A DNA stretch of 64,000 bases from Desulfobotulus pelophilus (GTDB lineage Bacteria; Desulfobacterota; Desulfobacteria; Desulfobacterales; ASO4-4). The DNA is taken from positions 1 to 64,000 of the forward strand of contig NZ_JAPFPW010000009.1 in NCBI RefSeq assembly GCF_026155325.1, given 5' to 3'. This document shows, one piece after another, positions 1-64,000 of this stretch. The notes below the pieces were generated by a model that searched no databases, was not told the DNA's origin, and saw only the letters and a list, made by a program, of their open reading frames with translations. How positions within the stretch are numbered: position 1 is the first letter of the stretch; the number at the start of each line of letters is the position of its first letter. Made by a program: the position numbers and the translations under genes.

Positions 1-168
1 CACCAGTTCTTCATCGTCAGCAAGCTCGATGCTTTGTGTTTCTTCCATGTCTTCCTGATCCACCAGTTCTTCATCGTCAGCAAGCTCGATGCTTTGTGTT
101 TCTTCCATGTCTTCCTGATCCACCAGTTCTTCATCGTCAGCAAGCTCGATGCTTTGTGTTTCTTCCAT
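1..168. repeat. Perfect 60-bp direct tandem repeat, 2.8 copies visible
   Basis: Bases 1-60 and 61-120 are identical, and 121-168 repeats the first 48 bases before diverging. The unit is a multiple of three, so it adds 20 residues per copy to the leftward gene without a frameshift. Lack of any synonymous difference implies recent expansion or ongoing homogenisation. More copies may lie to the left. Confidence 0.95.
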
Positions 169-786
169 ATTTTCCGTGGAATCAGGGATTACTTCTTCTT
201 GATCCTTTGTCTCTGTGCCGCTATGATCTTCGGGTATTTCTTCCGTGGAAGGTTTGTCTGCATTATCGATACTTTCGAGCAGTTTTTTGAGCTCCTGAAG
301 TTCTTTGCCTTCCGGATCGTCAATACCTTTTTCCCGGCGGTTAAGAAAATCCTTCACAAGGCCGAGAAGTTCATACAGATGGGATATGGATATCTGGCTC
401 CCACCTCCAGCAACCATTCCCGAAACGGTCTGAAGTATTTTTTCCCGCATGGTGTCGGCCATTTCAAAGGTGTTGTTTTTCCCTATGATAACGCCTTCGG
501 GATTGCGCCCTTCCTCCATCATCTTTTTTAGATCTGCATTGATGGCTGTGCGGAGACTGGCAAAATTTTTTCTGCGGCTGCGGATATGTTGCTGGTCATT
601 TCCGGTTTCCCAGATGTCCGGTATTAAGGTCTCCATGGCAAGATCTGGTATAAGCGCGAGATCAGCGTCGGATGTAAAGTGTTTACGGATGGTCATGATC
701 AGGCGGTACTTGGGTGTGTTGGGATTGCGGTAGGGAAGATTGTCAAGGGCCTGATCAATACCCTTAAGGGACAGATTCAGATTCAT
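1..786 (-). CDS. Uncharacterised protein with 20-residue acidic tandem repeats (partial, runs off left edge)
   Basis: Reading leftward from an ATG at 786, an open frame continues without a stop to the window edge (262 codons visible). The N-terminal ~155 residues are mixed-composition and mostly helical-looking, beginning MNLNLSLKGIDQALDNLPYR. A Lys/Glu/Leu-rich segment follows, then an acidic tail made of 20-residue units containing EETQSIELADDEELV. The units are identical at nucleotide level. A G-rich stretch (GGGGG) lies a few bases before the ATG. The gene is divergent from the ParA-like gene at 865, with about 80 bp between them. I recognise no family. The acidic repeat could be a flexible linker or an interaction surface; that is inference. 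The C-terminus is outside the window. Confidence 0.75.
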   Translation of the reverse strand, partial: MNLNLSLKGIDQALDNLPYRNPNTPKYRLIMTIRKHFTSDADLALIPDLAMETLIPDIWETGNDQQHIRSRRKNFASLRTAINADLKKMMEEGRNPEGVIIGKNNTFEMADTMREKILQTVSGMVAGGGSQISISHLYELLGLVKDFLNRREKGIDDPEGKELQELKKLLESIDNADKPSTEEIPEDHSGTETKDQEEVIPDSTENMEETQSIELADDEELVDQEDMEETQSIELADDEELVDQEDMEETQSIELADDEELV

Positions 787-864
787 GGAACCCCCGTAAA
801 AAGGGAAAGGGCTTAGAGGCAGAAAAGGGATCTTTATTTTGATGTTTATATAAAGGTGGCTTCT

Positions 865-1584
865 ATGGTATCTTCGGTCATGCATTCTGTGTTTTGTTTT
901 ATTAATCATAACAGAGATACGGGTAAAACTGCAACGGTGAGAAATATTGCCGCAGCCATGGCTCTTTCCGGAAAGCAGGTGCTTGCCGTTTTTCCTCCGG
1001 CTGCCGCTTGCCATGAAGGATGGTCCTCTTCCCTGTCTGTTGGAAATGAAATGGCAGAGGATGAAGTCATCAAGGGTCTTTATTTTTTGACTCCGGATTT
1101 TGGATTTCCGGAAGAGGATCTTTCATGGCCCATGATCTGTCAAAAAATAGAAACGATTCTTACGTCGTTGCCTGCGGATATGGTTGTTCTTTTGGATACA
1201 CCTTCGGCTTTTTCGGCTTTTACCAGAGCTGGCCTCTTCCTCGCCCGTGGAGGGCTGATTCCTTTGCAGCTTGACGCCAGTTCCTTTGACCGTCTGGGAC
1301 CTACCCTTGGTTTGCTGGAGTGGGTTCGCAGGGAAAAGCAGCAGGCACTGCCACTTCTTGGCATGATACCTGTACGTGTCAGGCCTCAACAGTCTTTGTC
1401 CCGCATATTTTCCGGTCCTGCTCTCAGTTTATTTAGAGCCAAAATGGCACCGTTCCCCGTTCCGGAAGATCCTCTGGTATCCAGGGCGGAGTTAAATGGA
1501 AAACCTGTTTTTTATGAAGATATCCTGTCTCCTTCCGCAAAATCCTATGGTATGCTTGCGGCGTGGATAGGGAGGTTTCTGTAA
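865..1584 (+). CDS. ParA/MinD-like P-loop ATPase with degenerate Walker A
   Basis: About 239 residues with a SIMIBI-class layout. A P-loop NRDTGKTATVRNIA sits near residues 16-29, and a Walker B-like strand MVVLLDTPSAF near residues 105-115. ParA/MinD proteins normally carry KGGxGKT; here the first lysine, which acts in trans across the dimer, is replaced by asparagine, while the GKT core remains. The start is set at ATG 865 because AAGGTGG (853-859) lies 6 bases upstream; a GTG at 856 falls inside that site. It is first in a rightward three-gene group. No ParB-like partner or parS-like site is visible, so plasmid-type partition is not supported. It could position or regulate the zinc-ribbon protein downstream (inference). 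Confidence 0.6.
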   Translation: MVSSVMHSVFCFINHNRDTGKTATVRNIAAAMALSGKQVLAVFPPAAACHEGWSSSLSVGNEMAEDEVIKGLYFLTPDFGFPEEDLSWPMICQKIETILTSLPADMVVLLDTPSAFSAFTRAGLFLARGGLIPLQLDASSFDRLGPTLGLLEWVRREKQQALPLLGMIPVRVRPQQSLSRIFSGPALSLFRAKMAPFPVPEDPLVSRAELNGKPVFYEDILSPSAKSYGMLAAWIGRFL

Positions 1585-1676
1585 AAATAAAGAGAACAGG
1601 ATGCTGCAAGGATCCCCCCCTGATGTGTGGTATAAGGGATGACGGCCGCTTTCTGTATCAGAAAAGGAGTGGATCT

Positions 1677-2111
1677 GTGAAAGTCAGTGATACCAGTGTA
1701 ATTCAAAGCAGTGAACGGGAATTGATGGATACCATTATTGCGGAACTGGACTGGTCCGCCATTGAAACACTTCTGCGTAAAAAACACAGAATCGGTTTGC
1801 AGGACGATGTGAATTTCCGTGAAGGAGATATTGTGGTGCATGAAGGAAAGGTTGCCTATAAACTTTCCTTTGACGTGAAAATTACCCTTGATGTTGTTTT
1901 TGACCGTAAGGGGGAGTGTATCCACCTTTCTGCTTCGGGAAGTGATGAAGAAGGAACGGAAGAAGAGGATCTGCCGGACATGGAGCCGCGTATCCGATCA
2001 GGAGAGGTCCCTTCTGATCTTGTGGATATGCTTGAAGAAATTAACGATGGTGAGGAGAACGAAGAAACAGGATCACAGACTGATTCCCGCCATTCTTCAG
2101 AAACTTCCTGA
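1677..2111 (+). CDS. Small acidic protein of unknown function
   Basis: A 144-residue product from a GTG start. AAGGAG at 1664-1669 sits 7 bases before it, a much better site than any for the longer in-frame extension to 1563. The first ~95 residues look folded, with alternating helix and a beta-rich part (EGDIVVHEGKVAYKLSFDVK). The last ~45 residues are strongly acidic and probably disordered. No family is recognised. It lies 92 bp after the ParA-like gene and 56 bp before the zinc-ribbon gene on the same strand, so co-transcription is likely. Like both neighbours it combines a compact N-terminal part with an acidic tail. Confidence 0.6.
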   Translation: MKVSDTSVIQSSERELMDTIIAELDWSAIETLLRKKHRIGLQDDVNFREGDIVVHEGKVAYKLSFDVKITLDVVFDRKGECIHLSASGSDEEGTEEEDLPDMEPRIRSGEVPSDLVDMLEEINDGEENEETGSQTDSRHSSETS

Positions 2112-2167
2112 TCTGAACACAGGATACCCGGATTCCTTGATGGGGTTCCATGGAACGAGGTTCTTAT

Positions 2168-3643
2168 ATGTCTGATTCCACAGATGCTCTTACGGTAGTA
2201 CGTGCCCACTTTGATGAGGTCCTTGGGGAGCATATTACTACAATTCTGGACATGGATGCCCTGCCGGCGGGGCTTGTTCTGAATATTGCCACCATTGTCT
2301 CTTTGGTATTGTTTGTGGAAAGGGAGTCGGAAAGAGATGAGTTTTCTGATTCTCCACCACTGCGGTATACGCGGGATAGTTTTTTTCTTGATATCCGCGA
2401 GATTGGTTTGGGAGCCGATTCAGGAGTTATGGGCGGGCTTGAGCCCCTGCTCAACTCCGGTCTTGTTAAGGAGACGGAGGACGGTTTTCTGAAACCCGAG
2501 CCTTTGGCTCATAAAATGCTTCAGGTGATCAATACTCTTTTCCCGGGTATGCAGGGAATGAATTTTGTGGCTTATGTGGTGCAGACCATTGACGAGGTGG
2601 TGTCAGACCGTAAGGATCTGCATGATGCTAAACGCTTTTTTCTGCAGACTCTGCAAATGCATTCGCTGGCAGGCCAGGTATCGGAGCTCTCCAGGGACAG
2701 AGTGGCAAATCCGAAAAAAGGGACCGTCGTTACGAGGGATAAGAGGGCTGTTTCCACGGAGTGGAACCGGAATGTGCTGCAGAAGCTAAGCCGCCTGCGA
2801 AGTCAGCGGGGTGCTTCTCGAACTGAAGAGTTGCAGATACGGGAGGTTTTTATTCCAGACAGGAATGAAGATGAGGACCCAGAGGCACCTTCTTCCGGTT
2901 CCGGTGAAAAGGAGGAGCTGGTCTCTCCTGTTTCCTCGGAAGTTCATGCTTTTGCAGAAGATTTTTCTGTCCCGTCCCCGGTTATAGAACTTTCAGAAAT
3001 GGAAGAGTCAGCCGATGAATCGCTGGCAGAAGATTCCGCAGTCCCAGTCCAGACCGGGGTTCTTTTGGCGGATCCTGTTACGGAGGTACCCGATGAGGAA
3101 GAGCTTGCCCCATCATCTGAGGAGCCTCCCGCTTCCTCCGATAATGAAGAGGTCGCTGTTCCGGATTTTGACCCAGAGCCGGTTTCTGTGCAGGAGGCTT
3201 CCGCACCTTCAGAGGCTTTTCTGCCTCCGGAAACGGATGTCGGAAGACCTGAAGAAGAGAACCAAGAATCTCTTGAAGAAGTTATGGATGATAGAGATAT
3301 AGAGGCTAGGATTGCGGCTTTTGAAGAAACGCTGGCCCTTACATGCCCTTTGTGCAAAACGGGGAAGTTGCAGGAAAACCAAACCGAAAAAGGGAAAGTT
3401 TTCTATGATTGCAGTCAGTCCAGCTGTCATTTTATCAGCTGGTCGCAACCCTTTCATTATCCCTGTCCCACATGTGCCAATCCTTTCCTTATTGCCTTTA
3501 CTTCGGCCGATGGAAAGGAGGGGCTGAAGTGCCCGAGGGCTACCTGTGACTACTCGCAGGATGAACGGATTAATCCGGAGGAGTATCAGCGTAAAAAGAA
3601 GAAAAAGCGTAAGATTGTCCGGAGAGTCAAGCGGAAAGCATGA
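2168..3643 (+). CDS. Long acidic protein with two C-terminal topoisomerase-type zinc ribbons
   Basis: About 491 residues from ATG 2168 (ACGAGG seven bases upstream; an ATG at 2150 is possible). The N-terminal ~200 residues look globular, with a stretch resembling a winged helix (GGLEPLLNSGLVKETEDG). Residues ~230-375 are Glu/Ser/Pro-rich and probably disordered. Two CxxC...CxnC modules follow, CPLC...CSQSSC and CPTC...CPRATC, like the C4 zinc ribbons at the C-terminus of type IA topoisomerases. The protein ends in a very basic tail (KKKKKRKIVRRVKRKA). There is no topoisomerase catalytic domain. The ribbons and tail suggest nucleic-acid binding, but the function is unknown. It is last in its operon, followed by a strong hairpin. 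Confidence 0.65.
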   Translation: MSDSTDALTVVRAHFDEVLGEHITTILDMDALPAGLVLNIATIVSLVLFVERESERDEFSDSPPLRYTRDSFFLDIREIGLGADSGVMGGLEPLLNSGLVKETEDGFLKPEPLAHKMLQVINTLFPGMQGMNFVAYVVQTIDEVVSDRKDLHDAKRFFLQTLQMHSLAGQVSELSRDRVANPKKGTVVTRDKRAVSTEWNRNVLQKLSRLRSQRGASRTEELQIREVFIPDRNEDEDPEAPSSGSGEKEELVSPVSSEVHAFAEDFSVPSPVIELSEMEESADESLAEDSAVPVQTGVLLADPVTEVPDEEELAPSSEEPPASSDNEEVAVPDFDPEPVSVQEASAPSEAFLPPETDVGRPEEENQESLEEVMDDRDIEARIAAFEETLALTCPLCKTGKLQENQTEKGKVFYDCSQSSCHFISWSQPFHYPCPTCANPFLIAFTSADGKEGLKCPRATCDYSQDERINPEEYQRKKKKKRKIVRRVKRKA

Positions 3644-3673
3644 TGCGACAATATATTGTTGCCTGAATGGAAT

Positions 3674-3708
3674 AATAAAGGTTTTTCCGTAAAGGAAAAA
3701 CCTTTATT
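3674..3708. terminator. Bidirectional intrinsic terminator
   Basis: A perfect 15-bp stem (AATAAAGGTTTTTCC / GGAAAAACCTTTATT) with a 5-base loop. It lies between convergent genes ending at 3643 (+) and 3771 (-). The A/T-rich outer stem would give U-rich 3' ends in both directions. Confidence 0.85.
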
Positions 3709-3770
3709 GCGTGGCGGGTAACCATTGTGTTCTGGATGGCTGTATGGGATTTCGGTTGCCATTTTTTGGG

Positions 3771-4178
3771 CTATGCCGGACCGGCTCCATTAGAGAGAAC
3801 ATGTTTTTCCGGTATAAAACAGATAAATGTGCCTGAGAAAACAATTTTGGAAGCCACCCTGAGGGAGACAGCCACCTCATGTTTTTTTCCTTTGGAATGG
3901 AGTATTCTGGCTTCTGCTGTGATGCTATCTCCCAGTACAACGGGCTTTAGAAAACGGCATGAGCTTTCTCCGAGTACAACATTGGGGTGGTTGACTGCGA
4001 GCATGGCAGCATGATCCGCAAGTCCGAAAAGAAAACCACCATGGATCAGCCCGCTGGAATCAGCCACCATACAGTCCAGTGTCTGCATGGATAAGAGAGA
4101 GGTGCCGTTTTCTACCCGTTCGGGAGTACCACAGAGCTGGGTGTTCATGCTCTGATGTGTCTGGATATTCATTGACAA
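3771..4178 (-). CDS. Hotdog-fold (PaaI/4HBT-like) acyl-CoA thioesterase
   Basis: A 135-residue product. GLIHGGFLFGLADHAAMLAVN (about residues 43-63) is the typical hotdog active-site helix region, with HGG and an acidic residue, followed by the strand pattern FLKPVVLGDSITAEARI common to 4HBT thioesterases. The likely activity is hydrolysis of a small or aromatic acyl-CoA; the substrate cannot be read from sequence. A TTG at 4178 has AAAGGAG seven bases upstream; the ATG six bases later is an alternative start. It is monocistronic, with a shared terminator hairpin downstream. Confidence 0.8.
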   Translation of the reverse strand: MSMNIQTHQSMNTQLCGTPERVENGTSLLSMQTLDCMVADSSGLIHGGFLFGLADHAAMLAVNHPNVVLGESSCRFLKPVVLGDSITAEARILHSKGKKHEVAVSLRVASKIVFSGTFICFIPEKHVLSNGAGPA

Positions 4179-4574
4179 TCAAAAACTCCTTTTTCATAAG
4201 TTGAGCGTAATGATTTTATGTTACATTGTAATCACAGATTGTACGATGAAGAAAAAGATCCTTTGTCCGGGGTCTTTGTTTTGTGTTCTGTACCTTAAGC
4301 GAAAGCGGATCTGCTGTTACGGGCGTCCGGTAAAAGCACTGATCGGTTCAGGGGCGTAGTCCAAGTGAGCGCATGCAGCCTTATGGACTGTAGGGGTAGA
4401 ATGTTCCTGCTTTGACAAAAAATGGAGTTGCGGTTTCAGAGATATAAAATTCAGCTGCTCTATGGGGCCTTTATGATTCGGACCTTTCCATTGTCATACC
4501 ATTCTGTCGACGGGTCACCCAAATCATGAAAGCAGAAAAAAGGCAATGGTTTTTACCCCCATCCGCAAAAATAA
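4179..4574. other. 396-bp intergenic region without a convincing gene
   Basis: It lies between the start of the thioesterase gene and the stop of the histidine kinase gene, both leftward. It should hold the thioesterase promoter. I see a TAAAAT-like -10 candidate on the minus strand near 4220 but no convincing -35. No tRNA-like fold, strong hairpin or conserved ORF is evident. Confidence 0.5.
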
Positions 4575-5825
4575 TTAATAAAAATCCTTTATCTCCTGTA
4601 TCACCGGCAGGGTGAACCGGAAACTGCTGCCTTCTGTTTCACTGGCGACCATAAAAATGGTTCCTTTATGGGCCTTTATGGCGAGATAACAGAAGTTGAG
4701 CCCGAGGCCGGTGGAATGGCCCTGGGTTCTGTTTCTGTTACCTATCTGCATATATTTATCAAAAATTTTTTCTCTGTTTTCCGGGGCAATGCCTGGCCCT
4801 TCGTCATCAATATAAAAAAGAATGGTGCCGTTTTCTGTCCAGTATCCTGCTGTGATGGTGCTTTGATCTGGAGAATGGGCAATGGCATTGGTAAGCAGGT
4901 TCTGAAAAACCCTCAGCAGAAGGCCCCGGTCACCGATAAAGTGAGGAGAGGGAGTCTCCTCGGATTCCATGGCGTTACGGATGGATATCTGTCTGATTCT
5001 GGCCTGTCCATGGATCATGGACAGCGCTTCTTTCAGTAGATCGGCTGCCTCCAGGCGTTCTGGAATGAGCTGGATCATTTTGTTTTCAAGCCGGGTAATG
5101 TCGAGAAGGTTGGATATCATTCGGAACATGGTTTCACAGCTGGACTGGGCGGCCTCCACAAAGGAGAGGTTGTCTTCTTTTGTGGTGTAGGAAAGGATGT
5201 CCAGATTGGCCACAACCTCTGCAATGGGCGCTTTGAGATCATGGACAAGGAGGTTGAAAAATTCCTGGCGGATCCTTTCATATTCCCGCAGCTGTTTATT
5301 CTTTTTTTCCAGCTGGCGGCGCTGTTTTTTGAGGCGCTCATTCAGGCGATGATTTTCTATGGCACTGATAATGAGACCGGCAAGCTGAAGAATGATTTCC
5401 CTGTCCTTAACGGAAAAGCTGCCGTCTCCTTCTTTATCCGTCATGGAGAGGACTCCCATTACCCTGTTGGCTGAAAAAATGGGTACCAGAAAAAAAACAT
5501 CGGTTTTATAGCCGCCTTTGAAGGAAATGCCAGGGTTTAGGGTGTCTTTGTCCATGTAGAGGGCTTTTTTATTACGGATAACCCAGCAAGAAGGGCTGTC
5601 GGAGCTTACGGGCTGGCGGAGTCCTATGATTTCAGGTCGTGTGGAGGCAACAACTTCCAGAAACCGGTTGCCCCGTTTGAACATGATGGATGCTTTTTCT
5701 GTTTTAACCAGAAGGCACAGGGCTTCCAGCAGATGCTGAAGCTTCTGATGATCATCCAGGCTGGCACTGCTAGAGATGCTTGTGATGAGGGCAAGGGTTT
5801 CCAATATGTTTTGGTCTTTGTGCAT
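4575..5825 (-). CDS. GAF-domain sensor histidine kinase
   Basis: A 416-residue product with no membrane segment, so cytoplasmic. It has a GAF domain at about residues 20-158, a short coiled coil (~160-188), and a HisKA domain with the H-box NLLVHDLKAP (phospho-acceptor His195). The HATPase_c domain has an N-box around Asn309/Asn313, G1 DDEGPGIAP (340-348) and G2 STGLGLN (371-377). All catalytic elements are present. GGAG lies 6 bases before the ATG. It starts 15 bp after the stop of the REC-TPR response regulator gene, so the two are co-transcribed and form a cognate pair. The GAF ligand is unknown. Confidence 0.92.
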   Translation of the reverse strand: MHKDQNILETLALITSISSSASLDDHQKLQHLLEALCLLVKTEKASIMFKRGNRFLEVVASTRPEIIGLRQPVSSDSPSCWVIRNKKALYMDKDTLNPGISFKGGYKTDVFFLVPIFSANRVMGVLSMTDKEGDGSFSVKDREIILQLAGLIISAIENHRLNERLKKQRRQLEKKNKQLREYERIRQEFFNLLVHDLKAPIAEVVANLDILSYTTKEDNLSFVEAAQSSCETMFRMISNLLDITRLENKMIQLIPERLEAADLLKEALSMIHGQARIRQISIRNAMESEETPSPHFIGDRGLLLRVFQNLLTNAIAHSPDQSTITAGYWTENGTILFYIDDEGPGIAPENREKIFDKYMQIGNRNRTQGHSTGLGLNFCYLAIKAHKGTIFMVASETEGSSFRFTLPVIQEIKDFY

Positions 5826-5840
5826 GGAAAACTCCGCAGA

Positions 5841-6992
5841 TCAGAGGTTTTTGGCTATGAGGCGACGAACCTCCTGGTGTTCCGGGTCCATACGCTGCAG
5901 TTTTTGCAGTATTTCTTCGGCCCGGAAGGTCTGTTTCATCGTCACATAAATCTTTGCAATGCGTAGATGGAGGTCAAAATCATCGGGCTCTTTTTCCGCG
6001 ACCTTGAGGAACAGGGCAAGGGCTTCCTCATCATTGCCGGTGCTGCTTTTAGCTATGCCCATCATTTTCATGATGTCAAACCGCTTGGGAAACTGCTTGA
6101 GAATCACTTCAAACTGGTTGATGGCTGCATGGAAGGCACATGCATTCAGGCAGGATCTGCCCACATCTTCTCGTAGTTCCATTGGGCTTCCGGAGAGCCG
6201 AACGGCATTTTCAAAAACCGTTCCGGCCTTGTCGACTTTTCCTTTCTGTAACAGAACTTTGCCGAAATTGATGGCCCTGTCCACATGGCGAGGGCTGATT
6301 TTCATGGCTTTCTCATAAAAACGGAAAGCCTTGTCCAGGTCATTGCGCCGCAGGTAAATGTCGCCAAGATGGTGGAAGGAAAAGACATCCAGATGATTCA
6401 TCTGCGCAGCTTTGACAAACCAGCGTTCGGCAAGATCAATTTCTTCGTTTTTAAAGAAGATTTCTCCCATAGTACGGATGGGTCGGGATGAGGTTGGGTC
6501 AGCCTCAATGGCTTTTCTGCATATAGGAATGGCTTCATCAAACTTCCGGGCCTCCATGAGGTTGCGGACTTCTTTGAGGAGACTCAGGGCCGGGGGAGGG
6601 TTATTGGCTCTCTCCACAACCTTTTCGATTTTGGAGCCGAGGGATTTCACCGTAATGGGCTTCAGCAGATAGGCGTCGATGTCGGATTCCGCGGCTTCGG
6701 CTACGATTTCACTGTTGGCTTCTGCTGTGATCATAATGACGGGCATATCTCTAAGTTCTTTGTCTGCCCGGATGCTGTCCAGCAGCTCTATGCCGGTCAT
6801 AACCGGCATGTTCCAGTCTATAATGGCAAGGTTTACGGAAAATTGGCGGAGAAGCTGAAGCGCCTCTTTTCCATTACCGGCAAGGCGGTAACTGCTGCCG
6901 TAGTCAAGGATTTTGAGCATGCTCCGGATGGATCGACACATATTATCCATGTCATCCACGATGAGAAAACTCATTTTTTTGAGGTCGATCAT
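5841..6992 (-). CDS. Response regulator with receiver domain and TPR output
   Basis: A 383-residue product. The N-terminal CheY-like receiver has the acidic pair Asp13/Asp14, phospho-acceptor Asp59 (AIIDWNMPVMTG), the conserved Thr in VIMITAEA and the Lys in YLLKPI, so it should be phosphorylatable. Residues ~140-383 form about six TPR-like repeats (for example DVFSFHHLGDIYLRRNDLDKA). There is no DNA-binding or enzymatic output, so output is probably by protein-protein contact. GGAG lies 6 bases before the ATG. It is first in a two-gene operon with the GAF histidine kinase. The partner contacted by the TPRs is unknown. Confidence 0.92.
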   Translation of the reverse strand: MIDLKKMSFLIVDDMDNMCRSIRSMLKILDYGSSYRLAGNGKEALQLLRQFSVNLAIIDWNMPVMTGIELLDSIRADKELRDMPVIMITAEANSEIVAEAAESDIDAYLLKPITVKSLGSKIEKVVERANNPPPALSLLKEVRNLMEARKFDEAIPICRKAIEADPTSSRPIRTMGEIFFKNEEIDLAERWFVKAAQMNHLDVFSFHHLGDIYLRRNDLDKAFRFYEKAMKISPRHVDRAINFGKVLLQKGKVDKAGTVFENAVRLSGSPMELREDVGRSCLNACAFHAAINQFEVILKQFPKRFDIMKMMGIAKSSTGNDEEALALFLKVAEKEPDDFDLHLRIAKIYVTMKQTFRAEEILQKLQRMDPEHQEVRRLIAKNL

Positions 6993-7331
6993 GTTCGTCT
7001 CCGGTTATCTGGGGGAGCGTGAAACAGATGACAGGGGATGGGCGCCAGCTGTGTGACAGGTTTGTTAACAGACTCTATACGTGTTAACGGTCTTCCATCG
7101 GAAAAAACCTGTTTTCAGGTGAAGCATAAATTAAGTAACAGCACTGATATCCTAATTTTTATAAATTAGCAAAAAAGCCAGCATGTATCAATTGGCGAAT
7201 GTATTTTTTCTGGGAAGAAGACAGTTCAGAAAGGAAAGGTGCTGCGGATCTTTTTCTTGCCACTTGCTGCGGAGTGGCGTATGAGGATGAAAAATATATG
7301 ACCGACCGGTCACAAAGTGTAAGGAGTCCCC
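6993..7331. other. Divergent promoter region between the two-component pair and the menaquinone operon
   Basis: 339 bp, A/T-rich in the middle. It holds an 18-bp near-palindrome CTAATTTTTATAAATTAG (7152-7169) and a GC-rich palindrome-like motif at 7299-7312. AAGGAG at 7321-7326 is the mqnE ribosome-binding site. A short frame starting at 7199 has no ribosome-binding site and runs into mqnE; I do not regard it as a gene. Confidence 0.55.
7299..7312. promoter_or_regulatory. Candidate operator TGACCGACCGGTCA upstream of mqnE
   Basis: The motif has a central ACCGGT and nearly palindromic arms, and resembles the GACCGACCGGTC core seen in operators of several TetR-family repressors. It lies 20 bases before the mqnE start codon, where bound protein would block transcription or initiation. 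A TetR gene lies 5 kb away, but its own promoter carries a different palindrome, so the binding factor is unassigned. Confidence 0.35.
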
Positions 7332-8438
7332 ATGCGCCTATCCGATCCTCTTTTGAGGAAAACAGCCGAAAAAATAACAGCCGGTGAGCGCCTTGATTTT
7401 GAAGACGCCATGGTTCTTTACCGTAGTTCTGACCTGAATGGAGTTGGGCTTCTGGCCCACAGGGAGCGGTTGCGACGTCATGGCCTTAAGGCTTTTTTTA
7501 TCCGGAACCAGCACCTCAATTACTCCAATGTATGCAGAAATCGCTGTGTATTCTGCGCCTATGCAAAAAATGAGGGAGATCCGAAAGCCTATACTCTCAG
7601 CCTTGAAGAAGTCAGGGACCAGCTGACTTGCCGGGCATCGGAGTCCATACGGGAAATCCATATGGTGGGCGGGCTGAATCCCCGACTTGATTTCCAGTAT
7701 TTTGAAAATCTGCTTCTTCTTATCAGGGAGGTTCGCCCTGAAGCGGTTATCAAAGCTTTTACGGCTGTAGAGCTGGATTACCTTTCCGGAATAACTGGTT
7801 ATTCCATAGAGAAAGTTGTGCTGCGTCTGAAAGAGGCCGGTCTTGCCATGATGCCGGGCGGAGGGGCCGAAGTGCTGAATGACCGCATTCATAAAGCCCT
7901 TTTTCCTAAAAAAATTACCAGTGAACGCTGGCTGGAAATTATTGAAACTGTTCATGATCAGGGAATCCCCACCAATGCCACCATGTTATACGGCCATCTG
8001 GAAACCCATGAGGAACGGGTAGAACACCTGCTGCGCCTTAGGGATTTGCAGGACAGAACAGGGGGGTTCTCTGCTTTTATCCCTCTGGCCTTTCATTCCG
8101 CCAATACCCCTCTTGCCCACCTGCCACCCACTTCCGGGGTAGACGATCTTCGCACCATTGCCGTGTCCCGGCTGCTTCTGGATAATTTTGATCATATTAA
8201 GGCTTACTGGGTCATGCTGGGTGAAAAGCTTGCCCAGACAGCTCTCTATTTCGGAGCAGATGATATGGACGGAACCATCGTTGAAGAGCGCATCACCCAT
8301 ACGGCAGGAGCTACTTCGCCGAAAGGAATGAGCCGTGAAGCCCTGATGTACCTCATCGAGAGCGCCGGTATGGTTCCGGTCGAAAGAGACAGTTTTTATA
8401 ACCCGATCAGCGGAGAGAGCCATGGAAACCTTATCTGA
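7332..8438 (+). CDS. mqnE: Aminodeoxyfutalosine synthase (radical SAM)
   Basis: A 368-residue radical SAM enzyme. The motif CRNRCVFC (Cys68, Cys72, Cys75) would bind the [4Fe-4S] cluster, and MMPGGGAEVL is the MqnE/MqnC-family glycine-rich signature. MqnE joins 3-[(1-carboxyvinyl)oxy]benzoate (the MqnA product) to S-adenosylmethionine to give aminodeoxyfutalosine, in the futalosine route to menaquinone. AAGGAG lies five bases before the ATG. The 3' end overlaps mqnC by 17 bp, so the two are translationally coupled. Assignment as MqnE rather than MqnC rests on position before a second, MqnC-like copy and on overall match to the family. Confidence 0.92.
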   Translation: MRLSDPLLRKTAEKITAGERLDFEDAMVLYRSSDLNGVGLLAHRERLRRHGLKAFFIRNQHLNYSNVCRNRCVFCAYAKNEGDPKAYTLSLEEVRDQLTCRASESIREIHMVGGLNPRLDFQYFENLLLLIREVRPEAVIKAFTAVELDYLSGITGYSIEKVVLRLKEAGLAMMPGGGAEVLNDRIHKALFPKKITSERWLEIIETVHDQGIPTNATMLYGHLETHEERVEHLLRLRDLQDRTGGFSAFIPLAFHSANTPLAHLPPTSGVDDLRTIAVSRLLLDNFDHIKAYWVMLGEKLAQTALYFGADDMDGTIVEERITHTAGATSPKGMSREALMYLIESAGMVPVERDSFYNPISGESHGNLI

Positions 8439-9507
8439 CAAGCTTTTGGATAAAGCTGTTGCCGGAGATCGTCTTTCAGAAGAGGAGGGGCTTTACCTGC
8501 TGCGCCATGCAGCACTTCCTGATCTGGGGGCATCGGCCCATGCGGTACGCAACCTGCGCCATGGGCCAAAGGTCAGTTATGTTGTGGACCGCAACATCAA
8601 TTATACCAATGTTTGTGTTTCCGGCTGCCGGTTCTGCGCATTCTACAAAGATCGGGCTGAGCAGGGTGCCTATGTGCTGGATGATAAGGCCTTTTTTCAG
8701 AAAATTGAGGAAACCTTTGCCATGGGAGGCAGGCAGATTCTTTTGCAGGGTGGCATGCATCCGGATCTTGATATCCGGTGGCAGGAGTCCCTTCTCCGAA
8801 AATTGAAGGTGCATTTTCCCCGTCTGCATGTGCATGGATACTCACCCCCGGAGATTGCCTATTACGCGGATAAAGAAGGTATTTCTGATAAAGAATGCAT
8901 ACAGAGACTGGTTAAGGCAGGCCTGGATTCCATACCGGGAGGAGGGGCGGAGATTCTTGTGGATCGGGTCCGTCTGGAAGCTTCTCCCCGCAAATGTCTT
9001 ACGGACCGCTGGCTTTCCGTAATGAAAGATGCCCATGAAACTGGGCTCAGGACCACTGCCACCATGATGTTTGGTCATTTGGAAACGGATGCGGAAATTA
9101 TTGAGCACATGGAACGCCTGCGCAGGTTACAGGATGAAACCCAAGGGTTTACGGCGTTTATCCCCTGGACTTTTCAACCTCTTCATACCCGTATGGAAGG
9201 CAAATCGGCTACGGCTGTGGAGTATCTGAAGGTTCTGGCTTTATCCCGGCTGTATCTGGATAACATTGACAATATTCAGGCATCCTGGGTGACTCAGGGG
9301 GACAAAATTGCCCAGACAGCATTGTTTTTTGGTGCCAATGATATGGGAAGCACAATGATTGAAGAAAATGTTGTGGCAGCAGCGGGTGTTTCCTATCGCT
9401 TGCCTCTGACAACCATTCAGAGGCTGATTCGGGATGCCGGATTTGAAGCCGTGGAGAGGGATTGTTTTTATCGCTATGCGGAATGCAATTCGCATGAAAC
9501 CATCTGA
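8422..9507 (+). CDS. mqnC: Cyclic dehypoxanthine futalosine synthase (radical SAM)
   Basis: A 361-residue product with the radical SAM motif CVSGCRFC (Cys65, Cys69, Cys72) and the family signature SIPGGGAEIL. MqnC cyclises dehypoxanthinyl futalosine to the spiro product that MqnD later splits. The sequence is paralogous to mqnE just upstream, and both carry the HLET and IPxxFxP segments. It begins inside the mqnE 3' end and is followed 16 bp later by the deaminase gene, so it is part of a tight four-gene operon. Confidence 0.93.
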   Translation: METLSDKLLDKAVAGDRLSEEEGLYLLRHAALPDLGASAHAVRNLRHGPKVSYVVDRNINYTNVCVSGCRFCAFYKDRAEQGAYVLDDKAFFQKIEETFAMGGRQILLQGGMHPDLDIRWQESLLRKLKVHFPRLHVHGYSPPEIAYYADKEGISDKECIQRLVKAGLDSIPGGGAEILVDRVRLEASPRKCLTDRWLSVMKDAHETGLRTTATMMFGHLETDAEIIEHMERLRRLQDETQGFTAFIPWTFQPLHTRMEGKSATAVEYLKVLALSRLYLDNIDNIQASWVTQGDKIAQTALFFGANDMGSTMIEENVVAAAGVSYRLPLTTIQRLIRDAGFEAVERDCFYRYAECNSHETI

Positions 9508-9523
9508 TTTTTACAGGTAGATC

Positions 9524-10690
9524 ATGAAAGATGCGGGTAGAAAGGTGCACAGAGCCCGGATAATCGTGCAGAATGGTGGCCGGGTTCTGGAAAATGCCTG
9601 GCTGCAGGTGGCCGGTGGCCGGATTCTGGATATGGGACGAGGTCGTACTCCTTCGGGTTGGGATGTACAGGATCATGGAGAAAAAGCTCTTTTCCCATGT
9701 TTGGTGAATGCCCATACCCATCTGGAGCTTACGGCTACAGGCCTTGTGGATGCACGGGGAGGGTTTGAGCTCTGGATTAAGCGGCTGATGGCGGCACGCA
9801 GTGATTGCACCAGAGACGAACTTCTGATGGGTGTCCGTAAGGGGATTGCTTTCATGAAGGAGCGGGGAACTGCTGCTGTAGGAGACATTGCAACTCTGGG
9901 AGTTTCGGAGGCAGAGTGCTGCGCGTCCACACTTGGCGGTGTGGTTTTTCATGAGGCTGTTGGCTGCAGACAGATGGATACAGTACCCGAAAAAAATGTT
10001 ACCCATGGGCTGAGCCGGAGTGTTGCCGGTCATGCAACCCATAGCACAGCCCCTTCTGTTCTCCAGGCCCTGCACCAAAGAGCCAGAAGAGCGGGGTTGC
10101 CCTTTTCCATTCATTTGGCCGAATCCACAGGTGAAACAGCATTTATCTGTGGAGAGAATGCTTCGTGGACAGAATTTCTGGAAAGTCGCGGAGTGGATAT
10201 TTCTGGCTGGCCTTTACCCGGTATATCCTCTGTCCGTTATGCGGCAAATCTTGGAATCATCGGGCCCGGAACCCTTTGTGTTCATCTTCTGCAGGCAGAA
10301 GCCGAAGATATTCGGCTGGTTGCCGATAAAGGTTCATCCGTGTGCCTCTGTCCCAGAAGTAACGTATATCTCCATGGCATGCTGCCGGATCTGGCCACTA
10401 TGGTGAATGCTGGCCTGAGACCCTGTCTTGGTACGGACAGCCTTGCCAGTACACCCTGTCTGGATATGGTCCATGAACTGGCCTTTGCCGCCAGGCGCTG
10501 GTCTTGGCTGGAGCCTGCATTTCTCCTCAATATGGCCAGTCTGTACGGAGCGCAGTCTCTAGGGATTGCAGATGCCTATGGTTCCCTTGAGCCGGGTAAG
10601 CGGTCCTGTTTCATGGCTGTGGATACGGACGGTAATGATCCTGTGGGTGATTTTATTGAGGGGAAAGGGGAGCGGGAGGTGTACGGATGA
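9524..10690 (+). CDS. mqnX: Amidohydrolase, probable aminodeoxyfutalosine deaminase
   Basis: A 388-residue amidohydrolase-superfamily (TIM barrel) protein. Metal-binding motifs are NAHTHLEL (His64, His66), a HATHS/HLAES pair in the middle and GTDSLAS near residues 305-311. In organisms using MqnE, a deaminase of this superfamily converts aminodeoxyfutalosine to futalosine. Position between mqnC and mqnA, with a 4-bp overlap to mqnA, supports that role. A more general cytosine/adenosine-type deaminase is the alternative. The downstream hydrolase (mqnB) and mqnD are not in this window. Confidence 0.78.
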   Translation: MKDAGRKVHRARIIVQNGGRVLENAWLQVAGGRILDMGRGRTPSGWDVQDHGEKALFPCLVNAHTHLELTATGLVDARGGFELWIKRLMAARSDCTRDELLMGVRKGIAFMKERGTAAVGDIATLGVSEAECCASTLGGVVFHEAVGCRQMDTVPEKNVTHGLSRSVAGHATHSTAPSVLQALHQRARRAGLPFSIHLAESTGETAFICGENASWTEFLESRGVDISGWPLPGISSVRYAANLGIIGPGTLCVHLLQAEAEDIRLVADKGSSVCLCPRSNVYLHGMLPDLATMVNAGLRPCLGTDSLASTPCLDMVHELAFAARRWSWLEPAFLLNMASLYGAQSLGIADAYGSLEPGKRSCFMAVDTDGNDPVGDFIEGKGEREVYG

Positions 10691-11562
10691 CCTCTCCCCT
10701 TCGTATCGGCCGTATCGACTATCTGAATGTATGGCCTGTTTATCACGGATTTGATCTCTGGGGTCCGCCGCCGGACACTCTGGTTCATACGGCTCCTCCT
10801 GCTGAACTGAACCGGATGCTGGAACAGGGTGAGCTTGATGTGTCGGCCGTATCAGCCTTTGCCTACGGGCAGAATTACCGGCACTGGCTTCTGCTCCCCG
10901 GGCTGGGTATCGGTTGCGATGGTCCTGTGATGAGTGTGCTTCTGGTCAGTAAACGGCCCATTCATGAGCTGCACGGTGCCAGGCTGGGGCTGAGTCGGGA
11001 ATCTGCCTCTGCAGCGCATCTTCTTCGCTATGTTCTCTCCATGGTCGGCGTGCATTGCTTTCTGGACACCATCCGGGTGAGGAGTCAGGAAGATCTTAGG
11101 GGCTTGGACGGTGGCCTGGTTATCGGAGACGCCGCACTCTGCGGTCACTGGTCTGCAGTATTCCCATGGGTGTATGATCTGGGCAGTATGTGGAAGGAAA
11201 TGACGGGCCTTCCTTTTGTTTTTGGTGTATGGGCCGTGCGCCGCAGTGTGCTGGAGGAAAGGCCTGCTGCCGTGCAAAAGGTCATTGCTGCGTTTCTGTC
11301 ATCCATGGCTCAGGGGGAGAAATCCCTTGCCGCCATAGCCCGGCGTTCCGTTAAGGAAAAGGGTCTGGATCCCGGGGTGGCAGCTGCCTATTTCCGGTGC
11401 CTGCAGTATGATCTGCCGCCCTCCCACATTCAGGGATTAAACAGATTTTTTCTTTGCATGACAGAAATGGGAGTGATGGAGGAGTGTCCTGCCCTGGATT
11501 TTGTCTGTCTGCGAAGTGCGGATTCCATCAGGCAATGTCCGGATTGTTTTTATGCTCTCTGA
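10687..11562 (+). CDS. mqnA: Chorismate dehydratase
   Basis: A 291-residue protein of the periplasmic-binding-protein fold used by MqnA/MqnD. The N-terminus RIGRIDYLNVWPVYHGF and the later FVFGVWAVRR match MqnA. It dehydrates chorismate to 3-[(1-carboxyvinyl)oxy]benzoate, the first step of the futalosine pathway. The ATG overlaps the deaminase stop by 4 bp. No signal peptide is present, consistent with a cytoplasmic enzyme. The last 35 bp overlap the 3' end of the opposite-strand protease gene, which leaves no room for a conventional terminator between them. Confidence 0.92.
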   Translation: MTSPLRIGRIDYLNVWPVYHGFDLWGPPPDTLVHTAPPAELNRMLEQGELDVSAVSAFAYGQNYRHWLLLPGLGIGCDGPVMSVLLVSKRPIHELHGARLGLSRESASAAHLLRYVLSMVGVHCFLDTIRVRSQEDLRGLDGGLVIGDAALCGHWSAVFPWVYDLGSMWKEMTGLPFVFGVWAVRRSVLEERPAAVQKVIAAFLSSMAQGEKSLAAIARRSVKEKGLDPGVAAAYFRCLQYDLPPSHIQGLNRFFLCMTEMGVMEECPALDFVCLRSADSIRQCPDCFYAL

Positions 11563-12349
11563 CTCTGTTGTTGAATGATGGGTGACAGGGCAGCTGGCAG
11601 GGAGCCATGGAAAGGGCACTGACAAGGTAGTGGCCGGGTACGGCATAGGTGATGGAGGTGGGCATGGCATAGGTTGCGGTTCCCTGATCCAGAACGCCAA
11701 CATCCTGCAGGCTTGAGAAAAGGAGCCCCAGGGTTTTACCCGTATGGGGATCAAAAACAGGCGATCCACTGGCTCCGCCGTGGCTCATGACGCTGATGGC
11801 GAAAGCCGATGGTTTTGGCTTGGGGAATGGGATGATGGCACTGATGATGCCCTTTTGAAGGGTCGGTCCCAGCTGAATGCCAGCGGGGCTTTCCAGAGCC
11901 CTTTTCCCGGAAGGAAACCCTGCGGTGGCTACCGTCATTCCTTCCTGCAGGTCGGCATGTTCCTCAAGGTCGAGAAAGGGCGTTTCCGAAACGGCCATGT
12001 GTACAAGGCCGATATCCGGAGCCTGTTTTGTGGAATCAGCATCCTTGGCCAGGGTGTCCATACGGAGGACGGCTGCCACATCAATGCGTAAGGCCATCAT
12101 TGCCGCCTTATCTCTGACCAGAAAAAGCCCCTGTATGCACCAGTCGCTATCCGGAATGCCGTCAGGCCGGAAAACTTCCCTGAAAGCATTGATAACATGG
12201 GCATTGGTCATGGCCAGGCCGTCTTCCCGTACGAGAAAACCCGTTCCGATTATGGGGGGCAGTGGTCCTCTCTGACCGGGTGCCCTGTATTTCGGAATAA
12301 AGGCGAAGATGCCGGGTCGAATGCTTGCGTAATGATCCTGCAGGGACAT
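11528..12349 (-). CDS. Trypsin-fold (S1C-like) serine protease, predicted cytoplasmic
   Basis: A 273-residue product with a complete candidate triad: His51 in TNAHV, Asp112 in PDIGLVH and Ser194 in GGASGSPVF. Spacing matches trypsin-like peptidases of the DegP family, but there is no signal peptide, no membrane segment and no PDZ domain. Members of this group may be active proteases or stress chaperones; the substrate is unknown. A decent GG-rich site lies upstream of the ATG. The gene is convergent with and overlaps mqnA by 35 bp. The last ~35 residues are low-complexity and lie outside the protease fold. Confidence 0.8.
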   Translation of the reverse strand: MSLQDHYASIRPGIFAFIPKYRAPGQRGPLPPIIGTGFLVREDGLAMTNAHVINAFREVFRPDGIPDSDWCIQGLFLVRDKAAMMALRIDVAAVLRMDTLAKDADSTKQAPDIGLVHMAVSETPFLDLEEHADLQEGMTVATAGFPSGKRALESPAGIQLGPTLQKGIISAIIPFPKPKPSAFAISVMSHGGASGSPVFDPHTGKTLGLLFSSLQDVGVLDQGTATYAMPTSITYAVPGHYLVSALSMAPCQLPCHPSFNNRVREHKNNPDIA

Positions 12350-12463
12350 GGAAACTCCGGATATAGTTAGGACATAAGGGTTTCTGCCTTTTTGGATGAC
12401 TCCACGGCTGATCGGTATCTTGATTATCCTGAATGGGATGGAAGGTAAAGAGTGGTGTGAACT

Positions 12464-13168
12464 TCAGGCTTTGAAAGCCCGGGAGAGGGCAGGTATGGCA
12501 GGATGATTCCGACGTTGTACTGTTGGCTGATGGATCATTTTCTCTCTGGGGAGATCCTGACTGGCAAAGAATATCGTAAGAACGGTTTCTGCTTCTACCG
12601 GATTGGGGAGGCTGATTTCTTCTTCGGCACTGAGCAGGGAATTGCAGATTCCGTCCAGAGCAATGGCAAGAACAATGGGTTCCCCCATGGGAGGAAGCAG
12701 TTGTTTTTCCATGGCGCCGGCAAAAAGAGCCGCCAGATCTTTACGTAGCCTGTGCTGTTTTTCTTTGAGGAGCATGGAAATCTGAGATCTGACAATGGCA
12801 TTGATACCAAGGGTTTCGGAAAGAAAAAGCCGAAATATTCCTATGTTTTCTCTGTAAAGGTCAATTTTTTTGGCCACCCACAGGCATATTTTTGTGAAAT
12901 CATCCAAATCACAGCGGGCCACATCTTCCAGCTGCCGACACATTTCTCCCGTTTTTTCGAGAATCATGGCTTTGTACAGGGCTTCTTTGTTTGGAAAAAA
13001 ATTATAGAGAGAACCTACAGAGAATTCCGAATCCCTAGCTATTTCACTCATGGACACTTTATGGAAGCCCTTTTTTGCAAAAAGATCCAGAGCTGTATTG
13101 AGTATGGATTCCCGCCGTTGTACAAATTCCCTTTCTTTGCGGGATGGGGGCTGGGCAAAAGCCGACAT
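12464..13168 (-). CDS. TetR/AcrR-family transcriptional regulator
   Basis: A 234-residue product. The N-terminal TetR helix-turn-helix spans about residues 18-66 (ILNTALDLFAKKGFHKVSMS through SVGSLYNFFPNKEALY). The all-helical C-terminal ligand domain contains IDGICNSLL-like segments. AGGAG lies 7 bases before the ATG. The promoter carries a palindrome over the -10 region (separate entry), suggesting autorepression. Neighbours give no clear target: the cytoplasmic protease lies downstream on the same strand with a 114-bp gap, and the lpt genes diverge upstream. Confidence 0.9.
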   Translation of the reverse strand: MSAFAQPPSRKEREFVQRRESILNTALDLFAKKGFHKVSMSEIARDSEFSVGSLYNFFPNKEALYKAMILEKTGEMCRQLEDVARCDLDDFTKICLWVAKKIDLYRENIGIFRLFLSETLGINAIVRSQISMLLKEKQHRLRKDLAALFAGAMEKQLLPPMGEPIVLAIALDGICNSLLSAEEEISLPNPVEAETVLTIFFASQDLPREKMIHQPTVQRRNHPAIPALSRAFKA

Positions 13169-13203
13169 AGGAAATCTCCTGGATAGGGTAATTGGTAGGT
13201 ACG

Positions 13204-13244
13204 GTGTTTTTATATATAAAACACATCTTTTTGCGATTTGTCAA
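13204..13244 (-). promoter_or_regulatory. Promoter and candidate operator of the TetR gene
   Basis: On the minus strand a perfect -35 TTGACA (13244-13239) is followed after 17-18 bases by a TTTTAT/TTTATA -10. A palindrome with arms GTGTTTT and AAAACAC around TATATAT (13204-13224) covers the -10. This is a typical arrangement for a TetR autorepressor; binding by this TetR is inferred. Confidence 0.65.
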
Positions 13245-13450
13245 TTCTATGTTTTGAACGCTGTTCTTGGGGGTTGCGGAAAAATCCATGGAAATAAGGC
13301 CGCTGCCTTACTTGTGCGGATCCTGTAAATTCGTTACAAGGTTAGGAACAGGGCCCTCGCCATCTTATCCTGGAGCGGAGGGACTGACAGTTCCAGCTCT
13401 TCTAGTTGAAAGGGGTGATGGCATGGATATGGGTGGGAAGGACCTTTTGT

Positions 13451-14596
13451 ATGCGCAGAGTGGATCGTTATTTTTTTTCTCAGATGCTGTTACCATTTGT
13501 TCTGAACATTCTTTTTTTCACCTTTATTTTTCTGGTCACACAACTTCTTGAAATAGCCGATCTTGTCGTGAATTATGGAACGGGCCTTGGATCCGTGGCA
13601 AGGCTTTTGGCCTATGCGGCTCCTTTTTTCCTCCAGTTTACCATTCCTATGGCTGTAATGATGACAGTTCTTGTTACCTTTCTGCGCATGTCCGGTGACA
13701 GGGAAATCCTCGCCCTCAAGGCGGGAGGGTACACCATATGGCGGTTTCTGCCATCTGTGGTTGTGTTTTGTCTGCTTGCGGCCCTTCTTACTGCCCTGAT
13801 GACACTGTACGGGCTGCCATGGGGTAAGCTTGAGTCCCGGCAGCTGATCACGCGGCTGGCCATGGAGCACGGAAGCATGGCCTTAAAGCCCATGGTTTTT
13901 AACGACATGTTTTCAGGGGTAACCCTGTATGCGGGGGAAGTTGATCGCACAGGCGGGAAGCTTGGGAATGTTTTTGTTGAGGATTACAGAGAGGAGGGGG
14001 TGGGAACGGTTATGGCCCCTGAGGGCCGTCTGCAGATGGACGGCAACACGGGAGTGGCCCTTCTCCGTTTGGTTAATGGCGTGATTCTCCGGGGGGAGGA
14101 TGGTGAGAAGGAGGTTCATGTGACCGCCTTTGAAAGCTATGATCTGACATTGGATCTTACCCGTGAAAAAGCAGAGGCCATGGCCCGGAAGCCAAAAGAT
14201 AAAGAAGAAATGGGTTTTTACGAACTGAGGACCTATACGGCAGGGCTTCCTGAAGGAAGCAAACGATACAATGCGGCTGTGATCAAGATTCATGAAAAAT
14301 TTTCACTGCCAGCGGCCTGCCTTGTGCTGGGAGTTCTGGTTTTTCCCCTGAGCATCAGTTCCATGGACAGAAAGCGTTCCGCAGGGCTTGGCAGCGGCCT
14401 GCTGGTTTTTATGCTGTATTACACGCTGCTGACCATGGGCTGGTCCTTTGGGGAGAGCGGTATGCTGCCTCCCGGATTTGCCATATGGTTGCCCAATATT
14501 GTGCTGGGGTGTCTGGCTGTCTGGCTGCTTGTACGGGTGGCGGCTGAAAAACCCCTTCTCCCTGCTGTTCTCCGCTATGGAAGGAGGAAGGCATGA
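13451..14596 (+). CDS. lptF: LPS export permease LptF
   Basis: About 381 residues from ATG 13451 (AAGGA about 9 bases upstream). The in-frame extension to a TTG at 13406 lacks the usual LptF N-terminus, whereas MRRVDRYFFSQMLLPF fits it. A transmembrane helix follows at once (~11-32), then helices near 55-100. A periplasmic beta-jellyroll-like region (~125-265) and three C-terminal helices complete the LptF layout. With LptG and the LptB ATPase (not in this window) it extracts LPS from the inner membrane. The stop overlaps lptG by 4 bp. Confidence 0.93.
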   Translation: MRRVDRYFFSQMLLPFVLNILFFTFIFLVTQLLEIADLVVNYGTGLGSVARLLAYAAPFFLQFTIPMAVMMTVLVTFLRMSGDREILALKAGGYTIWRFLPSVVVFCLLAALLTALMTLYGLPWGKLESRQLITRLAMEHGSMALKPMVFNDMFSGVTLYAGEVDRTGGKLGNVFVEDYREEGVGTVMAPEGRLQMDGNTGVALLRLVNGVILRGEDGEKEVHVTAFESYDLTLDLTREKAEAMARKPKDKEEMGFYELRTYTAGLPEGSKRYNAAVIKIHEKFSLPAACLVLGVLVFPLSISSMDRKRSAGLGSGLLVFMLYYTLLTMGWSFGESGMLPPGFAIWLPNIVLGCLAVWLLVRVAAEKPLLPAVLRYGRRKA

Positions 14597-15672
14597 CCCG
14601 CCTGGACCGGTATATTGCCGGTGAGATATTGCGGTATTTTTTAATGATCCTCCTTGTTATTTCCGTTATTTTTGTTGTGGTGGATTATCTGAGCAATGCG
14701 GATAAATTTTTTGCCGCCGGTCTCTCCCTGCCAAGGGCTGTAACCTATATTGCCCTGAGGCTTCCAAGGGAAATTGCCCAGCTCTTACCTCTGTGCTTTT
14801 TTTTAAGTGTTCTCGCCGTGCTGGGTCTGGTGAACCGTTCCAATGAGCTGATTGCCCTTAAAGGAGGGGGAATAGGTCCCTGGGTTCTGCTGCGTCCTGT
14901 TCTGATTGGATCTGTCGGTATGAGTCTGCTGGGACTTTTCATGGCCGATACGGTGGCGCCCATGGCTGCCTCCGAGGTGAATGCCATACGATTCAACGAA
15001 CTGAGCCCCGCCAGTATCAAGGTAAAGCGTAAGGAAAACATACGGATCCGTCAGGATGATTTTTTTATTTCCATCCGTCAGGTGGATCTGGACAGAGGGC
15101 AGTTGCAGGGGGTGCGCATTCACGAAGTGACAGAAGCCGTATTTTTGCCGAAGCGGCGGATTCTGGCGGAGAGGGGTTTTTTTACGGCTGACGGATGGTT
15201 GCTTGAAAAGGTCCTGGTGCAGGAAATGAACCCGGAAACGGGCAGTTTCACCAGCCAGAGTTATGCATCCCTGCATGTTCCGGTTGCACTGACCATAGAA
15301 GATTTTGAGCGTATCCGAAAAGCGGCCGAAGAAATGGGGATTCGTTTCCTCTGGGACTATATTCACAAGATCCAGAAGGAAGGCTATGATGTGACAGGGT
15401 ATCGCGTGGATTTTTTTGGAAAGACCGCCTTTCCTTTTGCCAGTCTGGCCCTGTGTTTCCTTGCTGTATTTATCAGTCTGCGGCCTGCCATGAAGAACAA
15501 TATGGCCATTGGCATGGGCTATGGTATCGGCATCGCTTTTTTGTACTGGGTCTGTTACAGTTTTTCCCTTTCGCTGGGTCATGGGGGCGTACTTCCGGCT
15601 GTTTTTGCGGCCTGGATGCCCAATCTGCTTTTTGGTGCCTTAGGTGTGTACGCCCTTCTGGGTCTGGACTGA
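14593..15672 (+). CDS. lptG: LPS export permease LptG
   Basis: A 359-residue paralogue of LptF. The N-terminal helix (~14-33) follows TRLDRYIAGEILRYF, and two further helices precede the periplasmic domain (~125-260). Three C-terminal helices follow, starting at FPFASLALCFLAVFISLRP. The pattern SNELIALKGGG matches the conserved cytoplasmic coupling helix region (NELIALKA) of this family. Together with LptF it forms the LPS transporter membrane core. It is coupled by ATGA overlap to lptF, and waaA starts five bases after its stop. Confidence 0.94.
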   Translation: MTRLDRYIAGEILRYFLMILLVISVIFVVVDYLSNADKFFAAGLSLPRAVTYIALRLPREIAQLLPLCFFLSVLAVLGLVNRSNELIALKGGGIGPWVLLRPVLIGSVGMSLLGLFMADTVAPMAASEVNAIRFNELSPASIKVKRKENIRIRQDDFFISIRQVDLDRGQLQGVRIHEVTEAVFLPKRRILAERGFFTADGWLLEKVLVQEMNPETGSFTSQSYASLHVPVALTIEDFERIRKAAEEMGIRFLWDYIHKIQKEGYDVTGYRVDFFGKTAFPFASLALCFLAVFISLRPAMKNNMAIGMGYGIGIAFLYWVCYSFSLSLGHGGVLPAVFAAWMPNLLFGALGVYALLGLD

Positions 15673-15676
15673 CAGG

Positions 15677-16900
15677 ATGGAATCAATGCCTTTCTCCTTT
15701 TTTTCCCCGCATGTTCAACAGCGAATCTGGCCTTCCCGGGTGAGTCTTCCGACAAAAAAGGGGCCTCTGATCTGGATTCATGCCCTTTCCCTTGGGGAAG
15801 TGCTTTCGGTCTTTCCTCTTGTGGACCTTCTGATGGAGAAGAGGCCGGATATGCAGATCTTTTTTACGGTGTCTACCCGAAGTGGCATGGATGCGGCCAT
15901 GGATTCTTTGGCACAAAAGGTGGCAGATATCCGGTATTTCCCGCTGGATCACCCTCTGGCCGTCAACAGAATGTTGAAGGATGTCGAGCCGGATGTTTTT
16001 ATTCTGGTGGAAACGGACGTATGGCCCTTTTTCATGCGTGCCATTCAAAAGAGAAATATTCCTTCGCTTTATGTGAATGCCCGAATATCCCAGAAAACCT
16101 TTGCCGGTTACCGTCGTCTTGCACCAGTCATGGGACCTGCCCTGAAAGCTTTTCACAGCGTGTTTCCCCAGAGTTCTGTGGATGCAGAACGGCTGCTTGC
16201 ACTGGGGCTTGATCCGAGAGTGCTGGAAGCCTGCGGAAATATGAAGCATGATCGTTCCCTGCCGGACCCGGAACAGTCTGCCCTTGATCCTGTCCGTACC
16301 CTGATAGGCCGTCAATCCCCTTCGTTTGTATGGGTCTGCGGGAGCATCCACCCCGGAGAGGAGCAGGTTGTGGCCGAAGCGCTGCGGCACAGAGCCCTTG
16401 AAGGAAGAAAAATTCTGACTTTTCTTGTTCCGAGACACCCGGACAAGGCTGTTCAGTTTTGTGAAAGTTTGCAATCCATGGGTCTGGATGCCTGCCTGTT
16501 GTCATCACTCCCGAAGGACAATCAGCGGATTGTGGTGGTGGATTGCATGGGGATTCTGAAGGATCTTTACGGGTTGGGACAGGCTGCACTGGTAGGCGGT
16601 AGTTTTCTTCCCCTGAGGGGACATAATCCCCTGGAACCTGCCATGGCCGGGATCCCTGTTGTGATGGGCCCCGGTACGGAAGATTTTCATGAAAGCTGGC
16701 AGGGGCTTTGTGAGATTGGGGCGGGTTTTCCTCTGAAAGACGGCGCCAGTCTGGCTGCAAGAATTCTTTTCTGGATGGATCATCCGGAAGAGAGAACCAG
16801 AGCAGGCCTGGCAGGAAAATCTTTTGTGATGAGAGGAAGGGGAACAACCTTGCGCATTTTTCAACGGATATGCAGCCTGTCGGGAGGTAGCTGGTGCTGA
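15677..16900 (+). CDS. waaA: Kdo (3-deoxy-D-manno-octulosonic acid) transferase
   Basis: A GT-B glycosyltransferase of about 407 residues (start ATG 15677 or 15686). Diagnostic segments are IHALSLGEV, ETDVWPFFMR, CGSIHPGEE and GGSFLPLRGHNPLEPA, the last two in the CMP-Kdo-binding half. It transfers Kdo to a lipid A precursor at the inner membrane. WaaA proteins usually begin with a hydrophobic anchor and reach the HxVSxGE motif near residue 50-60; here IHALSLGE begins near residue 34 and no transmembrane helix precedes it. It sits between lptG and lpxK, and its 3' end overlaps lpxK by 7 bp. Whether it adds one, two or more Kdo residues cannot be told. Confidence 0.9.
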   Translation: MESMPFSFFSPHVQQRIWPSRVSLPTKKGPLIWIHALSLGEVLSVFPLVDLLMEKRPDMQIFFTVSTRSGMDAAMDSLAQKVADIRYFPLDHPLAVNRMLKDVEPDVFILVETDVWPFFMRAIQKRNIPSLYVNARISQKTFAGYRRLAPVMGPALKAFHSVFPQSSVDAERLLALGLDPRVLEACGNMKHDRSLPDPEQSALDPVRTLIGRQSPSFVWVCGSIHPGEEQVVAEALRHRALEGRKILTFLVPRHPDKAVQFCESLQSMGLDACLLSSLPKDNQRIVVVDCMGILKDLYGLGQAALVGGSFLPLRGHNPLEPAMAGIPVVMGPGTEDFHESWQGLCEIGAGFPLKDGASLAARILFWMDHPEERTRAGLAGKSFVMRGRGTTLRIFQRICSLSGGSWC

Positions 16901-17985
16901 AACAGAAAATGGCAGACCGACTCCGCCGTTCTGGAAAGAACCGGGACGCGGGCGACTATGTTCTTTCCGGCCTGGCTTCTCTTTATAACGCAGGCCTGAC
17001 TTTCAGAAACCGGCTTTTGGACAGAAAGAGGGGGGTTCGATATCTGCCTGTACCCGTTATTTCCGTGGGTAATATTGTGGCTGGCGGTACGGGTAAAACT
17101 CCCATGGTCCGGACCCTTGCCCGCATGCTGAGTAAAATGGGTCTGAAGGTGGCCATTCTCAGCCGGGGTTACGGGGGAGGACTGGAAAAAAAGGGAGGGC
17201 TTGTATCGGACGGAAAGGAGATTATCTGTTCTGTCTCGGAAGCCGGTGATGAGCCTTTTTTGCTTGCCGAGACAAGCTCCGCCATGGTCTATGTGGGAGC
17301 GGATCGCTTCAAAAACGGGCTGGATGCCGTGGCAAGGGGAGCGAATATCATTCTGCTGGATGATGGTTTTCAGCACCGCAGGCTTCACAGAGATCTGGAT
17401 CTTGTTCTGGTGGACAGCCGGTACCCTTTGGGTAATGGCAGGCTCCTTCCCAGAGGAATCCTGCGGGAAGATCCCGTGGGGCTGCTGCGTGCCCATGCCC
17501 TGATTTTCACTCACTGGACTTTTTGTGAAACCATACCCAGGGAAAGGGCCGAAGCTCTGTGCGTATGGGCGGAGCAGGCTGAATTGCCCTGCTTTTTCTG
17601 CCAGCACAGACAGGTGGACCGGGCCCTTCCTCTCCCCCCCCCTGAAAAGGCAGGAAAGCTCATGGTTTTTTCTGCCATCGCTGATGGAAGGGGCTTTGCC
17701 GATACACTTCGCCAGCAGGGACTGACTGTGGTGCTGACCCTTATTTTTCCGGATCATCATTCCTATGGCCCTTCCGCCATGCACCAGCTGGAGGCAAGGG
17801 CCAGGGAGGCTGGTGCGGATGCTTTGGTAACCACCGCCAAGGATGCGGTGAAACTACCGGTTCCTTCAGAGTGGTCCATGCCTCTTTACGTGAAAGATGC
17901 GGAAGTGAGTTTTCGGGATCATGCGGCTTTTGAGGAATGGCTGGAAGGCCGGATACAGGATTTTCTTGAGGAGGAACAGTCATGA
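16894..17985 (+). CDS. lpxK: Tetraacyldisaccharide 4'-kinase
   Basis: A 363-residue product. The Walker A GGTGKT (residues 64-69) follows LPVPVISVGNIVA, exactly the LpxK N-terminal pattern. LLDDGFQHRRLHRDLDLVLVD is the characteristic LpxK motif with catalytic acidic residues, and LVTTAKDAVKLP is conserved near the C-terminus. LpxK phosphorylates the 4' position of the lipid A disaccharide at the inner membrane. A GTG start with GGGAGG six bases before it is well supported and overlaps waaA. The next gene overlaps by 4 bp. Confidence 0.95.
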   Translation: MLKQKMADRLRRSGKNRDAGDYVLSGLASLYNAGLTFRNRLLDRKRGVRYLPVPVISVGNIVAGGTGKTPMVRTLARMLSKMGLKVAILSRGYGGGLEKKGGLVSDGKEIICSVSEAGDEPFLLAETSSAMVYVGADRFKNGLDAVARGANIILLDDGFQHRRLHRDLDLVLVDSRYPLGNGRLLPRGILREDPVGLLRAHALIFTHWTFCETIPRERAEALCVWAEQAELPCFFCQHRQVDRALPLPPPEKAGKLMVFSAIADGRGFADTLRQQGLTVVLTLIFPDHHSYGPSAMHQLEARAREAGADALVTTAKDAVKLPVPSEWSMPLYVKDAEVSFRDHAAFEEWLEGRIQDFLEEEQS

Positions 17986-18950
17986 TCCCAGATCCACTGC
18001 GGGTTCTCTGCATAGGAGATAATCGGCCCGGTCATGAAAAGCAGACACAGGCCATGCTGGATGCTTTCGGAAAAAGGGCTCCCGTAGAGTTTCGATGGTT
18101 CCGGGTTCCCGATGGACGACGGTTTGCTTCTGTTTCGAGGCTGCAGGCTCTGGTTGCAGAAATTCTTCCCGTATCAGCGGATGGCATACTGGAAAGCTGG
18201 GGTTGGAATACAAAGGCTTTCCATCCCCATCTGGTGATGGCTACGGGCAGCCATACCCATGGTGCTCTACTTGTGCTGGGCCGTTACTACAGGGCCAGAA
18301 CCCTTGTGTGCATGACTCCGGATTTTTTTGTACGGAAGACAGTGGACCGGATTCTTTCTCCCATGCATGACGGAAAAGAAGAGGACTCCCGCCTGCGTGT
18401 TACTCTGGGGCCTCCGTGCAGGCAGATTGTAAGGGATAAAAGGTGTTTGGACAGAGGTCTGATCCTTGTGGGGGGAACGGATGCCTCCAGTCATGTGTGG
18501 GATACTGGTCAGCTGATGAAAGCAATTGGAGACGTGCTGAATCAGAGTCCTATGGACAGCTGGGAAATCGGCTCTTCACCCAGAACTCCGGAAGAAACGG
18601 AAAGGGTCCTTGCCGAATATGCGCGGGAGCGGCCTGATGTTTCCTTTCAGCCCTTTTCAGTTGCTCCACGTGGATGGGTCGAACAGGCCTATGCCCGGAG
18701 CACGGAAGTCTGGATCAGTGCCGACAGTATCTCCATGGTGTATGAAGCCCTTACGGCTGGATGCAGGGTAGGAATTCTTCCTGTGCAGTGGCGTAAGAGG
18801 AAAAATAAATTTCAGAAAAGCCTGGATTTTCTGCATGCAAAGGGCTGGGTCGTGTATCCCGGAGAAATGTTCAAGGAGGATATGCCCCTGCTGGATGAAG
18901 CTGGAAGGGCGGCAGAGGAGGCCGTGACGGAATGGTGGGGAAAAAAATAA
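17982..18950 (+). CDS. ELM1/GtrOC1-like putative nucleoside-diphosphate-sugar glycosyltransferase
   Basis: A 322-residue protein matching the ELM1 family (named after the plant mitochondrial fission factor). Recognisable segments are CIGDNRPGHEKQTQAM at the N-terminus, VMATGSHTHGALLVLGRYY in the middle and WISADSISMVYEALTAGCRV near the C-terminus. The fold is GT-B-like and bacterial members are usually found near LPS genes. Here it is coupled by ATGA to lpxK and overlaps the next glycosyltransferase by 19 bp, so a role in lipid A/core modification is likely. No donor or acceptor can be named. Confidence 0.8.
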   Translation: MIPDPLRVLCIGDNRPGHEKQTQAMLDAFGKRAPVEFRWFRVPDGRRFASVSRLQALVAEILPVSADGILESWGWNTKAFHPHLVMATGSHTHGALLVLGRYYRARTLVCMTPDFFVRKTVDRILSPMHDGKEEDSRLRVTLGPPCRQIVRDKRCLDRGLILVGGTDASSHVWDTGQLMKAIGDVLNQSPMDSWEIGSSPRTPEETERVLAEYARERPDVSFQPFSVAPRGWVEQAYARSTEVWISADSISMVYEALTAGCRVGILPVQWRKRKNKFQKSLDFLHAKGWVVYPGEMFKEDMPLLDEAGRAAEEAVTEWWGKK

Positions 18951-20104
18951 CCGTTTTACAGATATTGCCGGATCTGGAAACCGGTGGCGTGGAGCAGGGA
19001 ACCCTTGAGCTGGGCAACTTTCTCGTAGCCTATGGTCATACATCTCTGGTTATTTCCAGAGGAGGACGCATGGTGGAGGATCTCGTATCCGGAGGAAGCC
19101 AGCATATTTTCATGCCTTTTATCGGAGAAAAATCTCCCCGTCCCCTTGGGCATATACCCGCACTGAGAAGACTTCTGCAGAAAGTGGATGTGGTGCACCT
19201 GCGTTCCCGCGTTCCCGCATGGGCTGGCTGGCTGGCGTGGAAGAGTCTGCCGGAAAAAAAACGTCCTCTTCTTATCACAACCTTCCATGGGGTGTATTCC
19301 GTTAACAGCTACAGCGCCATCATGACAAAGGGAGAGCGTGTCATTGCCGTTTCCGATGCTATCCTGCAACATATCCTTGCCAATTACTCCATGGATCCCG
19401 AAAGGCTGATCCGAATTCCAAGGGGTGCGGACAGTCGGCGTTTTGATCCGGGCCTGGTTTCCGCAGAGAAAAGGGAGGCTATCCGGAAAGAATGGGGGTG
19501 CGGTCAAGATTCGCCCCTTATTCTTGTTCCTGGGCGTTTTTCCCGGATTAAAGGACAGGATTTTGTCCTTCAGGCCATGGAGGGTTTGAGAGAGCTCCCA
19601 TGGCAACTGGTTTTTGTGGGGGATCCTGCTGAAAATCCAGCCTATGCGGAAGAACTTGGCAGAATGGCTTCCGGTTTTGGAAAAAGAATAGTTTTGGCTG
19701 GCTATCGCAAGGATATGCCGGAGGTCATGGCTGCATCCGATCTGGTTCTGTCTCCTTCCCGGCAGCCGGAATCTTTTGGCCGTGTTCTTGCCGAAGCGGG
19801 CATGATGGAAAAGCCTGTTCTGGCTTCTGCCCATGGAGGCAGTCTTGAAATTGTGGAGGATGGCAGGACCGGGTTGCTGTTTTCTCCGGAAGACGAAGAT
19901 GATTTCAGAAAAAAACTGCAGATACTGCTGCAAAATGATGCGGTGAGGGAATCCATGGGTAAAGAGGCAGGCAGAAGAATTCGGGCGCATTTTACCATCG
20001 AAGCCATGTGTTGCAAGACACTGGAACTGTACCTTACCGTGTTGGAAGAAAAAAAGGGGCCGGGCTGGCAGCAGGGGGGGGAGAACCGGAGAATACCCCA
20101 GTGA
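18932..20104 (+). CDS. GT4-family glycosyltransferase, probably LPS core
   Basis: A 390-residue GT-B enzyme. The N-terminal acceptor half has LQILPDLETGGVEQGTLELG, a typical GT4 glycine motif. The C-terminal donor half has VPGRFSRIKGQDF and the E-x7-E element in PESFGRVLAEAGMMEKPV. No signal peptide or membrane helix is present. As the last gene of lptF-lptG-waaA-lpxK-ELM1-GT4 it most likely adds a sugar to the inner core. The identity of the sugar is not readable. It is closed by a hairpin with a T-rich tail at 20108-20135. Confidence 0.88.
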   Translation: MVGKKITVLQILPDLETGGVEQGTLELGNFLVAYGHTSLVISRGGRMVEDLVSGGSQHIFMPFIGEKSPRPLGHIPALRRLLQKVDVVHLRSRVPAWAGWLAWKSLPEKKRPLLITTFHGVYSVNSYSAIMTKGERVIAVSDAILQHILANYSMDPERLIRIPRGADSRRFDPGLVSAEKREAIRKEWGCGQDSPLILVPGRFSRIKGQDFVLQAMEGLRELPWQLVFVGDPAENPAYAEELGRMASGFGKRIVLAGYRKDMPEVMAASDLVLSPSRQPESFGRVLAEAGMMEKPVLASAHGGSLEIVEDGRTGLLFSPEDEDDFRKKLQILLQNDAVRESMGKEAGRRIRAHFTIEAMCCKTLELYLTVLEEKKGPGWQQGGENRRIPQ

Positions 20105-20107
20105 ACG

Positions 20108-20135
20108 CAGGCAGGGTGGCTGGCACCTCTGCCTG
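20108..20135 (+). terminator. Intrinsic terminator of the envelope operon
   Basis: CAGGCAG-GGTG pairs with CACC-(T)-CTGCCTG (11 bp with one bulge, 5-base loop), followed by TTGTTGTGTTT. It begins four bases after the GT4 stop and faces uppP. Confidence 0.7.
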
Positions 20136-20144
20136 TTGTTGTGT

Positions 20145-20942
20145 TTAGAAGAAAAGAAAAAGACAAAGGCCGATACCCAGGGCGAATCGGTACAGCACAA
20201 AGGGCAAGAGCCCCATTTTTTCGATGATTTTCAGGAAGAAATGAATGCACAGAAGGGCGCTGACAAAAGAAAGGGCGGCTCCGGACAGGAGGGCTGCTAT
20301 GTCATAGATGGCGGGTTCCCGGACAAGTTTATATCCCTGATAGAGGGTAATCAGTGTAATAATGGGAATGGACAGCAGGAAGGAAAAGCGGGCCGCACTT
20401 TTGCGGTCAAAGCCCAGCATCAGCCCTGCGGTGATGGTAATGCCGGACCGGGATGTGCCCGGTATAAGGGAGACGGCCTGAGCAAGTCCGATGATCATTG
20501 CCTGTTTCAGATTCATACCTTCCATGGCAAGTTTTTTTTGACCCCGCACATCCGCCAGCCAGAGAAGGGCTCCGAAAATAAGGGTGGTTCCGGCAATCAC
20601 AGCGGCTGATCGCAGGGTTGTTTCAATGAATCCTCCTGCCAGAAGTCCTGCCAGCCCAGCCGGTATGGTGGCAAGAATGAGAAACCAGGCCATTTTCCCA
20701 TAGGTAGTCATGTTTCCGGAAAAAGAGTTCACCCATCCATGGAAGAGCTGGCGGATATCGTCTTGGAAATAGATGATTACGGCCAGAAGGGTGCCGGTAT
20801 GCACGGCGATATCAAAGGCCAGGCCCTGATCTTCCCACCCCAGCAGGGCAGCGGGCAGAATGAGGTGGGCAGAGGATGATATGGGCAGAAACTCCGTGAG
20901 CCCCTGAATCAGAGATAAAAAAATAATTTCTGCAGCTCCCAT
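20145..20942 (-). CDS. uppP: Undecaprenyl-diphosphatase
   Basis: An integral membrane protein of 265 residues from ATG 20942, where AAGGAC lies six bases upstream; an in-frame extension to 20999 adds 19 polar residues and is unlikely. The family motifs are present: Q13-x3-E17 followed by FLPISSSAH (His26), and PGTSRSG (residues ~161-167, catalytic Arg). About eight transmembrane helices are predicted by eye. UppP dephosphorylates undecaprenyl pyrophosphate to recycle the lipid carrier for peptidoglycan and O-antigen. It is convergent with the LPS operon. Confidence 0.95.
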   Translation of the reverse strand: MGAAEIIFLSLIQGLTEFLPISSSAHLILPAALLGWEDQGLAFDIAVHTGTLLAVIIYFQDDIRQLFHGWVNSFSGNMTTYGKMAWFLILATIPAGLAGLLAGGFIETTLRSAAVIAGTTLIFGALLWLADVRGQKKLAMEGMNLKQAMIIGLAQAVSLIPGTSRSGITITAGLMLGFDRKSAARFSFLLSIPIITLITLYQGYKLVREPAIYDIAALLSGAALSFVSALLCIHFFLKIIEKMGLLPFVLYRFALGIGLCLFLFF

Positions 20943-21290
20943 GGGCAGGTCCTTTTGAATAGGTAAGAATGAGAAGGGCGGTTTGTTTCCGTCACCCATA
21001 GAAAGACCCTCAAGGGCCGGTTTGTCAATGGAAAAAGGCTGTCCGCGATGGCCTTGTCCCTATGGCAGGACGCTTTGGATGAATGCCAGAGTATGCCATA
21101 ACCCCGAGACAAAAGGCCGCTCCTTCAGGAGTGGCCTTTTGTCATGGATCGTTTCCAGCTTCAGCGAGTATGCAAACAGGGTTGTTTCCCACTCGATATC
21201 GTTACGGTGTCAGATTTTTACAGATCGGACTTGCTCAGCCTGGAAGAACAAGCGTTTTCGGTAACGTTTCACACGGCTTCGCATTTTCTG
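20943..21290. other. 348-bp region between the betaine importer and uppP
   Basis: It holds the strong hairpin at 21108-21143 and, nearer 20942, the uppP leader. The stretch 21144-21290 is GC-mixed, with several inverted short motifs around GGTAACG/CGTTACG but no convincing gene. Confidence 0.5.
21108..21143. terminator. Intrinsic terminator downstream of the betaine ABC operon
   Basis: A 16-bp stem, GACAAAAGGCCGCTCC with GGAGTGGCCTTTTGTC (one G-U pair), closed by a TTCA loop. The CCTTTTGTC arm supplies a U-rich end. It lies about 150 bp past the substrate-binding protein stop, in the direction of that operon, and before uppP. Confidence 0.75.
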
Positions 21291-22148
21291 TTACCGGATC
21301 CAGCCGTTTACCTGCTCTTCGTTTTCAGCAATGAACCGCTTGGCGTTTTCATAACGGTCGGAGTTGGGTTGCTGGTCCCATGCCATGACCATCTGAAGCT
21401 GGTTGGGGTCTTCCCATGCAAAGTTGTTCAGAAGGTTGTATACTTCCGGCATATCTTTTTTCAGTCCTTTGCGGACAATGGTGTGAATGAATTCTTCTTC
21501 ACCCAGTGAACCCCTGGGGTCGTCAAGATATTTGAGATCCCAGGTTCCGAACATCCAGTGAGGGGACCATGCCGTAACCACAACCCACTCATTCCGGCGG
21601 ATAGCCGTACTCAGGGCTGCTGTCATGGTGGCACCACTGCCTTCAACAAGCTGGAGTCTGTTCAGCTTGTAATCTTTCATGGCCTGTTCGGACAGGCGCA
21701 TGAGACCTGCGCCGGGATCAATACCCACGATACGGTTTTTGAACTTGGCAGCATGCTCATTGATTTCTTCTATGGAATCAATGGTTACATAGGATGGAAC
21801 TGCCCAGCCCAGCTTGGCTCCGCCAACAATGGGACCCAGGTCTTCAATGCGGTTTTGGAAGCTGTTGTAATAATCTGCATGGGTAGCGGGCAGCCAGCCT
21901 GTGACCATGCCGTCCACGTTGCCTGTTGCCACAGCCTGCCACATTGCGGCAGCTGCCACGGGAAGAATTTCCACATTATAACCCATTTTTTCCTGAAGCA
22001 CGGCCTTCACTACGTGGGTGCTGGCTGCTGCGCAGTCCCATTCAACGTAAGCCAGACGGACTTTCTTCTGCGCAAAGGCCATGCCTGTGCCAGACAAGGT
22101 AAGAACCAGCACGGATGCCAGAATGGTTAAAGCTGTTTGTTTTTTCAT
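21291..22148 (-). CDS. proX: Glycine betaine/proline-type ABC substrate-binding protein
   Basis: About 285 residues from ATG 22148, which has AGGAG upstream and starts a clean Sec signal peptide ending near MAFA/QKK (residue 26/27). A longer in-frame extension to 22298 overlaps the permease and lacks a signal peptide. The mature part has the OpuAC fold pattern, with WDCAAAST near the N-terminus and Trp-rich segments (AMWQAVATG, TAWSPHWMFG) typical of the aromatic cage that holds quaternary ammonium compounds. It is last in the ATPase-permease-binding protein operon and acts in the periplasm. Confidence 0.9.
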   Translation of the reverse strand: MKKQTALTILASVLVLTLSGTGMAFAQKKVRLAYVEWDCAAASTHVVKAVLQEKMGYNVEILPVAAAAMWQAVATGNVDGMVTGWLPATHADYYNSFQNRIEDLGPIVGGAKLGWAVPSYVTIDSIEEINEHAAKFKNRIVGIDPGAGLMRLSEQAMKDYKLNRLQLVEGSGATMTAALSTAIRRNEWVVVTAWSPHWMFGTWDLKYLDDPRGSLGEEEFIHTIVRKGLKKDMPEVYNLLNNFAWEDPNQLQMVMAWDQQPNSDRYENAKRFIAENEEQVNGWIR

Positions 22149-22167
22149 GAAAGGGCTCCTTTTTTGT

Positions 22168-22995
22168 TTAATGTTTGTTGGCTCCAAGGTGCTGCAGCAC
22201 CCGGTCCAGAATGATGGCCACAATGACGATACCGATACCCGCTTCAAAACCGCTGCCCATCTGAAGGCGCTGAATGGCTCGCCATACTTCGCCGCCAAGT
22301 CCCCTGGCTCCGATCATGGCGGCAATGACCACCATGGAAAGAGCCAGCATTACGGTCTGGTTGACTCCGGCCATGATGGTGGGAGTTGCCATGGGCAGTT
22401 GCAGTTTCAAGAGTTTTTGCCACTTGGTGGATCCGAAGGCATCCGCACACTCCACAAGGTCTTTGGGCACCTGCTGAATGCCGAGACAGGTAAGGCGGAT
22501 GGCCGGAGGCATGGAGAAGATGACAGTGGCAAAAATGGCAGCCACCTTGCCAAGGCCGAAAAATGGTATGGCGGGAATCAGATACACAAAGGCAGGCATG
22601 GTCTGCATAACATCCAGAATGGGCTGGACTGCACGATTTACACGGGTGCTCAACGCGGCAACAATGCCGATGGGAATGCCTATGAGAAGTGCTGTAAGGG
22701 TGGCGATGAGCACCAGAGTAATGGTGCTGATGGTTGCCGCCCAGAGTTGCATGTTCCAAATGAGCATAAGGCCGGCAAGGGTAAAAATGGAGAGCCCCCG
22801 TTTACGGGTGAGCCAGAATACAAGCCCGGCAGCCATGAGAATAAAAAGCCATGGCGGCAGCAGCATGAGGGTGTTTTCCAGAAAGGCAATGACCCTTTCC
22901 ATGACCCGGGTAAAGGCAATGGTAAGGAATGAAAAATTGGTGACAAAAAAATTAATGGCTCCTTCAATGATCTGTCCCAAGGGAATTCTAGGCAT
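22168..22995 (-). CDS. proW: Glycine betaine/proline-type ABC permease
   Basis: A 275-residue membrane protein with about six to seven helices. The EAA-type cytoplasmic loop reads VPKDLVECADAFGSTKWQKLLKLQLPMA, where it contacts the ATPase. Overall order and the DVMQTMPAFVYLIPAIPFFG segment match ProW/OpuAB permeases. It overlaps the ATPase gene by 8 bp and precedes the binding protein by 19 bp. It forms the inner-membrane channel of the compatible-solute importer. Confidence 0.92.
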   Translation of the reverse strand: MPRIPLGQIIEGAINFFVTNFSFLTIAFTRVMERVIAFLENTLMLLPPWLFILMAAGLVFWLTRKRGLSIFTLAGLMLIWNMQLWAATISTITLVLIATLTALLIGIPIGIVAALSTRVNRAVQPILDVMQTMPAFVYLIPAIPFFGLGKVAAIFATVIFSMPPAIRLTCLGIQQVPKDLVECADAFGSTKWQKLLKLQLPMATPTIMAGVNQTVMLALSMVVIAAMIGARGLGGEVWRAIQRLQMGSGFEAGIGIVIVAIILDRVLQHLGANKH

Positions 22996-24211
22996 TGTCC
23001 GTGCTCCTTCCTCTTTCTGCCAGGGCAGCCAGCAGGGATCCCCGAATAATGATTCCTTTCATTTTTCCATTTTCCAGTACGGGCAGGGGATAGGGGATAT
23101 CGGCAAGGATGGGGATAAGGTCTGCTGCGGGGGTATCCGGTGCAACATGGAGAAAATCCTGCTGCATGATGGCAAATAAATTTTTTTCACCCCTGGCACT
23201 GGCTTCCGATGCCGCTTCGGCAGAGACAATGCCAATGACCTGATGGTTTTTATCGTGAACGAAAATCTGGGAAAAGCCTTCCTTCTGCATGAAGCGAAGG
23301 GCTGATTTGGGGCCGTGGGTAGTGGGAGAAACCATGGCTTTGGGTCGTATCATAACGGATTCAGCCGTCAGTACTTTGGTGATATCCACGTTTTCCACGA
23401 ATCTTGCCACATAATCCGTTGCCGGGTTGGTCAGAATTTCTTCCCCGGTTCCGCTCTGAACTATAACCCCGTCCTTCATCAGTATGATTCTGTCCCCCAG
23501 TTTCAGAGCCTCATCCAGATCATGGCTGATGAAAACGATGGTTTTCTGCAATTTTTGCTGGAGACCGATCAGTTCGTCCTGCATATCGGAACGGATCAGC
23601 GGATCCAGAGCACTGAACGCTTCGTCCATAAGCAGAATGTCAGGGTCCAGGGCCAGAGCCCTTGCCAGCCCCACCCGCTGCTGCATGCCACCGGACAGGT
23701 TGTGGGGGTAATGGTTTTCCCATCCTTTCAGCCCCACCTGTTCCAGTGCGGTCATGGCTTTTTTTTGTCTGGATTCCGGGTCCATTCCCTGAATTTCAAG
23801 ACCGTATTCGGCATTCTGACAGACGGTTCTGTGGGGGAAGAGGGCAAAGTTCTGAAATACCATCCCCAGCTTGCTGAGCCGTACTCTGCGCAGGGCATCC
23901 GGAGTCAGGGCGGTGATATCTTCATCATCAATGAAGATTTTTCCTGATGTGGGGTGGATGAGGCGGTTGATGCAGCGAACAAGGGTGGATTTACCACTTC
24001 CGGAAAGACCCATGATCACAACAATTTCACCCTCTGTTACCGTGAAACTGACATTGGAAACCCCAATGCCGCATTTCGTTTTTTTGAGTATGGTTGTCTT
24101 GTCTTCCCCCTGCTGCAGCAGGTGAAGTGCTTCCGGTATGCGTGCTCTGGGGCCGAAAACTTTGGTAAGGCCCTCCACACGAATTTTAGATTTCTGTTTG
24201 GATTCTGTCAT
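22988..24211 (-). CDS. proV: Glycine betaine/proline-type ABC ATPase with tandem CBS domains
   Basis: About 407 residues from ATG 24211 (an AGGA site precedes it). Walker A GLSGSGKST (~68-76), signature LSGGMQQRVG (~172-181) and Walker B LLMDEAFSALD (~193-203) are intact. Residues ~265-400 form two CBS modules. In characterised homologues (OpuAA) these sense ionic strength or nucleotides and gate transport under osmotic stress, so osmotic regulation is a reasonable inference. It is first in the operon, with a promoter at 24301-24330. Confidence 0.93.
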   Translation of the reverse strand: MTESKQKSKIRVEGLTKVFGPRARIPEALHLLQQGEDKTTILKKTKCGIGVSNVSFTVTEGEIVVIMGLSGSGKSTLVRCINRLIHPTSGKIFIDDEDITALTPDALRRVRLSKLGMVFQNFALFPHRTVCQNAEYGLEIQGMDPESRQKKAMTALEQVGLKGWENHYPHNLSGGMQQRVGLARALALDPDILLMDEAFSALDPLIRSDMQDELIGLQQKLQKTIVFISHDLDEALKLGDRIILMKDGVIVQSGTGEEILTNPATDYVARFVENVDITKVLTAESVMIRPKAMVSPTTHGPKSALRFMQKEGFSQIFVHDKNHQVIGIVSAEAASEASARGEKNLFAIMQQDFLHVAPDTPAADLIPILADIPYPLPVLENGKMKGIIIRGSLLAALAERGRSTDNA

Positions 24212-24622
24212 AAATATCCTGTCTTTTCGGGAGCAATACGAGGCCTTTGGCAGGCATGGCCCATCCAAAACCCATGGGGCTCATTTGTTCTAAAGAAAGT
24301 ACTCTATGCATATTATGTATCGTATGTCAAATTATTGGCGGATATTATTTTTTTCTATCATCCTGTTATTCTTTTTTATTTAATTGTTTATGCTAAAAAA
24401 TCATGATGTAGAAAGTGTGAGGGTCGTGGTGGAATAGGGGTATTATGATTTGAACACTATGGATATTCGGGAGGGGTGAATGTGACCTTGCCGGTTTCAT
24501 GAAAAGAGGGTGTGTCTGCAGCACAGCTTGCGGAAATCCCCTGAAATCTGTTAGCAAGTAGAAAGCAGAATGCATCATGTCTGCGGGGAAGCTGATGGAT
24601 CCATATGTGACAGGAGAGAAAC
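24212..24622. other. A/T-rich divergent promoter region
   Basis: 411 bp between proV (leftward) and the AI-2E family permease (rightward). It contains the well-formed minus-strand promoter at 24301-24330. On the plus strand a TATTAT (near 24440) could be a -10, but no matching -35 is seen. There is no gene-like frame with a ribosome-binding site. Confidence 0.5.
24301..24330 (-). promoter_or_regulatory. Sigma70-type promoter of the betaine importer operon
   Basis: On the minus strand TTGACA (24330-24325) is separated by 18 bases from TAGAGT (24306-24301, 4 of 6 to consensus). It lies about 90 bp before the proV start codon. No operator-like palindrome is evident. Confidence 0.6.
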
Positions 24623-25693
24623 GTGTTCAGAGCAATTGTAAATAAGTGGATGCAGCGCTACTTTTCCGATGAAGAAGCCATTATTTTTACCTTTCTGATG
24701 GTGTTGTTTTTTGTCGTGATTATTTTTTTCAGTCGTATGCTGGCTCCTTTTCTGGTTTCTCTGGTTATAGCCTTTCTCCTGCAAAGTGTTGTCAGTGCCA
24801 TGGAGCGATTACGGCTGCCGCGCATGGTAGCCGTGATTGTTGCATTCAGTTTCTTTCTGGGGTTTCTGATGGCCGTTCTCTTCTGGTTGTTGCCGCTGAT
24901 CTGGCAACAGCTCCTGAGTCTCACCCGGGAGCTGCCGGGAATGGTAAGGGCGGCTCAGGTATGGTTTGTGGAAATGCAGGCAGCCTATCCACAGTTTTTA
25001 TCGCAGCAGCATCTGGATCAGCTGTTTACGGAAGCCAGTGGAGAGTTGCGTAAGCTCGGACAATGGCTGGTGGGCCTTTCCCTGTCCAGTATTCCCAGTC
25101 TTGTGGCATGGCTGATTTATCTGATTCTTGTTCCTATTCTGGTATTTTTTATGCTCAAGGATAAACAAAAGCTGATTGCCTATGTGTCTTCATTGATGCC
25201 GGAAAAAAGATCCCTGATCAGCCGTGTATGGCGGGAGATGGATGAACAGATCACCAATTATATACGAGGAAAATCCATAGAGATTTTTATAGTGGCTTCT
25301 GTTACCTGGGCGTCCTTTGTGTGGCTGGGGCTGGGGTATGCCGAACTGCTGGCTCTGCTGGTGGGATTTTCTGTGCTGGTTCCCTATATCGGAGCTGCCG
25401 TTGTTACCATTCCCGTAGCTCTGATTGCCCTGTTTCAGTTTGGTATTAGCTCTGATTTTCTCTGGGTAATGGCTGTGTATGGTATCATTCAGGCTTTGGA
25501 TGGTAATGTTCTGGTTCCGCTTCTTTTCTCCGAAGCGGTAAACCTGCATCCTGTTTCCATCATCCTTGCGGTGCTTGTTTTTGGTGGTCTTTGGGGTTTT
25601 TGGGGTGTATTTTTTGCCATTCCACTGGCAACCTTGCTGAAAGCCATTTTCAATGCCTGGCCCAAATTGCATGGGGATGACAGAGGTCTCTGA
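24623..25693 (+). CDS. AI-2E family (PerM/YdiK-type) transporter
   Basis: A 356-residue membrane protein from a GTG with GGAG upstream. About eight hydrophobic helices: a pair near residues 20-55, one at 67-95, then a soluble loop, and a C-terminal cluster from ~205. FSVLVPYIGAAVVTIPVALI and GNVLVPLLFSEAVNLHPVSII match the conserved AI-2E/PerM C-terminal region. Family members are linked to autoinducer-2 export or Na+/H+ antiport; the substrate here is unknown. The 3' end overlaps the next gene. Confidence 0.88.
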   Translation: MFRAIVNKWMQRYFSDEEAIIFTFLMVLFFVVIIFFSRMLAPFLVSLVIAFLLQSVVSAMERLRLPRMVAVIVAFSFFLGFLMAVLFWLLPLIWQQLLSLTRELPGMVRAAQVWFVEMQAAYPQFLSQQHLDQLFTEASGELRKLGQWLVGLSLSSIPSLVAWLIYLILVPILVFFMLKDKQKLIAYVSSLMPEKRSLISRVWREMDEQITNYIRGKSIEIFIVASVTWASFVWLGLGYAELLALLVGFSVLVPYIGAAVVTIPVALIALFQFGISSDFLWVMAVYGIIQALDGNVLVPLLFSEAVNLHPVSIILAVLVFGGLWGFWGVFFAIPLATLLKAIFNAWPKLHGDDRGL

Positions 25694-26435
25694 AGAATTA
25701 CGGGGAAGGGCGGCTGCTGCGGTCAGCTCGTGTTATCCTGTATGGAATGAATGCCTGACTGACAGTGAGGGGGAGGTTTTTGTGAAGCCTTGGGATAAAG
25801 AAGGGTTCTTGCAGGGGGTGCGGGAGAAGCTTTGCATAAGGAAAGCAGGGAAAAAACCTGTAGCGGATAAGAATTGTCCGGACCGCAGGCATATGGAAGC
25901 TCTTGTTGCATTGCAGGATCAGGGTGGCAGAGAGCTTGTGCAAAGGATGCTGCAGACAACGGAGCTGCCTGCCTGGGCCACGTTGCTGCAACAGCGTTTT
26001 CATGAGGTGCTGGAAGAAAAAGCGAGTTATCTTGCTGACCGGAGCGCCTTGCCCTATCCCGAGTCCTGGATGCGACTGGCATTTAAGGTGCAGGCACTGC
26101 GCTGTATTTCAGCGGGGCAGGATTCCCTGCTGGATGCCATAGGGAAGGGACTCGATCATCTTGCCTGCTTTCAGCCCCTGAATCCTCTGGACAGGGAGTC
26201 TCTCACCCTTGTGGAACGGTACAGGGATGAAATCCGGCAAGCGGGTGTTTCTCCGGGAGCGGAAGACGGGATATTTCTTTCCGATGGTACTACCCTCCGG
26301 GAGGTACTGCAGGGCTATACCAAGGCTCTCCCCGTATTCAATCGCTACCATGATCGGGTGGAGGCTTCCAAAAAAATGTACAGGGAAGAGCTGGGGGCCT
26401 TTATTGCTGTTGTACGGGTATCTGTTAGGCCATAA
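25653..26435 (+). CDS. Hypothetical protein co-transcribed with the AI-2E family permease
   Basis: Up to 260 residues. In-frame ATGs at 25653, 25671 and 25677 are all possible; none has a strong ribosome-binding site, and all lie within the permease 3' end, suggesting translational coupling. The protein is largely helical, soluble and rich in Leu/Glu/Arg, with no signal peptide. I recognise no domain. A terminator hairpin follows 14 bp after the stop, so it ends this two-gene operon. Confidence 0.65.
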   Translation: MPGPNCMGMTEVSEELRGRAAAAVSSCYPVWNECLTDSEGEVFVKPWDKEGFLQGVREKLCIRKAGKKPVADKNCPDRRHMEALVALQDQGGRELVQRMLQTTELPAWATLLQQRFHEVLEEKASYLADRSALPYPESWMRLAFKVQALRCISAGQDSLLDAIGKGLDHLACFQPLNPLDRESLTLVERYRDEIRQAGVSPGAEDGIFLSDGTTLREVLQGYTKALPVFNRYHDRVEASKKMYREELGAFIAVVRVSVRP

Positions 26436-26449
26436 AGGGGATGGCAGGT

Positions 26450-26477
26450 AAAGGGCAGGTAATGGAACCTGCCTTTT
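26450..26477. terminator. Intrinsic terminator between convergent genes
   Basis: An 11-bp stem AAAGGGCAGGT / ACCTGCCTTTT (one G-U) with a 6-base loop. It ends in TTTT on the plus strand and, by symmetry, on the minus strand. It serves the permease operon and fadL. Confidence 0.8.
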
Positions 26478-26498
26478 ACCATGGCAGAAACATGAATA

Positions 26499-27902
26499 TC
26501 AGAAGCGGTAACTCAGGGTCAGGCCGGCACCCAGCAGATGACCGCCTGCTTTGGCGAATACTCGTGGATCGTTTTGTTCAATAACGTCGATATAGCTTTT
26601 GTTGAAGTTGTCCGATTCTCCACCGACAATGCGGTCCTGTTCCACGGCGGTGTACTGCAGCACCGTATCCAGAGTGAAGTTGCCGAAATGGAAACCGGCT
26701 CCTATGGAGTAGGTTTTTTTATCGGCGTCGGGCCACATCAGATCAAGGGTGTCATCGGGGATGGGGCTGGGGTCGTAGAAATAACCGCAGCGTAGGGTGA
26801 TCAGCTCACTGAGTACGTACTCTGCGCCAAAGCGGATCTGACGTGTGTTGTCCCAGTTACGATCATAGGCAAGATCGAATGGTGCGCCCGTATGGGGGGT
26901 TATATGCTCCACCTGACGCTTGTTGATGCTCCACTCCGTCCATACCAGGTCAAATTCCATGGAGAAACGATCATGGGGAGCATAGCGGATACCGGCCTGT
27001 ATCTGCTGGGGGTGATTGTAGTCCATGGTGGCCTTACCAATTTTCACGCCATTTCTTTTCAGATCTCCGTCAAAATCCGTACTGGTCTCACTGCGGTAGG
27101 TCAGACCGAGGGTGATGGTATCCATGGGCTTGTACATGATGCCGAAATTGAAGGAATAGTTCAGATCGTCGGAAAGCTCCAGTTCAAGAACCTGCCCATG
27201 CATTTTGAGAGCGTTGTCTAATCGAATGCGGGCTGCTTCCTGTTGGGGCGTGATTATGTTAGCCGCTTTTAGTGCCTCTAAGTTCGCAAGTGTTCCTTGA
27301 GCAACTGGGATGCTACTATTTGAGAAATAATAGGGTATTTTCTTTCCCCCGGCTTCAGACCGGCCTATGGAAACCCCAAAGCCCAGTGATACATGCTCAT
27401 TGATTTTGTAGGCCAGTGTGGGTGTCACGGTAATGCGTTTGTAATAGGAGTGGTAGGAGGAGTGAACGCCAGGATTTTTTGCCGGATCGTTGGGCCATTC
27501 CACTTCGAGACCCCAGGGTGCGTAGGCTGCTACGCCCAGCGCTATCCTGTCTGTGAGCGGCATGGCAAAGCCTATGTGGGGGGCTGCCAGTGTGGGAAAA
27601 TCATCACTCACAGTAAAGCTTCTGCCCTGAAATGAAGGGTCCTGAGTGCCTTCAATACGCAGTCCCTTGGCTTCAAGGTCCGGTTCGATGACATGAACTC
27701 CCATGGCCAAGGTGGGAGAGGTAATCTGTGTCAGGCCTGCGGGATTGTAGTAAACCGCAAAGGGGTCATCGGCATAGGCGGAATAGGCCCCACCCATGGC
27801 GGTGGCCTTGGAGCCGATGCCAAAGGTGTCCACACAGCCTGCATAGGCTGTAGTGACGATTAAGACAAGGCCGGCGAAGAGAGCTGTGAGACACTTTTTC
27901 AC
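26499..27902 (-). CDS. fadL: FadL/OmpP1/TodX-family outer-membrane hydrophobe transporter
   Basis: About 467 residues from a GTG at 27902 with GGAGG six bases upstream. The longer ATG frame to 27962 adds a basic stretch before the signal sequence and is less likely. The signal peptide ends near TTAYA/GCVD (residue ~21). ATAMGGAYSAYADDPFAVYYNPAGL is the FadL N-terminal plug signature, and the protein ends in a beta-strand closing YRF, the aromatic C-terminus required for BAM insertion. It imports long-chain fatty acids or other hydrophobic compounds. Residues around 200-235 are encoded by distinctly A/T-richer DNA (27240-27345), probably a variable loop. Confidence 0.92.
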   Translation of the reverse strand: MKKCLTALFAGLVLIVTTAYAGCVDTFGIGSKATAMGGAYSAYADDPFAVYYNPAGLTQITSPTLAMGVHVIEPDLEAKGLRIEGTQDPSFQGRSFTVSDDFPTLAAPHIGFAMPLTDRIALGVAAYAPWGLEVEWPNDPAKNPGVHSSYHSYYKRITVTPTLAYKINEHVSLGFGVSIGRSEAGGKKIPYYFSNSSIPVAQGTLANLEALKAANIITPQQEAARIRLDNALKMHGQVLELELSDDLNYSFNFGIMYKPMDTITLGLTYRSETSTDFDGDLKRNGVKIGKATMDYNHPQQIQAGIRYAPHDRFSMEFDLVWTEWSINKRQVEHITPHTGAPFDLAYDRNWDNTRQIRFGAEYVLSELITLRCGYFYDPSPIPDDTLDLMWPDADKKTYSIGAGFHFGNFTLDTVLQYTAVEQDRIVGGESDNFNKSYIDVIEQNDPRVFAKAGGHLLGAGLTLSYRF

Positions 27903-28227
27903 GAATAACCTCCTTGGAAATAAGTGGAAATACGGGGGTAGAAACGAGTGTCTTTTTTTCATGAACCGCTCCCGTCATAAAAGGGAAGGGCAATGAAATG
28001 AGCGCTTGGTATGAATGCCGTTTATTATTCGATAGCAGTGTTCGCATTGCATATCGGGGGCTAACCAGGATGTCAAGAAAAAAGACCCTGTTTATGTTTT
28101 CATATTCAGCTTTTAGGGCGGACATGATATAAAAATTGTCTGCCCATTCTGCTGTTTCGAGGTTTTTCAAAAAATTTCCGGGTTTTCGGGCAGGCTGGTT
28201 GTTGTTTTGTCAAGGGAGGGGCTTCAA
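27903..28227. other. Divergent region between fadL and the MBL hydrolase
   Basis: 325 bp. It contains a good minus-strand promoter for fadL (28048-28076) and the GGGAGGGG ribosome-binding site of the hydrolase. A frame from 28136 overlapping the hydrolase in another phase is not a credible gene. No plus-strand promoter is clear. Confidence 0.5.
28048..28076 (-). promoter_or_regulatory. Probable sigma70 promoter of fadL
   Basis: Minus strand TTGACA (28076-28071), a 17-base spacer and TATGCA (28053-28048). The -35 is perfect and the -10 matches the first three positions. It lies about 146 bp upstream of the fadL start, leaving a long leader. Confidence 0.5.
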
Positions 28228-29001
28228 ATGCGGATTTATGCGGGGGATGGCTATATACAGATGCTATTATTTGCACTGTATCCCGATGGGAGAGTTCTGG
28301 CCCTGGATGGAGGGTGTCGTTGCGATATTCCGGTTATGGAGAGAATGCTGGAAGAAGGAATGGGAAGACGGTGGTCGGATGTGGGGCTGCAGATTGTTTC
28401 CCACATTCATCCGGACCATGCTGGAGCGGCACCTCTGTTACAGCGTCGTTATGGACTCAGACTGGCGGCCCCGGAGGGGATTAACCGCTGGTATGCGGGA
28501 ATGGGGGGATTTCTGCAGCATAAAATTGATATTTTTCTAGGGTATTTTGTGGTTTATGTGATGAAGAAACCATGGAAAAATTTATTCTACAGAAGAAAAA
28601 TATCTATGGACCATGCATTAAGAGATGGTGATCGTCTGCCGGGTTTTCCGGACTGGCAGGCACTTCTCACCCCCGGGCATACGAATCATGATATGGTTTT
28701 TTATCATGCAGAGACAAAAACTCTGTACGCGGCGGATGTAATTCTCTATGTAAACCGGCGGTTTCAGCTTCCTTTCCCCGTATCCTTGCCGGATGAAATG
28801 GAAGAAAGCCTTCTTCGTATCCGAAACCTGGATGTGAAAACCCTGATTCTGGCTCATGGAGGTATTCTTGAGGTGGAGGGCGTGGCGCCAATTGTGGATA
28901 TCCTTCTGGCACGGCTCTCGGAAACCACTATAAATCCGATGCTCAGGCGTATCCGGCCCCTGACACGGTTTTCTCCGGCTTTGCGCGATCACCTTCTTTA
29001 A
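28228..29001 (+). CDS. Metallo-beta-lactamase-fold hydrolase
   Basis: About 257 residues from ATG 28228, preceded by GGGAGGGG; the TTG at 28207 is inside that leader. The metal motif SHIHPDHAGAAP (HxHxDH, residues 59-64) is complete. Further ligands are LTPGHTNHD, AADVILY and LAHGG. The fold is that of glyoxalase II/MBL hydrolases, so it would bind two metal ions in the cytoplasm. The long middle insertion, around FLGYFVVYVMKKPWKNLFYRR, is more hydrophobic and basic than usual and may contact membrane or lipid. The substrate is unknown. Confidence 0.85.
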   Translation: MRIYAGDGYIQMLLFALYPDGRVLALDGGCRCDIPVMERMLEEGMGRRWSDVGLQIVSHIHPDHAGAAPLLQRRYGLRLAAPEGINRWYAGMGGFLQHKIDIFLGYFVVYVMKKPWKNLFYRRKISMDHALRDGDRLPGFPDWQALLTPGHTNHDMVFYHAETKTLYAADVILYVNRRFQLPFPVSLPDEMEESLLRIRNLDVKTLILAHGGILEVEGVAPIVDILLARLSETTINPMLRRIRPLTRFSPALRDHLL

Positions 29002-29020
29002 AGCCGTTTTTCATGGGAAA

Positions 29021-29043
29021 TCCGGGGCCTGAGCGGCCCCGGA
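29021..29043. terminator. Hairpin between convergent MBL hydrolase and pepA
   Basis: A perfect 9-bp GC-rich stem TCCGGGGCC / GGCCCCGGA with a 5-base loop. No U-tract follows in either direction, so it may be a weak terminator or a 3'-end stabiliser. Confidence 0.55.
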
Positions 29044-29083
29044 CTAGAGATTCACGCGGGTATGGGCTGTGGGCCTTTTTGGG

Positions 29084-30571
29084 TTACAGCATTTTTGTTT
29101 CTTCAAGGTCCGTGAGCAGCCCGTGCAGCAGCCTCACCCCGAAACCGCTTCCTCCAGCAGGGCAGTATGCAGAGGCCTTGGAAAGATAGGCCGGTCCCGC
29201 AATATCTATATGTGCCCAGCGGGTTTTCCCCGTAAATTCCTGCAGGAAAAGGGCTGCGGTGATGGCACCGCCGTTTCTTGTTGTGGAAACATTACGCAGA
29301 TCTGCCAGTTCGCTTTTCAGGAGCTTCTTATAGTCTCTGGGAAGGGGCATGGGCCAGCAGCGTTCAAAGGTTGCTTCTCCTGCTTTTGCCAGCGCCTGGG
29401 CCAGGGTGCTATCCTCCGTAAAGCCTCCTGCCATATCCTCTCCCAGAGCCACCATGCAGGCTCCCGTAAGGGTAGCCATATCTATCATCAGATCTGGTTT
29501 TTCAACTTCTGCAAGCCATGCAAGGGTGTCGGCCAGAATCAGGCGACCCTCTGCATCGGTGTTCATGACTTCTATGCTTTTACCGTTGTAGGCCCGGAAG
29601 ACGTCACCCGGCCGGTATGCCGTTGCAGAAGGCATATTTTCTACAATGGGAATAGCGGCAATGAAGCGGAATGATGGCCGGGTTCTGGCAAGGGCAATGG
29701 CGGCTCCTGTAACGGCGGCTGCACCTGCCATATCCATTTTCATGCCTTCCATGCCCGCAGGTGGTTTCAGATCCAGTCCGCCGGAATCAAAGGTAACCCC
29801 CTTTCCCACAAGGGCAACGGTTTTGTCTGCAGCCTTTTCAGGGTTGTAATGCAGAGTAAGCAGGCAGGGCTCTGCATCGCTACCCTGAGCGACGGCAAGC
29901 ATGGCACCAAATCCCAGCTGCGTGAGCTCCTTTCTGCCCATGCGCCGAGTTGCAAGCCCCTCGTTCACGGCCGCCTTTTCAAGCATGTCCGCAAGGGCCT
30001 GGGGTCGTTTGTCATTGGGGGGGATGGATACCCAGGAGCGGGCGAGGTGGGTGGCCGTACAGACGGCCTGAACTTCCGCAGCCATGGCTGTAAGATGGCG
30101 CAGTGATGCCGTGTCCGTCAGAATAAGAATTTCCTGGAGGGCTTTGATTTCGCTTTCTTTTTTATAGGCATCAAAGCGGTAGTTAGCCAGGACGAGGCCC
30201 TCAAGCAAGCCTTTTACCAGATGGTTTTCCAGCAGACTTTTTTCCGCATCCGGCAGAAAAACCCCCATCACTTCCTCTTTTGCTTCCATGGCTGCTTTGA
30301 CAGCAGCAGCGGCAGCTCTGCGGAAGCTTTCGGCGTTCAAATCTTCTTTTTTACCCACACCTGCCAGAATGACCCTGGGGGAGGGCATTCCTTCCGGCAT
30401 GGAAAGAAAGTAAATTTTTTCAGCTCTGCCACCGAATTCTGGCAGATTTCTGATTTTTTCACAAAGGGTGGCTTTGTCTCCGTCTTTATATAATGGTTTG
30501 TCTTCACAGACAAAAAGTATTCTGGTGTAAGGTTTTTCCGTTATGGACGGGTAAGGATGAACAGCAAGCAT
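29084..30571 (-). CDS. pepA: Leucyl (M17) aminopeptidase
   Basis: A 495-residue product. The catalytic C-terminal domain shows VGKGVTFDSGGLDLKP (metal and catalytic Lys), KMDMAGAAAV and the M17 hallmark NTDAEGRL. It removes N-terminal residues from peptides in the cytoplasm using two metal ions, and acts as a hexamer in known members. The N-terminal ~170 residues are the non-catalytic domain and are variable. It starts 19 bp after the glpX stop, so the two form an operon. The pairing has no obvious metabolic logic. Confidence 0.95.
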   Translation of the reverse strand: MLAVHPYPSITEKPYTRILFVCEDKPLYKDGDKATLCEKIRNLPEFGGRAEKIYFLSMPEGMPSPRVILAGVGKKEDLNAESFRRAAAAAVKAAMEAKEEVMGVFLPDAEKSLLENHLVKGLLEGLVLANYRFDAYKKESEIKALQEILILTDTASLRHLTAMAAEVQAVCTATHLARSWVSIPPNDKRPQALADMLEKAAVNEGLATRRMGRKELTQLGFGAMLAVAQGSDAEPCLLTLHYNPEKAADKTVALVGKGVTFDSGGLDLKPPAGMEGMKMDMAGAAAVTGAAIALARTRPSFRFIAAIPIVENMPSATAYRPGDVFRAYNGKSIEVMNTDAEGRLILADTLAWLAEVEKPDLMIDMATLTGACMVALGEDMAGGFTEDSTLAQALAKAGEATFERCWPMPLPRDYKKLLKSELADLRNVSTTRNGGAITAALFLQEFTGKTRWAHIDIAGPAYLSKASAYCPAGGSGFGVRLLHGLLTDLEETKML

Positions 30572-30590
30572 GGAAGCTCCTTTTTCCTGG

Positions 30591-31574
30591 TTAGCCGTAG
30601 TTTACAGCACTGAACTGCTGTAGTTTTGTGAGATTGTGGATGGAGCGGACATAGCGCATGGTACCCGTACGACCCCGGATCACCAGAGAATCCGTAGTGG
30701 CACTGTTCCCAGTGTAGCGAACACCGGGAAGAAAGGTGCCCCCGGAAATACCCGTAGCCGCAAAAAAAACATCATCGCTTTTCACCAGATCCCGGACGGA
30801 GCGGATTTTTTTCATATCAATGCCGGCTGCATGCAGAGCTTCCCGTTCTTCGCTGCTCTGGGGATTCAGGCGGGTGAGCATTTCTCCGTTGAGTCCACGT
30901 ATGGCACAGGCAGCAAGTACACCTTCCGGTGTCCCTCCCGTACCCATCATGATGTCCACTTCGCAGTCCGGGTCAATGGCCATAAGGGCACCGGCCACAT
31001 CTCCGTCCGTATGCAGCTGAATTCGGGCACCGGCTTTGCGGATGGCTTCAATGAGTGGTTTGTGCCTGGGCTTATCCAGTACAAAAACAACCAGATCTTC
31101 CACGTCTTTGCCAAGGGCTCTGGCAATTTTGTGGAGGTTCTCGGGAACGGGTGCGTCCAGGTCTGCCACGTCTTTAGCCGTTTCCGGCACTACGAGCTTT
31201 TCCATGTAAAAACTGGGGCCGGGGTTGAACATGGTGTCATAGGGAGCCAGCCCCACAACGGAAATGGCATTGGGTCTGCCAAAGGCAAGAAGGCTTGTAC
31301 CTTCCACCGGATCCACAGCCACATCCACCATGGGGCCTGTGCCGTTCCCGACCTTTTCTCCGTTATACAGCATGGGGGCTTCATCTTTTTCACCTTCACC
31401 GATCACAATGCGGCCTTCCACGGGAACGGCGGCGAAGGAGAGCCGCATGGCATCTACTGCGGCCCGGTCTCCAGATATCTTGTCGCCACGTCCCAGCCAG
31501 CGGGCCGAGGCCAGCGCTGCGGATTCCGTAACGCGCATGAGATCCATGGCAAGGTTGCGCTGGGGTATTTCCAT
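30591..31574 (-). CDS. glpX: Class II fructose-1,6-bisphosphatase
   Basis: About 327 residues from ATG 31574 (AAGGAAG seven bases upstream); a longer frame to 31649 lacks family support. GEGEKDEAPML, VDPVEGTSLLA and GDVAGALMAI are the GlpX/SBPase-like metal- and phosphate-binding segments. It hydrolyses fructose-1,6-bisphosphate to fructose-6-phosphate in gluconeogenesis. The GlpX N-terminus MEIPQRNLAMDLMRVTESAA confirms the start. It is first in an operon with pepA. Confidence 0.95.
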   Translation of the reverse strand: MEIPQRNLAMDLMRVTESAALASARWLGRGDKISGDRAAVDAMRLSFAAVPVEGRIVIGEGEKDEAPMLYNGEKVGNGTGPMVDVAVDPVEGTSLLAFGRPNAISVVGLAPYDTMFNPGPSFYMEKLVVPETAKDVADLDAPVPENLHKIARALGKDVEDLVVFVLDKPRHKPLIEAIRKAGARIQLHTDGDVAGALMAIDPDCEVDIMMGTGGTPEGVLAACAIRGLNGEMLTRLNPQSSEEREALHAAGIDMKKIRSVRDLVKSDDVFFAATGISGGTFLPGVRYTGNSATTDSLVIRGRTGTMRYVRSIHNLTKLQQFSAVNYG

Positions 31575-31763
31575 GGTACTTCCTTTCTGTTCATTCAGGT
31601 GGTTTTGCCTTATCCACCCGGTGTATGATGATCTGTCGGTTTCAGCCATGTGCGGTCAGATTCAGAAAAAGACTGCTGGCAGATTACTCCTGAGGCAGCC
31701 GTCACGGGCAGAATACCGGCTGCCCCAGAGATGGGCAATCGACTCAAACAGGCAGTGCGGGAT

Positions 31764-32546
31764 TCACATGCCGCAAGTTCTGGCTTTAAGGGTCAGTTTT
31801 TCTTCGAAAAAATCAACAGCCCTTTTTAGCATAATTTTCTGGTGGCCCGGATGGCTGATGCGGTGATCGCCTCCTTCAAAGGCAATGAAGCGTTTGGGTT
31901 CTGCTGCCAGCTCATATACTCTGTGCCCTTCTTCCACCGGAACAACTTTGTCATCGGTTCCGTGTACAACAAAAAGATTCCGCATGGCGGGTATGCGTTC
32001 TGTCAGGTCGAAATGGAGATTTTTCGTAAAAAAAGTTTCAGGGAGTCCGCTTTCCTGCAGAATGGCGGCCATGTCTGCTGGCTCCTGCTGGGTCAGCACC
32101 CGCCCCTTGATCAGGGGGGCAATCAGGAAGGTGGCCGCAGGCCGTATGGTAGACCAGGCACTGATACAGGTGGCCCCGCCCATGCTGCTGCCGAAAAGGC
32201 CGAAGGGTCTTCCGAGGTCTTTCCGGAGGGACAGCATTTCCCAGGCAGCAACCATGTCTTCCACCCGGGTGTCCAGGCTGCTTTCTGCAAGATGGCCTTC
32301 CGAATTTCCGGAACCTCTGTGATGAAAGCGGAAAAAACCCACGCCACAGGCAAGCAGACTGCTGGCAAGGTCCCGTTGCTTGCTGGAGTCCGCATCACTT
32401 AAAAGACCGTGGGATCCAATGACAATGGGTGGGTTTTTGATATCAGGCAGGTGGAGAAAGCCGGAAAGGGAAAAACCGCCGGAGGTAAAGCGAAGAGCTT
32501 CGCACGGCTCCTGGCCTGTTATTGTTTTTTCAGATGTTTCTTGCAT
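31764..32546 (-). CDS. Alpha/beta hydrolase (serine esterase/aminopeptidase-like)
   Basis: About 260 residues from ATG 32546, which has GAGG five bases upstream; the ATG at 32588 lacks a site. The nucleophile elbow GSSMGG puts Ser near residue 121; HGTDDKVVP supplies the acid and GGDHRISHPG the histidine. The oxyanion region is GSHGLLSDADSSKQRDLA. The layout resembles short-chain acyl esterases/BAAT-like hydrolases. No signal peptide, so cytoplasmic. The substrate is unknown. It is divergent from rlmD. The 189 bp after its stop contain a 7-bp stem (GCAGCCG/CGGCTGC) without a U-tract. Confidence 0.82.
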   Translation of the reverse strand: MQETSEKTITGQEPCEALRFTSGGFSLSGFLHLPDIKNPPIVIGSHGLLSDADSSKQRDLASSLLACGVGFFRFHHRGSGNSEGHLAESSLDTRVEDMVAAWEMLSLRKDLGRPFGLFGSSMGGATCISAWSTIRPAATFLIAPLIKGRVLTQQEPADMAAILQESGLPETFFTKNLHFDLTERIPAMRNLFVVHGTDDKVVPVEEGHRVYELAAEPKRFIAFEGGDHRISHPGHQKIMLKRAVDFFEEKLTLKARTCGM

Positions 32547-32655
32547 GATTTCCTCATAGTGTTCATTCTTGAATGCTTGATTTTTCATCAGACAAAAGAT
32601 TATATAGAAAACTTTTTACCTTGTCACTTCCCGGAACCTTAAATAGCGGAACCCT

Positions 32656-34050
32656 ATGAGCGATATCAGAAAAAAGCAGGAAATAGAACTGGATGTTACG
32701 GACATGGCTTTTGGCGGCAGGGGACTTGCCCGTGTGGATGGTCTGGCCGTGTTTGTGGATGATGCTGTGGCAGGAGACAGGGTAAGGGCCAGGGTGGTGA
32801 AGAAAAAGAAACGCCATGCTGAGGCAAAAACCCTGGAAGTTCTGTCTCCTTCCGCAGACAGGGTGATACCGGTTTGCTCCTATGCCGCCCATTGCGGAGG
32901 CTGTAAGTGGCAGCATCTTCAGTATGAAAAACAGTTGCATTATAAAACTCTTCAGGTGGGGGAAGCCCTTGAGCATATAGGTGGCATAAAAGGAGTTTCC
33001 GTTCTTCCTGCTCTGGCTTCTCCACGGTCTTTTCATTACAGAAACAAGATGGAATTTACCTGTACGGACAGCCGGTGGCTTCTGCCGGAAGAACTTGCCA
33101 ACCCGGATGTGAAGAAGGATGCGGCCATAGGTCTGCATGTACCCGGAGCTTTTGACCGGGTGCTGGATATTCACAAATGTCATATACAGCCTGAAAGGGC
33201 CACCCCGCTTTTAGACTTCATTCGTAGAGAAATTCTTGCCTCGGGTCTTCCCATGTACGGGTTGAGAAGCCATGAGGGTTTCTGGCGTTTTGTCATGCTG
33301 CGTCATAGTCTGGCGGATGATGTTTTTATGGTCAATCTCGTGACAAAAGACCCGGACGCGGATGTGCTCCTGCCCATGGCAGAGCGTATCCGTCAGGCTT
33401 TTCCGGAAGTTGTGAGTGTGGTGAACAATGTGACCCGCCGTAAGGCAGGGGTTGCCATTGGTGAAGAGGAATTTCTTTTGTCAGGGGAACCGGCCATCTA
33501 TGACGCCATTGGTTCCTTTCGCTTTAAAATTTCAGCCAATTCTTTTTTTCAGACCAATACGGCGGGTGCGGAAAAACTGTACGCTCAGGTGGCCGCCTAT
33601 GCGGAGCTTCGGGGAGGGGAAAAGGTACTGGATCTCTATTCGGGAACAGGCACCATTCCCATTTTTCTTTCAAAAGCAGCTTCGGAAATTATTGGCATAG
33701 AAATTGTTGAAAGTGCTGTGGCCGATGCCAGAATGAATTGCCTTGAAAATGGTGTGGAGAACTGCCGTTTTATTCTGGGAGATATGAAAGATGTCCTGCC
33801 CGGTCTGGATGCAAAGCCTGATGTGATGATCATTGATCCGCCCAGAGCGGGCATGCACCCGGATGTGGTGAAGCGCATTCTGGAGCTGGCACCGGAGCGT
33901 ATGGTCTATGTATCCTGCAACCCTGCCACCATGGCAAGGGACCTGGCCATGATGCAGGGTGCCTATGAAATTCTTGAGGTACAGCCTGTGGACATGTTTC
34001 CCCATACCTTTCACATTGAGGCTGTGGCAAAGCTGAGGAGAAAATTGTAG
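32656..34050 (+). CDS. rlmD: 23S rRNA (uracil-5-)-methyltransferase, RlmD/RumA family
   Basis: A 464-residue product. The N-terminal TRAM domain (~5-65) is followed by a [4Fe-4S] cluster set Cys74, Cys80, Cys83 (CSYAAHCGGC) and a fourth Cys in DIHKCHI. The SAM-binding motif is LDLYSGTGTIPIFL, then IIDPPRAGMHPDV, and the catalytic Cys is in VSCNPATMARDL. It methylates C5 of a uridine in 23S rRNA; whether the site is U1939 or U747 cannot be decided from sequence alone. It is followed by two hairpins before uup. Confidence 0.93.
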   Translation: MSDIRKKQEIELDVTDMAFGGRGLARVDGLAVFVDDAVAGDRVRARVVKKKKRHAEAKTLEVLSPSADRVIPVCSYAAHCGGCKWQHLQYEKQLHYKTLQVGEALEHIGGIKGVSVLPALASPRSFHYRNKMEFTCTDSRWLLPEELANPDVKKDAAIGLHVPGAFDRVLDIHKCHIQPERATPLLDFIRREILASGLPMYGLRSHEGFWRFVMLRHSLADDVFMVNLVTKDPDADVLLPMAERIRQAFPEVVSVVNNVTRRKAGVAIGEEEFLLSGEPAIYDAIGSFRFKISANSFFQTNTAGAEKLYAQVAAYAELRGGEKVLDLYSGTGTIPIFLSKAASEIIGIEIVESAVADARMNCLENGVENCRFILGDMKDVLPGLDAKPDVMIIDPPRAGMHPDVVKRILELAPERMVYVSCNPATMARDLAMMQGAYEILEVQPVDMFPHTFHIEAVAKLRRKL

Positions 34051-34130
34051 GGAAAGCATGGTGCGGGGGGATGGCTGAAAAGCTTTGAAACGAAATCTGG
34101 TTCACCTGATTTTTTAAAAAGACTTGAAAA

Positions 34131-34171
34131 CCATGCAAATCCATCAGCGGTCTCTGCATGGCTACTTTTTT
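34131..34171 (+). terminator. Candidate terminator after rlmD
   Basis: CCATGCA (34131-34137) pairs with TGCATGG (34155-34161) across a 17-base loop and is followed by CTACTTTTTTT. A second short hairpin TGCCGG/CCGGCA (34175-34193) follows immediately and overlaps the uup leader. Confidence 0.45.
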
Positions 34172-34216
34172 TGATGCCGGCGTTCAACCGGCACAGAATA
34201 CAGATAAGGATTGTTT

Positions 34217-36025
34217 ATGGCAGCACTGCTTACGTGGAAGGGACTTTCCAAAACCTACGGAGAACAACTTCTTTTTGAAGATCTTCAGATTGCCGTGGAA
34301 GAGGGGGAAGCTCTGGGGCTGATCGGTCCCAATGGGTCGGGCAAAAGTACCCTCCTCAGCATCATGGGCGGTCTTGTGAGCCCGGACAGGGGAGACAGGC
34401 TCATGCGGAAGGGGTTGAAGGTTGCCTTTCTTTCTCAGGACGACTCCTTTACGGAAAATCACACTGTCCGAAGAGTACTGGAAGAGGCGGCGGCGGCGGG
34501 TCCGGAAGATCCGGAGGCTTACGGCCGGATCCGCCGTATCATGGGAGAAGCCGGATTTCCGGATCTGGATGCGGAGGTCGGTACTCTTTCCGGAGGGTGG
34601 CGCAAGCGTCTTGCCATTGTCCGTGAGCTGGTGAGGCTTCCGGAGCTGCTGCTGCTGGATGAACCCACCAACCATCTGGACGTGGAGGGGATCCTGTGGC
34701 TGGAAGACAGACTGAAGACGGCTGATTTTACCTTTATCAGCGTTTCCCATGACCGTCGTTTTCTGGACAGGGTCTGTCGGCGCATCATGGAACTGGGCCG
34801 GTATTACCCGGACGGTTTTTTTTCCGTTATGGGCGGGTATGAACGGTTTACGGAGCAGAGAGAGCTGTTCTTGCAGCAGCAGGAAGAAAGGGAAGCCAGG
34901 CTGCAAAACCGTATGCGAAGGGAGACGGAGTGGCTGCGCCGCATGCCCAAAGCCCGGACCACGAAAGCACAGTATCGCATTGATGCAGCAGCCAGACTCG
35001 AAGATGAACTGTCTTCCGTTCGTTTTCGCAATCGTCAGCAGACCCGTGTAGAGATAGGGTTTGATACCACTCAGCGCAAAAGCAGAAAGCTGGTGGAGGT
35101 CATGGATCTGGGGGGCCGGGTGGAAGGCAGGGAATTGTTTTCCCATATTTCCCTTGTACTTGCACCGGGCATGCGTCTGGGGCTTGCGGGAAAGAATGGT
35201 GCGGGAAAATCCACTTTTATGCGTATGCTGGCTGGAGAGCTGAGGCCGGACTCCGGAGAGGTGCGTTGGGCGGAAGGGCTTTCTGTCGTCTATTTTGACC
35301 AGAGTCGTGAAAATCTGGATCCGGATATCTCCCTCAAGCAGGCCCTCTGTCCGGATGGTGACAGTGTCATGTATCAGGGCCGTAATTTTCATGTGGCCAG
35401 CTGGGCTGCAAAGTTCCTTTTTAAGGCGGATCAGCTGTATCAGCCTGTGGGAAAATTATCCGGCGGAGAAAAAGCAAGGATTCTTCTTGCCAATCTCGTG
35501 CGGCGTCCTGCGGATGTACTGCTTCTGGATGAGCCTACCAACGACCTGGATATCCCCTCCCTTGAAGTTCTGGAAGACAGCCTGCAGGAATTTCCCGGAG
35601 CCGTTGTGCTGGTCTCCCATGACCGTTATCTCATGGACAGGGTCTGCCAGCGGGTTCTGGGCTTTGACGGTAAGGGCAATACGGGTCTTTTTGCTACCAT
35701 GGATCAGTGGCTGGCTGATATCCGGCTGAGTGAAAAACCAAAAGAAAAAAAAACGGGGAATCAGACTCCTAAGAAAGAAAAGAAAAAAAGCGGCAAGCTT
35801 TCCTATAAACTTCAGCTGGAGCTGGATGGTATGGAACAGCGGATTCTTGAGGCGGAAGCAAGACTTGAGGACTGCAACCATCGTATGGGTGCTGACGAGG
35901 TGCTGGCAGATGGGAACGCCCTGCAGTTTCTGTGTGGGGAGCTGGAAGAGGCAGGCCGTGAAGTGGAGGCCCTTTATGCCCGCTGGGAAGAGCTGGAGCA
36001 GTTGCGGGAGGAGGCAGAACGCTAA
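34217..36025 (+). CDS. uup: ABC-F family ATPase (Uup type)
   Basis: About 602 residues from ATG 34217 (AAGGA upstream; TTG 34211 is less likely). Two ABC domains: GLIGPNGSGKST, LSGGWRKRLAI and LLLDEPTNHLD in the first; GLAGKNGAGKST, LSGGEKARILL and LLLDEPTNDLD in the second. An interdomain linker rich in Arg/Glu (~205-275) and a basic C-terminal coiled coil (~510-602) follow. There are no membrane helices. The coiled coil favours Uup, which affects ribosome assembly and transposon excision, over other ABC-F members. Confidence 0.9.
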   Translation: MAALLTWKGLSKTYGEQLLFEDLQIAVEEGEALGLIGPNGSGKSTLLSIMGGLVSPDRGDRLMRKGLKVAFLSQDDSFTENHTVRRVLEEAAAAGPEDPEAYGRIRRIMGEAGFPDLDAEVGTLSGGWRKRLAIVRELVRLPELLLLDEPTNHLDVEGILWLEDRLKTADFTFISVSHDRRFLDRVCRRIMELGRYYPDGFFSVMGGYERFTEQRELFLQQQEEREARLQNRMRRETEWLRRMPKARTTKAQYRIDAAARLEDELSSVRFRNRQQTRVEIGFDTTQRKSRKLVEVMDLGGRVEGRELFSHISLVLAPGMRLGLAGKNGAGKSTFMRMLAGELRPDSGEVRWAEGLSVVYFDQSRENLDPDISLKQALCPDGDSVMYQGRNFHVASWAAKFLFKADQLYQPVGKLSGGEKARILLANLVRRPADVLLLDEPTNDLDIPSLEVLEDSLQEFPGAVVLVSHDRYLMDRVCQRVLGFDGKGNTGLFATMDQWLADIRLSEKPKEKKTGNQTPKKEKKKSGKLSYKLQLELDGMEQRILEAEARLEDCNHRMGADEVLADGNALQFLCGELEEAGREVEALYARWEELEQLREEAER

Positions 36026-36060
36026 ACGGCTCCATGTTCCTGACAGATTGGGTAGGGAGG

Positions 36061-36090
36061 CAAAGGGCTTTTCAGCGGAAAGGCCCTTTG
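36061..36090. terminator. Intrinsic terminator between convergent uup and RhtB-family gene
   Basis: CAAAGGGCTTTTC pairs with GAAAGGCCCTTTG (13 bp, one G-U) around a 4-base loop, followed by GTTTGTC on the plus strand. It stands between stops at 36025 and 36096. Confidence 0.75.
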
Positions 36091-36095
36091 GTTTG

Positions 36096-36725
36096 TCAGC
36101 GTTCTGAGCGTACAAGCATGAGGGCCAGACCTATAAAAACCGTTCCGGCAAGACGGTTCAGAGTTTTCTGAATACGTTCCGACCGATTCATCCATTGGCC
36201 GAGGGTGCCTGCGGTGAGAGCTATGCTCCCGAAAACAAGGAGGGTGGCAAGAATGAATAAAAGACCCAGAACCAGGATCTGTGAAGATACAGAGCCCCCT
36301 GCAGGAGAGACAAACTGCGGGAGAAAGGCCAGAAAGAAGATGGCAACTTTGGGGTTGGTGACATTCATGATGATGCCCCGGCAGTAAAGACGGAAAAGTC
36401 CGGGCCGGTTCTCCTGATGGATAGGGACATCCGTGCCGGAAGCCCGGAAAGCCTGTATGGCCAGCCAGATAAGATAGGCCCCTCCAATGCATTTAAGCAG
36501 GGAAAAGGCCGTGGCCGAGGTCTGAAAGATGACGGCCGCTCCAAAGGCAACAGCCGCGCTGTGGCCTATAAGTCCCGTACAGAGTCCGGCCATGACCATC
36601 AGCCCTGCAATCCTTCCATGCAGTGCGGACTGGGTAAGAACAAAAATATTGTCCGGACCCGGTGCCAGTGCGAGGAGAAGGGATGCGGTGAAAAAAGGTA
36701 AGAGGATTTCAAGGGAGACGGGCAT
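36096..36725 (-). CDS. LysE/RhtB-family amino-acid exporter
   Basis: A 209-residue membrane protein with about six helices. ALAPGPDNIFVLTQSALHG is the RhtB-family N-terminal signature, and NPKVAIFFLAFLPQF is the second conserved loop. Family members export homoserine, threonine, leucine or similar; the substrate is unassigned. It is followed directly by a shared terminator and lies 14 bp downstream of the CoA-transferase stop, on the same strand, so read-through is possible. Confidence 0.9.
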   Translation of the reverse strand: MPVSLEILLPFFTASLLLALAPGPDNIFVLTQSALHGRIAGLMVMAGLCTGLIGHSAAVAFGAAVIFQTSATAFSLLKCIGGAYLIWLAIQAFRASGTDVPIHQENRPGLFRLYCRGIIMNVTNPKVAIFFLAFLPQFVSPAGGSVSSQILVLGLLFILATLLVFGSIALTAGTLGQWMNRSERIQKTLNRLAGTVFIGLALMLVRSER

Positions 36726-36739
36726 GTCGTTTTTCCGAT

Positions 36740-38728
36740 TCAGGGTTTCAGTATCTCAAGGGCCTTTCGGGCTTCTTCCGGGCTTTCGTATATGTGGGGA
36801 GCCACCTGTCGTCTGATGAGGGCATCGCCCAGCTTCATACGCATGAAGGCACTGGTGGTGTAACGGGTAACGCCCGTGTAGAAGCGTTTTACCAGTCTGT
36901 CCACCATTTCGATATAGGTGTCCAGCAGTTCCGGGTGAATGCGGAAATTATCGTAGTTGACAATGGCCGCAACCTTGTGTCCCAGAGGAGCCAGTATGGC
37001 GGATGCCGTTTCCTCGATTTCAAGAATATCTTCTTCCCTCCAGATGGAAAAGCCCTCAAAATTGACAAAGAAGGTATTGTCTTCACTTTGATATTGCAGC
37101 CTGTGGGCAAGGGGAAGTTCCAGCAGCTCTTTTTTAAGCCCCATGGGTTCCGTCAGGAAGATGCGAGTGTCCATGGTTATGAGCTTTTCTGCGATTTGTG
37201 GACGGAAGTCCATCTGGCTGAGGATATCCTTCTCGATGTCCATTCCGGGTGCAATTTCCGTTAGTAGAAGGCCCTGATCCGTAAGCTGAAAAACACATCT
37301 CTCCGTAATATACACTACGTGCTGTCCTTTTTTGGCAGCAACCTTACCGCTGAAGGTGATCTGTTCCACATCCCGGACAAATTTTTTGGATTTTCCTTCC
37401 TGAAGGATACGCAGCTGACCGTTATCAATGCTTACATCAAGGCCGCCAGCCGTAAACGATCCCAGAAAAACCACCCGTTTGGAGTTCTGGCTGATATTGA
37501 TGAAGCCGCCTGCTCCTGTGAGACTTTCGCCAAACCGGCTCACGTTGAGGTTGCCGAAGCGATCCGCCTGTGCCAGCCCGAGAAAGGCGATGTCCAGACC
37601 GCCCCCGTCATAAAAGTCAAACTGAGAAGGCTGGTCAATGATGGCGTCTGTGTTGATACCCGTTCCGAAATCAAGGCCTCCGGAAGGAATGCCGCCAATG
37701 ACCCCGGGCTCTGCCGTAAGGGTCAGATAATCCAGCACCTTTTCTTCATGGGCTACGGATGCTACGCCTTCGGGCATACCGATACCGAGGTTCACCACGC
37801 TGTTGGCCCTCAGTTCCAGTGCCGCCCTTCGGGCAATCACTTTGCGCAGGCCCATGGGCATGTCTTCCATGGACTGGGAAGGCACACGGATTTCACCGCT
37901 GTAGGCGGGGTTGTAAAAGGAGGAAAGGGTCTGCCAGTGATTTTCCGGGCTGGCCTGCACCACACAGTCCACAAGAATTCCGGGTATTTTAACGGCTCTG
38001 GGAGACAGGCTGTTGCGCTCGGCAATGCGCTCGACCTGCACAATAACAAAACCGCCTGAGTTGTGGGCTGCCATGGCCATGGCCTGGGCTTCCAGTGTGA
38101 GGGCTTCTTTCTCCATGGTGATATTGCCGTCAAGATCCGCCGTTGTTCCCCTCAGTATGGCCACATGGATGGGAAAGGTTTTGTAGGCCAGGTATTCTTT
38201 TCCGTCAAATTCTATGAGCTCCACAAGATCTTCCGTGGTGCATGCGTTTACCTTGCCACCTTCCAGCCGTGGATCCACAAAGGTACCCAGCCCCACAGGG
38301 CTGATGGTGCGGGGTTTGCCTGCGGCTATATCCCTGTACATATGGGCAATCACTCCCTGGGGGAGGTTGTAGGCCTCAATACGGTTTGCCATGGCAAGTT
38401 TCTGCAGCTTCGGTACCAGCCCCCAGTGGCCACCAATCACTCTTTTCAGTAGTCCTTCATGGGCGAGGTGGTTCATTCCCTTGTCTTTCCGGTCTCCGAT
38501 GCCTGCCGTATAGACAAGGGTCAGGTCCCTCGGCTTGCCAGTTTCCAGAAATTCACACTGAAGAGCCTGTATGATTTCTTCGGGTATTCCCGTTGTGACA
38601 AAACCGCTGATGGCCAGCGTATCACCATTGCGTATGACCCGTATGGCTTCTTTTGCGGAAACGATTTTGCCTTTTTTTACCCTGCTGGAAGCAAGGTTGG
38701 AAATGATGGGATGGCGGGGCTGTGTCAT
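36740..38728 (-). CDS. Class I CoA-transferase (acetate/propionate/3-oxoacid type) with C-terminal extension
   Basis: A 662-residue fused alpha-beta CoA-transferase. The alpha-like half has ISGFVTTGIPEEI; the beta half has VNLGIGMPEGVA and LTLTAEPGVIGGIP, with catalytic Glu340 in the S(T)ENG-like motif. The enzyme would exchange CoA between acyl-CoA and acetate or a related acid. YdiF/Pct proteins are about 520-530 residues; here ~130 extra residues follow, including VNYDNFRIHPELLDTYIEMV and TRYTTSAFMRMKLGDAL. AAGGAG lies five bases before the ATG. Upstream is a 23-bp inverted repeat. Confidence 0.88.
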   Translation of the reverse strand: MTQPRHPIISNLASSRVKKGKIVSAKEAIRVIRNGDTLAISGFVTTGIPEEIIQALQCEFLETGKPRDLTLVYTAGIGDRKDKGMNHLAHEGLLKRVIGGHWGLVPKLQKLAMANRIEAYNLPQGVIAHMYRDIAAGKPRTISPVGLGTFVDPRLEGGKVNACTTEDLVELIEFDGKEYLAYKTFPIHVAILRGTTADLDGNITMEKEALTLEAQAMAMAAHNSGGFVIVQVERIAERNSLSPRAVKIPGILVDCVVQASPENHWQTLSSFYNPAYSGEIRVPSQSMEDMPMGLRKVIARRAALELRANSVVNLGIGMPEGVASVAHEEKVLDYLTLTAEPGVIGGIPSGGLDFGTGINTDAIIDQPSQFDFYDGGGLDIAFLGLAQADRFGNLNVSRFGESLTGAGGFINISQNSKRVVFLGSFTAGGLDVSIDNGQLRILQEGKSKKFVRDVEQITFSGKVAAKKGQHVVYITERCVFQLTDQGLLLTEIAPGMDIEKDILSQMDFRPQIAEKLITMDTRIFLTEPMGLKKELLELPLAHRLQYQSEDNTFFVNFEGFSIWREEDILEIEETASAILAPLGHKVAAIVNYDNFRIHPELLDTYIEMVDRLVKRFYTGVTRYTTSAFMRMKLGDALIRRQVAPHIYESPEEARKALEILKP

Positions 38729-38786
38729 TCTCGCTCCTTGAAGAATACTGGATGGATAAAAAACTTTGGATGGTACTCAGAACAGA

Positions 38787-38841
38787 CATATTTATAATCC
38801 TATACCATCGGAGAGTGGGATGGTATAGGATTATGAATATG
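38787..38841. repeat. 23-bp-arm inverted repeat in the divergent CoA-transferase/CheX region
   Basis: Arms 38787-38809 and 38819-38841 are complementary over 22 of 23 positions; the exception (T38793/G38835) is a U-G pair in plus-strand RNA. The inner 16 bp (ATAATCCTATACCATC and its complement) are perfect, with a 9-base spacer. No U-tract follows. It sits 59 bp before the CoA-transferase start and 136 bp before the CheX-like start. It could be an operator, an attenuator or a small mobile repeat; no second copy is visible here. Confidence 0.85.
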
Positions 38842-38977
38842 GCGGCAGGCAAAAGGGTAAAGGTTTCGGGTTGCAGGGTCTGTCCGGTATTTGTCGGGAG
38901 CCGCTGATGGCTGCCATAGGGTCAGAGCGTGGAAGCCCGGTGGAGCTGCTAAGGAAATACAGCAGAAAGGAGGGGGG

Positions 38978-39442
38978 GTGGAAGCCGCACTGATCAATCC
39001 ATTTATTGAAGCCAGTCTGAATGTAATGAAAACCACAGCTACCCTTGAGGGGCGGACCCAGGCGCCTTTTATCAAGAAAGACAGCCTGGCTCTGGGGCCT
39101 GTAACGGGATGCATACGCCTGACCGGTTCTCCGAAGATATCTTTGACGCTGAGCTTTTCGGAATCCTGTATTTTAACCGCCGTATCCCGTATGTTCGGTG
39201 AAGACCTGACGGAACTCAATGATGAGATTCAGGATGCGGTGGGAGAAATGATGAATATGATCTGTGGGCAGGTGAATAATTCCTTTGCTCAGTCCGGTAT
39301 ATCAAGGAAGGCAGCCTTTGACAGGGTGATTGCCGGAGAGAAGCATGTGATCGACCACGGTGGCACAGGATCGGTTCTGGCCGTACCCATTCAGACGGAA
39401 TCCGGTTCGTTTACCATGGAAGTATTTTTTCAGAAGGCATGA
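38978..39442 (+). CDS. CheX-like chemotaxis phosphatase-fold protein
   Basis: About 154 residues from a GTG with AAAGGAGG just upstream; an earlier in-frame start at 38891 reads through the leader. The N-terminus EAALINPFIEASLNVMKTTA matches CheX, and DAVGEMMNMICGQVNNSF carries the ExxN pair (Glu90, Asn93) that catalyses CheY-P dephosphorylation in CheC/CheX/FliY. It is therefore probably an active aspartyl-phosphate phosphatase. No other chemotaxis gene lies nearby, so the target could be another receiver. Six base pairs separate its stop from that of the convergent prepilin peptidase. Confidence 0.88.
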   Translation: MEAALINPFIEASLNVMKTTATLEGRTQAPFIKKDSLALGPVTGCIRLTGSPKISLTLSFSESCILTAVSRMFGEDLTELNDEIQDAVGEMMNMICGQVNNSFAQSGISRKAAFDRVIAGEKHVIDHGGTGSVLAVPIQTESGSFTMEVFFQKA

Positions 39443-39448
39443 TTTTCT

Positions 39449-40219
39449 TTATCCATGGCCCAGGCTCCTCAGATAGAGCTGAATTATTTCAGGGCCGAAA
39501 AAAAGATATAGCAGGGCACCCGATGCAAGGAAAGGACCGAATGGGATGGCAAGGCGCATGCCTTCCTTCTGTTTGATCATGGTCAGAAGACCGATGAGAG
39601 TACCCGTAAGGGATGAGGCAAAAATGGTAAAGAGAACCCCTTGCCAGCCGATGAAAGCCCCGATCATGGCCAATAGTTTGATATCCCCTCCACCCATACC
39701 GTCCCTGCCGGTAAGAATCCTGTAGCCAAGGGCCACAGCCAGAAGGCTGCCCCCTCCTGCCAGAATGCCGATGGCGGAATCCATAAAACCGATGACAAAA
39801 TAGCCGCTTGCCAGAAAACCTGCCGGAATGCCGGGAAGGGAAATCACATCGGGAATGATGCGGTGGTCAATGTCAATAAAGGTGATAACCACGAGGGCCG
39901 CGGCAAAGAAGAAAAAGAGAATGGCTGCTGGCTGAAGACCGAATTTCCACATCAGCCCGGCAGCCAGTGAGCCTGTCAGCAGTTCCACCAGCATATAGCG
40001 TGGGGATACGGGCTCTTTACAGTTCCGGCATTTCCCCCTGAGCAGCAGCCATGAAAGAATGGGAACATTGTCATAAAAGGCTATGGGCCTTTCACAGGCC
40101 GGGCATCGGGACGGTGGGTGGACAATGGACAGGCCGACAGGAATCCTCAGGATGCATACATTGAGAAAACTGCCCACAAGAGCACCAAAAATAAAAGCAG
40201 AAATTGTCAGAAAGGTCAC
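39449..40219 (-). CDS. pilD: Type IV prepilin leader peptidase/N-methyltransferase
   Basis: A 256-residue integral membrane protein. The N-terminal cytoplasmic loop has CPAC...CRNC (Cys39, 42, 64, 67), the zinc site of bifunctional enzymes. Catalytic aspartates lie in FIDIDHRIIPD and in GMGGGDIKLL, the GxGD-type motif. It cleaves prepilin leader sequences and methylates the new N-terminus. No pilin or secretion genes are adjacent in the window, so the substrates are encoded elsewhere. Confidence 0.95.
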   Translation of the reverse strand: MTFLTISAFIFGALVGSFLNVCILRIPVGLSIVHPPSRCPACERPIAFYDNVPILSWLLLRGKCRNCKEPVSPRYMLVELLTGSLAAGLMWKFGLQPAAILFFFFAAALVVITFIDIDHRIIPDVISLPGIPAGFLASGYFVIGFMDSAIGILAGGGSLLAVALGYRILTGRDGMGGGDIKLLAMIGAFIGWQGVLFTIFASSLTGTLIGLLTMIKQKEGMRLAIPFGPFLASGALLYLFFGPEIIQLYLRSLGHG

Positions 40220-40765
40220 AGGGTTTTCCTCGGGGGTAAAGAGTCCGCGTCATCTTCAGCCTGTCTATTATGAAAGCAGCTTGGTTAAAAATCAATCCCC
40301 TGATTTGCCATGGCGGATTCATGGGTAGAACGGCAGAGTGCATTTTTGAGAAAAATCGGAGGACAGCCCTTGATGTACCTGACTCAGAGCCGGTCACAGG
40401 GGCGTAAGGGTTGGACAGGACCGGGAACTTTCCTGGTCTTTCTGTGTGAAAATCTGGTTTTTACGGGAATCTTTTTGGTGTCAGCCCTTGCGCACTGATC
40501 ATTCTTCACTATAATAAAAGGTTGGTGTCCGGAAGGAAACCGGATAAAAGGCCGGTGGTGGTGCTTCTGGTTTTTTCCGTGGATACCTCCTGTTTTATGG
40601 TGAAGGAAGAGGGTGGCATCTCCTTCACTTTCAGGAGTGATAAAGGGCATAGTCAGTTTGTAATTTTTTATTATCATTGCTTTTCTCTGGCATGGTACCC
40701 CGGCCAGAGGGGCCTGCTCATACATGTGAGATTCCTTTTTTTAAGGATAAGCGCAAGGAGAATCA
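40220..40765. other. 546-bp region upstream of lon
   Basis: This is the longest featureless stretch near a major gene. A hairpin at 40419-40438 (GACCGGGA / TCCTGGTC, ACTT loop, then TTTCT) might end a short transcript. I see no sigma32-type promoter (CTTGAA...CCCCAT) and no CIRCE element. Several short frames on both strands lack ribosome-binding sites. AAGGAG six bases before the lon ATG is clear. Confidence 0.45.
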
Positions 40766-43204
40766 ATGGCAGAAATCGATAAGGACGATCTTATCAGCAT
40801 CATAGAAGAAAATCATGATGTGGAGGATGTTCCGGAAACCCTTCCTCTCATGCCCGTACGGGATGTGGTTATTTTTACCGATATGCTGCTGCCGCTGTTT
40901 ATCGGAAGAGAGCGTTCCATAGAGGCAGTGGATAAGGCCCTTAGCTCCAACCGCTACCTGATGCTGGCTACTCAGAAGGATCCGGCCAGTGAAGAGCCCG
41001 GTCCTGATGATATTTACGGTGTGGGTACTGTCTGCCGTGTTCTGCGTATGCTGAAACTGCCCGATGGTCGCATGAAAACGTTGGTTCAGGGGATCTGTAA
41101 AGCACGGATTCTTGAATTTGTTGGAGAAGAGGGGCCTCTTTTTGTCCGCATTGAGCGTATGGAGGAGAAGGAGGTCGAAGAGCTTTCCATGGAAGCGGAA
41201 GCCCTTGTCCGTACAGTGCGGGATCAGAGTGAAAAGATTCTGGCTTTCCGGGGTGAGTTCTCCGGAGATGTGGGCAGTATTCTGGACAGTATTGAAGAGC
41301 CGGGACGGCTTGCGGATCTGGTGGCTTCCAACCTCAGGCTGAAGCTGTCGGAAGCCCAGGAACTTCTGGAAATCGAAGACCCTGTTGCCCGCCTGCGGCG
41401 GGTCAGTGATCTTCTGATCCGCGAGGTGGAACTTTCTGCCATGCAGGCCAAGATTCATTCCGAGGTGCGGGATGAGATTTCTAAAAATCAGCGGGATTAT
41501 TTTCTGCGGGAGCAGGTCCGGGCCATCCACAAGGAGTTGGGAGAAGCGGACGAGCGCACTCAGGAGATCGAGGAATACAGAAAACGTATTAAAAAAGCCA
41601 AAATGCCCAAACCCGCCCAGGAGGAGGCCACCAAACAGCTGCGCCGTATGGAGCAGATGCATCCGGATTCATCGGAAACGGCTGTGGTGCGGACCTATCT
41701 GGACTGGCTGCTGGATATGCCGTGGAATAAAAGTACAAAAGATGTGCTGGATATCAAAAAGGCCAAGCAGCTTCTGGATAAGGAGCACTTTGGACTGGAG
41801 CGGGTGAAGGAAAGAATTCTGGATTATTTGAGCGTGCGCAAGCTCAATCCTTCCATGAAGGGTCCTATTCTCTGCTTTCTCGGACCTCCCGGTGTGGGAA
41901 AAACCTCTCTGGGCCGGGCCATTGCGGCGGCCATGGGCCGGAAATTCTACCGTCTTTCTTTGGGCGGAATCCGGGATGAGGCGGAAATCCGGGGACATCG
42001 CAGAACTTATATCGGTGCCATGCCCGGCCGGATTTTGCAGGGATTGAAGCAGTGCGAGTCTAAAAATCCCGTTTTCATGATGGACGAGATCGATAAGGTT
42101 GGTTCCGATTACAGGGGCGATCCTTCCTCTGCCTTGCTGGAGGCACTGGACCCGGAGCAGAACGCGGAGTTTTCCGATCATTATCTGAACCTTGCCTTTA
42201 ATCTTTCCTCCGTTATGTTCATTCTCACGGCCAATATGACGGATACCATTCCGTCGGCACTGCTGGATCGCATGGAGATTATTGAAATCCCAGGGTATAC
42301 ACCGGAAGAAAAGCTTGAAATAGCAAGGCGTTATCTTCTGCCCCGTCAGATTAAGGAAAACGGGTTGCAGAAAGACGCCCTGATACTCGGGGATGCGGCT
42401 ATCAAATTGATTATAGAGGAGTATACGGCAGAAGCCGGTGTGAGGAATCTGGAAAGGGAGATCGGCACCATCTGCCGTAAAGCTGCCCGGAAAACCGCCG
42501 AAGGGCATACGGGTAAAATCCGTGTGGACCGGGCCAACCTGTCAAAATTTCTGGGTATTGCCAGATTCCAGCCTGAAATGGATAAGGATGAGAATCAGAT
42601 TGGCCTTGCTACGGGTCTTGCCTGGACTTCCGTTGGTGGTGAGGTGCTCTACATTGAGGCCTCTTTGCTGCCGGGTAAGGGTGAACTCATCATGACAGGT
42701 CAGATTGGTGAGATTATGCAGGAATCGGCCCGGGCTGCCCTGACCTATGTGAAGGCCAATCTGGGGCGTATGGGTAAGGGCGCCTCCTATCTGGATGATC
42801 TGGATATCCATATTCATGTGCCTGCGGGAGCCATTCCCAAAGATGGCCCTTCGGCTGGTGTGGCCATGATTACAGCCCTTGCTTCGGCCATTACGGAAAA
42901 GCCGGTGAATCAGGATTTTGCCATGACAGGGGAAGTCACCCTCCGGGGCCGTGTGCTGCCCATAGGCGGATTGAAAGAAAAGGCGCTGGGGGCCTTGCGC
43001 GGCGGAGTTACGACCATCCTGATTCCTGAAAAAAACCGGAAGGATCTTGCGGAGATACCTTCTTCTCTGAAGCGGAAAATGAACTTTATCGCCGTAAAAG
43101 ACGTGGAGGAAGTGCTGAAGAAAGCTATTTCCGAGGATGTCCTTGCCGCGACTCCGCCCCCTTCCGTAAAAAAGGTAAAAAGCAAAAAGAAGGCAACTCC
43201 ATGA
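40766..43204 (+). CDS. lon: ATP-dependent protease Lon
   Basis: An 812-residue LonA. N-terminal substrate domain (LPLMPVRDVVIFTDMLLPL) to ~residue 230, coiled coil, then AAA+ with Walker A GPPGVGKT (373-380), Walker B VFMMDEID and the peptidase domain with the catalytic dyad Ser696 (PKDGPSAG) and Lys739 (GGLKEK). It degrades misfolded and regulatory proteins as a hexamer. The C-terminus carries an extra basic tail (KKVKSKKKATP). The stop overlaps tsaB by 4 bp, an unusual but tight coupling. Confidence 0.97.
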   Translation: MAEIDKDDLISIIEENHDVEDVPETLPLMPVRDVVIFTDMLLPLFIGRERSIEAVDKALSSNRYLMLATQKDPASEEPGPDDIYGVGTVCRVLRMLKLPDGRMKTLVQGICKARILEFVGEEGPLFVRIERMEEKEVEELSMEAEALVRTVRDQSEKILAFRGEFSGDVGSILDSIEEPGRLADLVASNLRLKLSEAQELLEIEDPVARLRRVSDLLIREVELSAMQAKIHSEVRDEISKNQRDYFLREQVRAIHKELGEADERTQEIEEYRKRIKKAKMPKPAQEEATKQLRRMEQMHPDSSETAVVRTYLDWLLDMPWNKSTKDVLDIKKAKQLLDKEHFGLERVKERILDYLSVRKLNPSMKGPILCFLGPPGVGKTSLGRAIAAAMGRKFYRLSLGGIRDEAEIRGHRRTYIGAMPGRILQGLKQCESKNPVFMMDEIDKVGSDYRGDPSSALLEALDPEQNAEFSDHYLNLAFNLSSVMFILTANMTDTIPSALLDRMEIIEIPGYTPEEKLEIARRYLLPRQIKENGLQKDALILGDAAIKLIIEEYTAEAGVRNLEREIGTICRKAARKTAEGHTGKIRVDRANLSKFLGIARFQPEMDKDENQIGLATGLAWTSVGGEVLYIEASLLPGKGELIMTGQIGEIMQESARAALTYVKANLGRMGKGASYLDDLDIHIHVPAGAIPKDGPSAGVAMITALASAITEKPVNQDFAMTGEVTLRGRVLPIGGLKEKALGALRGGVTTILIPEKNRKDLAEIPSSLKRKMNFIAVKDVEEVLKKAISEDVLAATPPPSVKKVKSKKKATP

Positions 43205-43878
43205 AACTTCTGGCTGCGGATACCACAACGGCTGCGGCCAGTGTCTGCATACTGGACGGGCAGAGGGTGCTGGCCGCCTGTTTCCGGAATCCCGGTCAGA
43301 CCCATTCCCGCCATCTGCTTGTGATGCTGGAGCAGGTCATGGCCGATGCGGGGGTTAGGGCCGGTGAGCTGGATGCGTTGGTTACGACTCTGGGCCCCGG
43401 TAGTTTTACGGGACTGCGTATTGGTGTCAGTACTCTGAAAGGTCTGGCCGTATCCTGTGGCCTTCCCATGTTTGGCTTCTCCACCCTGGAGGTGCTTGCC
43501 GCCCGGTTTCTATCTTTTTCCCGGCCGGTCTGTGCCATGGTGGATGCCCGGAGGGGGGAAGTTTATGCCCAGTTGTTTGATGTTTCAGGGCCTGTACCCG
43601 AGGCCCGGTCGGAGGCCTGCGCCGCTTCTCTCGGAATGGTTTTGGAACAACTGGAAGGCAGCTGTCTTTTTGTGGGGAGCGGGGCTGTTTTTTATAAAGA
43701 GCAAATTCAGGAGGTCATGGGGGAGAGGGCATTGTGGCCGGGCTGTTTCAGTCATGATCCCGATGCCAGGGAAGCCGGGCTGCTGGCCAGGATAAAAGGC
43801 CCGGAAGGAGCCGTGGACCCCTCTTTCATATTGCCTCTGTATCTCAGAAAGTCTGATGCGGAAATGAACTGGAAGTGA
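43201..43878 (+). CDS. tsaB: tRNA threonylcarbamoyladenosine biosynthesis protein TsaB
   Basis: A 225-residue ASKHA-fold protein. MKLLAADTTTAAASVCILDG and TLGPGSFTGLRIGVSTLKGLA are the TsaB signatures, and MVDARRGEVYAQLF is the third. It lacks the metal-binding histidines of TsaD, as expected for TsaB, which scaffolds TsaD/TsaE in making t6A37 on ANN-decoding tRNAs. It is coupled to lon by an ATGA overlap and followed by a hairpin 22 bp after the stop. Confidence 0.95.
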   Translation: MKLLAADTTTAAASVCILDGQRVLAACFRNPGQTHSRHLLVMLEQVMADAGVRAGELDALVTTLGPGSFTGLRIGVSTLKGLAVSCGLPMFGFSTLEVLAARFLSFSRPVCAMVDARRGEVYAQLFDVSGPVPEARSEACAASLGMVLEQLEGSCLFVGSGAVFYKEQIQEVMGERALWPGCFSHDPDAREAGLLARIKGPEGAVDPSFILPLYLRKSDAEMNWK

Positions 43879-43900
43879 TGTACGGATTGAGAAAGCAATA

Positions 43901-43933
43901 TTGTCCGGGCAGACATGGTGACCGCCCGGACAA
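43901..43933. terminator. Hairpin between convergent tsaB and FecR-domain gene
   Basis: A perfect 10-bp stem TTGTCCGGGC / GCCCGGACAA with a 13-base loop. On the plus strand it is followed by A-residues, not U, so it works better as a leftward pausing/stabilising hairpin; efficiency is uncertain. Confidence 0.6.
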
Positions 43934-43951
43934 AAAAAGAGCCAGAATTGT

Positions 43952-44812
43952 TTAATTCTGTATGGAAGGCATGTCGGGCCGTGTTCGGGTCTGGGATGCC
44001 TTTTGTTTCCACAGGTGCAGAGACTGGGCGTTCTCTTGGGTGATCCTGTCCACATCCGCTTCCACAGCTTCAGGGGTTTCTCCACTACCCATGGTCAGTC
44101 TTTTACCGGGGGTCAGGTCGATCTCTTTTTTAAAGTCCCTGAATTCTGCGGCCATGGTGGCTTTGTAGTCGGAAAAATCCTGCATGAGTGCCTTGCGGTA
44201 ATCTCCGAAACTCTGCCTCTGGAAAGTCACATATTCGGAAAAGGTCATGTCCCTTGGGCTTTTGGCCTGATAAAAGGCCATGGGCTGCTGGTCTTCCCTT
44301 TCAATTCCCACCCGTCCTTTGAAAAGGGCCACATCTTCACGGTGTTCACCAACTGAAACCATAAAACGGGTTCCTTTGACCCCGATCACCACCAGTGGTG
44401 TGCGGGCTGTCACGCGTTTGCCGTCCCTTGCCGTAATTTCATAGAGAGCGGTACCGGACTCCAGCTGTGTGCCTTCGGATTCCAGCACATGGAGCATGCT
44501 GTCGCTGTCCAGGATCAGTTCTCCGTCCGGAGAAAAAATCAGGGCTCTGGCGTTGCGCTGGGTCTGCACCCTGTCTCCGGTCTGAAGAATACGGGGCAGT
44601 TCTCCAGGTGCCTTGGGAAAGGGAGAGGATGGGTCAAGAATACGGACGGATCCTTCCGTGTGGGTGAGCACGATACCTGCGTGAGATTTGGGTTTCGGTG
44701 CTGTCTCCGCCGTGTCGGCAAGGGCAGAAGCGGCGTAAAGAAGGCAGAAAGAGCTAAAAACGCAGCCGATGAACAGTGGTATGGTGCGGATATGAAATGT
44801 GGGGAAGGACAT
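43952..44812 (-). CDS. FecR-domain periplasmic protein
   Basis: About 286 residues from ATG 44812 (AGGAG six bases upstream); a longer frame to 44938 lacks a signal at its start. A Sec signal peptide ends near ASALA/DTAE (~residue 32). Residues ~45-165 match a FecR domain: LTHTEGSVRIL, LQTGDRVQTQRNARALI and VIGVKGTRFMVSV. The C-terminal ~100 residues are helical and charged (FRDFKKEIDLTPGKRL). There is no anti-sigma N-terminal domain or TonB receptor nearby, so this is the stand-alone periplasmic type. The function is unknown. Confidence 0.85.
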   Translation of the reverse strand: MSFPTFHIRTIPLFIGCVFSSFCLLYAASALADTAETAPKPKSHAGIVLTHTEGSVRILDPSSPFPKAPGELPRILQTGDRVQTQRNARALIFSPDGELILDSDSMLHVLESEGTQLESGTALYEITARDGKRVTARTPLVVIGVKGTRFMVSVGEHREDVALFKGRVGIEREDQQPMAFYQAKSPRDMTFSEYVTFQRQSFGDYRKALMQDFSDYKATMAAEFRDFKKEIDLTPGKRLTMGSGETPEAVEADVDRITQENAQSLHLWKQKASQTRTRPDMPSIQN

Positions 44813-45377
44813 GGCGGGCTCCTTTGTGGTTTGCATCCCTGAGATGCCTGGGGGCAGGACGGGTGGAACAGGACATCTCTCTTTCAGATTCTGGTCTTGC
44901 TGATTTCTGATCATGGCAGAAATCTGTTTTCCATGCAAGAATAGGAAATGTCAGCACGGAGGCAAAGGCAGGGGGAGGCAGGAAAACAAGGGCATTCCTT
45001 TAGGGTGCCGGAGAAGGAAAGGGAGACGGATGCGGTATGGTTTGTATCGTTTTTACGGCAGCATGGCAGGCTGACAGTCTGCCTTTTGTCTATCCCCTGC
45101 TTTACCAGCGTTACTTTCCAGCTTCGGGGCATGTCATGAAGCCGGACCAGTTAGTTGTTTTTCAAGCAAGACAAGATTTTTTTATAAAGAAAATGATAGG
45201 GTTAATAGGGAGGATCCTTTCCGCAGCCTGCTGATTGAAGTGCAGGCATATCAATGAGGTTTTTCTGTGGTAGTACCCGGACTGAAAAAGATTCTTTCCA
45301 ACGGGTACGGTTTACAGAGGCCCCCTACGGGCTATAGTCTATTGTAGTAAGCTGAACGCTGATAAGAGGAGGTTGTC
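44813..45377. other. 565-bp intergenic region upstream of the GTPase pair
   Basis: Between divergent genes. It contains a good plus-strand promoter at 45311-45338 for the GTPases. Several frames of 60-70 codons overlap one another without ribosome-binding sites and are not credible. No RNA-like fold stands out. Confidence 0.5.
45311..45338 (+). promoter_or_regulatory. Sigma70-type promoter of the GTPase operon
   Basis: TTTACA (45311-45316, 5 of 6), a 16-base spacer and TATAGT (45333-45338, 5 of 6). GAGGAGG follows five bases before the ATG at 45378. Confidence 0.65.
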
Positions 45378-46490
45378 ATGCTGCTGCAGCAATCTGTACA
45401 GAAACTGGCTTCACTGATGTTTCCGGAGAAGAACCCGGAACTGAAACCCGCTTTTCAGTACAGCCGTGAGCACCTGCCCACTCTCTGGCTTCTGGGTAAA
45501 ACGGGAGCAGGAAAGTCCTCTTTGATTCAGGCTGTGACAGGGCTGGATGGGGTGGAGGTGGGCAATGGATTCCGCCCCTGCACGCCCTCATCCCGGCGTT
45601 ATGTTTTTCCGCCGGATAAACCCCTCATGGCTTTTCTGGATACCCGTGGTCTGGCCGAGGCCGACTATGATCCTTACGAAGATATCCGGGCCTGCAGTGC
45701 TGCCAGCCACGCCCTCATTGTGGTGATGCGGGCGGAGGATCCGGAGCAGAGCGAGGTTCTGCGCGCTCTGGAACAGATTCGTGCATCCGGATCTGTCCGG
45801 GACCTGCTTCTGGTGCATACGGGTATTGAACTCGTGGATACGGTGGATGAGAGGCAGCGCTGCATCCGTCATAACCGGGATCAGGTGGAGAGGGTCTGGG
45901 GACTGGCGGATCAGGTAGCCGTTGATTTTGTGGGCAGGGAGGGCTTTCCTTCTGGCATTGGAGATCTTGTGGGTAAACTGCAGGAACATCTTCCGGTGAT
46001 TGCCGCTCTCTTTGAAAAGGAAATGAACGCAGGTGTGGAAGAGGAAAATTTCCTCCGGCTGAAGAAAGACGTGATGTGGTATGCCGGTGCCGCAGCCGCC
46101 ACCGATGCCGTACCGGGTCTGGGTTTTTTTGCCGTTCCTGCCATTCAGTCCAAGATGCTGCACAGTCTGGCAGGACAGTACGGCCTGGAGTGGAACCGGA
46201 CTCTTCTCAGGGATTTTTTCGGAGCCATGGGTGCGGGTTTTGCCGTGCAGTATGCGGCGGCCTTCGGTCGCAGGCAGCTTGTGAAACTCATTCCCGTTTA
46301 CGGTCAGATCATCGGCGGTGTTTCCGCAGGTGTGGCGAGCTATGGGTTTACCTATGCCATGGGCCGGGTTGCCTGTATGTATTTTTACGGCAAAAGCAGC
46401 GGAGATCCTCCTTCTCCTGAAGAGATGCGGGAGCGTTTTGACAGGGTCTTTGCCCGCATGACCAAGGTGATGCATGATGAAAATAAGTAA
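45378..46490 (+). CDS. Era-like GTPase with C-terminal DUF697-like membrane domain
   Basis: A 370-residue product. G1 GKTGAGKSS (residues 40-48), a G3-like DTRG (88-91) and strand patterns fit a TRAFAC GTPase. The expected G4 NKxD is not present: the equivalent strand reads LLLVHTGIELVD. Residues ~230-345 contain hydrophobic, glycine-rich segments (AAAATDAVPGLGFFAVPAI and LIPVYGQIIGGVSAGVASYG) typical of DUF697/YcjF-like domains. It is the first gene of a pair; its 3' end overlaps the second GTPase gene by 17 bp. The function is unknown; stress-linked membrane GTPases are the nearest known relatives. Confidence 0.82.
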   Translation: MLLQQSVQKLASLMFPEKNPELKPAFQYSREHLPTLWLLGKTGAGKSSLIQAVTGLDGVEVGNGFRPCTPSSRRYVFPPDKPLMAFLDTRGLAEADYDPYEDIRACSAASHALIVVMRAEDPEQSEVLRALEQIRASGSVRDLLLVHTGIELVDTVDERQRCIRHNRDQVERVWGLADQVAVDFVGREGFPSGIGDLVGKLQEHLPVIAALFEKEMNAGVEEENFLRLKKDVMWYAGAAAATDAVPGLGFFAVPAIQSKMLHSLAGQYGLEWNRTLLRDFFGAMGAGFAVQYAAAFGRRQLVKLIPVYGQIIGGVSAGVASYGFTYAMGRVACMYFYGKSSGDPPSPEEMRERFDRVFARMTKVMHDENK

Positions 46491-48060
46491 GGGATATAAG
46501 GCCATGGCCGGTCTTATGGATCGTTTTTTTCCCTTAATGCTGGCCTCTGCGTTTCTTCCCGTTCTGGTACTGGCTGCTTATGGTCTGTATGCGGTTCTTA
46601 TGGGTGGGTATATCCTGTACTTTGCCCTGATTCTTCTGGGCTTCAGCCTGTGCATGACCCTTGTCATACTGATCATGGCAAGACGGGACAGACAGACGAA
46701 GCAGGCTATGGCTGTGGATCCTGTCATAAACGGTGAGGTGTCTCTGCCCCCCCACTGGCTGCCCGCAGACAGGGATGTCCATGCAGCCATTCTTCCTGAG
46801 ATCGGGGATCTTCTGAAGGAAAAGCCGGAGTGGATCCGGTTTCACGAACAGGGGCTGGAGGTTCTCCGCCGGGTGGCGCGGCAGTATGGCAGAGAGGGAA
46901 GGCACGGAGAATGGTCCTTTACGGTACCGGAAATTCTGTCGGTGGGTGAAACCATCAGCAGGCGTTATCGCAAGGTGCTGAAAGAGCATGTCCCCGGTAT
47001 TGACCATATCCGGATTTCCTCTTTTTTTCTGATTCATGACCATAAAGAACATTTCCGTAAGGGAAAGCGTCTCTACGATGTGTACCGCGCCCTGCGGCTC
47101 CTCACGCCGGAGGGCTGGATCGCCGAGCTGCGCAGTTATATCTTTCGTCAGGTTTTCCGTGATATGAGCGAGGAGGTGCAGCAGAAACTGCGCTATCTTT
47201 TTCTGGTGGAAGTACTGCGAACGGGTATTGACCTGTATGGGGGGCATTTTCGGCTGGATTCCGAGGAGTTGGAAGAAAGTAAGGTCGCCCGTAAGGATCA
47301 GAAGCGTCTGGCACCGCCTCCAGAGCCTCTGCGCATCTCCATGCTGGGACAGGTCAGTGCCGGTAAATCCACTCTGATCAATGCACTGACGGGAGCCATG
47401 CAGGCGGAGGTGGACATCCTTCCCGCTACGGATCGGGGTCAGGTGTACTGCTGCCGCATGGATGACGGTCAGGTCCTTACCATGGTGGATCTGCCCGGTC
47501 TGGATGGCAGTGAGGCGGGGCAGAAGTTTCTGCTGGAGGAAGTGATGAGCTCTGATCTCGTGCTGTGGGTACTGAAGGCTAACCAGCCTGCACGGAAACT
47601 GGACACGGATTTCAGGGAACGTTTGCGGAAATGGCAGGAGGATGAAAAAAACAGGGGCAGAAGAAGGCCTGTCCTGCTCGGAGTGCTGCATCAGGTGGAC
47701 AGGCTGGGACTTCCGGGCCGCTGGCAGCCACCGCAGGATCTTGAGGCAGATTCTTTGCTGGCAGCCACCATCAGGGATGCGCTGACATACAACCGCTCAC
47801 TTATGGATTTGGATGAAATACTGCCCCTTGCCCTGCCTGCAACGGACCCTCCCTTCAATCTGGATTCTCTGAAGGTTGCCATACAGATCCACTGCATGGC
47901 GGCGGTTCATGTACAGATGAACAGAAGGCGTATGGATACGGATGTTTTTTCTCTGAAAAAGGAATGGGAGCGGACAAAAAGCGGGTTTGCGCGTATGGTC
48001 CATATATGGCGGGATACGGAAGAAGCGGATTCTTCGTCCGAAGAAGAAAAGGAAGGGTAG
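46474..48060 (+). CDS. Membrane-anchored dynamin/Era-like GTPase
   Basis: A 528-residue product. Two N-terminal transmembrane helices (~20-42, 48-68), then ~200 soluble residues without a recognised domain, then a GTPase domain with G1 GQVSAGKST (292-300), G3 DLPGLDG (339-345) and a G4-like HQVD near residue 407. The C-terminus is acidic (EEADSSSEEEKEG). G1 with Q-V-S-A is close to YcjX/YfjP-like GTPases. Overlap with the preceding GTPase gene implies co-translation and possibly a heteromeric complex (inference). Confidence 0.8.
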   Translation: MMKISKGYKAMAGLMDRFFPLMLASAFLPVLVLAAYGLYAVLMGGYILYFALILLGFSLCMTLVILIMARRDRQTKQAMAVDPVINGEVSLPPHWLPADRDVHAAILPEIGDLLKEKPEWIRFHEQGLEVLRRVARQYGREGRHGEWSFTVPEILSVGETISRRYRKVLKEHVPGIDHIRISSFFLIHDHKEHFRKGKRLYDVYRALRLLTPEGWIAELRSYIFRQVFRDMSEEVQQKLRYLFLVEVLRTGIDLYGGHFRLDSEELEESKVARKDQKRLAPPPEPLRISMLGQVSAGKSTLINALTGAMQAEVDILPATDRGQVYCCRMDDGQVLTMVDLPGLDGSEAGQKFLLEEVMSSDLVLWVLKANQPARKLDTDFRERLRKWQEDEKNRGRRRPVLLGVLHQVDRLGLPGRWQPPQDLEADSLLAATIRDALTYNRSLMDLDEILPLALPATDPPFNLDSLKVAIQIHCMAAVHVQMNRRRMDTDVFSLKKEWERTKSGFARMVHIWRDTEEADSSSEEEKEG

Positions 48061-48174
48061 GGTTCTTCTCTGTGTTGCATTTCAATGGTTTGATTTCTGT
48101 ATGATGGGCCTCTGCCTGGCAGGTACGGCAGTCGGCAGATAAAAACAGGCCTGACCAGCTTAAAGGAGGGTGAG

Positions 48175-48633
48175 ATGAAGGCACCGGATCAAGAGAAACA
48201 GGATGATTTTTACCGGAAAATTCGGATGAAAGTGAAGGCGTGGGCGGAATCCGGCAAGGGGAAACAAAGCCGGTGGTCGGAATATATTCTGCTGGCTCCG
48301 GATATGTTTTATCTTCTCTGCAAGCTGGTGGTGGACCCGGATGTCCCGGCAGGAGAAAAGGCCAAGCTTGCCTTTGCCATTGCCTATTTTATTTCTCCGG
48401 TGGACCTTCTGCCGGAAGCCATTTTAGGGCCTGTAGGGTATCTGGATGATATTATTCTCGCTACCTATGCTCTGAACAGTGTGGTCAGCCGTACACCGGA
48501 GCATGTGGTGCGCAGGCACTGGGCCGGTGATGGGGACATCCTTGAGGTGATGCAGCGCGTTCTGGCTGTGGCCGATGAAATGATCGGTGCCGGTCTGATA
48601 CGGAAAATAAAAGCTTTGATGGCTGGAAAGTAA
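48175..48633 (+). CDS. DUF1232 (YkvA-type) small membrane-associated protein
   Basis: A 152-residue product. The DUF1232 core is AKLAFAIAYFISPVDLLPEA followed by GPVGYLDDIILATYALN, where PVDLLPE and LDD are diagnostic. The core is amphipathic and probably membrane-associated. The function is unknown in all organisms. It is 114 bp after the GTPase gene and 4 bp before cca, so it is probably co-transcribed with cca and possibly with the GTPases. Confidence 0.88.
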   Translation: MKAPDQEKQDDFYRKIRMKVKAWAESGKGKQSRWSEYILLAPDMFYLLCKLVVDPDVPAGEKAKLAFAIAYFISPVDLLPEAILGPVGYLDDIILATYALNSVVSRTPEHVVRRHWAGDGDILEVMQRVLAVADEMIGAGLIRKIKALMAGK

Positions 48634-48637
48634 CCGG

Positions 48638-49738
48638 GTGAAGATTTACAGCGTGGGTGGTGCCCTGAGGGACAGAATACTGGGACGCAGGGTTACGGAT
48701 CGGGATTATGTGGTTCTGGGCACGGATGAGCAGTGTTTTATGGCAGCCTTTCCCCGGGCCCGGAAGCAGGGGAGGGAGTATCCCGTATACAGGGTGGGGG
48801 CTTCGGAGTATGTACTTTCGCCTTTTGAAAGCATAGAACATGATCTCATGGCAAGAGATCTTACCATCAATGCCCTTGCCGAAGATGAGGAGGGGCGTCT
48901 GTTCTCCCATCCCATGGCCCTGCAGGATCTGGCCTCCCGTACCCTCAGGCCCGTTAGCGGGGAAAATTTTCTGAAGGATCCGGTCCGGGTGCTGCGGGCG
49001 GCCAGATTTGCCAGTATGATGCCGGAATTCATCCTGTCCGGTGACTTGAAAGAGGCCATGGCTTCCGCCGCAGCCCGGCTGGATGGATGCACGGCGGAGC
49101 GGGTGGGCAATGAGCTGGTACGGGCGCTCCATTCCACTCTTCCTTCCCGGTTTTTCCGTACTCTTGCTGATACGGGCTGTCTTGTTCCGTGGTTTGAGGA
49201 AATGGAAAAGGCGAGAAAGGTGCCCGCCGGTCCTCCGCCCTGGCATGACGGTTCTCTTTTTGATCATATTCTGGATGTAATGGATGCCCTTCATGGGAAG
49301 GTCCTATGGGCGTGGATGGGTCTTTGCCATGATCTTGGCAAACTTGCCAGTCCCCCGGAAAAATGGCCTTCCCATCATGGGCATGATGAGGGGGGAGTGG
49401 TGCTGGCTAAGGGGCTGGGACAAAGGCTCCGGCTTCCGAAAAGGTGGGTGGAGGCGGGGATGACCGGGGCGCGTTTTCACATGAAGGCTGGCCTCTATGA
49501 TAAACTGAGACCGGGAACCCGTGTGGATATCCTTTCCGCCCTGCATCGGCTGGATCTGGTGGAGGCTTTGTTTGCCCTGGTGCGGGCGGACCACGGTGAT
49601 GACTTCTATGAAATGGCTGCAAGGGATCTCCGGTTAATGCTGGCTGTCCATCTTCCGGCAGGCCACGGCCTGAAGGGCCCGGAAGCGGGACGTCAGCTTC
49701 GTAATCTGCGTTGTCAGGCACTGGCCGCAGCAAACTGA
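48638..49738 (+). CDS. cca: Multifunctional CCA tRNA nucleotidyltransferase with HD domain
   Basis: A 366-residue class II nucleotidyltransferase from a GTG. IYSVGGALRDRILGRRVTDRDYVV contains the catalytic DxD (Asp21, Asp23). HDLMARDLTINALAEDEEG and LKDPVRVLRAARFAS are the head and neck motifs. The HD phosphohydrolase segment is LCHDLGK. It adds CCA to tRNA 3' ends; the HD domain gives phosphatase/phosphodiesterase activity, as in the E. coli enzyme (412 residues). This copy is ~45 residues shorter, mostly at the tail and in the loop after PVYRVG. A textbook terminator follows. Confidence 0.93.
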   Translation: MKIYSVGGALRDRILGRRVTDRDYVVLGTDEQCFMAAFPRARKQGREYPVYRVGASEYVLSPFESIEHDLMARDLTINALAEDEEGRLFSHPMALQDLASRTLRPVSGENFLKDPVRVLRAARFASMMPEFILSGDLKEAMASAAARLDGCTAERVGNELVRALHSTLPSRFFRTLADTGCLVPWFEEMEKARKVPAGPPPWHDGSLFDHILDVMDALHGKVLWAWMGLCHDLGKLASPPEKWPSHHGHDEGGVVLAKGLGQRLRLPKRWVEAGMTGARFHMKAGLYDKLRPGTRVDILSALHRLDLVEALFALVRADHGDDFYEMAARDLRLMLAVHLPAGHGLKGPEAGRQLRNLRCQALAAAN

Positions 49739-49822
49739 TGCCATGGTTTTTCGCTTGTCTGGGCGGCAACGGGAGAGTTCGGTACTTTTTCAGGGAAAAT
49801 CCCAGAACCGATGGCACAGGGG

Positions 49823-49848
49823 CTGATCCTGCGGGGATCAGTTTTTTT
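49823..49848 (+). terminator. Intrinsic terminator after cca
   Basis: CTGATCC (49823-49829) pairs with GGATCAG (49835-49841), 5-base loop, then seven T residues. It lies 85 bp past the cca stop. Confidence 0.9.
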
Positions 49849-49902
49849 ATGTTCCTCCATTTTCTCCTTCAGGGGTAGGGAAAGGGCCATGGAACGTCAG
49901 GT

Positions 49903-50520
49903 TCAGAGGGTCCGGGCCTGCTGTACCAGGGCAGCCGCAATACCCCACATGATGATGCATACACCTGCATCCAGTATGCGCCATGCGGCTGCTTTCCGGA
50001 AAAAGGGGGCCAGTCTGCGGGCTCCCAGGGTCAGGGTGATAAACCAGAGGCTCGAGGCCGTGACCGCACCCAGCCAGAATCCCAGTCTCTCTGTTCCCAT
50101 GAAGGGGGCGGAAAGTCCGCCCATGAGTACAATGGTATCCAGATAGGTGTGGGGGTTGAGGAAGGTGACGCCAAGGGTGGCCAGAATAAGGGAAGACTTT
50201 GTCATGTTCCCGCTGTTCGGGGTCTGGAGTGTGCCGCCTCCCCGGATGGAGGAGCAGAAGGCCCGGAATCCGTAGACCATAAGAAAGGCTGCCCCTCCCC
50301 ATGTGGCCCAGCGGACAAAGTCCGGTCGGGAAACCAGTAGACTGCCCAGCCCTGCCACGCCGATACCGATGAGCAGGCTGTCGCAGAGAATGCAGGTGAA
50401 GGCGATGAGAAAGGGACGGTTGTTTTTGATGCCATGATTCAGGACAAAGGCGTTTTGTGCGCCGATGGCGATAATCAGTCCCAGACAAACGGAAAATCCG
50501 TAAATGGCAGGTGTCAGCAT
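49903..50520 (-). CDS. lysE: LysE/ArgO-family basic amino-acid exporter
   Basis: A 205-residue membrane protein from ATG 50520 (AGAGGA seven bases upstream). SVCLGLIIAIGAQNAFVLNHG is the LysE N-terminal signature with the NAF motif, and LGVTFLNPHTYLDTIVLMGG is the second conserved loop. Members export lysine and/or arginine. It is divergent from an ArgP/LysG-type LysR regulator with a palindrome between them, the same arrangement as lysE/lysG, which supports substrate-induced export. Confidence 0.93.
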   Translation of the reverse strand: MLTPAIYGFSVCLGLIIAIGAQNAFVLNHGIKNNRPFLIAFTCILCDSLLIGIGVAGLGSLLVSRPDFVRWATWGGAAFLMVYGFRAFCSSIRGGGTLQTPNSGNMTKSSLILATLGVTFLNPHTYLDTIVLMGGLSAPFMGTERLGFWLGAVTASSLWFITLTLGARRLAPFFRKAAAWRILDAGVCIIMWGIAAALVQQARTL

Positions 50521-50599
50521 GGTCAATTCCTCTGTTCTATGCGGTTGCTTCCCTCCCTTTCTTTATCTCTGAATAAGCCAAAAGCAAAATTCATTATTT

Positions 50600-50626
50600 T
50601 TATGATTCATAATTTTTTGTTATAAT
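50600..50626. promoter_or_regulatory. LysR-type palindrome and -10 box between lysE and argP
   Basis: TTATGATTCATAA (50600-50612) is a perfect 13-bp palindrome of the T-N11-A form bound by LysR regulators. TATAAT at 50621-50626 is a perfect -10 for the rightward argP gene, and the palindrome covers its -35 position, fitting autorepression. A leftward lysE promoter is not obvious, as expected for an activator-dependent one. Confidence 0.7.
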
Positions 50627-50678
50627 CCTGTCCGGAGCAGAGACCGGAAAAAAGGCTGCTAAAGGGGGATACCTTGCC

Positions 50679-51578
50679 ATGCTGGACTATAAGCTGTTGG
50701 AAGCGCTGGCTTCCGTTGTGGAAGAGGGAGGCTTTGAACGGGCGGCTCAGGCGCTGCACATCACCCAGTCTGCGGTTTCCCAGCGGATTAAACTTTTGGA
50801 AAACCAGACAGGTCAGGTACTGCTGGTACGGAGTTACCCGCCACGGGCTACAGAGCCCGGAGTCAGGCTTCTGAAACACTACCGGCAGGTGGCCTCTCTG
50901 GAGGCAGACCTGGAAGACGCTCTTCTTCCCAGGGGGCCGGGTGTTTATCGCAGCCTGAAAGTAGGCCTGAACGCAGACAGTCTTACCACGTGGTTTCCTG
51001 GGGCTGTGCAGTCCTTTCTGCTTTCCCGTGATATTTTGCTGGATCTCTGTACCGATGATCAGGATGTGACCCACCGCCTGCTGCAGGACGGAGAGGTGAT
51101 GGGGTGTATCACAAGCAGGGAGAGATCCCTTCAGGGCTGCCGCGTTCAGGCTCTGGGCAGCATGCGCTACCGCATGCTGGCATCGCCAGCCTACATGGAG
51201 CGGTGGCTTCCGTCCGGACCGGAGGGTCTGGGGGATTTGCAGGCACCTGTGTTGATCTTCAACCGCAAGGACCGCCTGCAGGATTATTTTTTTACTTCGG
51301 TAACAGGGCACACCATTCGCCATCCTGTGCATTATATTCCTTCTGCCAGCAGCTTTCTCCAGTTCATACTGCTGGGGCTGGGCTGTGGCATGGTACCGGA
51401 TCTGCAGAGTGATCGATATCTTGGGTCCGGTGCCCTTGTGGAGGTGGTGCCGAATAGGCCCATGGATGTTCCCCTGTACTGGCACTGCTGGGATATTGGT
51501 TCCGCTTTGCTCAGGGATTTTACGGAAGTGCTGGTGCTGGAAGCGGGCAAAAGGCTGCCGTGTATAGTGGGGCAGTAA
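50679..51578 (+). CDS. argP: LysR-family regulator, ArgP/LysG type
   Basis: A 299-residue product. The N-terminal winged HTH reads LLEALASVVEEGGFERAAQA and ALHITQSAVSQRIKLLEN, very close to ArgP/IciA. The C-terminal co-inducer domain includes GCITSRERSLQGCRVQALGSMRY. In this family lysine or arginine switches the regulator to activate the divergent exporter gene. GGGG-rich sequence lies ahead of ATG 50679. It is followed by the YbiR-like transporter 43 bp downstream. Confidence 0.93.
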   Translation: MLDYKLLEALASVVEEGGFERAAQALHITQSAVSQRIKLLENQTGQVLLVRSYPPRATEPGVRLLKHYRQVASLEADLEDALLPRGPGVYRSLKVGLNADSLTTWFPGAVQSFLLSRDILLDLCTDDQDVTHRLLQDGEVMGCITSRERSLQGCRVQALGSMRYRMLASPAYMERWLPSGPEGLGDLQAPVLIFNRKDRLQDYFFTSVTGHTIRHPVHYIPSASSFLQFILLGLGCGMVPDLQSDRYLGSGALVEVVPNRPMDVPLYWHCWDIGSALLRDFTEVLVLEAGKRLPCIVGQ

Positions 51579-51621
51579 CAGCGGTCGGGCAGACAGACAG
51601 GTAACTTATAAAGGAGCAGGC

Positions 51622-52728
51622 ATGCCGTCGGTCCGGTATGGTTTAAGGATTATTGGGAATAACAAGCTTCTTCTGTTGCTGACGGCGGCACTCATACTGC
51701 TGCTGTGGGAGCGGCCCGAAAAGGTAGGGGAACTGGGTACCTTTATACATTGGCCAACCATTGCGGCCCTTACGGGGTTGATGATTCTCAGCAGGGGATT
51801 GGAAGACAGCGGTATGCTGGCCAGAGCAGGCCATGTTCTTCTGGGCTGGGCACGTGGTCAGCGGCGGCTGGCCTGTCTGCTGGTTCTGTTTTCAGCCCTG
51901 CTGTCGGCCATTGTCACCAATGATGTGGCGCTTTTCATTGTAGTGCCGCTGACACTGGCGCTGCGGACCCTAACGCCGATTCCCATTGGCCGGATGGTGA
52001 TATTTGAAGCCTTTGCCGTGAATGCGGGCTCTGCCTTGAGTCCTGTGGGCAACCCCCAGAACCTGTTTCTGTGGCAGGCTTCGGAAGTCGGTTTCATGGA
52101 ATTTCTTTTTGTCATGATGCCGCTGGGCGCCATACTTCTGCTGCTGGTTCTGTTTCTGATTCCCTTTGCCTTTCCAGCACAGTCCATTGAGTCGGCAGAC
52201 CTTGGCAGCTCCCGGCCCGTGAAGATATCCATGGCCGGTGTTTCCCTGCTGTTTTATCCCCTTTTTCTTGTAATGCTGGAGCAGGGGTGGTCAGTGAGTG
52301 CCCTGATTCTGACAGCTCTGGTCTATCTTATTTTCTGGCGTGGAGTGCTGCGTGGGGTGGACTGGCTGCTGCTGCTGGTTTTTGTGCTGATGTTCATGGT
52401 AACCGGTCTGCTGGCATCCCTGCCGTGGCTGCATGGTGCTGCCACACTGGCCGAAAGGTTGCCGGGCGGTATCTTTACATCCGCCATGCTCCTTTCTCAG
52501 GCAATCTCCAATGTACCGGCTACCCTTTTTCTTCACCATTTTACCCACGACTGGCAGCTTCTGGCCTGGGGAGCCAATGTGGGAGGATTTGGTCTGGCCA
52601 TAGGATCCATGGCCAACCTTATTGCCCTGCGACTGGCCAGAAATCACCGGCTCTGGTGGTCCTTCCACTTTTGGTCCCTTCCGCTGCTGGTGATGGGGTG
52701 GTTGGCGGGTATGGTGTTGATCCGGTGA
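51622..52728 (+). CDS. Ion transporter-superfamily (ArsB/NhaD/YbiR-like) permease
   Basis: A 368-residue membrane protein with about ten helices. SAIVTNDVALFIVVPLTLAL and NAGSALSPVGNPQNLFLW are the two conserved half-repeats of the IT superfamily (ArsB/SLC13/CitMHS); the order and size resemble E. coli YbiR. Substrate could be an anion or a Na+/H+ exchange; nothing here decides it. TAAAGGAG-like sequence precedes the ATG. It is downstream of argP on the same strand. Confidence 0.82.
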   Translation: MPSVRYGLRIIGNNKLLLLLTAALILLLWERPEKVGELGTFIHWPTIAALTGLMILSRGLEDSGMLARAGHVLLGWARGQRRLACLLVLFSALLSAIVTNDVALFIVVPLTLALRTLTPIPIGRMVIFEAFAVNAGSALSPVGNPQNLFLWQASEVGFMEFLFVMMPLGAILLLLVLFLIPFAFPAQSIESADLGSSRPVKISMAGVSLLFYPLFLVMLEQGWSVSALILTALVYLIFWRGVLRGVDWLLLLVFVLMFMVTGLLASLPWLHGAATLAERLPGGIFTSAMLLSQAISNVPATLFLHHFTHDWQLLAWGANVGGFGLAIGSMANLIALRLARNHRLWWSFHFWSLPLLVMGWLAGMVLIR

Positions 52729-52791
52729 AATCCCGTAGGGGAATCAGAAAAAGCCTGCTTGACGCTTTGCGTATCGTCCACTAGGAGAAAG

Positions 52792-53916
52792 ATGGCCGGA
52801 CAGTGGAAATCGTGCAATCGATGGATGGAGCCCATGGTAAAAATGAGAGATCTGGGATTTGACGACTGGTTTCAAGAAAAGTCCGCTGAACTTTGCGGCA
52901 TGGATAACAGTGTAGCCAGAGTGGCGGCCGTTGATCGCCATTATTTCACCATCAGGAATGAGCACGGTGAGATTCCCGCAGAGCTGGCAGGCAGAATGTA
53001 TTTTCAGGCTGGTTCACCGAGTGATCTGCCATGCGTGGGAGACTGGGTCTGTGTACAATATCATAGTGATGATACATACGCCATCATTCACGGTGTCTTT
53101 CCCAGAAAGAGTTTTGTAAGACGAAAACGGGCCGGATCCGAAGTGGAGTATCAGATGATTGCGGCCAATGTGGATGTGGCTTTCATTGTGCAGTCCTGCC
53201 ATTTTGATTTCAATCTGGCCCGGTTGAACCGTTATCTGGTCATGGCCGCTGACGGACATGTGGAGCCCGTTGTGATTCTCGCCAAAACCGATCTGATTTC
53301 CCATGAAGAACTTCAGGAGAAGCTTGCAGCTGTGAAACAGGCGGGTATCACGGCGAGAATTATTCCCCTCAGCAATGAAACGGGTAAGGGACTGGATGTC
53401 TTTCATGAGGTGCTTGTGCCCGGTCGAACCTATTGCCTGCTGGGATCATCCGGAGTGGGCAAAACCACATTGATTAATGGTCTGGCGGGCCGCGATGCTT
53501 ATGCGACCCGTGCCGTCAGTGCCACGGGAGAGGGTACCCACACCACAACACGACGGCAGCTGATTGTGCTGAATACGGGGGTTCTGTTCATAGACACACC
53601 GGGCATGAGGGAGCTGGGTCTGATGGACAGGGGCGAGGGAATCAGAAGGGAGTTTGATGATATTCTTGAGCTTTCCAGAGCCTGTCGTTTTACGGACTGC
53701 AGCCATACTCAGGAGTCCGGCTGTGCTGTTCTTGCGGCCATAGCAGATGGGAATATCAGCGAGGAACGTTTTCATTCCTATGCCAAACTCAGAAAAGAGT
53801 CGGAGTTCCACGAGATGTCCTATCTGGATAAGCGCAACAAGGATAAGTCCTTCGGGCGTTTTCTGAAAAAGGTCGGGAAAGGTGCCAAACGGCGCGGGAA
53901 TAAAAGGGAGAGGTAG
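52792..53916 (+). CDS. rsgA: Ribosome small-subunit GTPase RsgA (YjeQ/YloQ)
   Basis: About 374 residues from ATG 52792 (AGGAG four bases upstream). N-terminal OB domain (~40-105), then a circularly permuted GTPase: G4 LAKTDLI precedes G1 GSSGVGKTT and G3 DTPGMRELG. The C-terminal zinc module is CRFTDCSHTQESGC, and the tail is basic. RsgA matures the 30S subunit late in assembly. Alternative starts at 52759, 52825 and 52834 exist. It is monocistronic or read from the upstream transporter, and convergent with the trp region. Confidence 0.95.
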   Translation: MAGQWKSCNRWMEPMVKMRDLGFDDWFQEKSAELCGMDNSVARVAAVDRHYFTIRNEHGEIPAELAGRMYFQAGSPSDLPCVGDWVCVQYHSDDTYAIIHGVFPRKSFVRRKRAGSEVEYQMIAANVDVAFIVQSCHFDFNLARLNRYLVMAADGHVEPVVILAKTDLISHEELQEKLAAVKQAGITARIIPLSNETGKGLDVFHEVLVPGRTYCLLGSSGVGKTTLINGLAGRDAYATRAVSATGEGTHTTTRRQLIVLNTGVLFIDTPGMRELGLMDRGEGIRREFDDILELSRACRFTDCSHTQESGCAVLAAIADGNISEERFHSYAKLRKESEFHEMSYLDKRNKDKSFGRFLKKVGKGAKRRGNKRER

Positions 53917-53979
53917 AAAAAATCCTGCGGGTTTCTGCCCTTCCTCAAACTCCGGCATCGGGGCTCTGCCATCCCGCCG

Positions 53980-54322
53980 TCATCCCCAGAAGCAGCCGAA
54001 AGGCTTCTTATCAATTTCAAGAATTATTTCTTCAAGAGCGCTGAAAGCCCATAGGGGATCATACCGATACCACTTGAAATCGGATCGCATCCAAAAGAGA
54101 TTCCACTCTTTTTTTTGACAAAAGTTGCTCTGGCTATGGGGTGTTCGCATGAATGCCCGGGACTGACCATGGCTCCCGGATTTCAAAAATCTCAAAGCTC
54201 TGGCCGGAAATTCGGAAGAAAAGATCCACCTCGTGTCGGATTCCCACAGGAGGCCGTATTTTTTTAATGAACTAGCCAACTATTTTTTGAATTCGTATGA
54301 TTTCAAATTCGCGTAAGATCAT
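53980..54322 (-). pseudogene. DUF3024 gene broken by one stop and two frameshifts
   Basis: Reading leftward from ATG 54322, the protein starts MILREFEIIRIQKIVG and stops at TAG (54274-54272). The same frame then continues FIKKIRPPVG...VDLFFRISGQSFEIFEIREP to about 54145. A -1 shift at a CCCC run gives TPIARATFVKK, and a second at an A8 run (about 54113) gives EWNLFWMRSDFKWYRYDP through PFGCFWG to the TGA at 53980. All three pieces in order are collinear with a ~114-residue DUF3024 protein. With three independent lesions a sequencing error is unlikely to explain it. The original function is unknown. Confidence 0.85.
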
Positions 54323-54500
54323 GATGGTATACCCACCTTTTTTATGTGATTGCAGGGGTTTATGGCTTAAAGCGAGGAAACGTTTGAGGCGGCAGCCTCG
54401 TTCCCCTGACCCATCTCCCATGGGTTCTCACCGTTTCTCCCGGAGATATCCAGAAATAAATACGGGCTACTGCGGGTCGGAGAGGGAGCCTGTTCTGTCG

Positions 54501-54540
54501 AAACTCCGGAGAGCGGGGGAATTACCTGTCTCCGGAGTTT
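54501..54540 (-). terminator. Terminator of the trp operon
   Basis: AAACTCCGGAGA (54501-54512) and TCTCCGGAGTTT (54529-54540) form a perfect 12-bp stem with a 16-base loop, five bases beyond the trpA stop. The stretch 54323-54500 next to it holds no recognisable gene. Confidence 0.8.
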
Positions 54541-54545
54541 GGTAT

Positions 54546-55349
54546 TCAGCGGGAATGTGTACAGGCTTTTTTGAATTCTTTTGTCATTTTTCCAAGTATG
54601 GCAGGAATTTTTTCCCTGTCGGCTGTTTCTCCGATAACCCGGACAAAAGCGGAACCAATGACAATGCCATCGGCATGGGGGACGAGGGCAGCCACCTGAG
54701 AAGCTTCGCTGATGCCAAAGCCCAGAGCCACGGGAACGGGGCTTACGGCCCGTACTTTCCGGGCCATGGCTCCGGCCCCGTCGGTATGGAGACCGCCGGA
54801 ACCGGTGACGCCCGTCATGGAGACCAGATAGATGAAACCCTTGGCATTCCGGCAGATTATCTCCATTCTGTCTTCCGGCGTGGTGGGGGCCACAAGGGGT
54901 ATGGAAACAAGGCCTGAGGCTTCTAGAAAAGGAAGAAGCTCGCCCGATTCCTCAAGGGGCATATCCACCACCAGCACACCATCTGCCCCGGCCGCGGCAG
55001 CATCCTTGCAGAATTTTTCCGGGCCGTGGGCAAGGATGGGGTTCAGGTAGGAAAAGAGTACAATGGGGGTTGGGTAATGCTCCCGGATTTCCTTTACCAT
55101 TTTTAAAGCGGTGCCAAGGCTCACTCCTGCCTTAAGTGCCCTCTGGGAAGCCAGCTGAATGACAGGACCGTCTGCCGTGGGATCGGAAAAGGGGATGCCG
55201 ATTTCAAGGAGATCCATGCCATGGTCCAGCATGGAAAAAATAATTTTTCGGCTGGTTTCCATGTCCGGGTCACCAGCGGATACAAAACCGATGAGGGCAG
55301 CCTCTTTGCGGTTTCTGCACTGCTCAAACATGTTGCGGATGCGGTTCAT
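54546..55349 (-). CDS. trpA: Tryptophan synthase alpha subunit
   Basis: A 267-residue TIM barrel. Catalytic Glu49 (LLEIGIPFSDP) and Asp60 (TADGPVIQ) are in place, and GFIYLVSMTGVTGSGG and ALGFGISEASQV form the phosphate-binding loops. It cleaves indole-3-glycerol phosphate to indole, channelled to TrpB. It is last in trpEGDCFBA, 11 bp after trpB. Confidence 0.97.
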   Translation of the reverse strand: MNRIRNMFEQCRNRKEAALIGFVSAGDPDMETSRKIIFSMLDHGMDLLEIGIPFSDPTADGPVIQLASQRALKAGVSLGTALKMVKEIREHYPTPIVLFSYLNPILAHGPEKFCKDAAAAGADGVLVVDMPLEESGELLPFLEASGLVSIPLVAPTTPEDRMEIICRNAKGFIYLVSMTGVTGSGGLHTDGAGAMARKVRAVSPVPVALGFGISEASQVAALVPHADGIVIGSAFVRVIGETADREKIPAILGKMTKEFKKACTHSR

Positions 55350-55360
55350 GATCCAATTCC

Positions 55361-56593
55361 TTATGCCTTCAGAAGAAGTTCTGCGTTGATGACGGCAAAC
55401 TCCGGATGATTGGTGGCATTGGCCATGTCTTTGTCACCTCTGCCGGAAAGATTCACAAGAATACTCTGGGTTTTCGGCCTCTTTTTTGCCTCAAGGATGG
55501 CAGCTGCCAGGGCATGGCTGGATTCCAGCGCCGGAAGAATGCCCTCGCTTAGGGTCAGAAGCTTGAAGGCGGAAAGGGCCTGTATGTCCGTAATGGCTGT
55601 GTACTGTACCCGTCCGCAGTCCTTGAAAAGGGAATGCTCCGGCCCCACACCGGGATAATCCAGCCCTGCGGATACGCTGTGGGCTTCCAGAATCTGGCCG
55701 TCTTCGCTTTGCAGCACATAGGACTTGGACCCATGGAGAACACCCACGCTCCCCTTGAGAAGGGTGGCCGCATGTCGTCCTTCAAGGCCTTCACCGGCGG
55801 CTTCCACTCCCAGCATTTCAACCTTCGTGTCCAGAAAGGGAAAGAAAAGCCCCATGGCGTTGGAGCCGCCGCCTACGGCTGCTACCAGGAGGTCGGGCAT
55901 GCCGCCGGTTCTGGTCAAAAACTGCTCCTTTGCTTCTTCACCAATCACTTTTTGAAATTCCCGCACCATCAGGGGATAGGGATGGGGGCCTGCCACGGAA
56001 CCAATCACATAAAAAGTGTCTTCCACACAGGCTGTCCAGTGACGGAGTGCGGCGTTCATGGCATCCTTCAGGGTGGCGGTTCCTTCTTCAACGGAAATGA
56101 TGTCTGCACCGAGAAGTTTCATGCGGGCCACATTGGGAGCCTGCCGTCGGATATCTTCTTTTCCCATAAAAACCGTACACGCCATGCCAAAGCGGGCGGC
56201 TGCCGTGGCCGTGGCCACACCGTGCTGACCGGCTCCGGTTTCCGCGATGACCCGGCGTTTTCCCATGCGATGGGCCAGCAGCACCTGCCCAAGGGTATTG
56301 TTGATTTTATGGGCACCTGTGTGAGTCAAATCTTCCCGTTTGAGAAAAATCCTTGCTCCTCCGGCCATGTCCGAAAGGCGGTCGGCGGCATAGAGGGCCG
56401 TTGGCCGTCCTGCATAATCCTGAAGAAGAATCAAAAGCTCCCTTTGAAAGTCCTTGTCCTTCCGGATGGACTCAAAGTTTTTTTCCAGCTCCAGCAGGGC
56501 GGGCATGAGGGTTTCTCCCACATAGCGGCCGCCGAAAATTCCAAAATGGCCCTTTGCATCGGGCAGGGCAGAGAAATCCGGGTAAGCTGTCAT
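55361..56593 (-). CDS. trpB: Tryptophan synthase beta subunit
   Basis: About 410 residues from ATG 56593 (AAAGGA five bases upstream; a longer frame to 56632 overlaps trpF). PLP lysine Lys96 in HTGAHKINN, the phosphate-binding GGGSNAMG and AETGAGQHG confirm TrpB1. It condenses indole with serine to tryptophan. It overlaps nothing once trimmed: trpF ends 10 bp upstream. Confidence 0.97.
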
Positions 56594-56603
56594 GGTTTTC
56601 CTT

Positions 56604-57227
56604 TCATATATAATTGCGAACAGCCTCCACAAAGGCCTTTATTTTTTCATGATCCTTGATACCGGGCGAAGATTCAACGCCGGAGCTTACATCCACGCCA
56701 AAGGGCTTTGCTTCGATGAGGGCATTTTTTACATTGTCCGGATGGAGACCACCGGCAAGCAGGGCAGGATAACGCTGGCAGAAATCCTTGGCCGCTGTCC
56801 AGTCCCAGCTTTTGGCGTTGCCGCCGGGCATGGTTCCTGCGACCGCTTCCACAAGAAAGCGGTCTGCGGGATAAGCTGCAGCCTCAGCCACCGGAGGTTC
56901 CTGAAAGAGATAAAGTCCCTTAATGACATAAAAACCCTCCTGTCGCAGGGATTCCACCAGAAAAGGACTTTCTTTCCCATGGAGCTGTATGGCATTGCAG
57001 CCTGCCTTTGTTGCCGTATCCACAGCTATCTTGAAATCGGGATCGACCATGACAGCCACTTTCAGCATGGTTTTAGGTACAGAATCTGTAATTGTTTTTG
57101 CCATCTTCACATCAAGGTGCCTCGGGCTTTTGGGAAAAAAGACGCATCCTATGGCATCCACCTTAAGGTCTGCACAGAAACGGGCCGTATCCGGACGGGT
57201 GATGCCGCAGATTTTGATGAAGGTCAT
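56604..57227 (-). CDS. trpF: Phosphoribosylanthranilate isomerase
   Basis: A 207-residue TIM barrel. Catalytic Cys7 in IKICGITRP and the later DWTAAKD and [12 protein letters not shown] / [16 protein letters not shown] phosphate loops are diagnostic. It isomerises phosphoribosylanthranilate to CdRP. The start overlaps the trpC stop by 4 bp (ATGA). Confidence 0.96.
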
Positions 57228-58024
57228 GGAAGAACCCCGCTTTCCACCATGGCCTTCAGGTCTTTTTCCGGATCATGGCTGAGCACAAGGCTTTCGCCCA
57301 CAAGAAAGCTGTGCACCCCCAGTTGTCTGGAGACGGCTATGTCCTCAGGTCCCCGGATGCCGGAAAGGGCCACGGGAATCACCCCCCCAGGCAGGAGGGC
57401 CGCCATGAGGGGCGCCATACGGATGTCTGTCGTGAAGGTGGCAAGATCCCTGTTGTTGATGCCAACAAATCTGGCCCCTGCATCCAGTGTCTGGGGGATT
57501 TCTTCTTCTCCATGAATTTCGTGCAGCACAGCAAGACCCAGCTCAGAAGCCAGAGCCGCCAGTTCCTTGTGGAGTTTTGGCTCAAGAATCCGGGCGATGA
57601 GGAGAATGGCATCTGCCCCCAGAACTGCCGATTCCAGCACCTGATAGGGGTGAAAGATAAAATCCTTGCGCAGTACGGGAAGGCGGGTTGCCGTTCGTGC
57701 CTCCTTCAGATCCTCAATGCTGCCGCCGAAGAAATCCGGTTCCGTGAGAACGGAAAGGGCTACAGCTCCGCCATTTTCATAGGCCTTTGCAAGGGATGCG
57801 GCATCAAGGTCTGGATTAAGATCCCCCTTGGAAGGGGACCTGCGTTTGATTTCAGCCATGATGGCAGCTGGTTTTTCAGGATTTTGGTGCAGACCGGCCC
57901 CAAAATCCCGTATTACGGATCTTTGGGAAAGCATATCCGATAAAAGGGCTTCCGGCTGCTTTCTCTGGGCCTGTTCAATGCGGAGTTTTCGTTTTTCAAT
58001 AATCTTTTTCAAAATGGATGTCAT
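57224..58024 (-). CDS. trpC: Indole-3-glycerol phosphate synthase
   Basis: A 266-residue TIM barrel from ATG 58024, two bases after the trpD stop (TAACATG), a typical reinitiation junction. An in-frame GTG at 58036 with GAGG upstream is an alternative. IKRRSPSKGDLN, LRKDFIFHPYQV and GINNRDLATF are the TrpC signatures, containing the catalytic Glu/Lys set. It closes CdRP into indole-3-glycerol phosphate. Confidence 0.96.
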   Translation of the reverse strand: MTSILKKIIEKRKLRIEQAQRKQPEALLSDMLSQRSVIRDFGAGLHQNPEKPAAIMAEIKRRSPSKGDLNPDLDAASLAKAYENGGAVALSVLTEPDFFGGSIEDLKEARTATRLPVLRKDFIFHPYQVLESAVLGADAILLIARILEPKLHKELAALASELGLAVLHEIHGEEEIPQTLDAGARFVGINNRDLATFTTDIRMAPLMAALLPGGVIPVALSGIRGPEDIAVSRQLGVHSFLVGESLVLSHDPEKDLKAMVESGVLP

Positions 58025-58025
58025 G

Positions 58026-59054
58026 TTATCGACCACCGGCGGCCTCCTGAGTAAATTGAATCAGGGCCTCCAGTTTTGCCAAGGCTGCACCGGAATCAAT
58101 GGCTTCTCCGGCAAGTTTGATGCCATCTTTAATGTCTTTTGCCTTGTCACAGGCCACAAGGGCGGCCGCACTGTTGATGAGAACAATGTTGCGTTTTGCT
58201 CCCTTTTCACCGGAGAGAACAGCCCGGGTAATGGCCGCATTGTTTGTAGCATCCCCACCTTTCAGGTCTTCAGGATCGGCGGGTTCACCAAAATATATTT
58301 CCGGATAAAGATCATAGGTTTTCAGCCTGCCATCGGCTGCCTCCGTCACCCTTGTGGGAGCGCATACGGAAATTTCATCCAGCCCGTCATGGCCGTGCAC
58401 CACAAAGGCTTTGCGGGTACCCAGATCCAGCAGGGCCTGTCCCATGCTTTCCGTAAGCTCCGGTTTGAACACACCGATCACCTGACAGGATGCCGCCGCA
58501 GGGTTGGCCATGGGACCGATGGCATTGAAGAGGGTACGGATGCCAAGGGCTTTTCTGGCAGGCCCTGCATGGCGGACAGCGGCATGGAAGTTCGGGGCAA
58601 AGAGAAACCCTATATGGATTTCAAAGAGGGCTTCCTCCACGGCTTCCGCAGGGATGTCGAGCCGAACACCGAGTGTTTCCAGTACATCGGCACTGCCGCA
58701 TTGGCTGGAAACGGAACGGTTGCCGTGTTTGGCCACCACCGCACCGCAGCCTGCCACCACAAAGGCGGCTGTGGTGGAAATATTGAAGGTATCTGCCCCG
58801 TCTCCGCCCGTACCGCAGGTATCCACCGTAAGACTGGCCGGTGTCTGGATGCGCTGCATGTTACGCCTCAGAACACGGGCCGCACCGGTCAGTTCGCTGG
58901 CGCTTTCTCCCTTTACCGCAAGGGCGGCAAGAAAACCGGCCACCGTGGCAGGATCGGTTTCTCCGGTGAATATGGCCTCCAGGGCTTCGCCGCATTCCTG
59001 TTCCGTGAGATCTTCATGGCGGATGATTTTTTCCATTAGCTTTCTGAACAGCAT
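58026..59054 (-). CDS. trpD: Anthranilate phosphoribosyltransferase
   Basis: A 342-residue product. DTCGTGGDGADTFNIST is the PRPP-binding signature, followed by KHGNRSVSSQCGSADVLE, and NAIGPMANPA lies in the second lobe. It joins anthranilate to PRPP. The gene starts 3 bp after the trpG stop. It is a separate protein, not the TrpGD fusion of enterobacteria. Confidence 0.97.
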   Translation of the reverse strand: MLFRKLMEKIIRHEDLTEQECGEALEAIFTGETDPATVAGFLAALAVKGESASELTGAARVLRRNMQRIQTPASLTVDTCGTGGDGADTFNISTTAAFVVAGCGAVVAKHGNRSVSSQCGSADVLETLGVRLDIPAEAVEEALFEIHIGFLFAPNFHAAVRHAGPARKALGIRTLFNAIGPMANPAAASCQVIGVFKPELTESMGQALLDLGTRKAFVVHGHDGLDEISVCAPTRVTEAADGRLKTYDLYPEIYFGEPADPEDLKGGDATNNAAITRAVLSGEKGAKRNIVLINSAAALVACDKAKDIKDGIKLAGEAIDSGAALAKLEALIQFTQEAAGGR

Positions 59055-59057
59055 GAT

Positions 59058-59654
59058 TCACTCCTTTATATGGCCTGCGGCCTGATCCAGAAAATTACGA
59101 AGAAAGCGTTTGCCCATGGGGGTCATGATGGATTCGGGATGAAACTGTATTCCTTCGGTGGGGTGTTCCCGATGACGCAGCCCCATGATTTCCCCGTCTT
59201 CTGAGCGGGCCGTGATGTCAAGGCAGGCGGGAAGGCTTTCTTCCCGTACGGCCAGAGAATGGTAGCGCATGGCCTTGAAGGGCCGGGTGACACCGGTAAA
59301 AACTCCCTTTCCGTCGGCTGTGATTTCAGAAACCTTGCCATGCATGAGCCGCTTTGCATGCACCACTTCCGCATCAAATACCCTTGCAATGCTCTGATGC
59401 CCCAGACATACGCCGAGTATGGGTTTTTTCCCGGAAAAGCGGCGGATAAAATCCATGGAAACACCTGCCTTTTCAGGCCGCCCCGGGCCGGGAGAAATGA
59501 CAAGGCCGTCAATATTCATAGTTTCAATCTCTTCGGCTGTTATATTGTTGTTTCTGAAGGTTAGAACTTCAGCACCCAGCTCTTCAAAATACTGCACCAG
59601 ATTGAAGGTAAAGGAATCAAAATTATCCACCATGAGAATCCGGGTTTTCTGCAT
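59058..59654 (-). CDS. trpG: Anthranilate synthase glutamine amidotransferase subunit
   Basis: A 198-residue class I amidotransferase. Cys83 (GVCLGHQ), His172 and Glu174 (FHPES) form the triad, and SPGPGRPEKAG is the oxyanion region. It feeds ammonia to TrpE. It could also serve 4-amino-4-deoxychorismate synthase (pabA role) if no other copy exists. The start is 11 bp after the trpE stop. Confidence 0.96.
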   Translation of the reverse strand: MQKTRILMVDNFDSFTFNLVQYFEELGAEVLTFRNNNITAEEIETMNIDGLVISPGPGRPEKAGVSMDFIRRFSGKKPILGVCLGHQSIARVFDAEVVHAKRLMHGKVSEITADGKGVFTGVTRPFKAMRYHSLAVREESLPACLDITARSEDGEIMGLRHREHPTEGIQFHPESIMTPMGKRFLRNFLDQAAGHIKE

Positions 59655-59665
59655 GATTCTTCTCC

Positions 59666-61153
59666 TTATAGGGGCTTGGGGCCTGCCAGCATGGCAAGGG
59701 CCATCTGAAGGGCTCTGGCCTTGTTCAGGGTTTCCTGTCTTTCGGTTTCAGGGTCGGAGTCTGCCACTATACCGGCACCGGCGCGTACGGTGAGGGTTTC
59801 ACCACGGATGATGGCAGTGCGGATGACAATGGCCAGATCCATGTTGCCGTTGAAGCTGAAATACCCCACAGCTCCGCCATAGGCGTCTCTGGGCTGGTCT
59901 TCGTTTTCCGCTATAATTTCCATGGCCCGGATTTTGGGTGCTCCGGAAAGGGTACCGGCGGGGAAGGTGGCTGCCACAAGGTGCAAGGCATCCAGTTCCG
60001 GCTTCAGCTGGGCTGTAATGTTGGAAACCAGATGCATGACATGGGAGTAGCGTTCCACCATCATAAGATCTGTTACCTGAACCGAGCCCGTTCGGGCAAT
60101 GCGGCCAAGGTCGTTGCGGCCAAGATCCACCAGCATGAGGTGTTCCGCCTTTTCCTTTTCATCCTTTAAAAGATCATCTGCAAGGCGGCGGTCTTCCGAA
60201 GGATTGAGGCCCCTTGGCCGGGTGCCTGCGATGGGTCTCAGTGTGGCAAGGCCTTCTTCAAGGCGTACCATGGTTTCCGGGGAAGAACCCACAAGGGTCT
60301 GGCCCCCGGCCCTGAGAAAGAAAAGATAGGGTGATGGATTGGTGTAACGCACAGCTCGGTACAGAGCTATGGGATCATCCGGAGCCGGACCTTCAAAGGA
60401 CTGGGAGATGACGGCCTGAATGATATCGCCTTCCATGATATGTTGTTTCACCTTTTCCACCCGCTCCCGGAAGATATCCGGCGGTGTCACGGGCTGGAGA
60501 ACCGTAGCCGGTCCCTGAAAGATACCTTCTTCAGGGGCAGGCTTTCTGACGGTTTCAAGCAGGGTATCCAGTCTGGCTTCTGCTGTGGTATAGGCGCTGT
60601 CCGCACTGGCTCCGTCTTCTGAAAAGGCAAGGCAGATGCAGGTCAGGGTGTGGCGGTGGTTGTCAAAGACCATGAGGGTGTCGGGGATGAGAAAGACTCC
60701 CAGTGGCCTTGATGGGGGAAGGCTGTGGGGAATTTTTTCAAAACTGCTTACCGCCTCATAGCTGAGATATCCCACAAGACCGCCGGGGAAGGGGGGCAGG
60801 TCTTCCAGCTCTGCCAGCCTGTAGCGCTGGAGAATCTGCCTCAGGGCAGGGGTGAAATCACCCTTGTGGGGAAGGATTTCTGCTGGGCCGGGACCGTGTT
60901 TTTCTATGCGGTCCTGATAAATCCGGACTTCAGACCGGAAACTGGTGCCAAGGAAGCTGTACCTTGCCCACCGCTCCCCACCTTCTACGGACTCAAACAG
61001 GAAGATGGGATCCTGGGAATTGTGAAAACGGCGCAGCATGGAGACGGGCGTTTCACTGTCCGCAAGGATGCGGGCACATAAAGGAACGACATTACATCCT
61101 TCCCTGATTTTTTCGTTGAAAAAGGATTTTTCCGGAAAGCGTTCAAGGAGCAT
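59666..61153 (-). CDS. trpE: Anthranilate synthase component I
   Basis: A 495-residue chorismate-binding enzyme. C-terminal catalytic motifs GGQTLVGSSPETMVRLEEG, PIAGTRPRG, HLMLVDLGRNDLGRIA and the AGAGIVADSDPE segment are complete. The N-terminal domain carries the region (after PVSMLRRF) where tryptophan binds for feedback control in homologues. It turns chorismate and ammonia into anthranilate. It is first in the operon, preceded by an attenuator leader. Confidence 0.97.
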   Translation of the reverse strand: MLLERFPEKSFFNEKIREGCNVVPLCARILADSETPVSMLRRFHNSQDPIFLFESVEGGERWARYSFLGTSFRSEVRIYQDRIEKHGPGPAEILPHKGDFTPALRQILQRYRLAELEDLPPFPGGLVGYLSYEAVSSFEKIPHSLPPSRPLGVFLIPDTLMVFDNHRHTLTCICLAFSEDGASADSAYTTAEARLDTLLETVRKPAPEEGIFQGPATVLQPVTPPDIFRERVEKVKQHIMEGDIIQAVISQSFEGPAPDDPIALYRAVRYTNPSPYLFFLRAGGQTLVGSSPETMVRLEEGLATLRPIAGTRPRGLNPSEDRRLADDLLKDEKEKAEHLMLVDLGRNDLGRIARTGSVQVTDLMMVERYSHVMHLVSNITAQLKPELDALHLVAATFPAGTLSGAPKIRAMEIIAENEDQPRDAYGGAVGYFSFNGNMDLAIVIRTAIIRGETLTVRAGAGIVADSDPETERQETLNKARALQMALAMLAGPKPL

Positions 61154-61240
61154 GGTATTGTATCCTTCAGGTTATGGGAATGAAGGGCTTTTGCATCCGG
61201 TCCGGAGACGGTTCCGGAGTTCACGCAAATGCCTTACAAT

Positions 61241-61272
61241 AAAAAAAGGGGCCGCGGATTTCCCGCAGCCCC
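61241..61272 (-). terminator. trp attenuator (leader intrinsic terminator)
   Basis: On the minus strand GGGGCTGCGG (61272-61263) pairs with CCGCGGCCCC (61257-61248; one U-G), loop of 5, followed by seven U residues (61247-61241). It lies between the leader peptide and trpE and is textbook in form. Confidence 0.92.
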
Positions 61273-61362
61273 TGATACCATATTGATAAAACTGTTCTGG
61301 CCTGCGGTGTCATGGGACACCCACGGGCCATCTGATCTCAGTCAGCCTGTGCCGTGGTGTCC
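61263..61362 (-). promoter_or_regulatory. trpL: Alternative RNA pairings of the trp leader
   Basis: Four mutually exclusive pairings are visible. 1:2 joins GGACACC-ACGG (61362-61352) to CCGT-(G)-GGTGTCC (61326-61315), 11 bp with one bulge. 2:3 joins GGTGTC (61321-61316) to GACACC (61311-61306). 3:4 joins CCGCAG (61307-61302) to CTGCGG (61268-61263), which is the 5' arm of the terminator, so it acts as an antiterminator. 4:5 is the terminator itself. The order implies attenuation in which ribosome stalling at the Trp codons leaves region 1 free (inference). Confidence 0.7.
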
Positions 61363-61422
61363 GAGGGATACGGGCCACCACCAGAGTGTAGGAATACATA
61401 TGGAATGGCAAAGGCTTTGCAT
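61342..61422 (-). CDS. trpL: trp leader peptide with three consecutive Trp codons
   Basis: A 26-residue frame starting at ATG 61422 and ending in TGA at 61344-61342. AGGA lies seven bases before the ATG. Codons 14-16 are TGG TGG TGG (61383-61375); the surrounding peptide is PTLWWWPVSLG. Position between a promoter and an intrinsic terminator ahead of trpE makes it a trp attenuation leader. It is too short for length-filtered gene calling. Confidence 0.93.
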   Translation of the reverse strand: MQSLCHSICIPTLWWWPVSLGHHGTG

Positions 61423-61488
61423 GATATTGTCCTGTTTTTTGTCAGTTTGTTATCTGGCCTTGTTTCTGTACATAGAAACATTTTTATG

Positions 61489-61516
61489 TATTTACCATAT
61501 GGGAAGGAGCTGTCAA
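61489..61516 (-). promoter_or_regulatory. Promoter of the trp operon
   Basis: Minus strand TTGACA (61516-61511), a 16-base spacer and TAAATA (61494-61489) preceded by TG, an extended -10. It lies 67 bp before the leader-peptide ATG. A GGCTGC/GCAGCC stem (61526-61545) sits just upstream of the -35; no TrpR-type operator is recognised. Confidence 0.6.
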
Positions 61517-61933
61517 GATTTTTTTGGCTGCGTGGTGGTGCAGCCATGGCAGAGTGTTTTCCGGCAAAGGCGGGGATACGTAACAGTTCATTTTCTGCTC
61601 AACGCAGATAAAACGGCCTGATCGTTGTGTTCGGATGGTAAAGAGCGGGTGCTTTGCCGAGAGCGTTTCGATCTTATTCAAATGTTTTACGGTGTGCGGG
61701 CTTGCAGCTTGGTAGAAAAAAATAGATTGTGCCGGTATTCGGTGAAAAAGGGGGCTGCTTTGGGCGCCATCCTTGTCAAGGGTCGTTTTTTATGCCAGAC
61801 AGATAAGCAATTTTGGGTGGATGATGTTGTTCCTTATTTACCCGTTTTGCCGGATACCCCCAGTGCCACTGTCAGCCGGAAATCATGGGGGCCAGAGTCA
61901 TGGGTAAAGAGGATAAATGGAAAAAGGATGATG
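61517..61933. other. Region between the trp promoter and pncC
   Basis: 417 bp. A frame opening at 61625 is in phase with pncC but has no family-like sequence before residue 103, so I treat it as leader. No clear pncC promoter is seen. It includes the GGCTGC/GCAGCC hairpin at 61526-61545. Confidence 0.45.
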
Positions 61934-62434
61934 ATGAATGAACGGCTGGACCCTGATGACTACGCAAAAGAGATTTCCTGTCTTCTGAGGAGGAGAGGCC
62001 GGACTCTGGCCCTCGCAGAAAGCTGCACAGGCGGCCTCATGGCCAGCCTGTTTACCTCCTATCCGGGAAGTTCTGATTTTTTCAAGCTTTCGGCGGTAAC
62101 CTACGCCAATGATGCCAAGCAAAGGATACTGGGCGTACGTTCCGAAACGCTTGTCCGGGAAGGCGCTGTCAGTGAGGCCGTAGCCGCAGAAATGGCAGCA
62201 GGAGCCCGTGGAGCAGGTGTGGCGGATTTGGGTCTCGCCACAACGGGTATTGCCGGTCCGGGAGGGGGAAGCAGCGAAAAACCAGTGGGTATGGTCTGTA
62301 TTGGACTTGCCGATCACAACAGAACGCTTTCCTGGACATTCGTGCGAAATGAAGGAGAGCGGAGATCCAATCAGCGTGTTTTTGCCGCTTTGGCATTGAA
62401 ACAGCTGTATCATTATCTCCTGGAGGAAAACTGA
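61934..62434 (+). CDS. pncC: Nicotinamide-nucleotide amidase (CinA C-terminal domain)
   Basis: About 166 residues from the third of three consecutive ATGs (61934), which has AAAGG six bases upstream. TLALAESCTGGLMASLFTSYPGSS is the CinA-C signature with the catalytic Ser, and TTGIAGPGGGSSEKPVGMV follows. It deamidates NMN to nicotinate mononucleotide in pyridine-nucleotide salvage. The MoeA-like N-terminal domain of full CinA is absent, as in PncC. The stop overlaps the next start by one base. Confidence 0.92.
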   Translation: MNERLDPDDYAKEISCLLRRRGRTLALAESCTGGLMASLFTSYPGSSDFFKLSAVTYANDAKQRILGVRSETLVREGAVSEAVAAEMAAGARGAGVADLGLATTGIAGPGGGSSEKPVGMVCIGLADHNRTLSWTFVRNEGERRSNQRVFAALALKQLYHYLLEEN

Positions 62435-63324
62435 TGGATACTCCGGTTCTTGAGATCCGGGATCTTGTAAAGAATTTTGGTAAGGTGGAAGCGGTAAGGG
62501 GCATCAGTTTTGCCATTCGTCCTGGCATCTGTTTCGGTCTTCTGGGGCCCAATGGTGCCGGTAAAACGACTACCATTGAAGTAATAGAAGGGATTCTTTC
62601 CCCCACATCCGGCGAAATTCTGTACAAGGGAAAACCCAGGGGCAGGGCATTCCGGGAAGAGGTGGGCATACAGCTGCAGAGCACCGAGCTGCTGCTTCTC
62701 CAGACGGTTCGTGAAACCCTTGAGGTTTTTCGCAGACTGTACCGCCGGAGGGCCCCGCTGGAAGAACTGATTCAGACCTGTCAGCTGCAGGATATTCTGG
62801 ATAAGGACAATGCCCGCATATCCGGAGGACAGAAACAGCGCCTTCTGCTGGCCATGGCCCTTGCCAATGATCCGGATCTGATTTTTCTGGATGAGCCCAC
62901 CACAGGGCTGGATCCCCAGGCGAGGCGTCATCTCTGGGATATTGTAGGACGAATCAAGAGATCGGGTAAAACCCTGGTACTGACCACCCATTATATGGAT
63001 GAGGCAGAAATTCTCTGCGATGAAATTGCCATCGTGGATGCCGGCCGCATCATCGCCATGGGCAGGCCCGCTGATATGCTGGCTGCCCATGGCGATGGAA
63101 CGGTGATGACCCTTGGCCCCGGAGCCCTTGACGGTTGCTTGCCGGATCATTTCCCGTGGACACTGCGTCAGGGTGAGGGCGGAGTCGCTATCCATACCCG
63201 TGAACCGGGAGAAACGCTGAAAACTCTGGTATCTCTCGGTGCGGATCTCAACCGGCTTTCTGTCCGGGCTTTTAACCTTGAGGATCTTTTTATAGAGCTG
63301 ACCGGCCGGGAACTGAGGCCCTGA
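62434..63324 (+). CDS. ABC transporter ATP-binding protein (ABC-2 exporter)
   Basis: A 296-residue ATPase. Walker A GPNGAGKTTT (~residues 39-47), signature ISGGQKQRLLLA, Walker B LIFLDEPTTGLDP and the H-loop LTTHYMDEAE are intact. The C-terminal ~75 residues form the extra domain seen in DrrA/CcmA-type exporters. GGAGG lies seven bases before the ATG, which overlaps the pncC stop. Its partner is the permease at 63366. The substrate (drug, lipid or polysaccharide) is unknown. Confidence 0.93.
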   Translation: MDTPVLEIRDLVKNFGKVEAVRGISFAIRPGICFGLLGPNGAGKTTTIEVIEGILSPTSGEILYKGKPRGRAFREEVGIQLQSTELLLLQTVRETLEVFRRLYRRRAPLEELIQTCQLQDILDKDNARISGGQKQRLLLAMALANDPDLIFLDEPTTGLDPQARRHLWDIVGRIKRSGKTLVLTTHYMDEAEILCDEIAIVDAGRIIAMGRPADMLAAHGDGTVMTLGPGALDGCLPDHFPWTLRQGEGGVAIHTREPGETLKTLVSLGADLNRLSVRAFNLEDLFIELTGRELRP

Positions 63325-63365
63325 CCCATTCAGTCTTTTTTTGTCGCGTTCTCACAGGAAATCAT

Positions 63366-64000
63366 ATGATTCGACGGATTTTTATTATTGCAAGAGCCCG
63401 TATTCGAGAATTCTACAGGGATAAAACCAGCCTTGGATGGAATTTTCTTTTTCCTCTGCTGATTATTGCCTCTTTCAGCGTGTTTTTTTCGGCGGATACC
63501 CGGAATTTTGCCAGGGTTGGGATTGTGGATCTGCCTGCTGACTCCGCCATTGAAGAGAGCCTTGAACGCTTTCAGAAAAGTCGGCATCTGCATCTTCTTG
63601 TTTTTGACAGTCTGGAGAAGGGCAGGCATGCCCTGGAAAGACAGCGTGTTGATTTTTTGCTGAATCCGGCGGATGGCCGGTATTGGGTGGCGGAGGGGGC
63701 ACCCGGAGGATATGTGGCGGAGCGTTTTCTTATGGCTGCGGAACACCCGGATCCGATATATTTTTTACGGACTCCCGTAGCCGGCGGAAGCCTACCCTAT
63801 GTAGAATGGCTTTTTCCGGGCATCATCGGCATGAATATCATGTTCGGTTCCCTTTTCGGGGTGGGGTATGCTATTGTGCGGTATCGGAAAAACGGCGTAT
63901 TAAAACGTTTGAGTGTAACCCCGCTGCGTCCATGGGAGTTTCTGACAGGGCAGGTTGTTTCCAGAATTTTTCTGTTGCTGGTCAGTACCGGTATTGTTCT
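63366..64000 (+). CDS. ABC-2 type permease (partial, runs off right edge)
   Basis: An open frame from ATG 63366 (AGGA upstream) to the window end, 211 codons visible. MIRRIFIIARARIREFYRDK followed by a hydrophobic helix is the ABC-2 N-terminus. A periplasmic loop (~40-145) precedes LFPGIIGMNIMFGSLFGVGY and the KNGVLKRLSVTPLRPWEFLTGQV cytoplasmic motif typical of ABC-2 permeases. It pairs with the ATPase 41 bp upstream. The C-terminal half is missing from the window. Confidence 0.9.
   Translation, partial: MIRRIFIIARARIREFYRDKTSLGWNFLFPLLIIASFSVFFSADTRNFARVGIVDLPADSAIEESLERFQKSRHLHLLVFDSLEKGRHALERQRVDFLLNPADGRYWVAEGAPGGYVAERFLMAAEHPDPIYFLRTPVAGGSLPYVEWLFPGIIGMNIMFGSLFGVGYAIVRYRKNGVLKRLSVTPLRPWEFLTGQVVSRIFLLLVSTGIV

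Follow-up and report, generated by a model that had tools for sequence, protein, structure and literature searches.

A probable tryptophan attenuator ahead of trpE in Desulfobotulus that appears to be a his-like member of the linked double-terminator switches of Desulfobacterota

The window analyzed here is a stretch of 64,000 nucleotides from Desulfobotulus pelophilus (contig NZ_JAPFPW010000009.1, positions 1 to 64,000), which carries a trpE gene on its minus strand with homologues of trpG, D, C, F, and B lying 3' of it. On the same strand, trpE is preceded by a leader ORF of 26 codons that starts 269 bases upstream of the gene, encodes the peptide MQSLCHSICIPTLWWWPVSLGHHGTG* (61422-61342) and contains three adjacent Trp codons (TGGTGGTGG, 61383-61375). 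This arrangement of a short ORF with tandem Trp codons directly 5' of a trp gene is the one expected of a classical ribosome-mediated trp attenuator. A divergent neighboring ORF (61625-62434, plus strand) presents a C-terminal part that resembles the CinA family by eye. The features of the locus are listed below; the brackets after segments B to F give the segment numbers of the original prediction and the equivalent E. coli regions.

61511-61516, minus strand: TTGACA, probable -35 element (by eye; a matching place exists in both congeners; the consensus scan lists no promoter)
61461-61480, minus strand: palindrome TGTTTCT-N6-AGAAACA at the trp promoter, predicted to be a probable TrpR operator (genome pattern search)
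61342-61422, minus strand: leader peptide ORF, 26 codons, Trp-Trp-Trp at codons 14-16 (ORF list and translation)
61376-61381, minus strand: segment A, GUGGUG inside the Trp codons, with CACCAC of B as partner (minimum-energy fold; duplex of the region about -17 kcal/mol, -16.9)
61352-61362, minus strand: segment B (1; E. coli region 2), GGACACCACGG, 11 bp with C; B:C is kept in relatives
61316-61330, minus strand: segment C (2; E. coli region 3), partner of B or D
61298-61311, minus strand: segment D (3; E. coli region 4), here without the directly adjoining U-tract that most relatives have (sequence)
61262-61272, minus strand: segment E (4), partner of D (antiterminator) or F (covariation, duplex folding)
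61248-61258, minus strand: segment F (5), 3' arm of the terminator (terminator scan, duplex folding)
61241-61247, minus strand: U7 tract of the terminator (sequence, terminator scan)
59666-61153, minus strand: trpE (anthranilate synthase component I), heading trpEGDCFB (NCBIfam; best models below curated cut-offs)

The original prediction described a leader with three TGG codons followed by five pairing segments, and all of these elements were found. Its 11-bp pairing of B with C (GGACACCACGG with CCGTGGGTGTCC; duplex of -19.7 kcal/mol with slightly longer stretches used) and its E:F terminator with U7, a hairpin of 11-12 bp, both stand. The C:D pairing is longer than the 6 bp proposed, with 13 pairs in three runs in the minimum-energy fold, and D:E consists of the proposed 6 bp followed, after a mismatch, by 2 more pairs (-16.4 kcal/mol). 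The E:F hairpin is the sole U-tract hairpin detected on the minus strand of 61150-61700. Folding of the 189-nt leader RNA beats 200 of 200 dinucleotide shuffles (z -4.37). The minimum-energy fold of the window contains A:B (GUGGUG, 61381-61376, with CACCAC), C:D, and E:F, so that the helices form two alternative sets, A:B/C:D/E:F and B:C/D:E. A possible sixth segment, A, would be added upstream of the five proposed ones, as the Trp codons can pair with segment B.

At the gathering score, the window yielded no Rfam match, including Trp_leader (which we take to be RF00513), T-box, and other described riboswitches, and Trp_leader was also absent from the list of matches at E<=10 for 61150-61560. 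The leader had been contrasted with that of E. coli on the grounds that a stalled ribosome would here leave the first segment free. This contrast does not hold: segment B, which starts 13 bases 3' of the last Trp codon, is the counterpart of E. coli region 2, a region likewise free on stalling, and the difference arose from a slip in numbering. We rejected an inverted E. coli logic on account of this slip and of the minimum-energy fold, in which the Trp codons pair with segment B. What had been called one extra switch is real in that there is one additional hairpin, as in the part of PMC1183508 that describes the his attenuator; the logic itself is canonical.

We then compared the leader with the regions upstream of trpE in related genomes. 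TrpE was found in 3/3 genomes of the family, 153/194 of the order, and 277/395 of the phylum. A total of 125 upstream regions were examined (57 search loci, 60 further stretches, and 8 of 46 extra loci), two of which were duplicates, leaving 123 distinct regions; one locus (L113) had no upstream bases. A leader peptide with hairpins was found before trpE in 94 of these 123 regions, 93 of them by rule (W-x0-1-W in a short ORF, with a terminator-like hairpin nearby) and one, L004, added by hand. Because acceptance required a nearby terminator-like hairpin, the hairpin counts given below are conditional on it, and some of the remaining upstream regions end at contig ends. Homologues of the leader are present in both Desulfobotulus congeners (the genome of the window and G001 belong to the same genus) and in many Desulfobacterales; L004 and L059 (NZ_VLLC01000015.1) have their last 300 upstream bases in common.

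Measured from the first Trp codon, the medians over the 94 leaders are 23-42 nt for B, 45 for the stop codon, and 76 for C. If it reaches 14 nt ahead, as assumed here, a ribosome that has arrived at the stop codon would therefore typically cover B but leave C uncovered. Fourteen leaders have their stop codon 15 to 27 nt after the first Trp codon, 5' of B or in its early part; in nine of these, the real B:C nevertheless outperforms 95 or more of 100 shuffles, which argues that B is conserved as RNA and not as peptide. This observation bears on the idea that the leader RNA or peptide acts in trans, as rnTrpL and peTrpL of Sinorhizobium reportedly do, with the hairpins kept for that role. Such a role as the explanation of the module is very improbable: a prematurely terminated leader RNA would indeed arise, and peTrpL acts in trans in S. 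meliloti according to the part of PMC7298713 concerned with it, but the peptide varies past the Trp run, B persists where it lies 3' of the stop codon, and a function in trans would not exclude attenuation.

In the automatic hairpin calls behind these comparisons, at most 5 of 100 shuffles did as well in 68 of the 94 leaders, a rough figure, as are the medians given above, since C:D was mis-set in an estimated 15 or so of the 94 leaders, including that of the window, and these rows were kept. For covariation, we used an alignment of 49 of the 80 leaders with two hairpins, picked by eye for clear hairpins and fewer near-duplicates, with 31 left out. All four helices covary, B:C least. The paired cells amounted to 92.0% for C:D, 96.9% for D:E, and 98.4% for E:F, with both-sided changes of 34 (9.5 +/- 2.4 in shuffles), 18 (5.5 +/- 1.9), and 40 (10.1 +/- 4.9), respectively, each exceeding 500 of 500 shuffles, in counts that are uncorrected for kinship among leaders. 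B:C was paired in 73.9% of cells, compared to at most 51.8% for slid versions, with 24 both-sided cells (12.0 +/- 3.6; reached by 0/500 shuffles) and a covariation score reached by 7/500; the Desulfobotulus rows are misaligned by about three columns in B, which counts against this helix. Pairs with a both-sided change and pair types were more often reached by shuffles (61 and 61 of 500 for D:E, 40 and 199 for B:C, 3 and 43 for C:D). D:E is the telling helix because it joins two hairpins that need no mutual match for themselves, although part of its signal follows from C:D, since C and E are alike. The original prediction had proposed covariation of its five segments as a check, and these results support it, with B and D conserved. 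They also indicate that the intrinsic terminator can be pre-empted by an alternative pairing, as in classical trp attenuators. Within the clade of Desulfobotulus and L034, one B:C pair steps by eye from A-U in the window to G.U in L003 and L004 and to G-C in L034, and about 7 of the 11 B:C pairs are kept in L003 (by eye).

Under the proposed mechanism, scarcity of Trp-tRNA would stall the ribosome on the Trp codons, covering A and leaving B free. B would capture C as soon as C is made, leaving D free to take E, which would block the E:F terminator and allow read-through. A ribosome at the stop codon would mask B, so that C:D would form, E would stay free, and E:F would terminate transcription. 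In an untranslated leader, A:B could form, followed by C:D and E:F, and this is the least certain step in the window.

We simulated the ribosome by removing the RNA up to its assumed edge and computed pairing at three stages of transcription. The ribosome footprint was assumed to extend 14 nt from the A-site codon, and all position computations rest on this one value; the first hairpin of L004 was placed by homology with L001. With C made and D not yet made, the mean probability that C pairs with the B zone was 0.60 for a ribosome stalled on the last Trp codon, 0.05 for one at the stop codon, and 0.13 without a ribosome. From stop to stall, this probability rose by more than 0.1 in 79 of 85 leaders and fell by more than 0.1 in none. 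The corresponding values of B:C in the window were 0.82, 0.00, and 0.74. Once D was made, stalling barely lowered C:D at equilibrium (mean probability of 0.85 when stalled and 0.91 at the stop; median change of 0.00, above 0.1 in 11 of 85 leaders), while in the window C:D stood at 0.27 with the ribosome on the last Trp codon, 0.87 on the first, and 0.88 at the stop. Because C:D mostly wins at equilibrium, B:C, once formed, would have to persist for a stall to act on the first terminator in relatives.

With E made and F not yet made, the probability of D:E in the window was 0.72 for a ribosome on the first or the last Trp codon, 0.07 at the stop, and 0.00 without a ribosome. Across 80 leaders, the means were 0.55, 0.19, and 0.18, and in 46 leaders a stalled ribosome gave a probability more than 0.1 higher than one at the stop; the change was not above 0.1 in the other 34, two of which were reversed. 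Scanning the A-site codon by codon along these 80 leaders, a computation which the position of the Trp codons enters through the axis alone, we found a high median only on or beside the Trp codons: the median was at most 0.04 up to offset -9, 0.09 at -6, then 0.60, 0.63, 0.68, 0.72, and 0.73 from -3 to +9, 0.47 at +12, and at most 0.02 from +15. The means followed the same course (0.20-0.32 before -3, 0.45-0.56 from -3 to +9, and 0.15-0.26 from +15) and stayed above zero outside the Trp zone, at 0.15-0.32. The scan of the window itself is less clean, with 0.24-0.57 at -36 to -12 and 0.54-0.70 at +9 to +21. Shuffling the stretch from the Trp codons to C ten times per leader reduced the mean contrast between stalled and finished ribosomes from 0.377 to -0.006. 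A contrast above 0.3, seen in 43 of the 80 real leaders, was kept by 6.3 on average after shuffling; for the sequence of the window, 2 of 10 shuffles remained above 0.6.

The predicted course of events, in which a stall leads through B:C and D:E to read-through and arrival at the stop leads through C:D to termination, is therefore supported in silico by the position computations, the shuffling, and the covariation. A ribosome on the regulatory codons thus favors the alternative pairing, as in classical trp attenuators, in the computations at the stages before F is made; with F made, E:F forms at equilibrium in every ribosome state in the window, which implies that control must be kinetic. It is improbable that this is a plain four-segment trp attenuator, in which only the alternatives around E:F would matter and B:C and C:D would be incidental or serve as an RNA polymerase pause hairpin. 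Although E:F is the lone hairpin with a U-tract on the minus strand of 61150-61700, and C:D could serve as a pause hairpin and wins at equilibrium once D is made, segments B, C, and D are conserved, B:C and D:E covary, and shuffling B abolishes the effect of position. Moreover, a stalled ribosome reaches neither D nor E and would thus have no influence on E:F without B:C.

The role of segment A is less clear-cut. When the B region of the window is shuffled, 30.5% of the resulting sequences pair with A no worse than the real one, and A:B is better than 95% of shuffles in just 14 of the 94 leaders. Before D is made, B:C reaches 0.74 in the window even without a ribosome, which speaks against A:B there, while the median in relatives is 0.02 without a ribosome and 0.63 with a stalled one (85 leaders). 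With the chain made up to E, the probability of D:E in the window without a ribosome is 0.00, so termination is predicted for an untranslated leader. A:B thus seems to be backed by folding in relatives and is ambiguous in the window. These results bear directly on a version with five segments, in which A would be idle in the window and an untranslated leader would be read through. This version is possible but rather doubtful: it fits the ribosome-free formation of B:C in the window, the failure to distinguish the window's A:B from shuffles, and the slightly greater stability of the B:C duplex (-19.7 vs. -16.9 kcal/mol for A:B), but it is at odds with the ribosome-free fold of longer RNA (A:B, C:D, and E:F, without D:E), with the low ribosome-free B:C of the relatives, and with the median probability of D:E of at most 0.04 for a ribosome that is still upstream in the 80-leader scan. 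Overall, we consider it likely that the element is a ribosome-mediated trp transcription attenuator with alternating segments A-F. What the analysis shows is the sequence and its conservation, the covariation in four helices, and a computed effect of where the ribosome sits; actual termination, the sensing of Trp-tRNA, the kinetics, and the pairing of A with B in the cell are inferred.

Most relatives differ from the window in the hairpin that involves D. A first hairpin was called in 85 of the 94 leaders and a second one in 87, and by automatic call at least six U's followed the first in 67/94, the second in 69/94, and both in 49/94. Several low U scores reflect misplaced hairpins, and a clear U-tract is visible by eye in L107, L132, L135, L137, and L150 despite a score of at most 4. 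Both U-tracts are present, for example, in L044, L107, and L126. The first hairpin has no directly adjoining U-tract in any of the three Desulfobotulus genomes or in L034, nor by eye in L145, and L024 is ambiguous by eye. In a TrpE tree of 61 rows, which is midpoint-rooted and has many unresolved inner forks, the three Desulfobotulus genomes and L034 form one clade with a support of 100/100 among lineages that mostly have the first U-tract. Because of this single clade, a loss of the first U-tract in the Desulfobotulus/L034 lineage is the simpler reading, although not proof. The module seems to derive from an ancestor whose C:D hairpin was itself a terminator, and this direction of change is the one we infer. 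In such an ancestral form, one ribosome position would have acted on two serial terminators; without the first U-tract, Desulfobotulus would have a his-type relay, probably in addition to TrpR at the promoter.

The evidence for TrpR comes from the palindrome TGTTTCT-N6-AGAAACA, which lies 3' of the promoter-like TTGACA and 5' of the leader. It is found 5' of trpE without mismatch in 3/3 Desulfobotulus genomes and directly 5' of trpR with 0-1 mismatch in 3/3 (L271-L273). Further palindromes with 0-1 mismatch occur, among the matches listed, at G000:C3:209355, G001:C6:157663, G002:C1:391539, and G002:C8:80830; only matches with 0-1 mismatch were used, since those with up to two are near background in the window's own genome (32 vs. 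27 for the reversed pattern). A TrpR-family gene, as expected for a TrpR-regulated promoter, is present in the genome, and its product scores above the cut-off of PF01371 and reaches 55.8 bits with TIGR01321 (cut-off of 67.25). On the 3' side of the trpR-like gene in L271 (G000:C26:21000-22261) lies another trpB homologue, in addition to the trpB of the window's operon. The family was matched in 24 of 194 genomes of the order, 22 of them above the cut-off, and because the Pfam model also matches B. subtilis, some of these matches may not be trp repressors. The trp operon is probably under both TrpR repression and attenuation, with TrpR binding predicted from the operator-like sequence. A rule by which the presence of TrpR would go with the absence of the first U-tract was not supported, as six relatives with a TrpR-family match keep the U-tract (L039, L040, L041, L108, L120, and L121).

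An extra, non-terminating C:D hairpin combined with D:E and E:F is one mark of a his-type attenuator with six segments, and all three are found here. Johnston et al. are said to have described in 1980 such an A-F scheme, with two relayed alternatives, for the Salmonella his operon. The element resembles the his attenuators of Salmonella and E. coli in its six proposed segments, its two relayed alternatives, and its extra hairpin; in contrast to them, it has Trp codons and precedes a trp operon, the extra hairpin of its relatives has a U-tract, and Desulfobotulus probably adds TrpR. With the E. coli trp attenuator, it has in common tandem Trp codons in region 1 and a region 2 that is free on stalling and masked at the stop, but its terminator is built from two added segments, E and F, and it has no Rfam match. 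According to the modelling in the relevant part of PMC1183508, the his leader has an extra hairpin between the pause hairpin and the terminator, which is absent from E. coli trp and was proposed to minimize basal read-through, and the combination of repression and attenuation in E. coli goes with an attenuator without this hairpin. As Desulfobotulus probably has both controls together with the extra hairpin, it is a simple copy of neither design.

Other described leaders present partial likenesses. The trp attenuators of Corynebacterium and Streptomyces, as outlined in the portion of PMC1262725 concerned, have double or triple UGG codons and reuse a short sequence in several pairings, but with a single terminator hairpin. 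The three-hairpin attenuator of C. glutamicum ilvBNC (PMC11857589, in the section describing it) similarly combines an anti-antiterminator, an antiterminator, and a terminator, but with fewer alternatives and for branched-chain amino acids. The rimP-leader of several Gammaproteobacteria has two tandem terminators and a potential antiterminator, but the corresponding text of PMC2965389 mentions no leader peptide with regulatory codons. Among the literature matches listed, we found no trp attenuator of Desulfobacterota and no linked tandem terminators with regulatory-codon leaders; such leaders may be described in the older comparative studies of Vitreschak et al. 2004, Merino et al. 2008, and Lopatovskaya et al. 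2010. The element appears to be a his-like version of the classical trp attenuator and one of the linked double-terminator switches of the phylum.

We searched for this family across the phylum using a covariance model built from the alignment above, whose matches within the order are therefore not independent. With rough E-values (E<=0.001), the model matched 174 of 395 genomes of the phylum (140 among the 328 good-quality ones), and many of the matched genomes had more than one element; in the genome of the window, it found one element, that of the window, and none of 23 genomes outside the group, a small control, was matched. We fetched 60 loci from the matches listed, mainly away from the known trpE places. 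The genes 3' of 59 fetched elements were trpE (16), aroF-type DAHP synthase (10), DeoC-type aldolase (10), trpD (9), a trpB-like PLP enzyme (8), a second type of DAHP synthase (4), ilvB (1), and prephenate dehydratase (1), based on Pfam for one member in five clusters and on naming by eye for trpE, trpD, and ilvB. None of 16 family or related loci had an Rfam match at the gathering score. Some leaders have runs of Trp and others runs of Phe/Tyr, usually together with Trp; examples of the latter are SFNFYYWYFYGIK (L256) and SYFYYFWYYWF (L257). Phe/Tyr-rich leaders precede DAHP synthase or aldolase-type genes in L200-L203, L205, L209, L211, L213, L228, L234, L238, L240-L243, L247, L256, and L257, all with the same hairpin chassis. 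In one further locus (L218), this module precedes an ilvB-like gene and has a leader rich in Val and Leu (LVLVVVVL); the computation showed no D:E switch for it.

In the 58 family elements that were scanned, the median probability of D:E was 0.68 on 228 regulatory codons and 0.01 both on 395 later codons and at 46 stops. The upstream side is less clean, with a median of 0.17 and a mean of 0.35 on 485 earlier codons. These totals include scans that were flat at zero, without any switch (L199, L202, L204, L218, L230, and L243), weak or misplaced (L206, L207, L213, L215, L217, L220, L225, L231, and L251), or flat and high (L219, L222, L247, and L248).

We lean slightly towards a single Desulfobacterota chassis, A-B-C-D(U)-E-F(U), in which one decision of the ribosome would set two linked terminators through the shared segment D. 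Only the leader codons would be exchanged among targets (Trp for trpE, trpD, trpB-like genes, and some DAHP synthases; Phe/Tyr, mostly with Trp, for other DAHP synthases and aldolase-type genes), and the window would be a derived form whose first terminator has decayed to a his-type relay. The equilibrium result for C:D and the B:C value of 0.74 in the window lowered our confidence in this reading and raised it for the five-segment version. If the single-chassis reading is true, one leader of the Phe/Tyr kind would read two or all three aromatic amino acids, and the window would present a visible route from a double terminator to a his-type attenuator. The family suggests how an attenuator with several switches may originate, as the relay hairpin of the window corresponds to a hairpin that, in relatives, has a U-tract and shares a strand with the next terminator. 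It is also supported by covariance and has no Rfam match in the loci tried, and it allows testing whether basal expression is reduced by a pair of linked terminators, an effect that the part of PMC1183508 cited above modelled for the extra his hairpin. Leaders combining Phe, Tyr, and Trp codons would constitute a simple gate on the common aromatic pathway. Finally, two genomes contain back-to-back matches to the covariance model (G041:C54:10792-10967 on the minus strand with 11174-11365 on the plus strand, and G139:C166:3364-3541 on the minus strand with 3746-3935 on the plus strand), where divergent operons may each carry the module.
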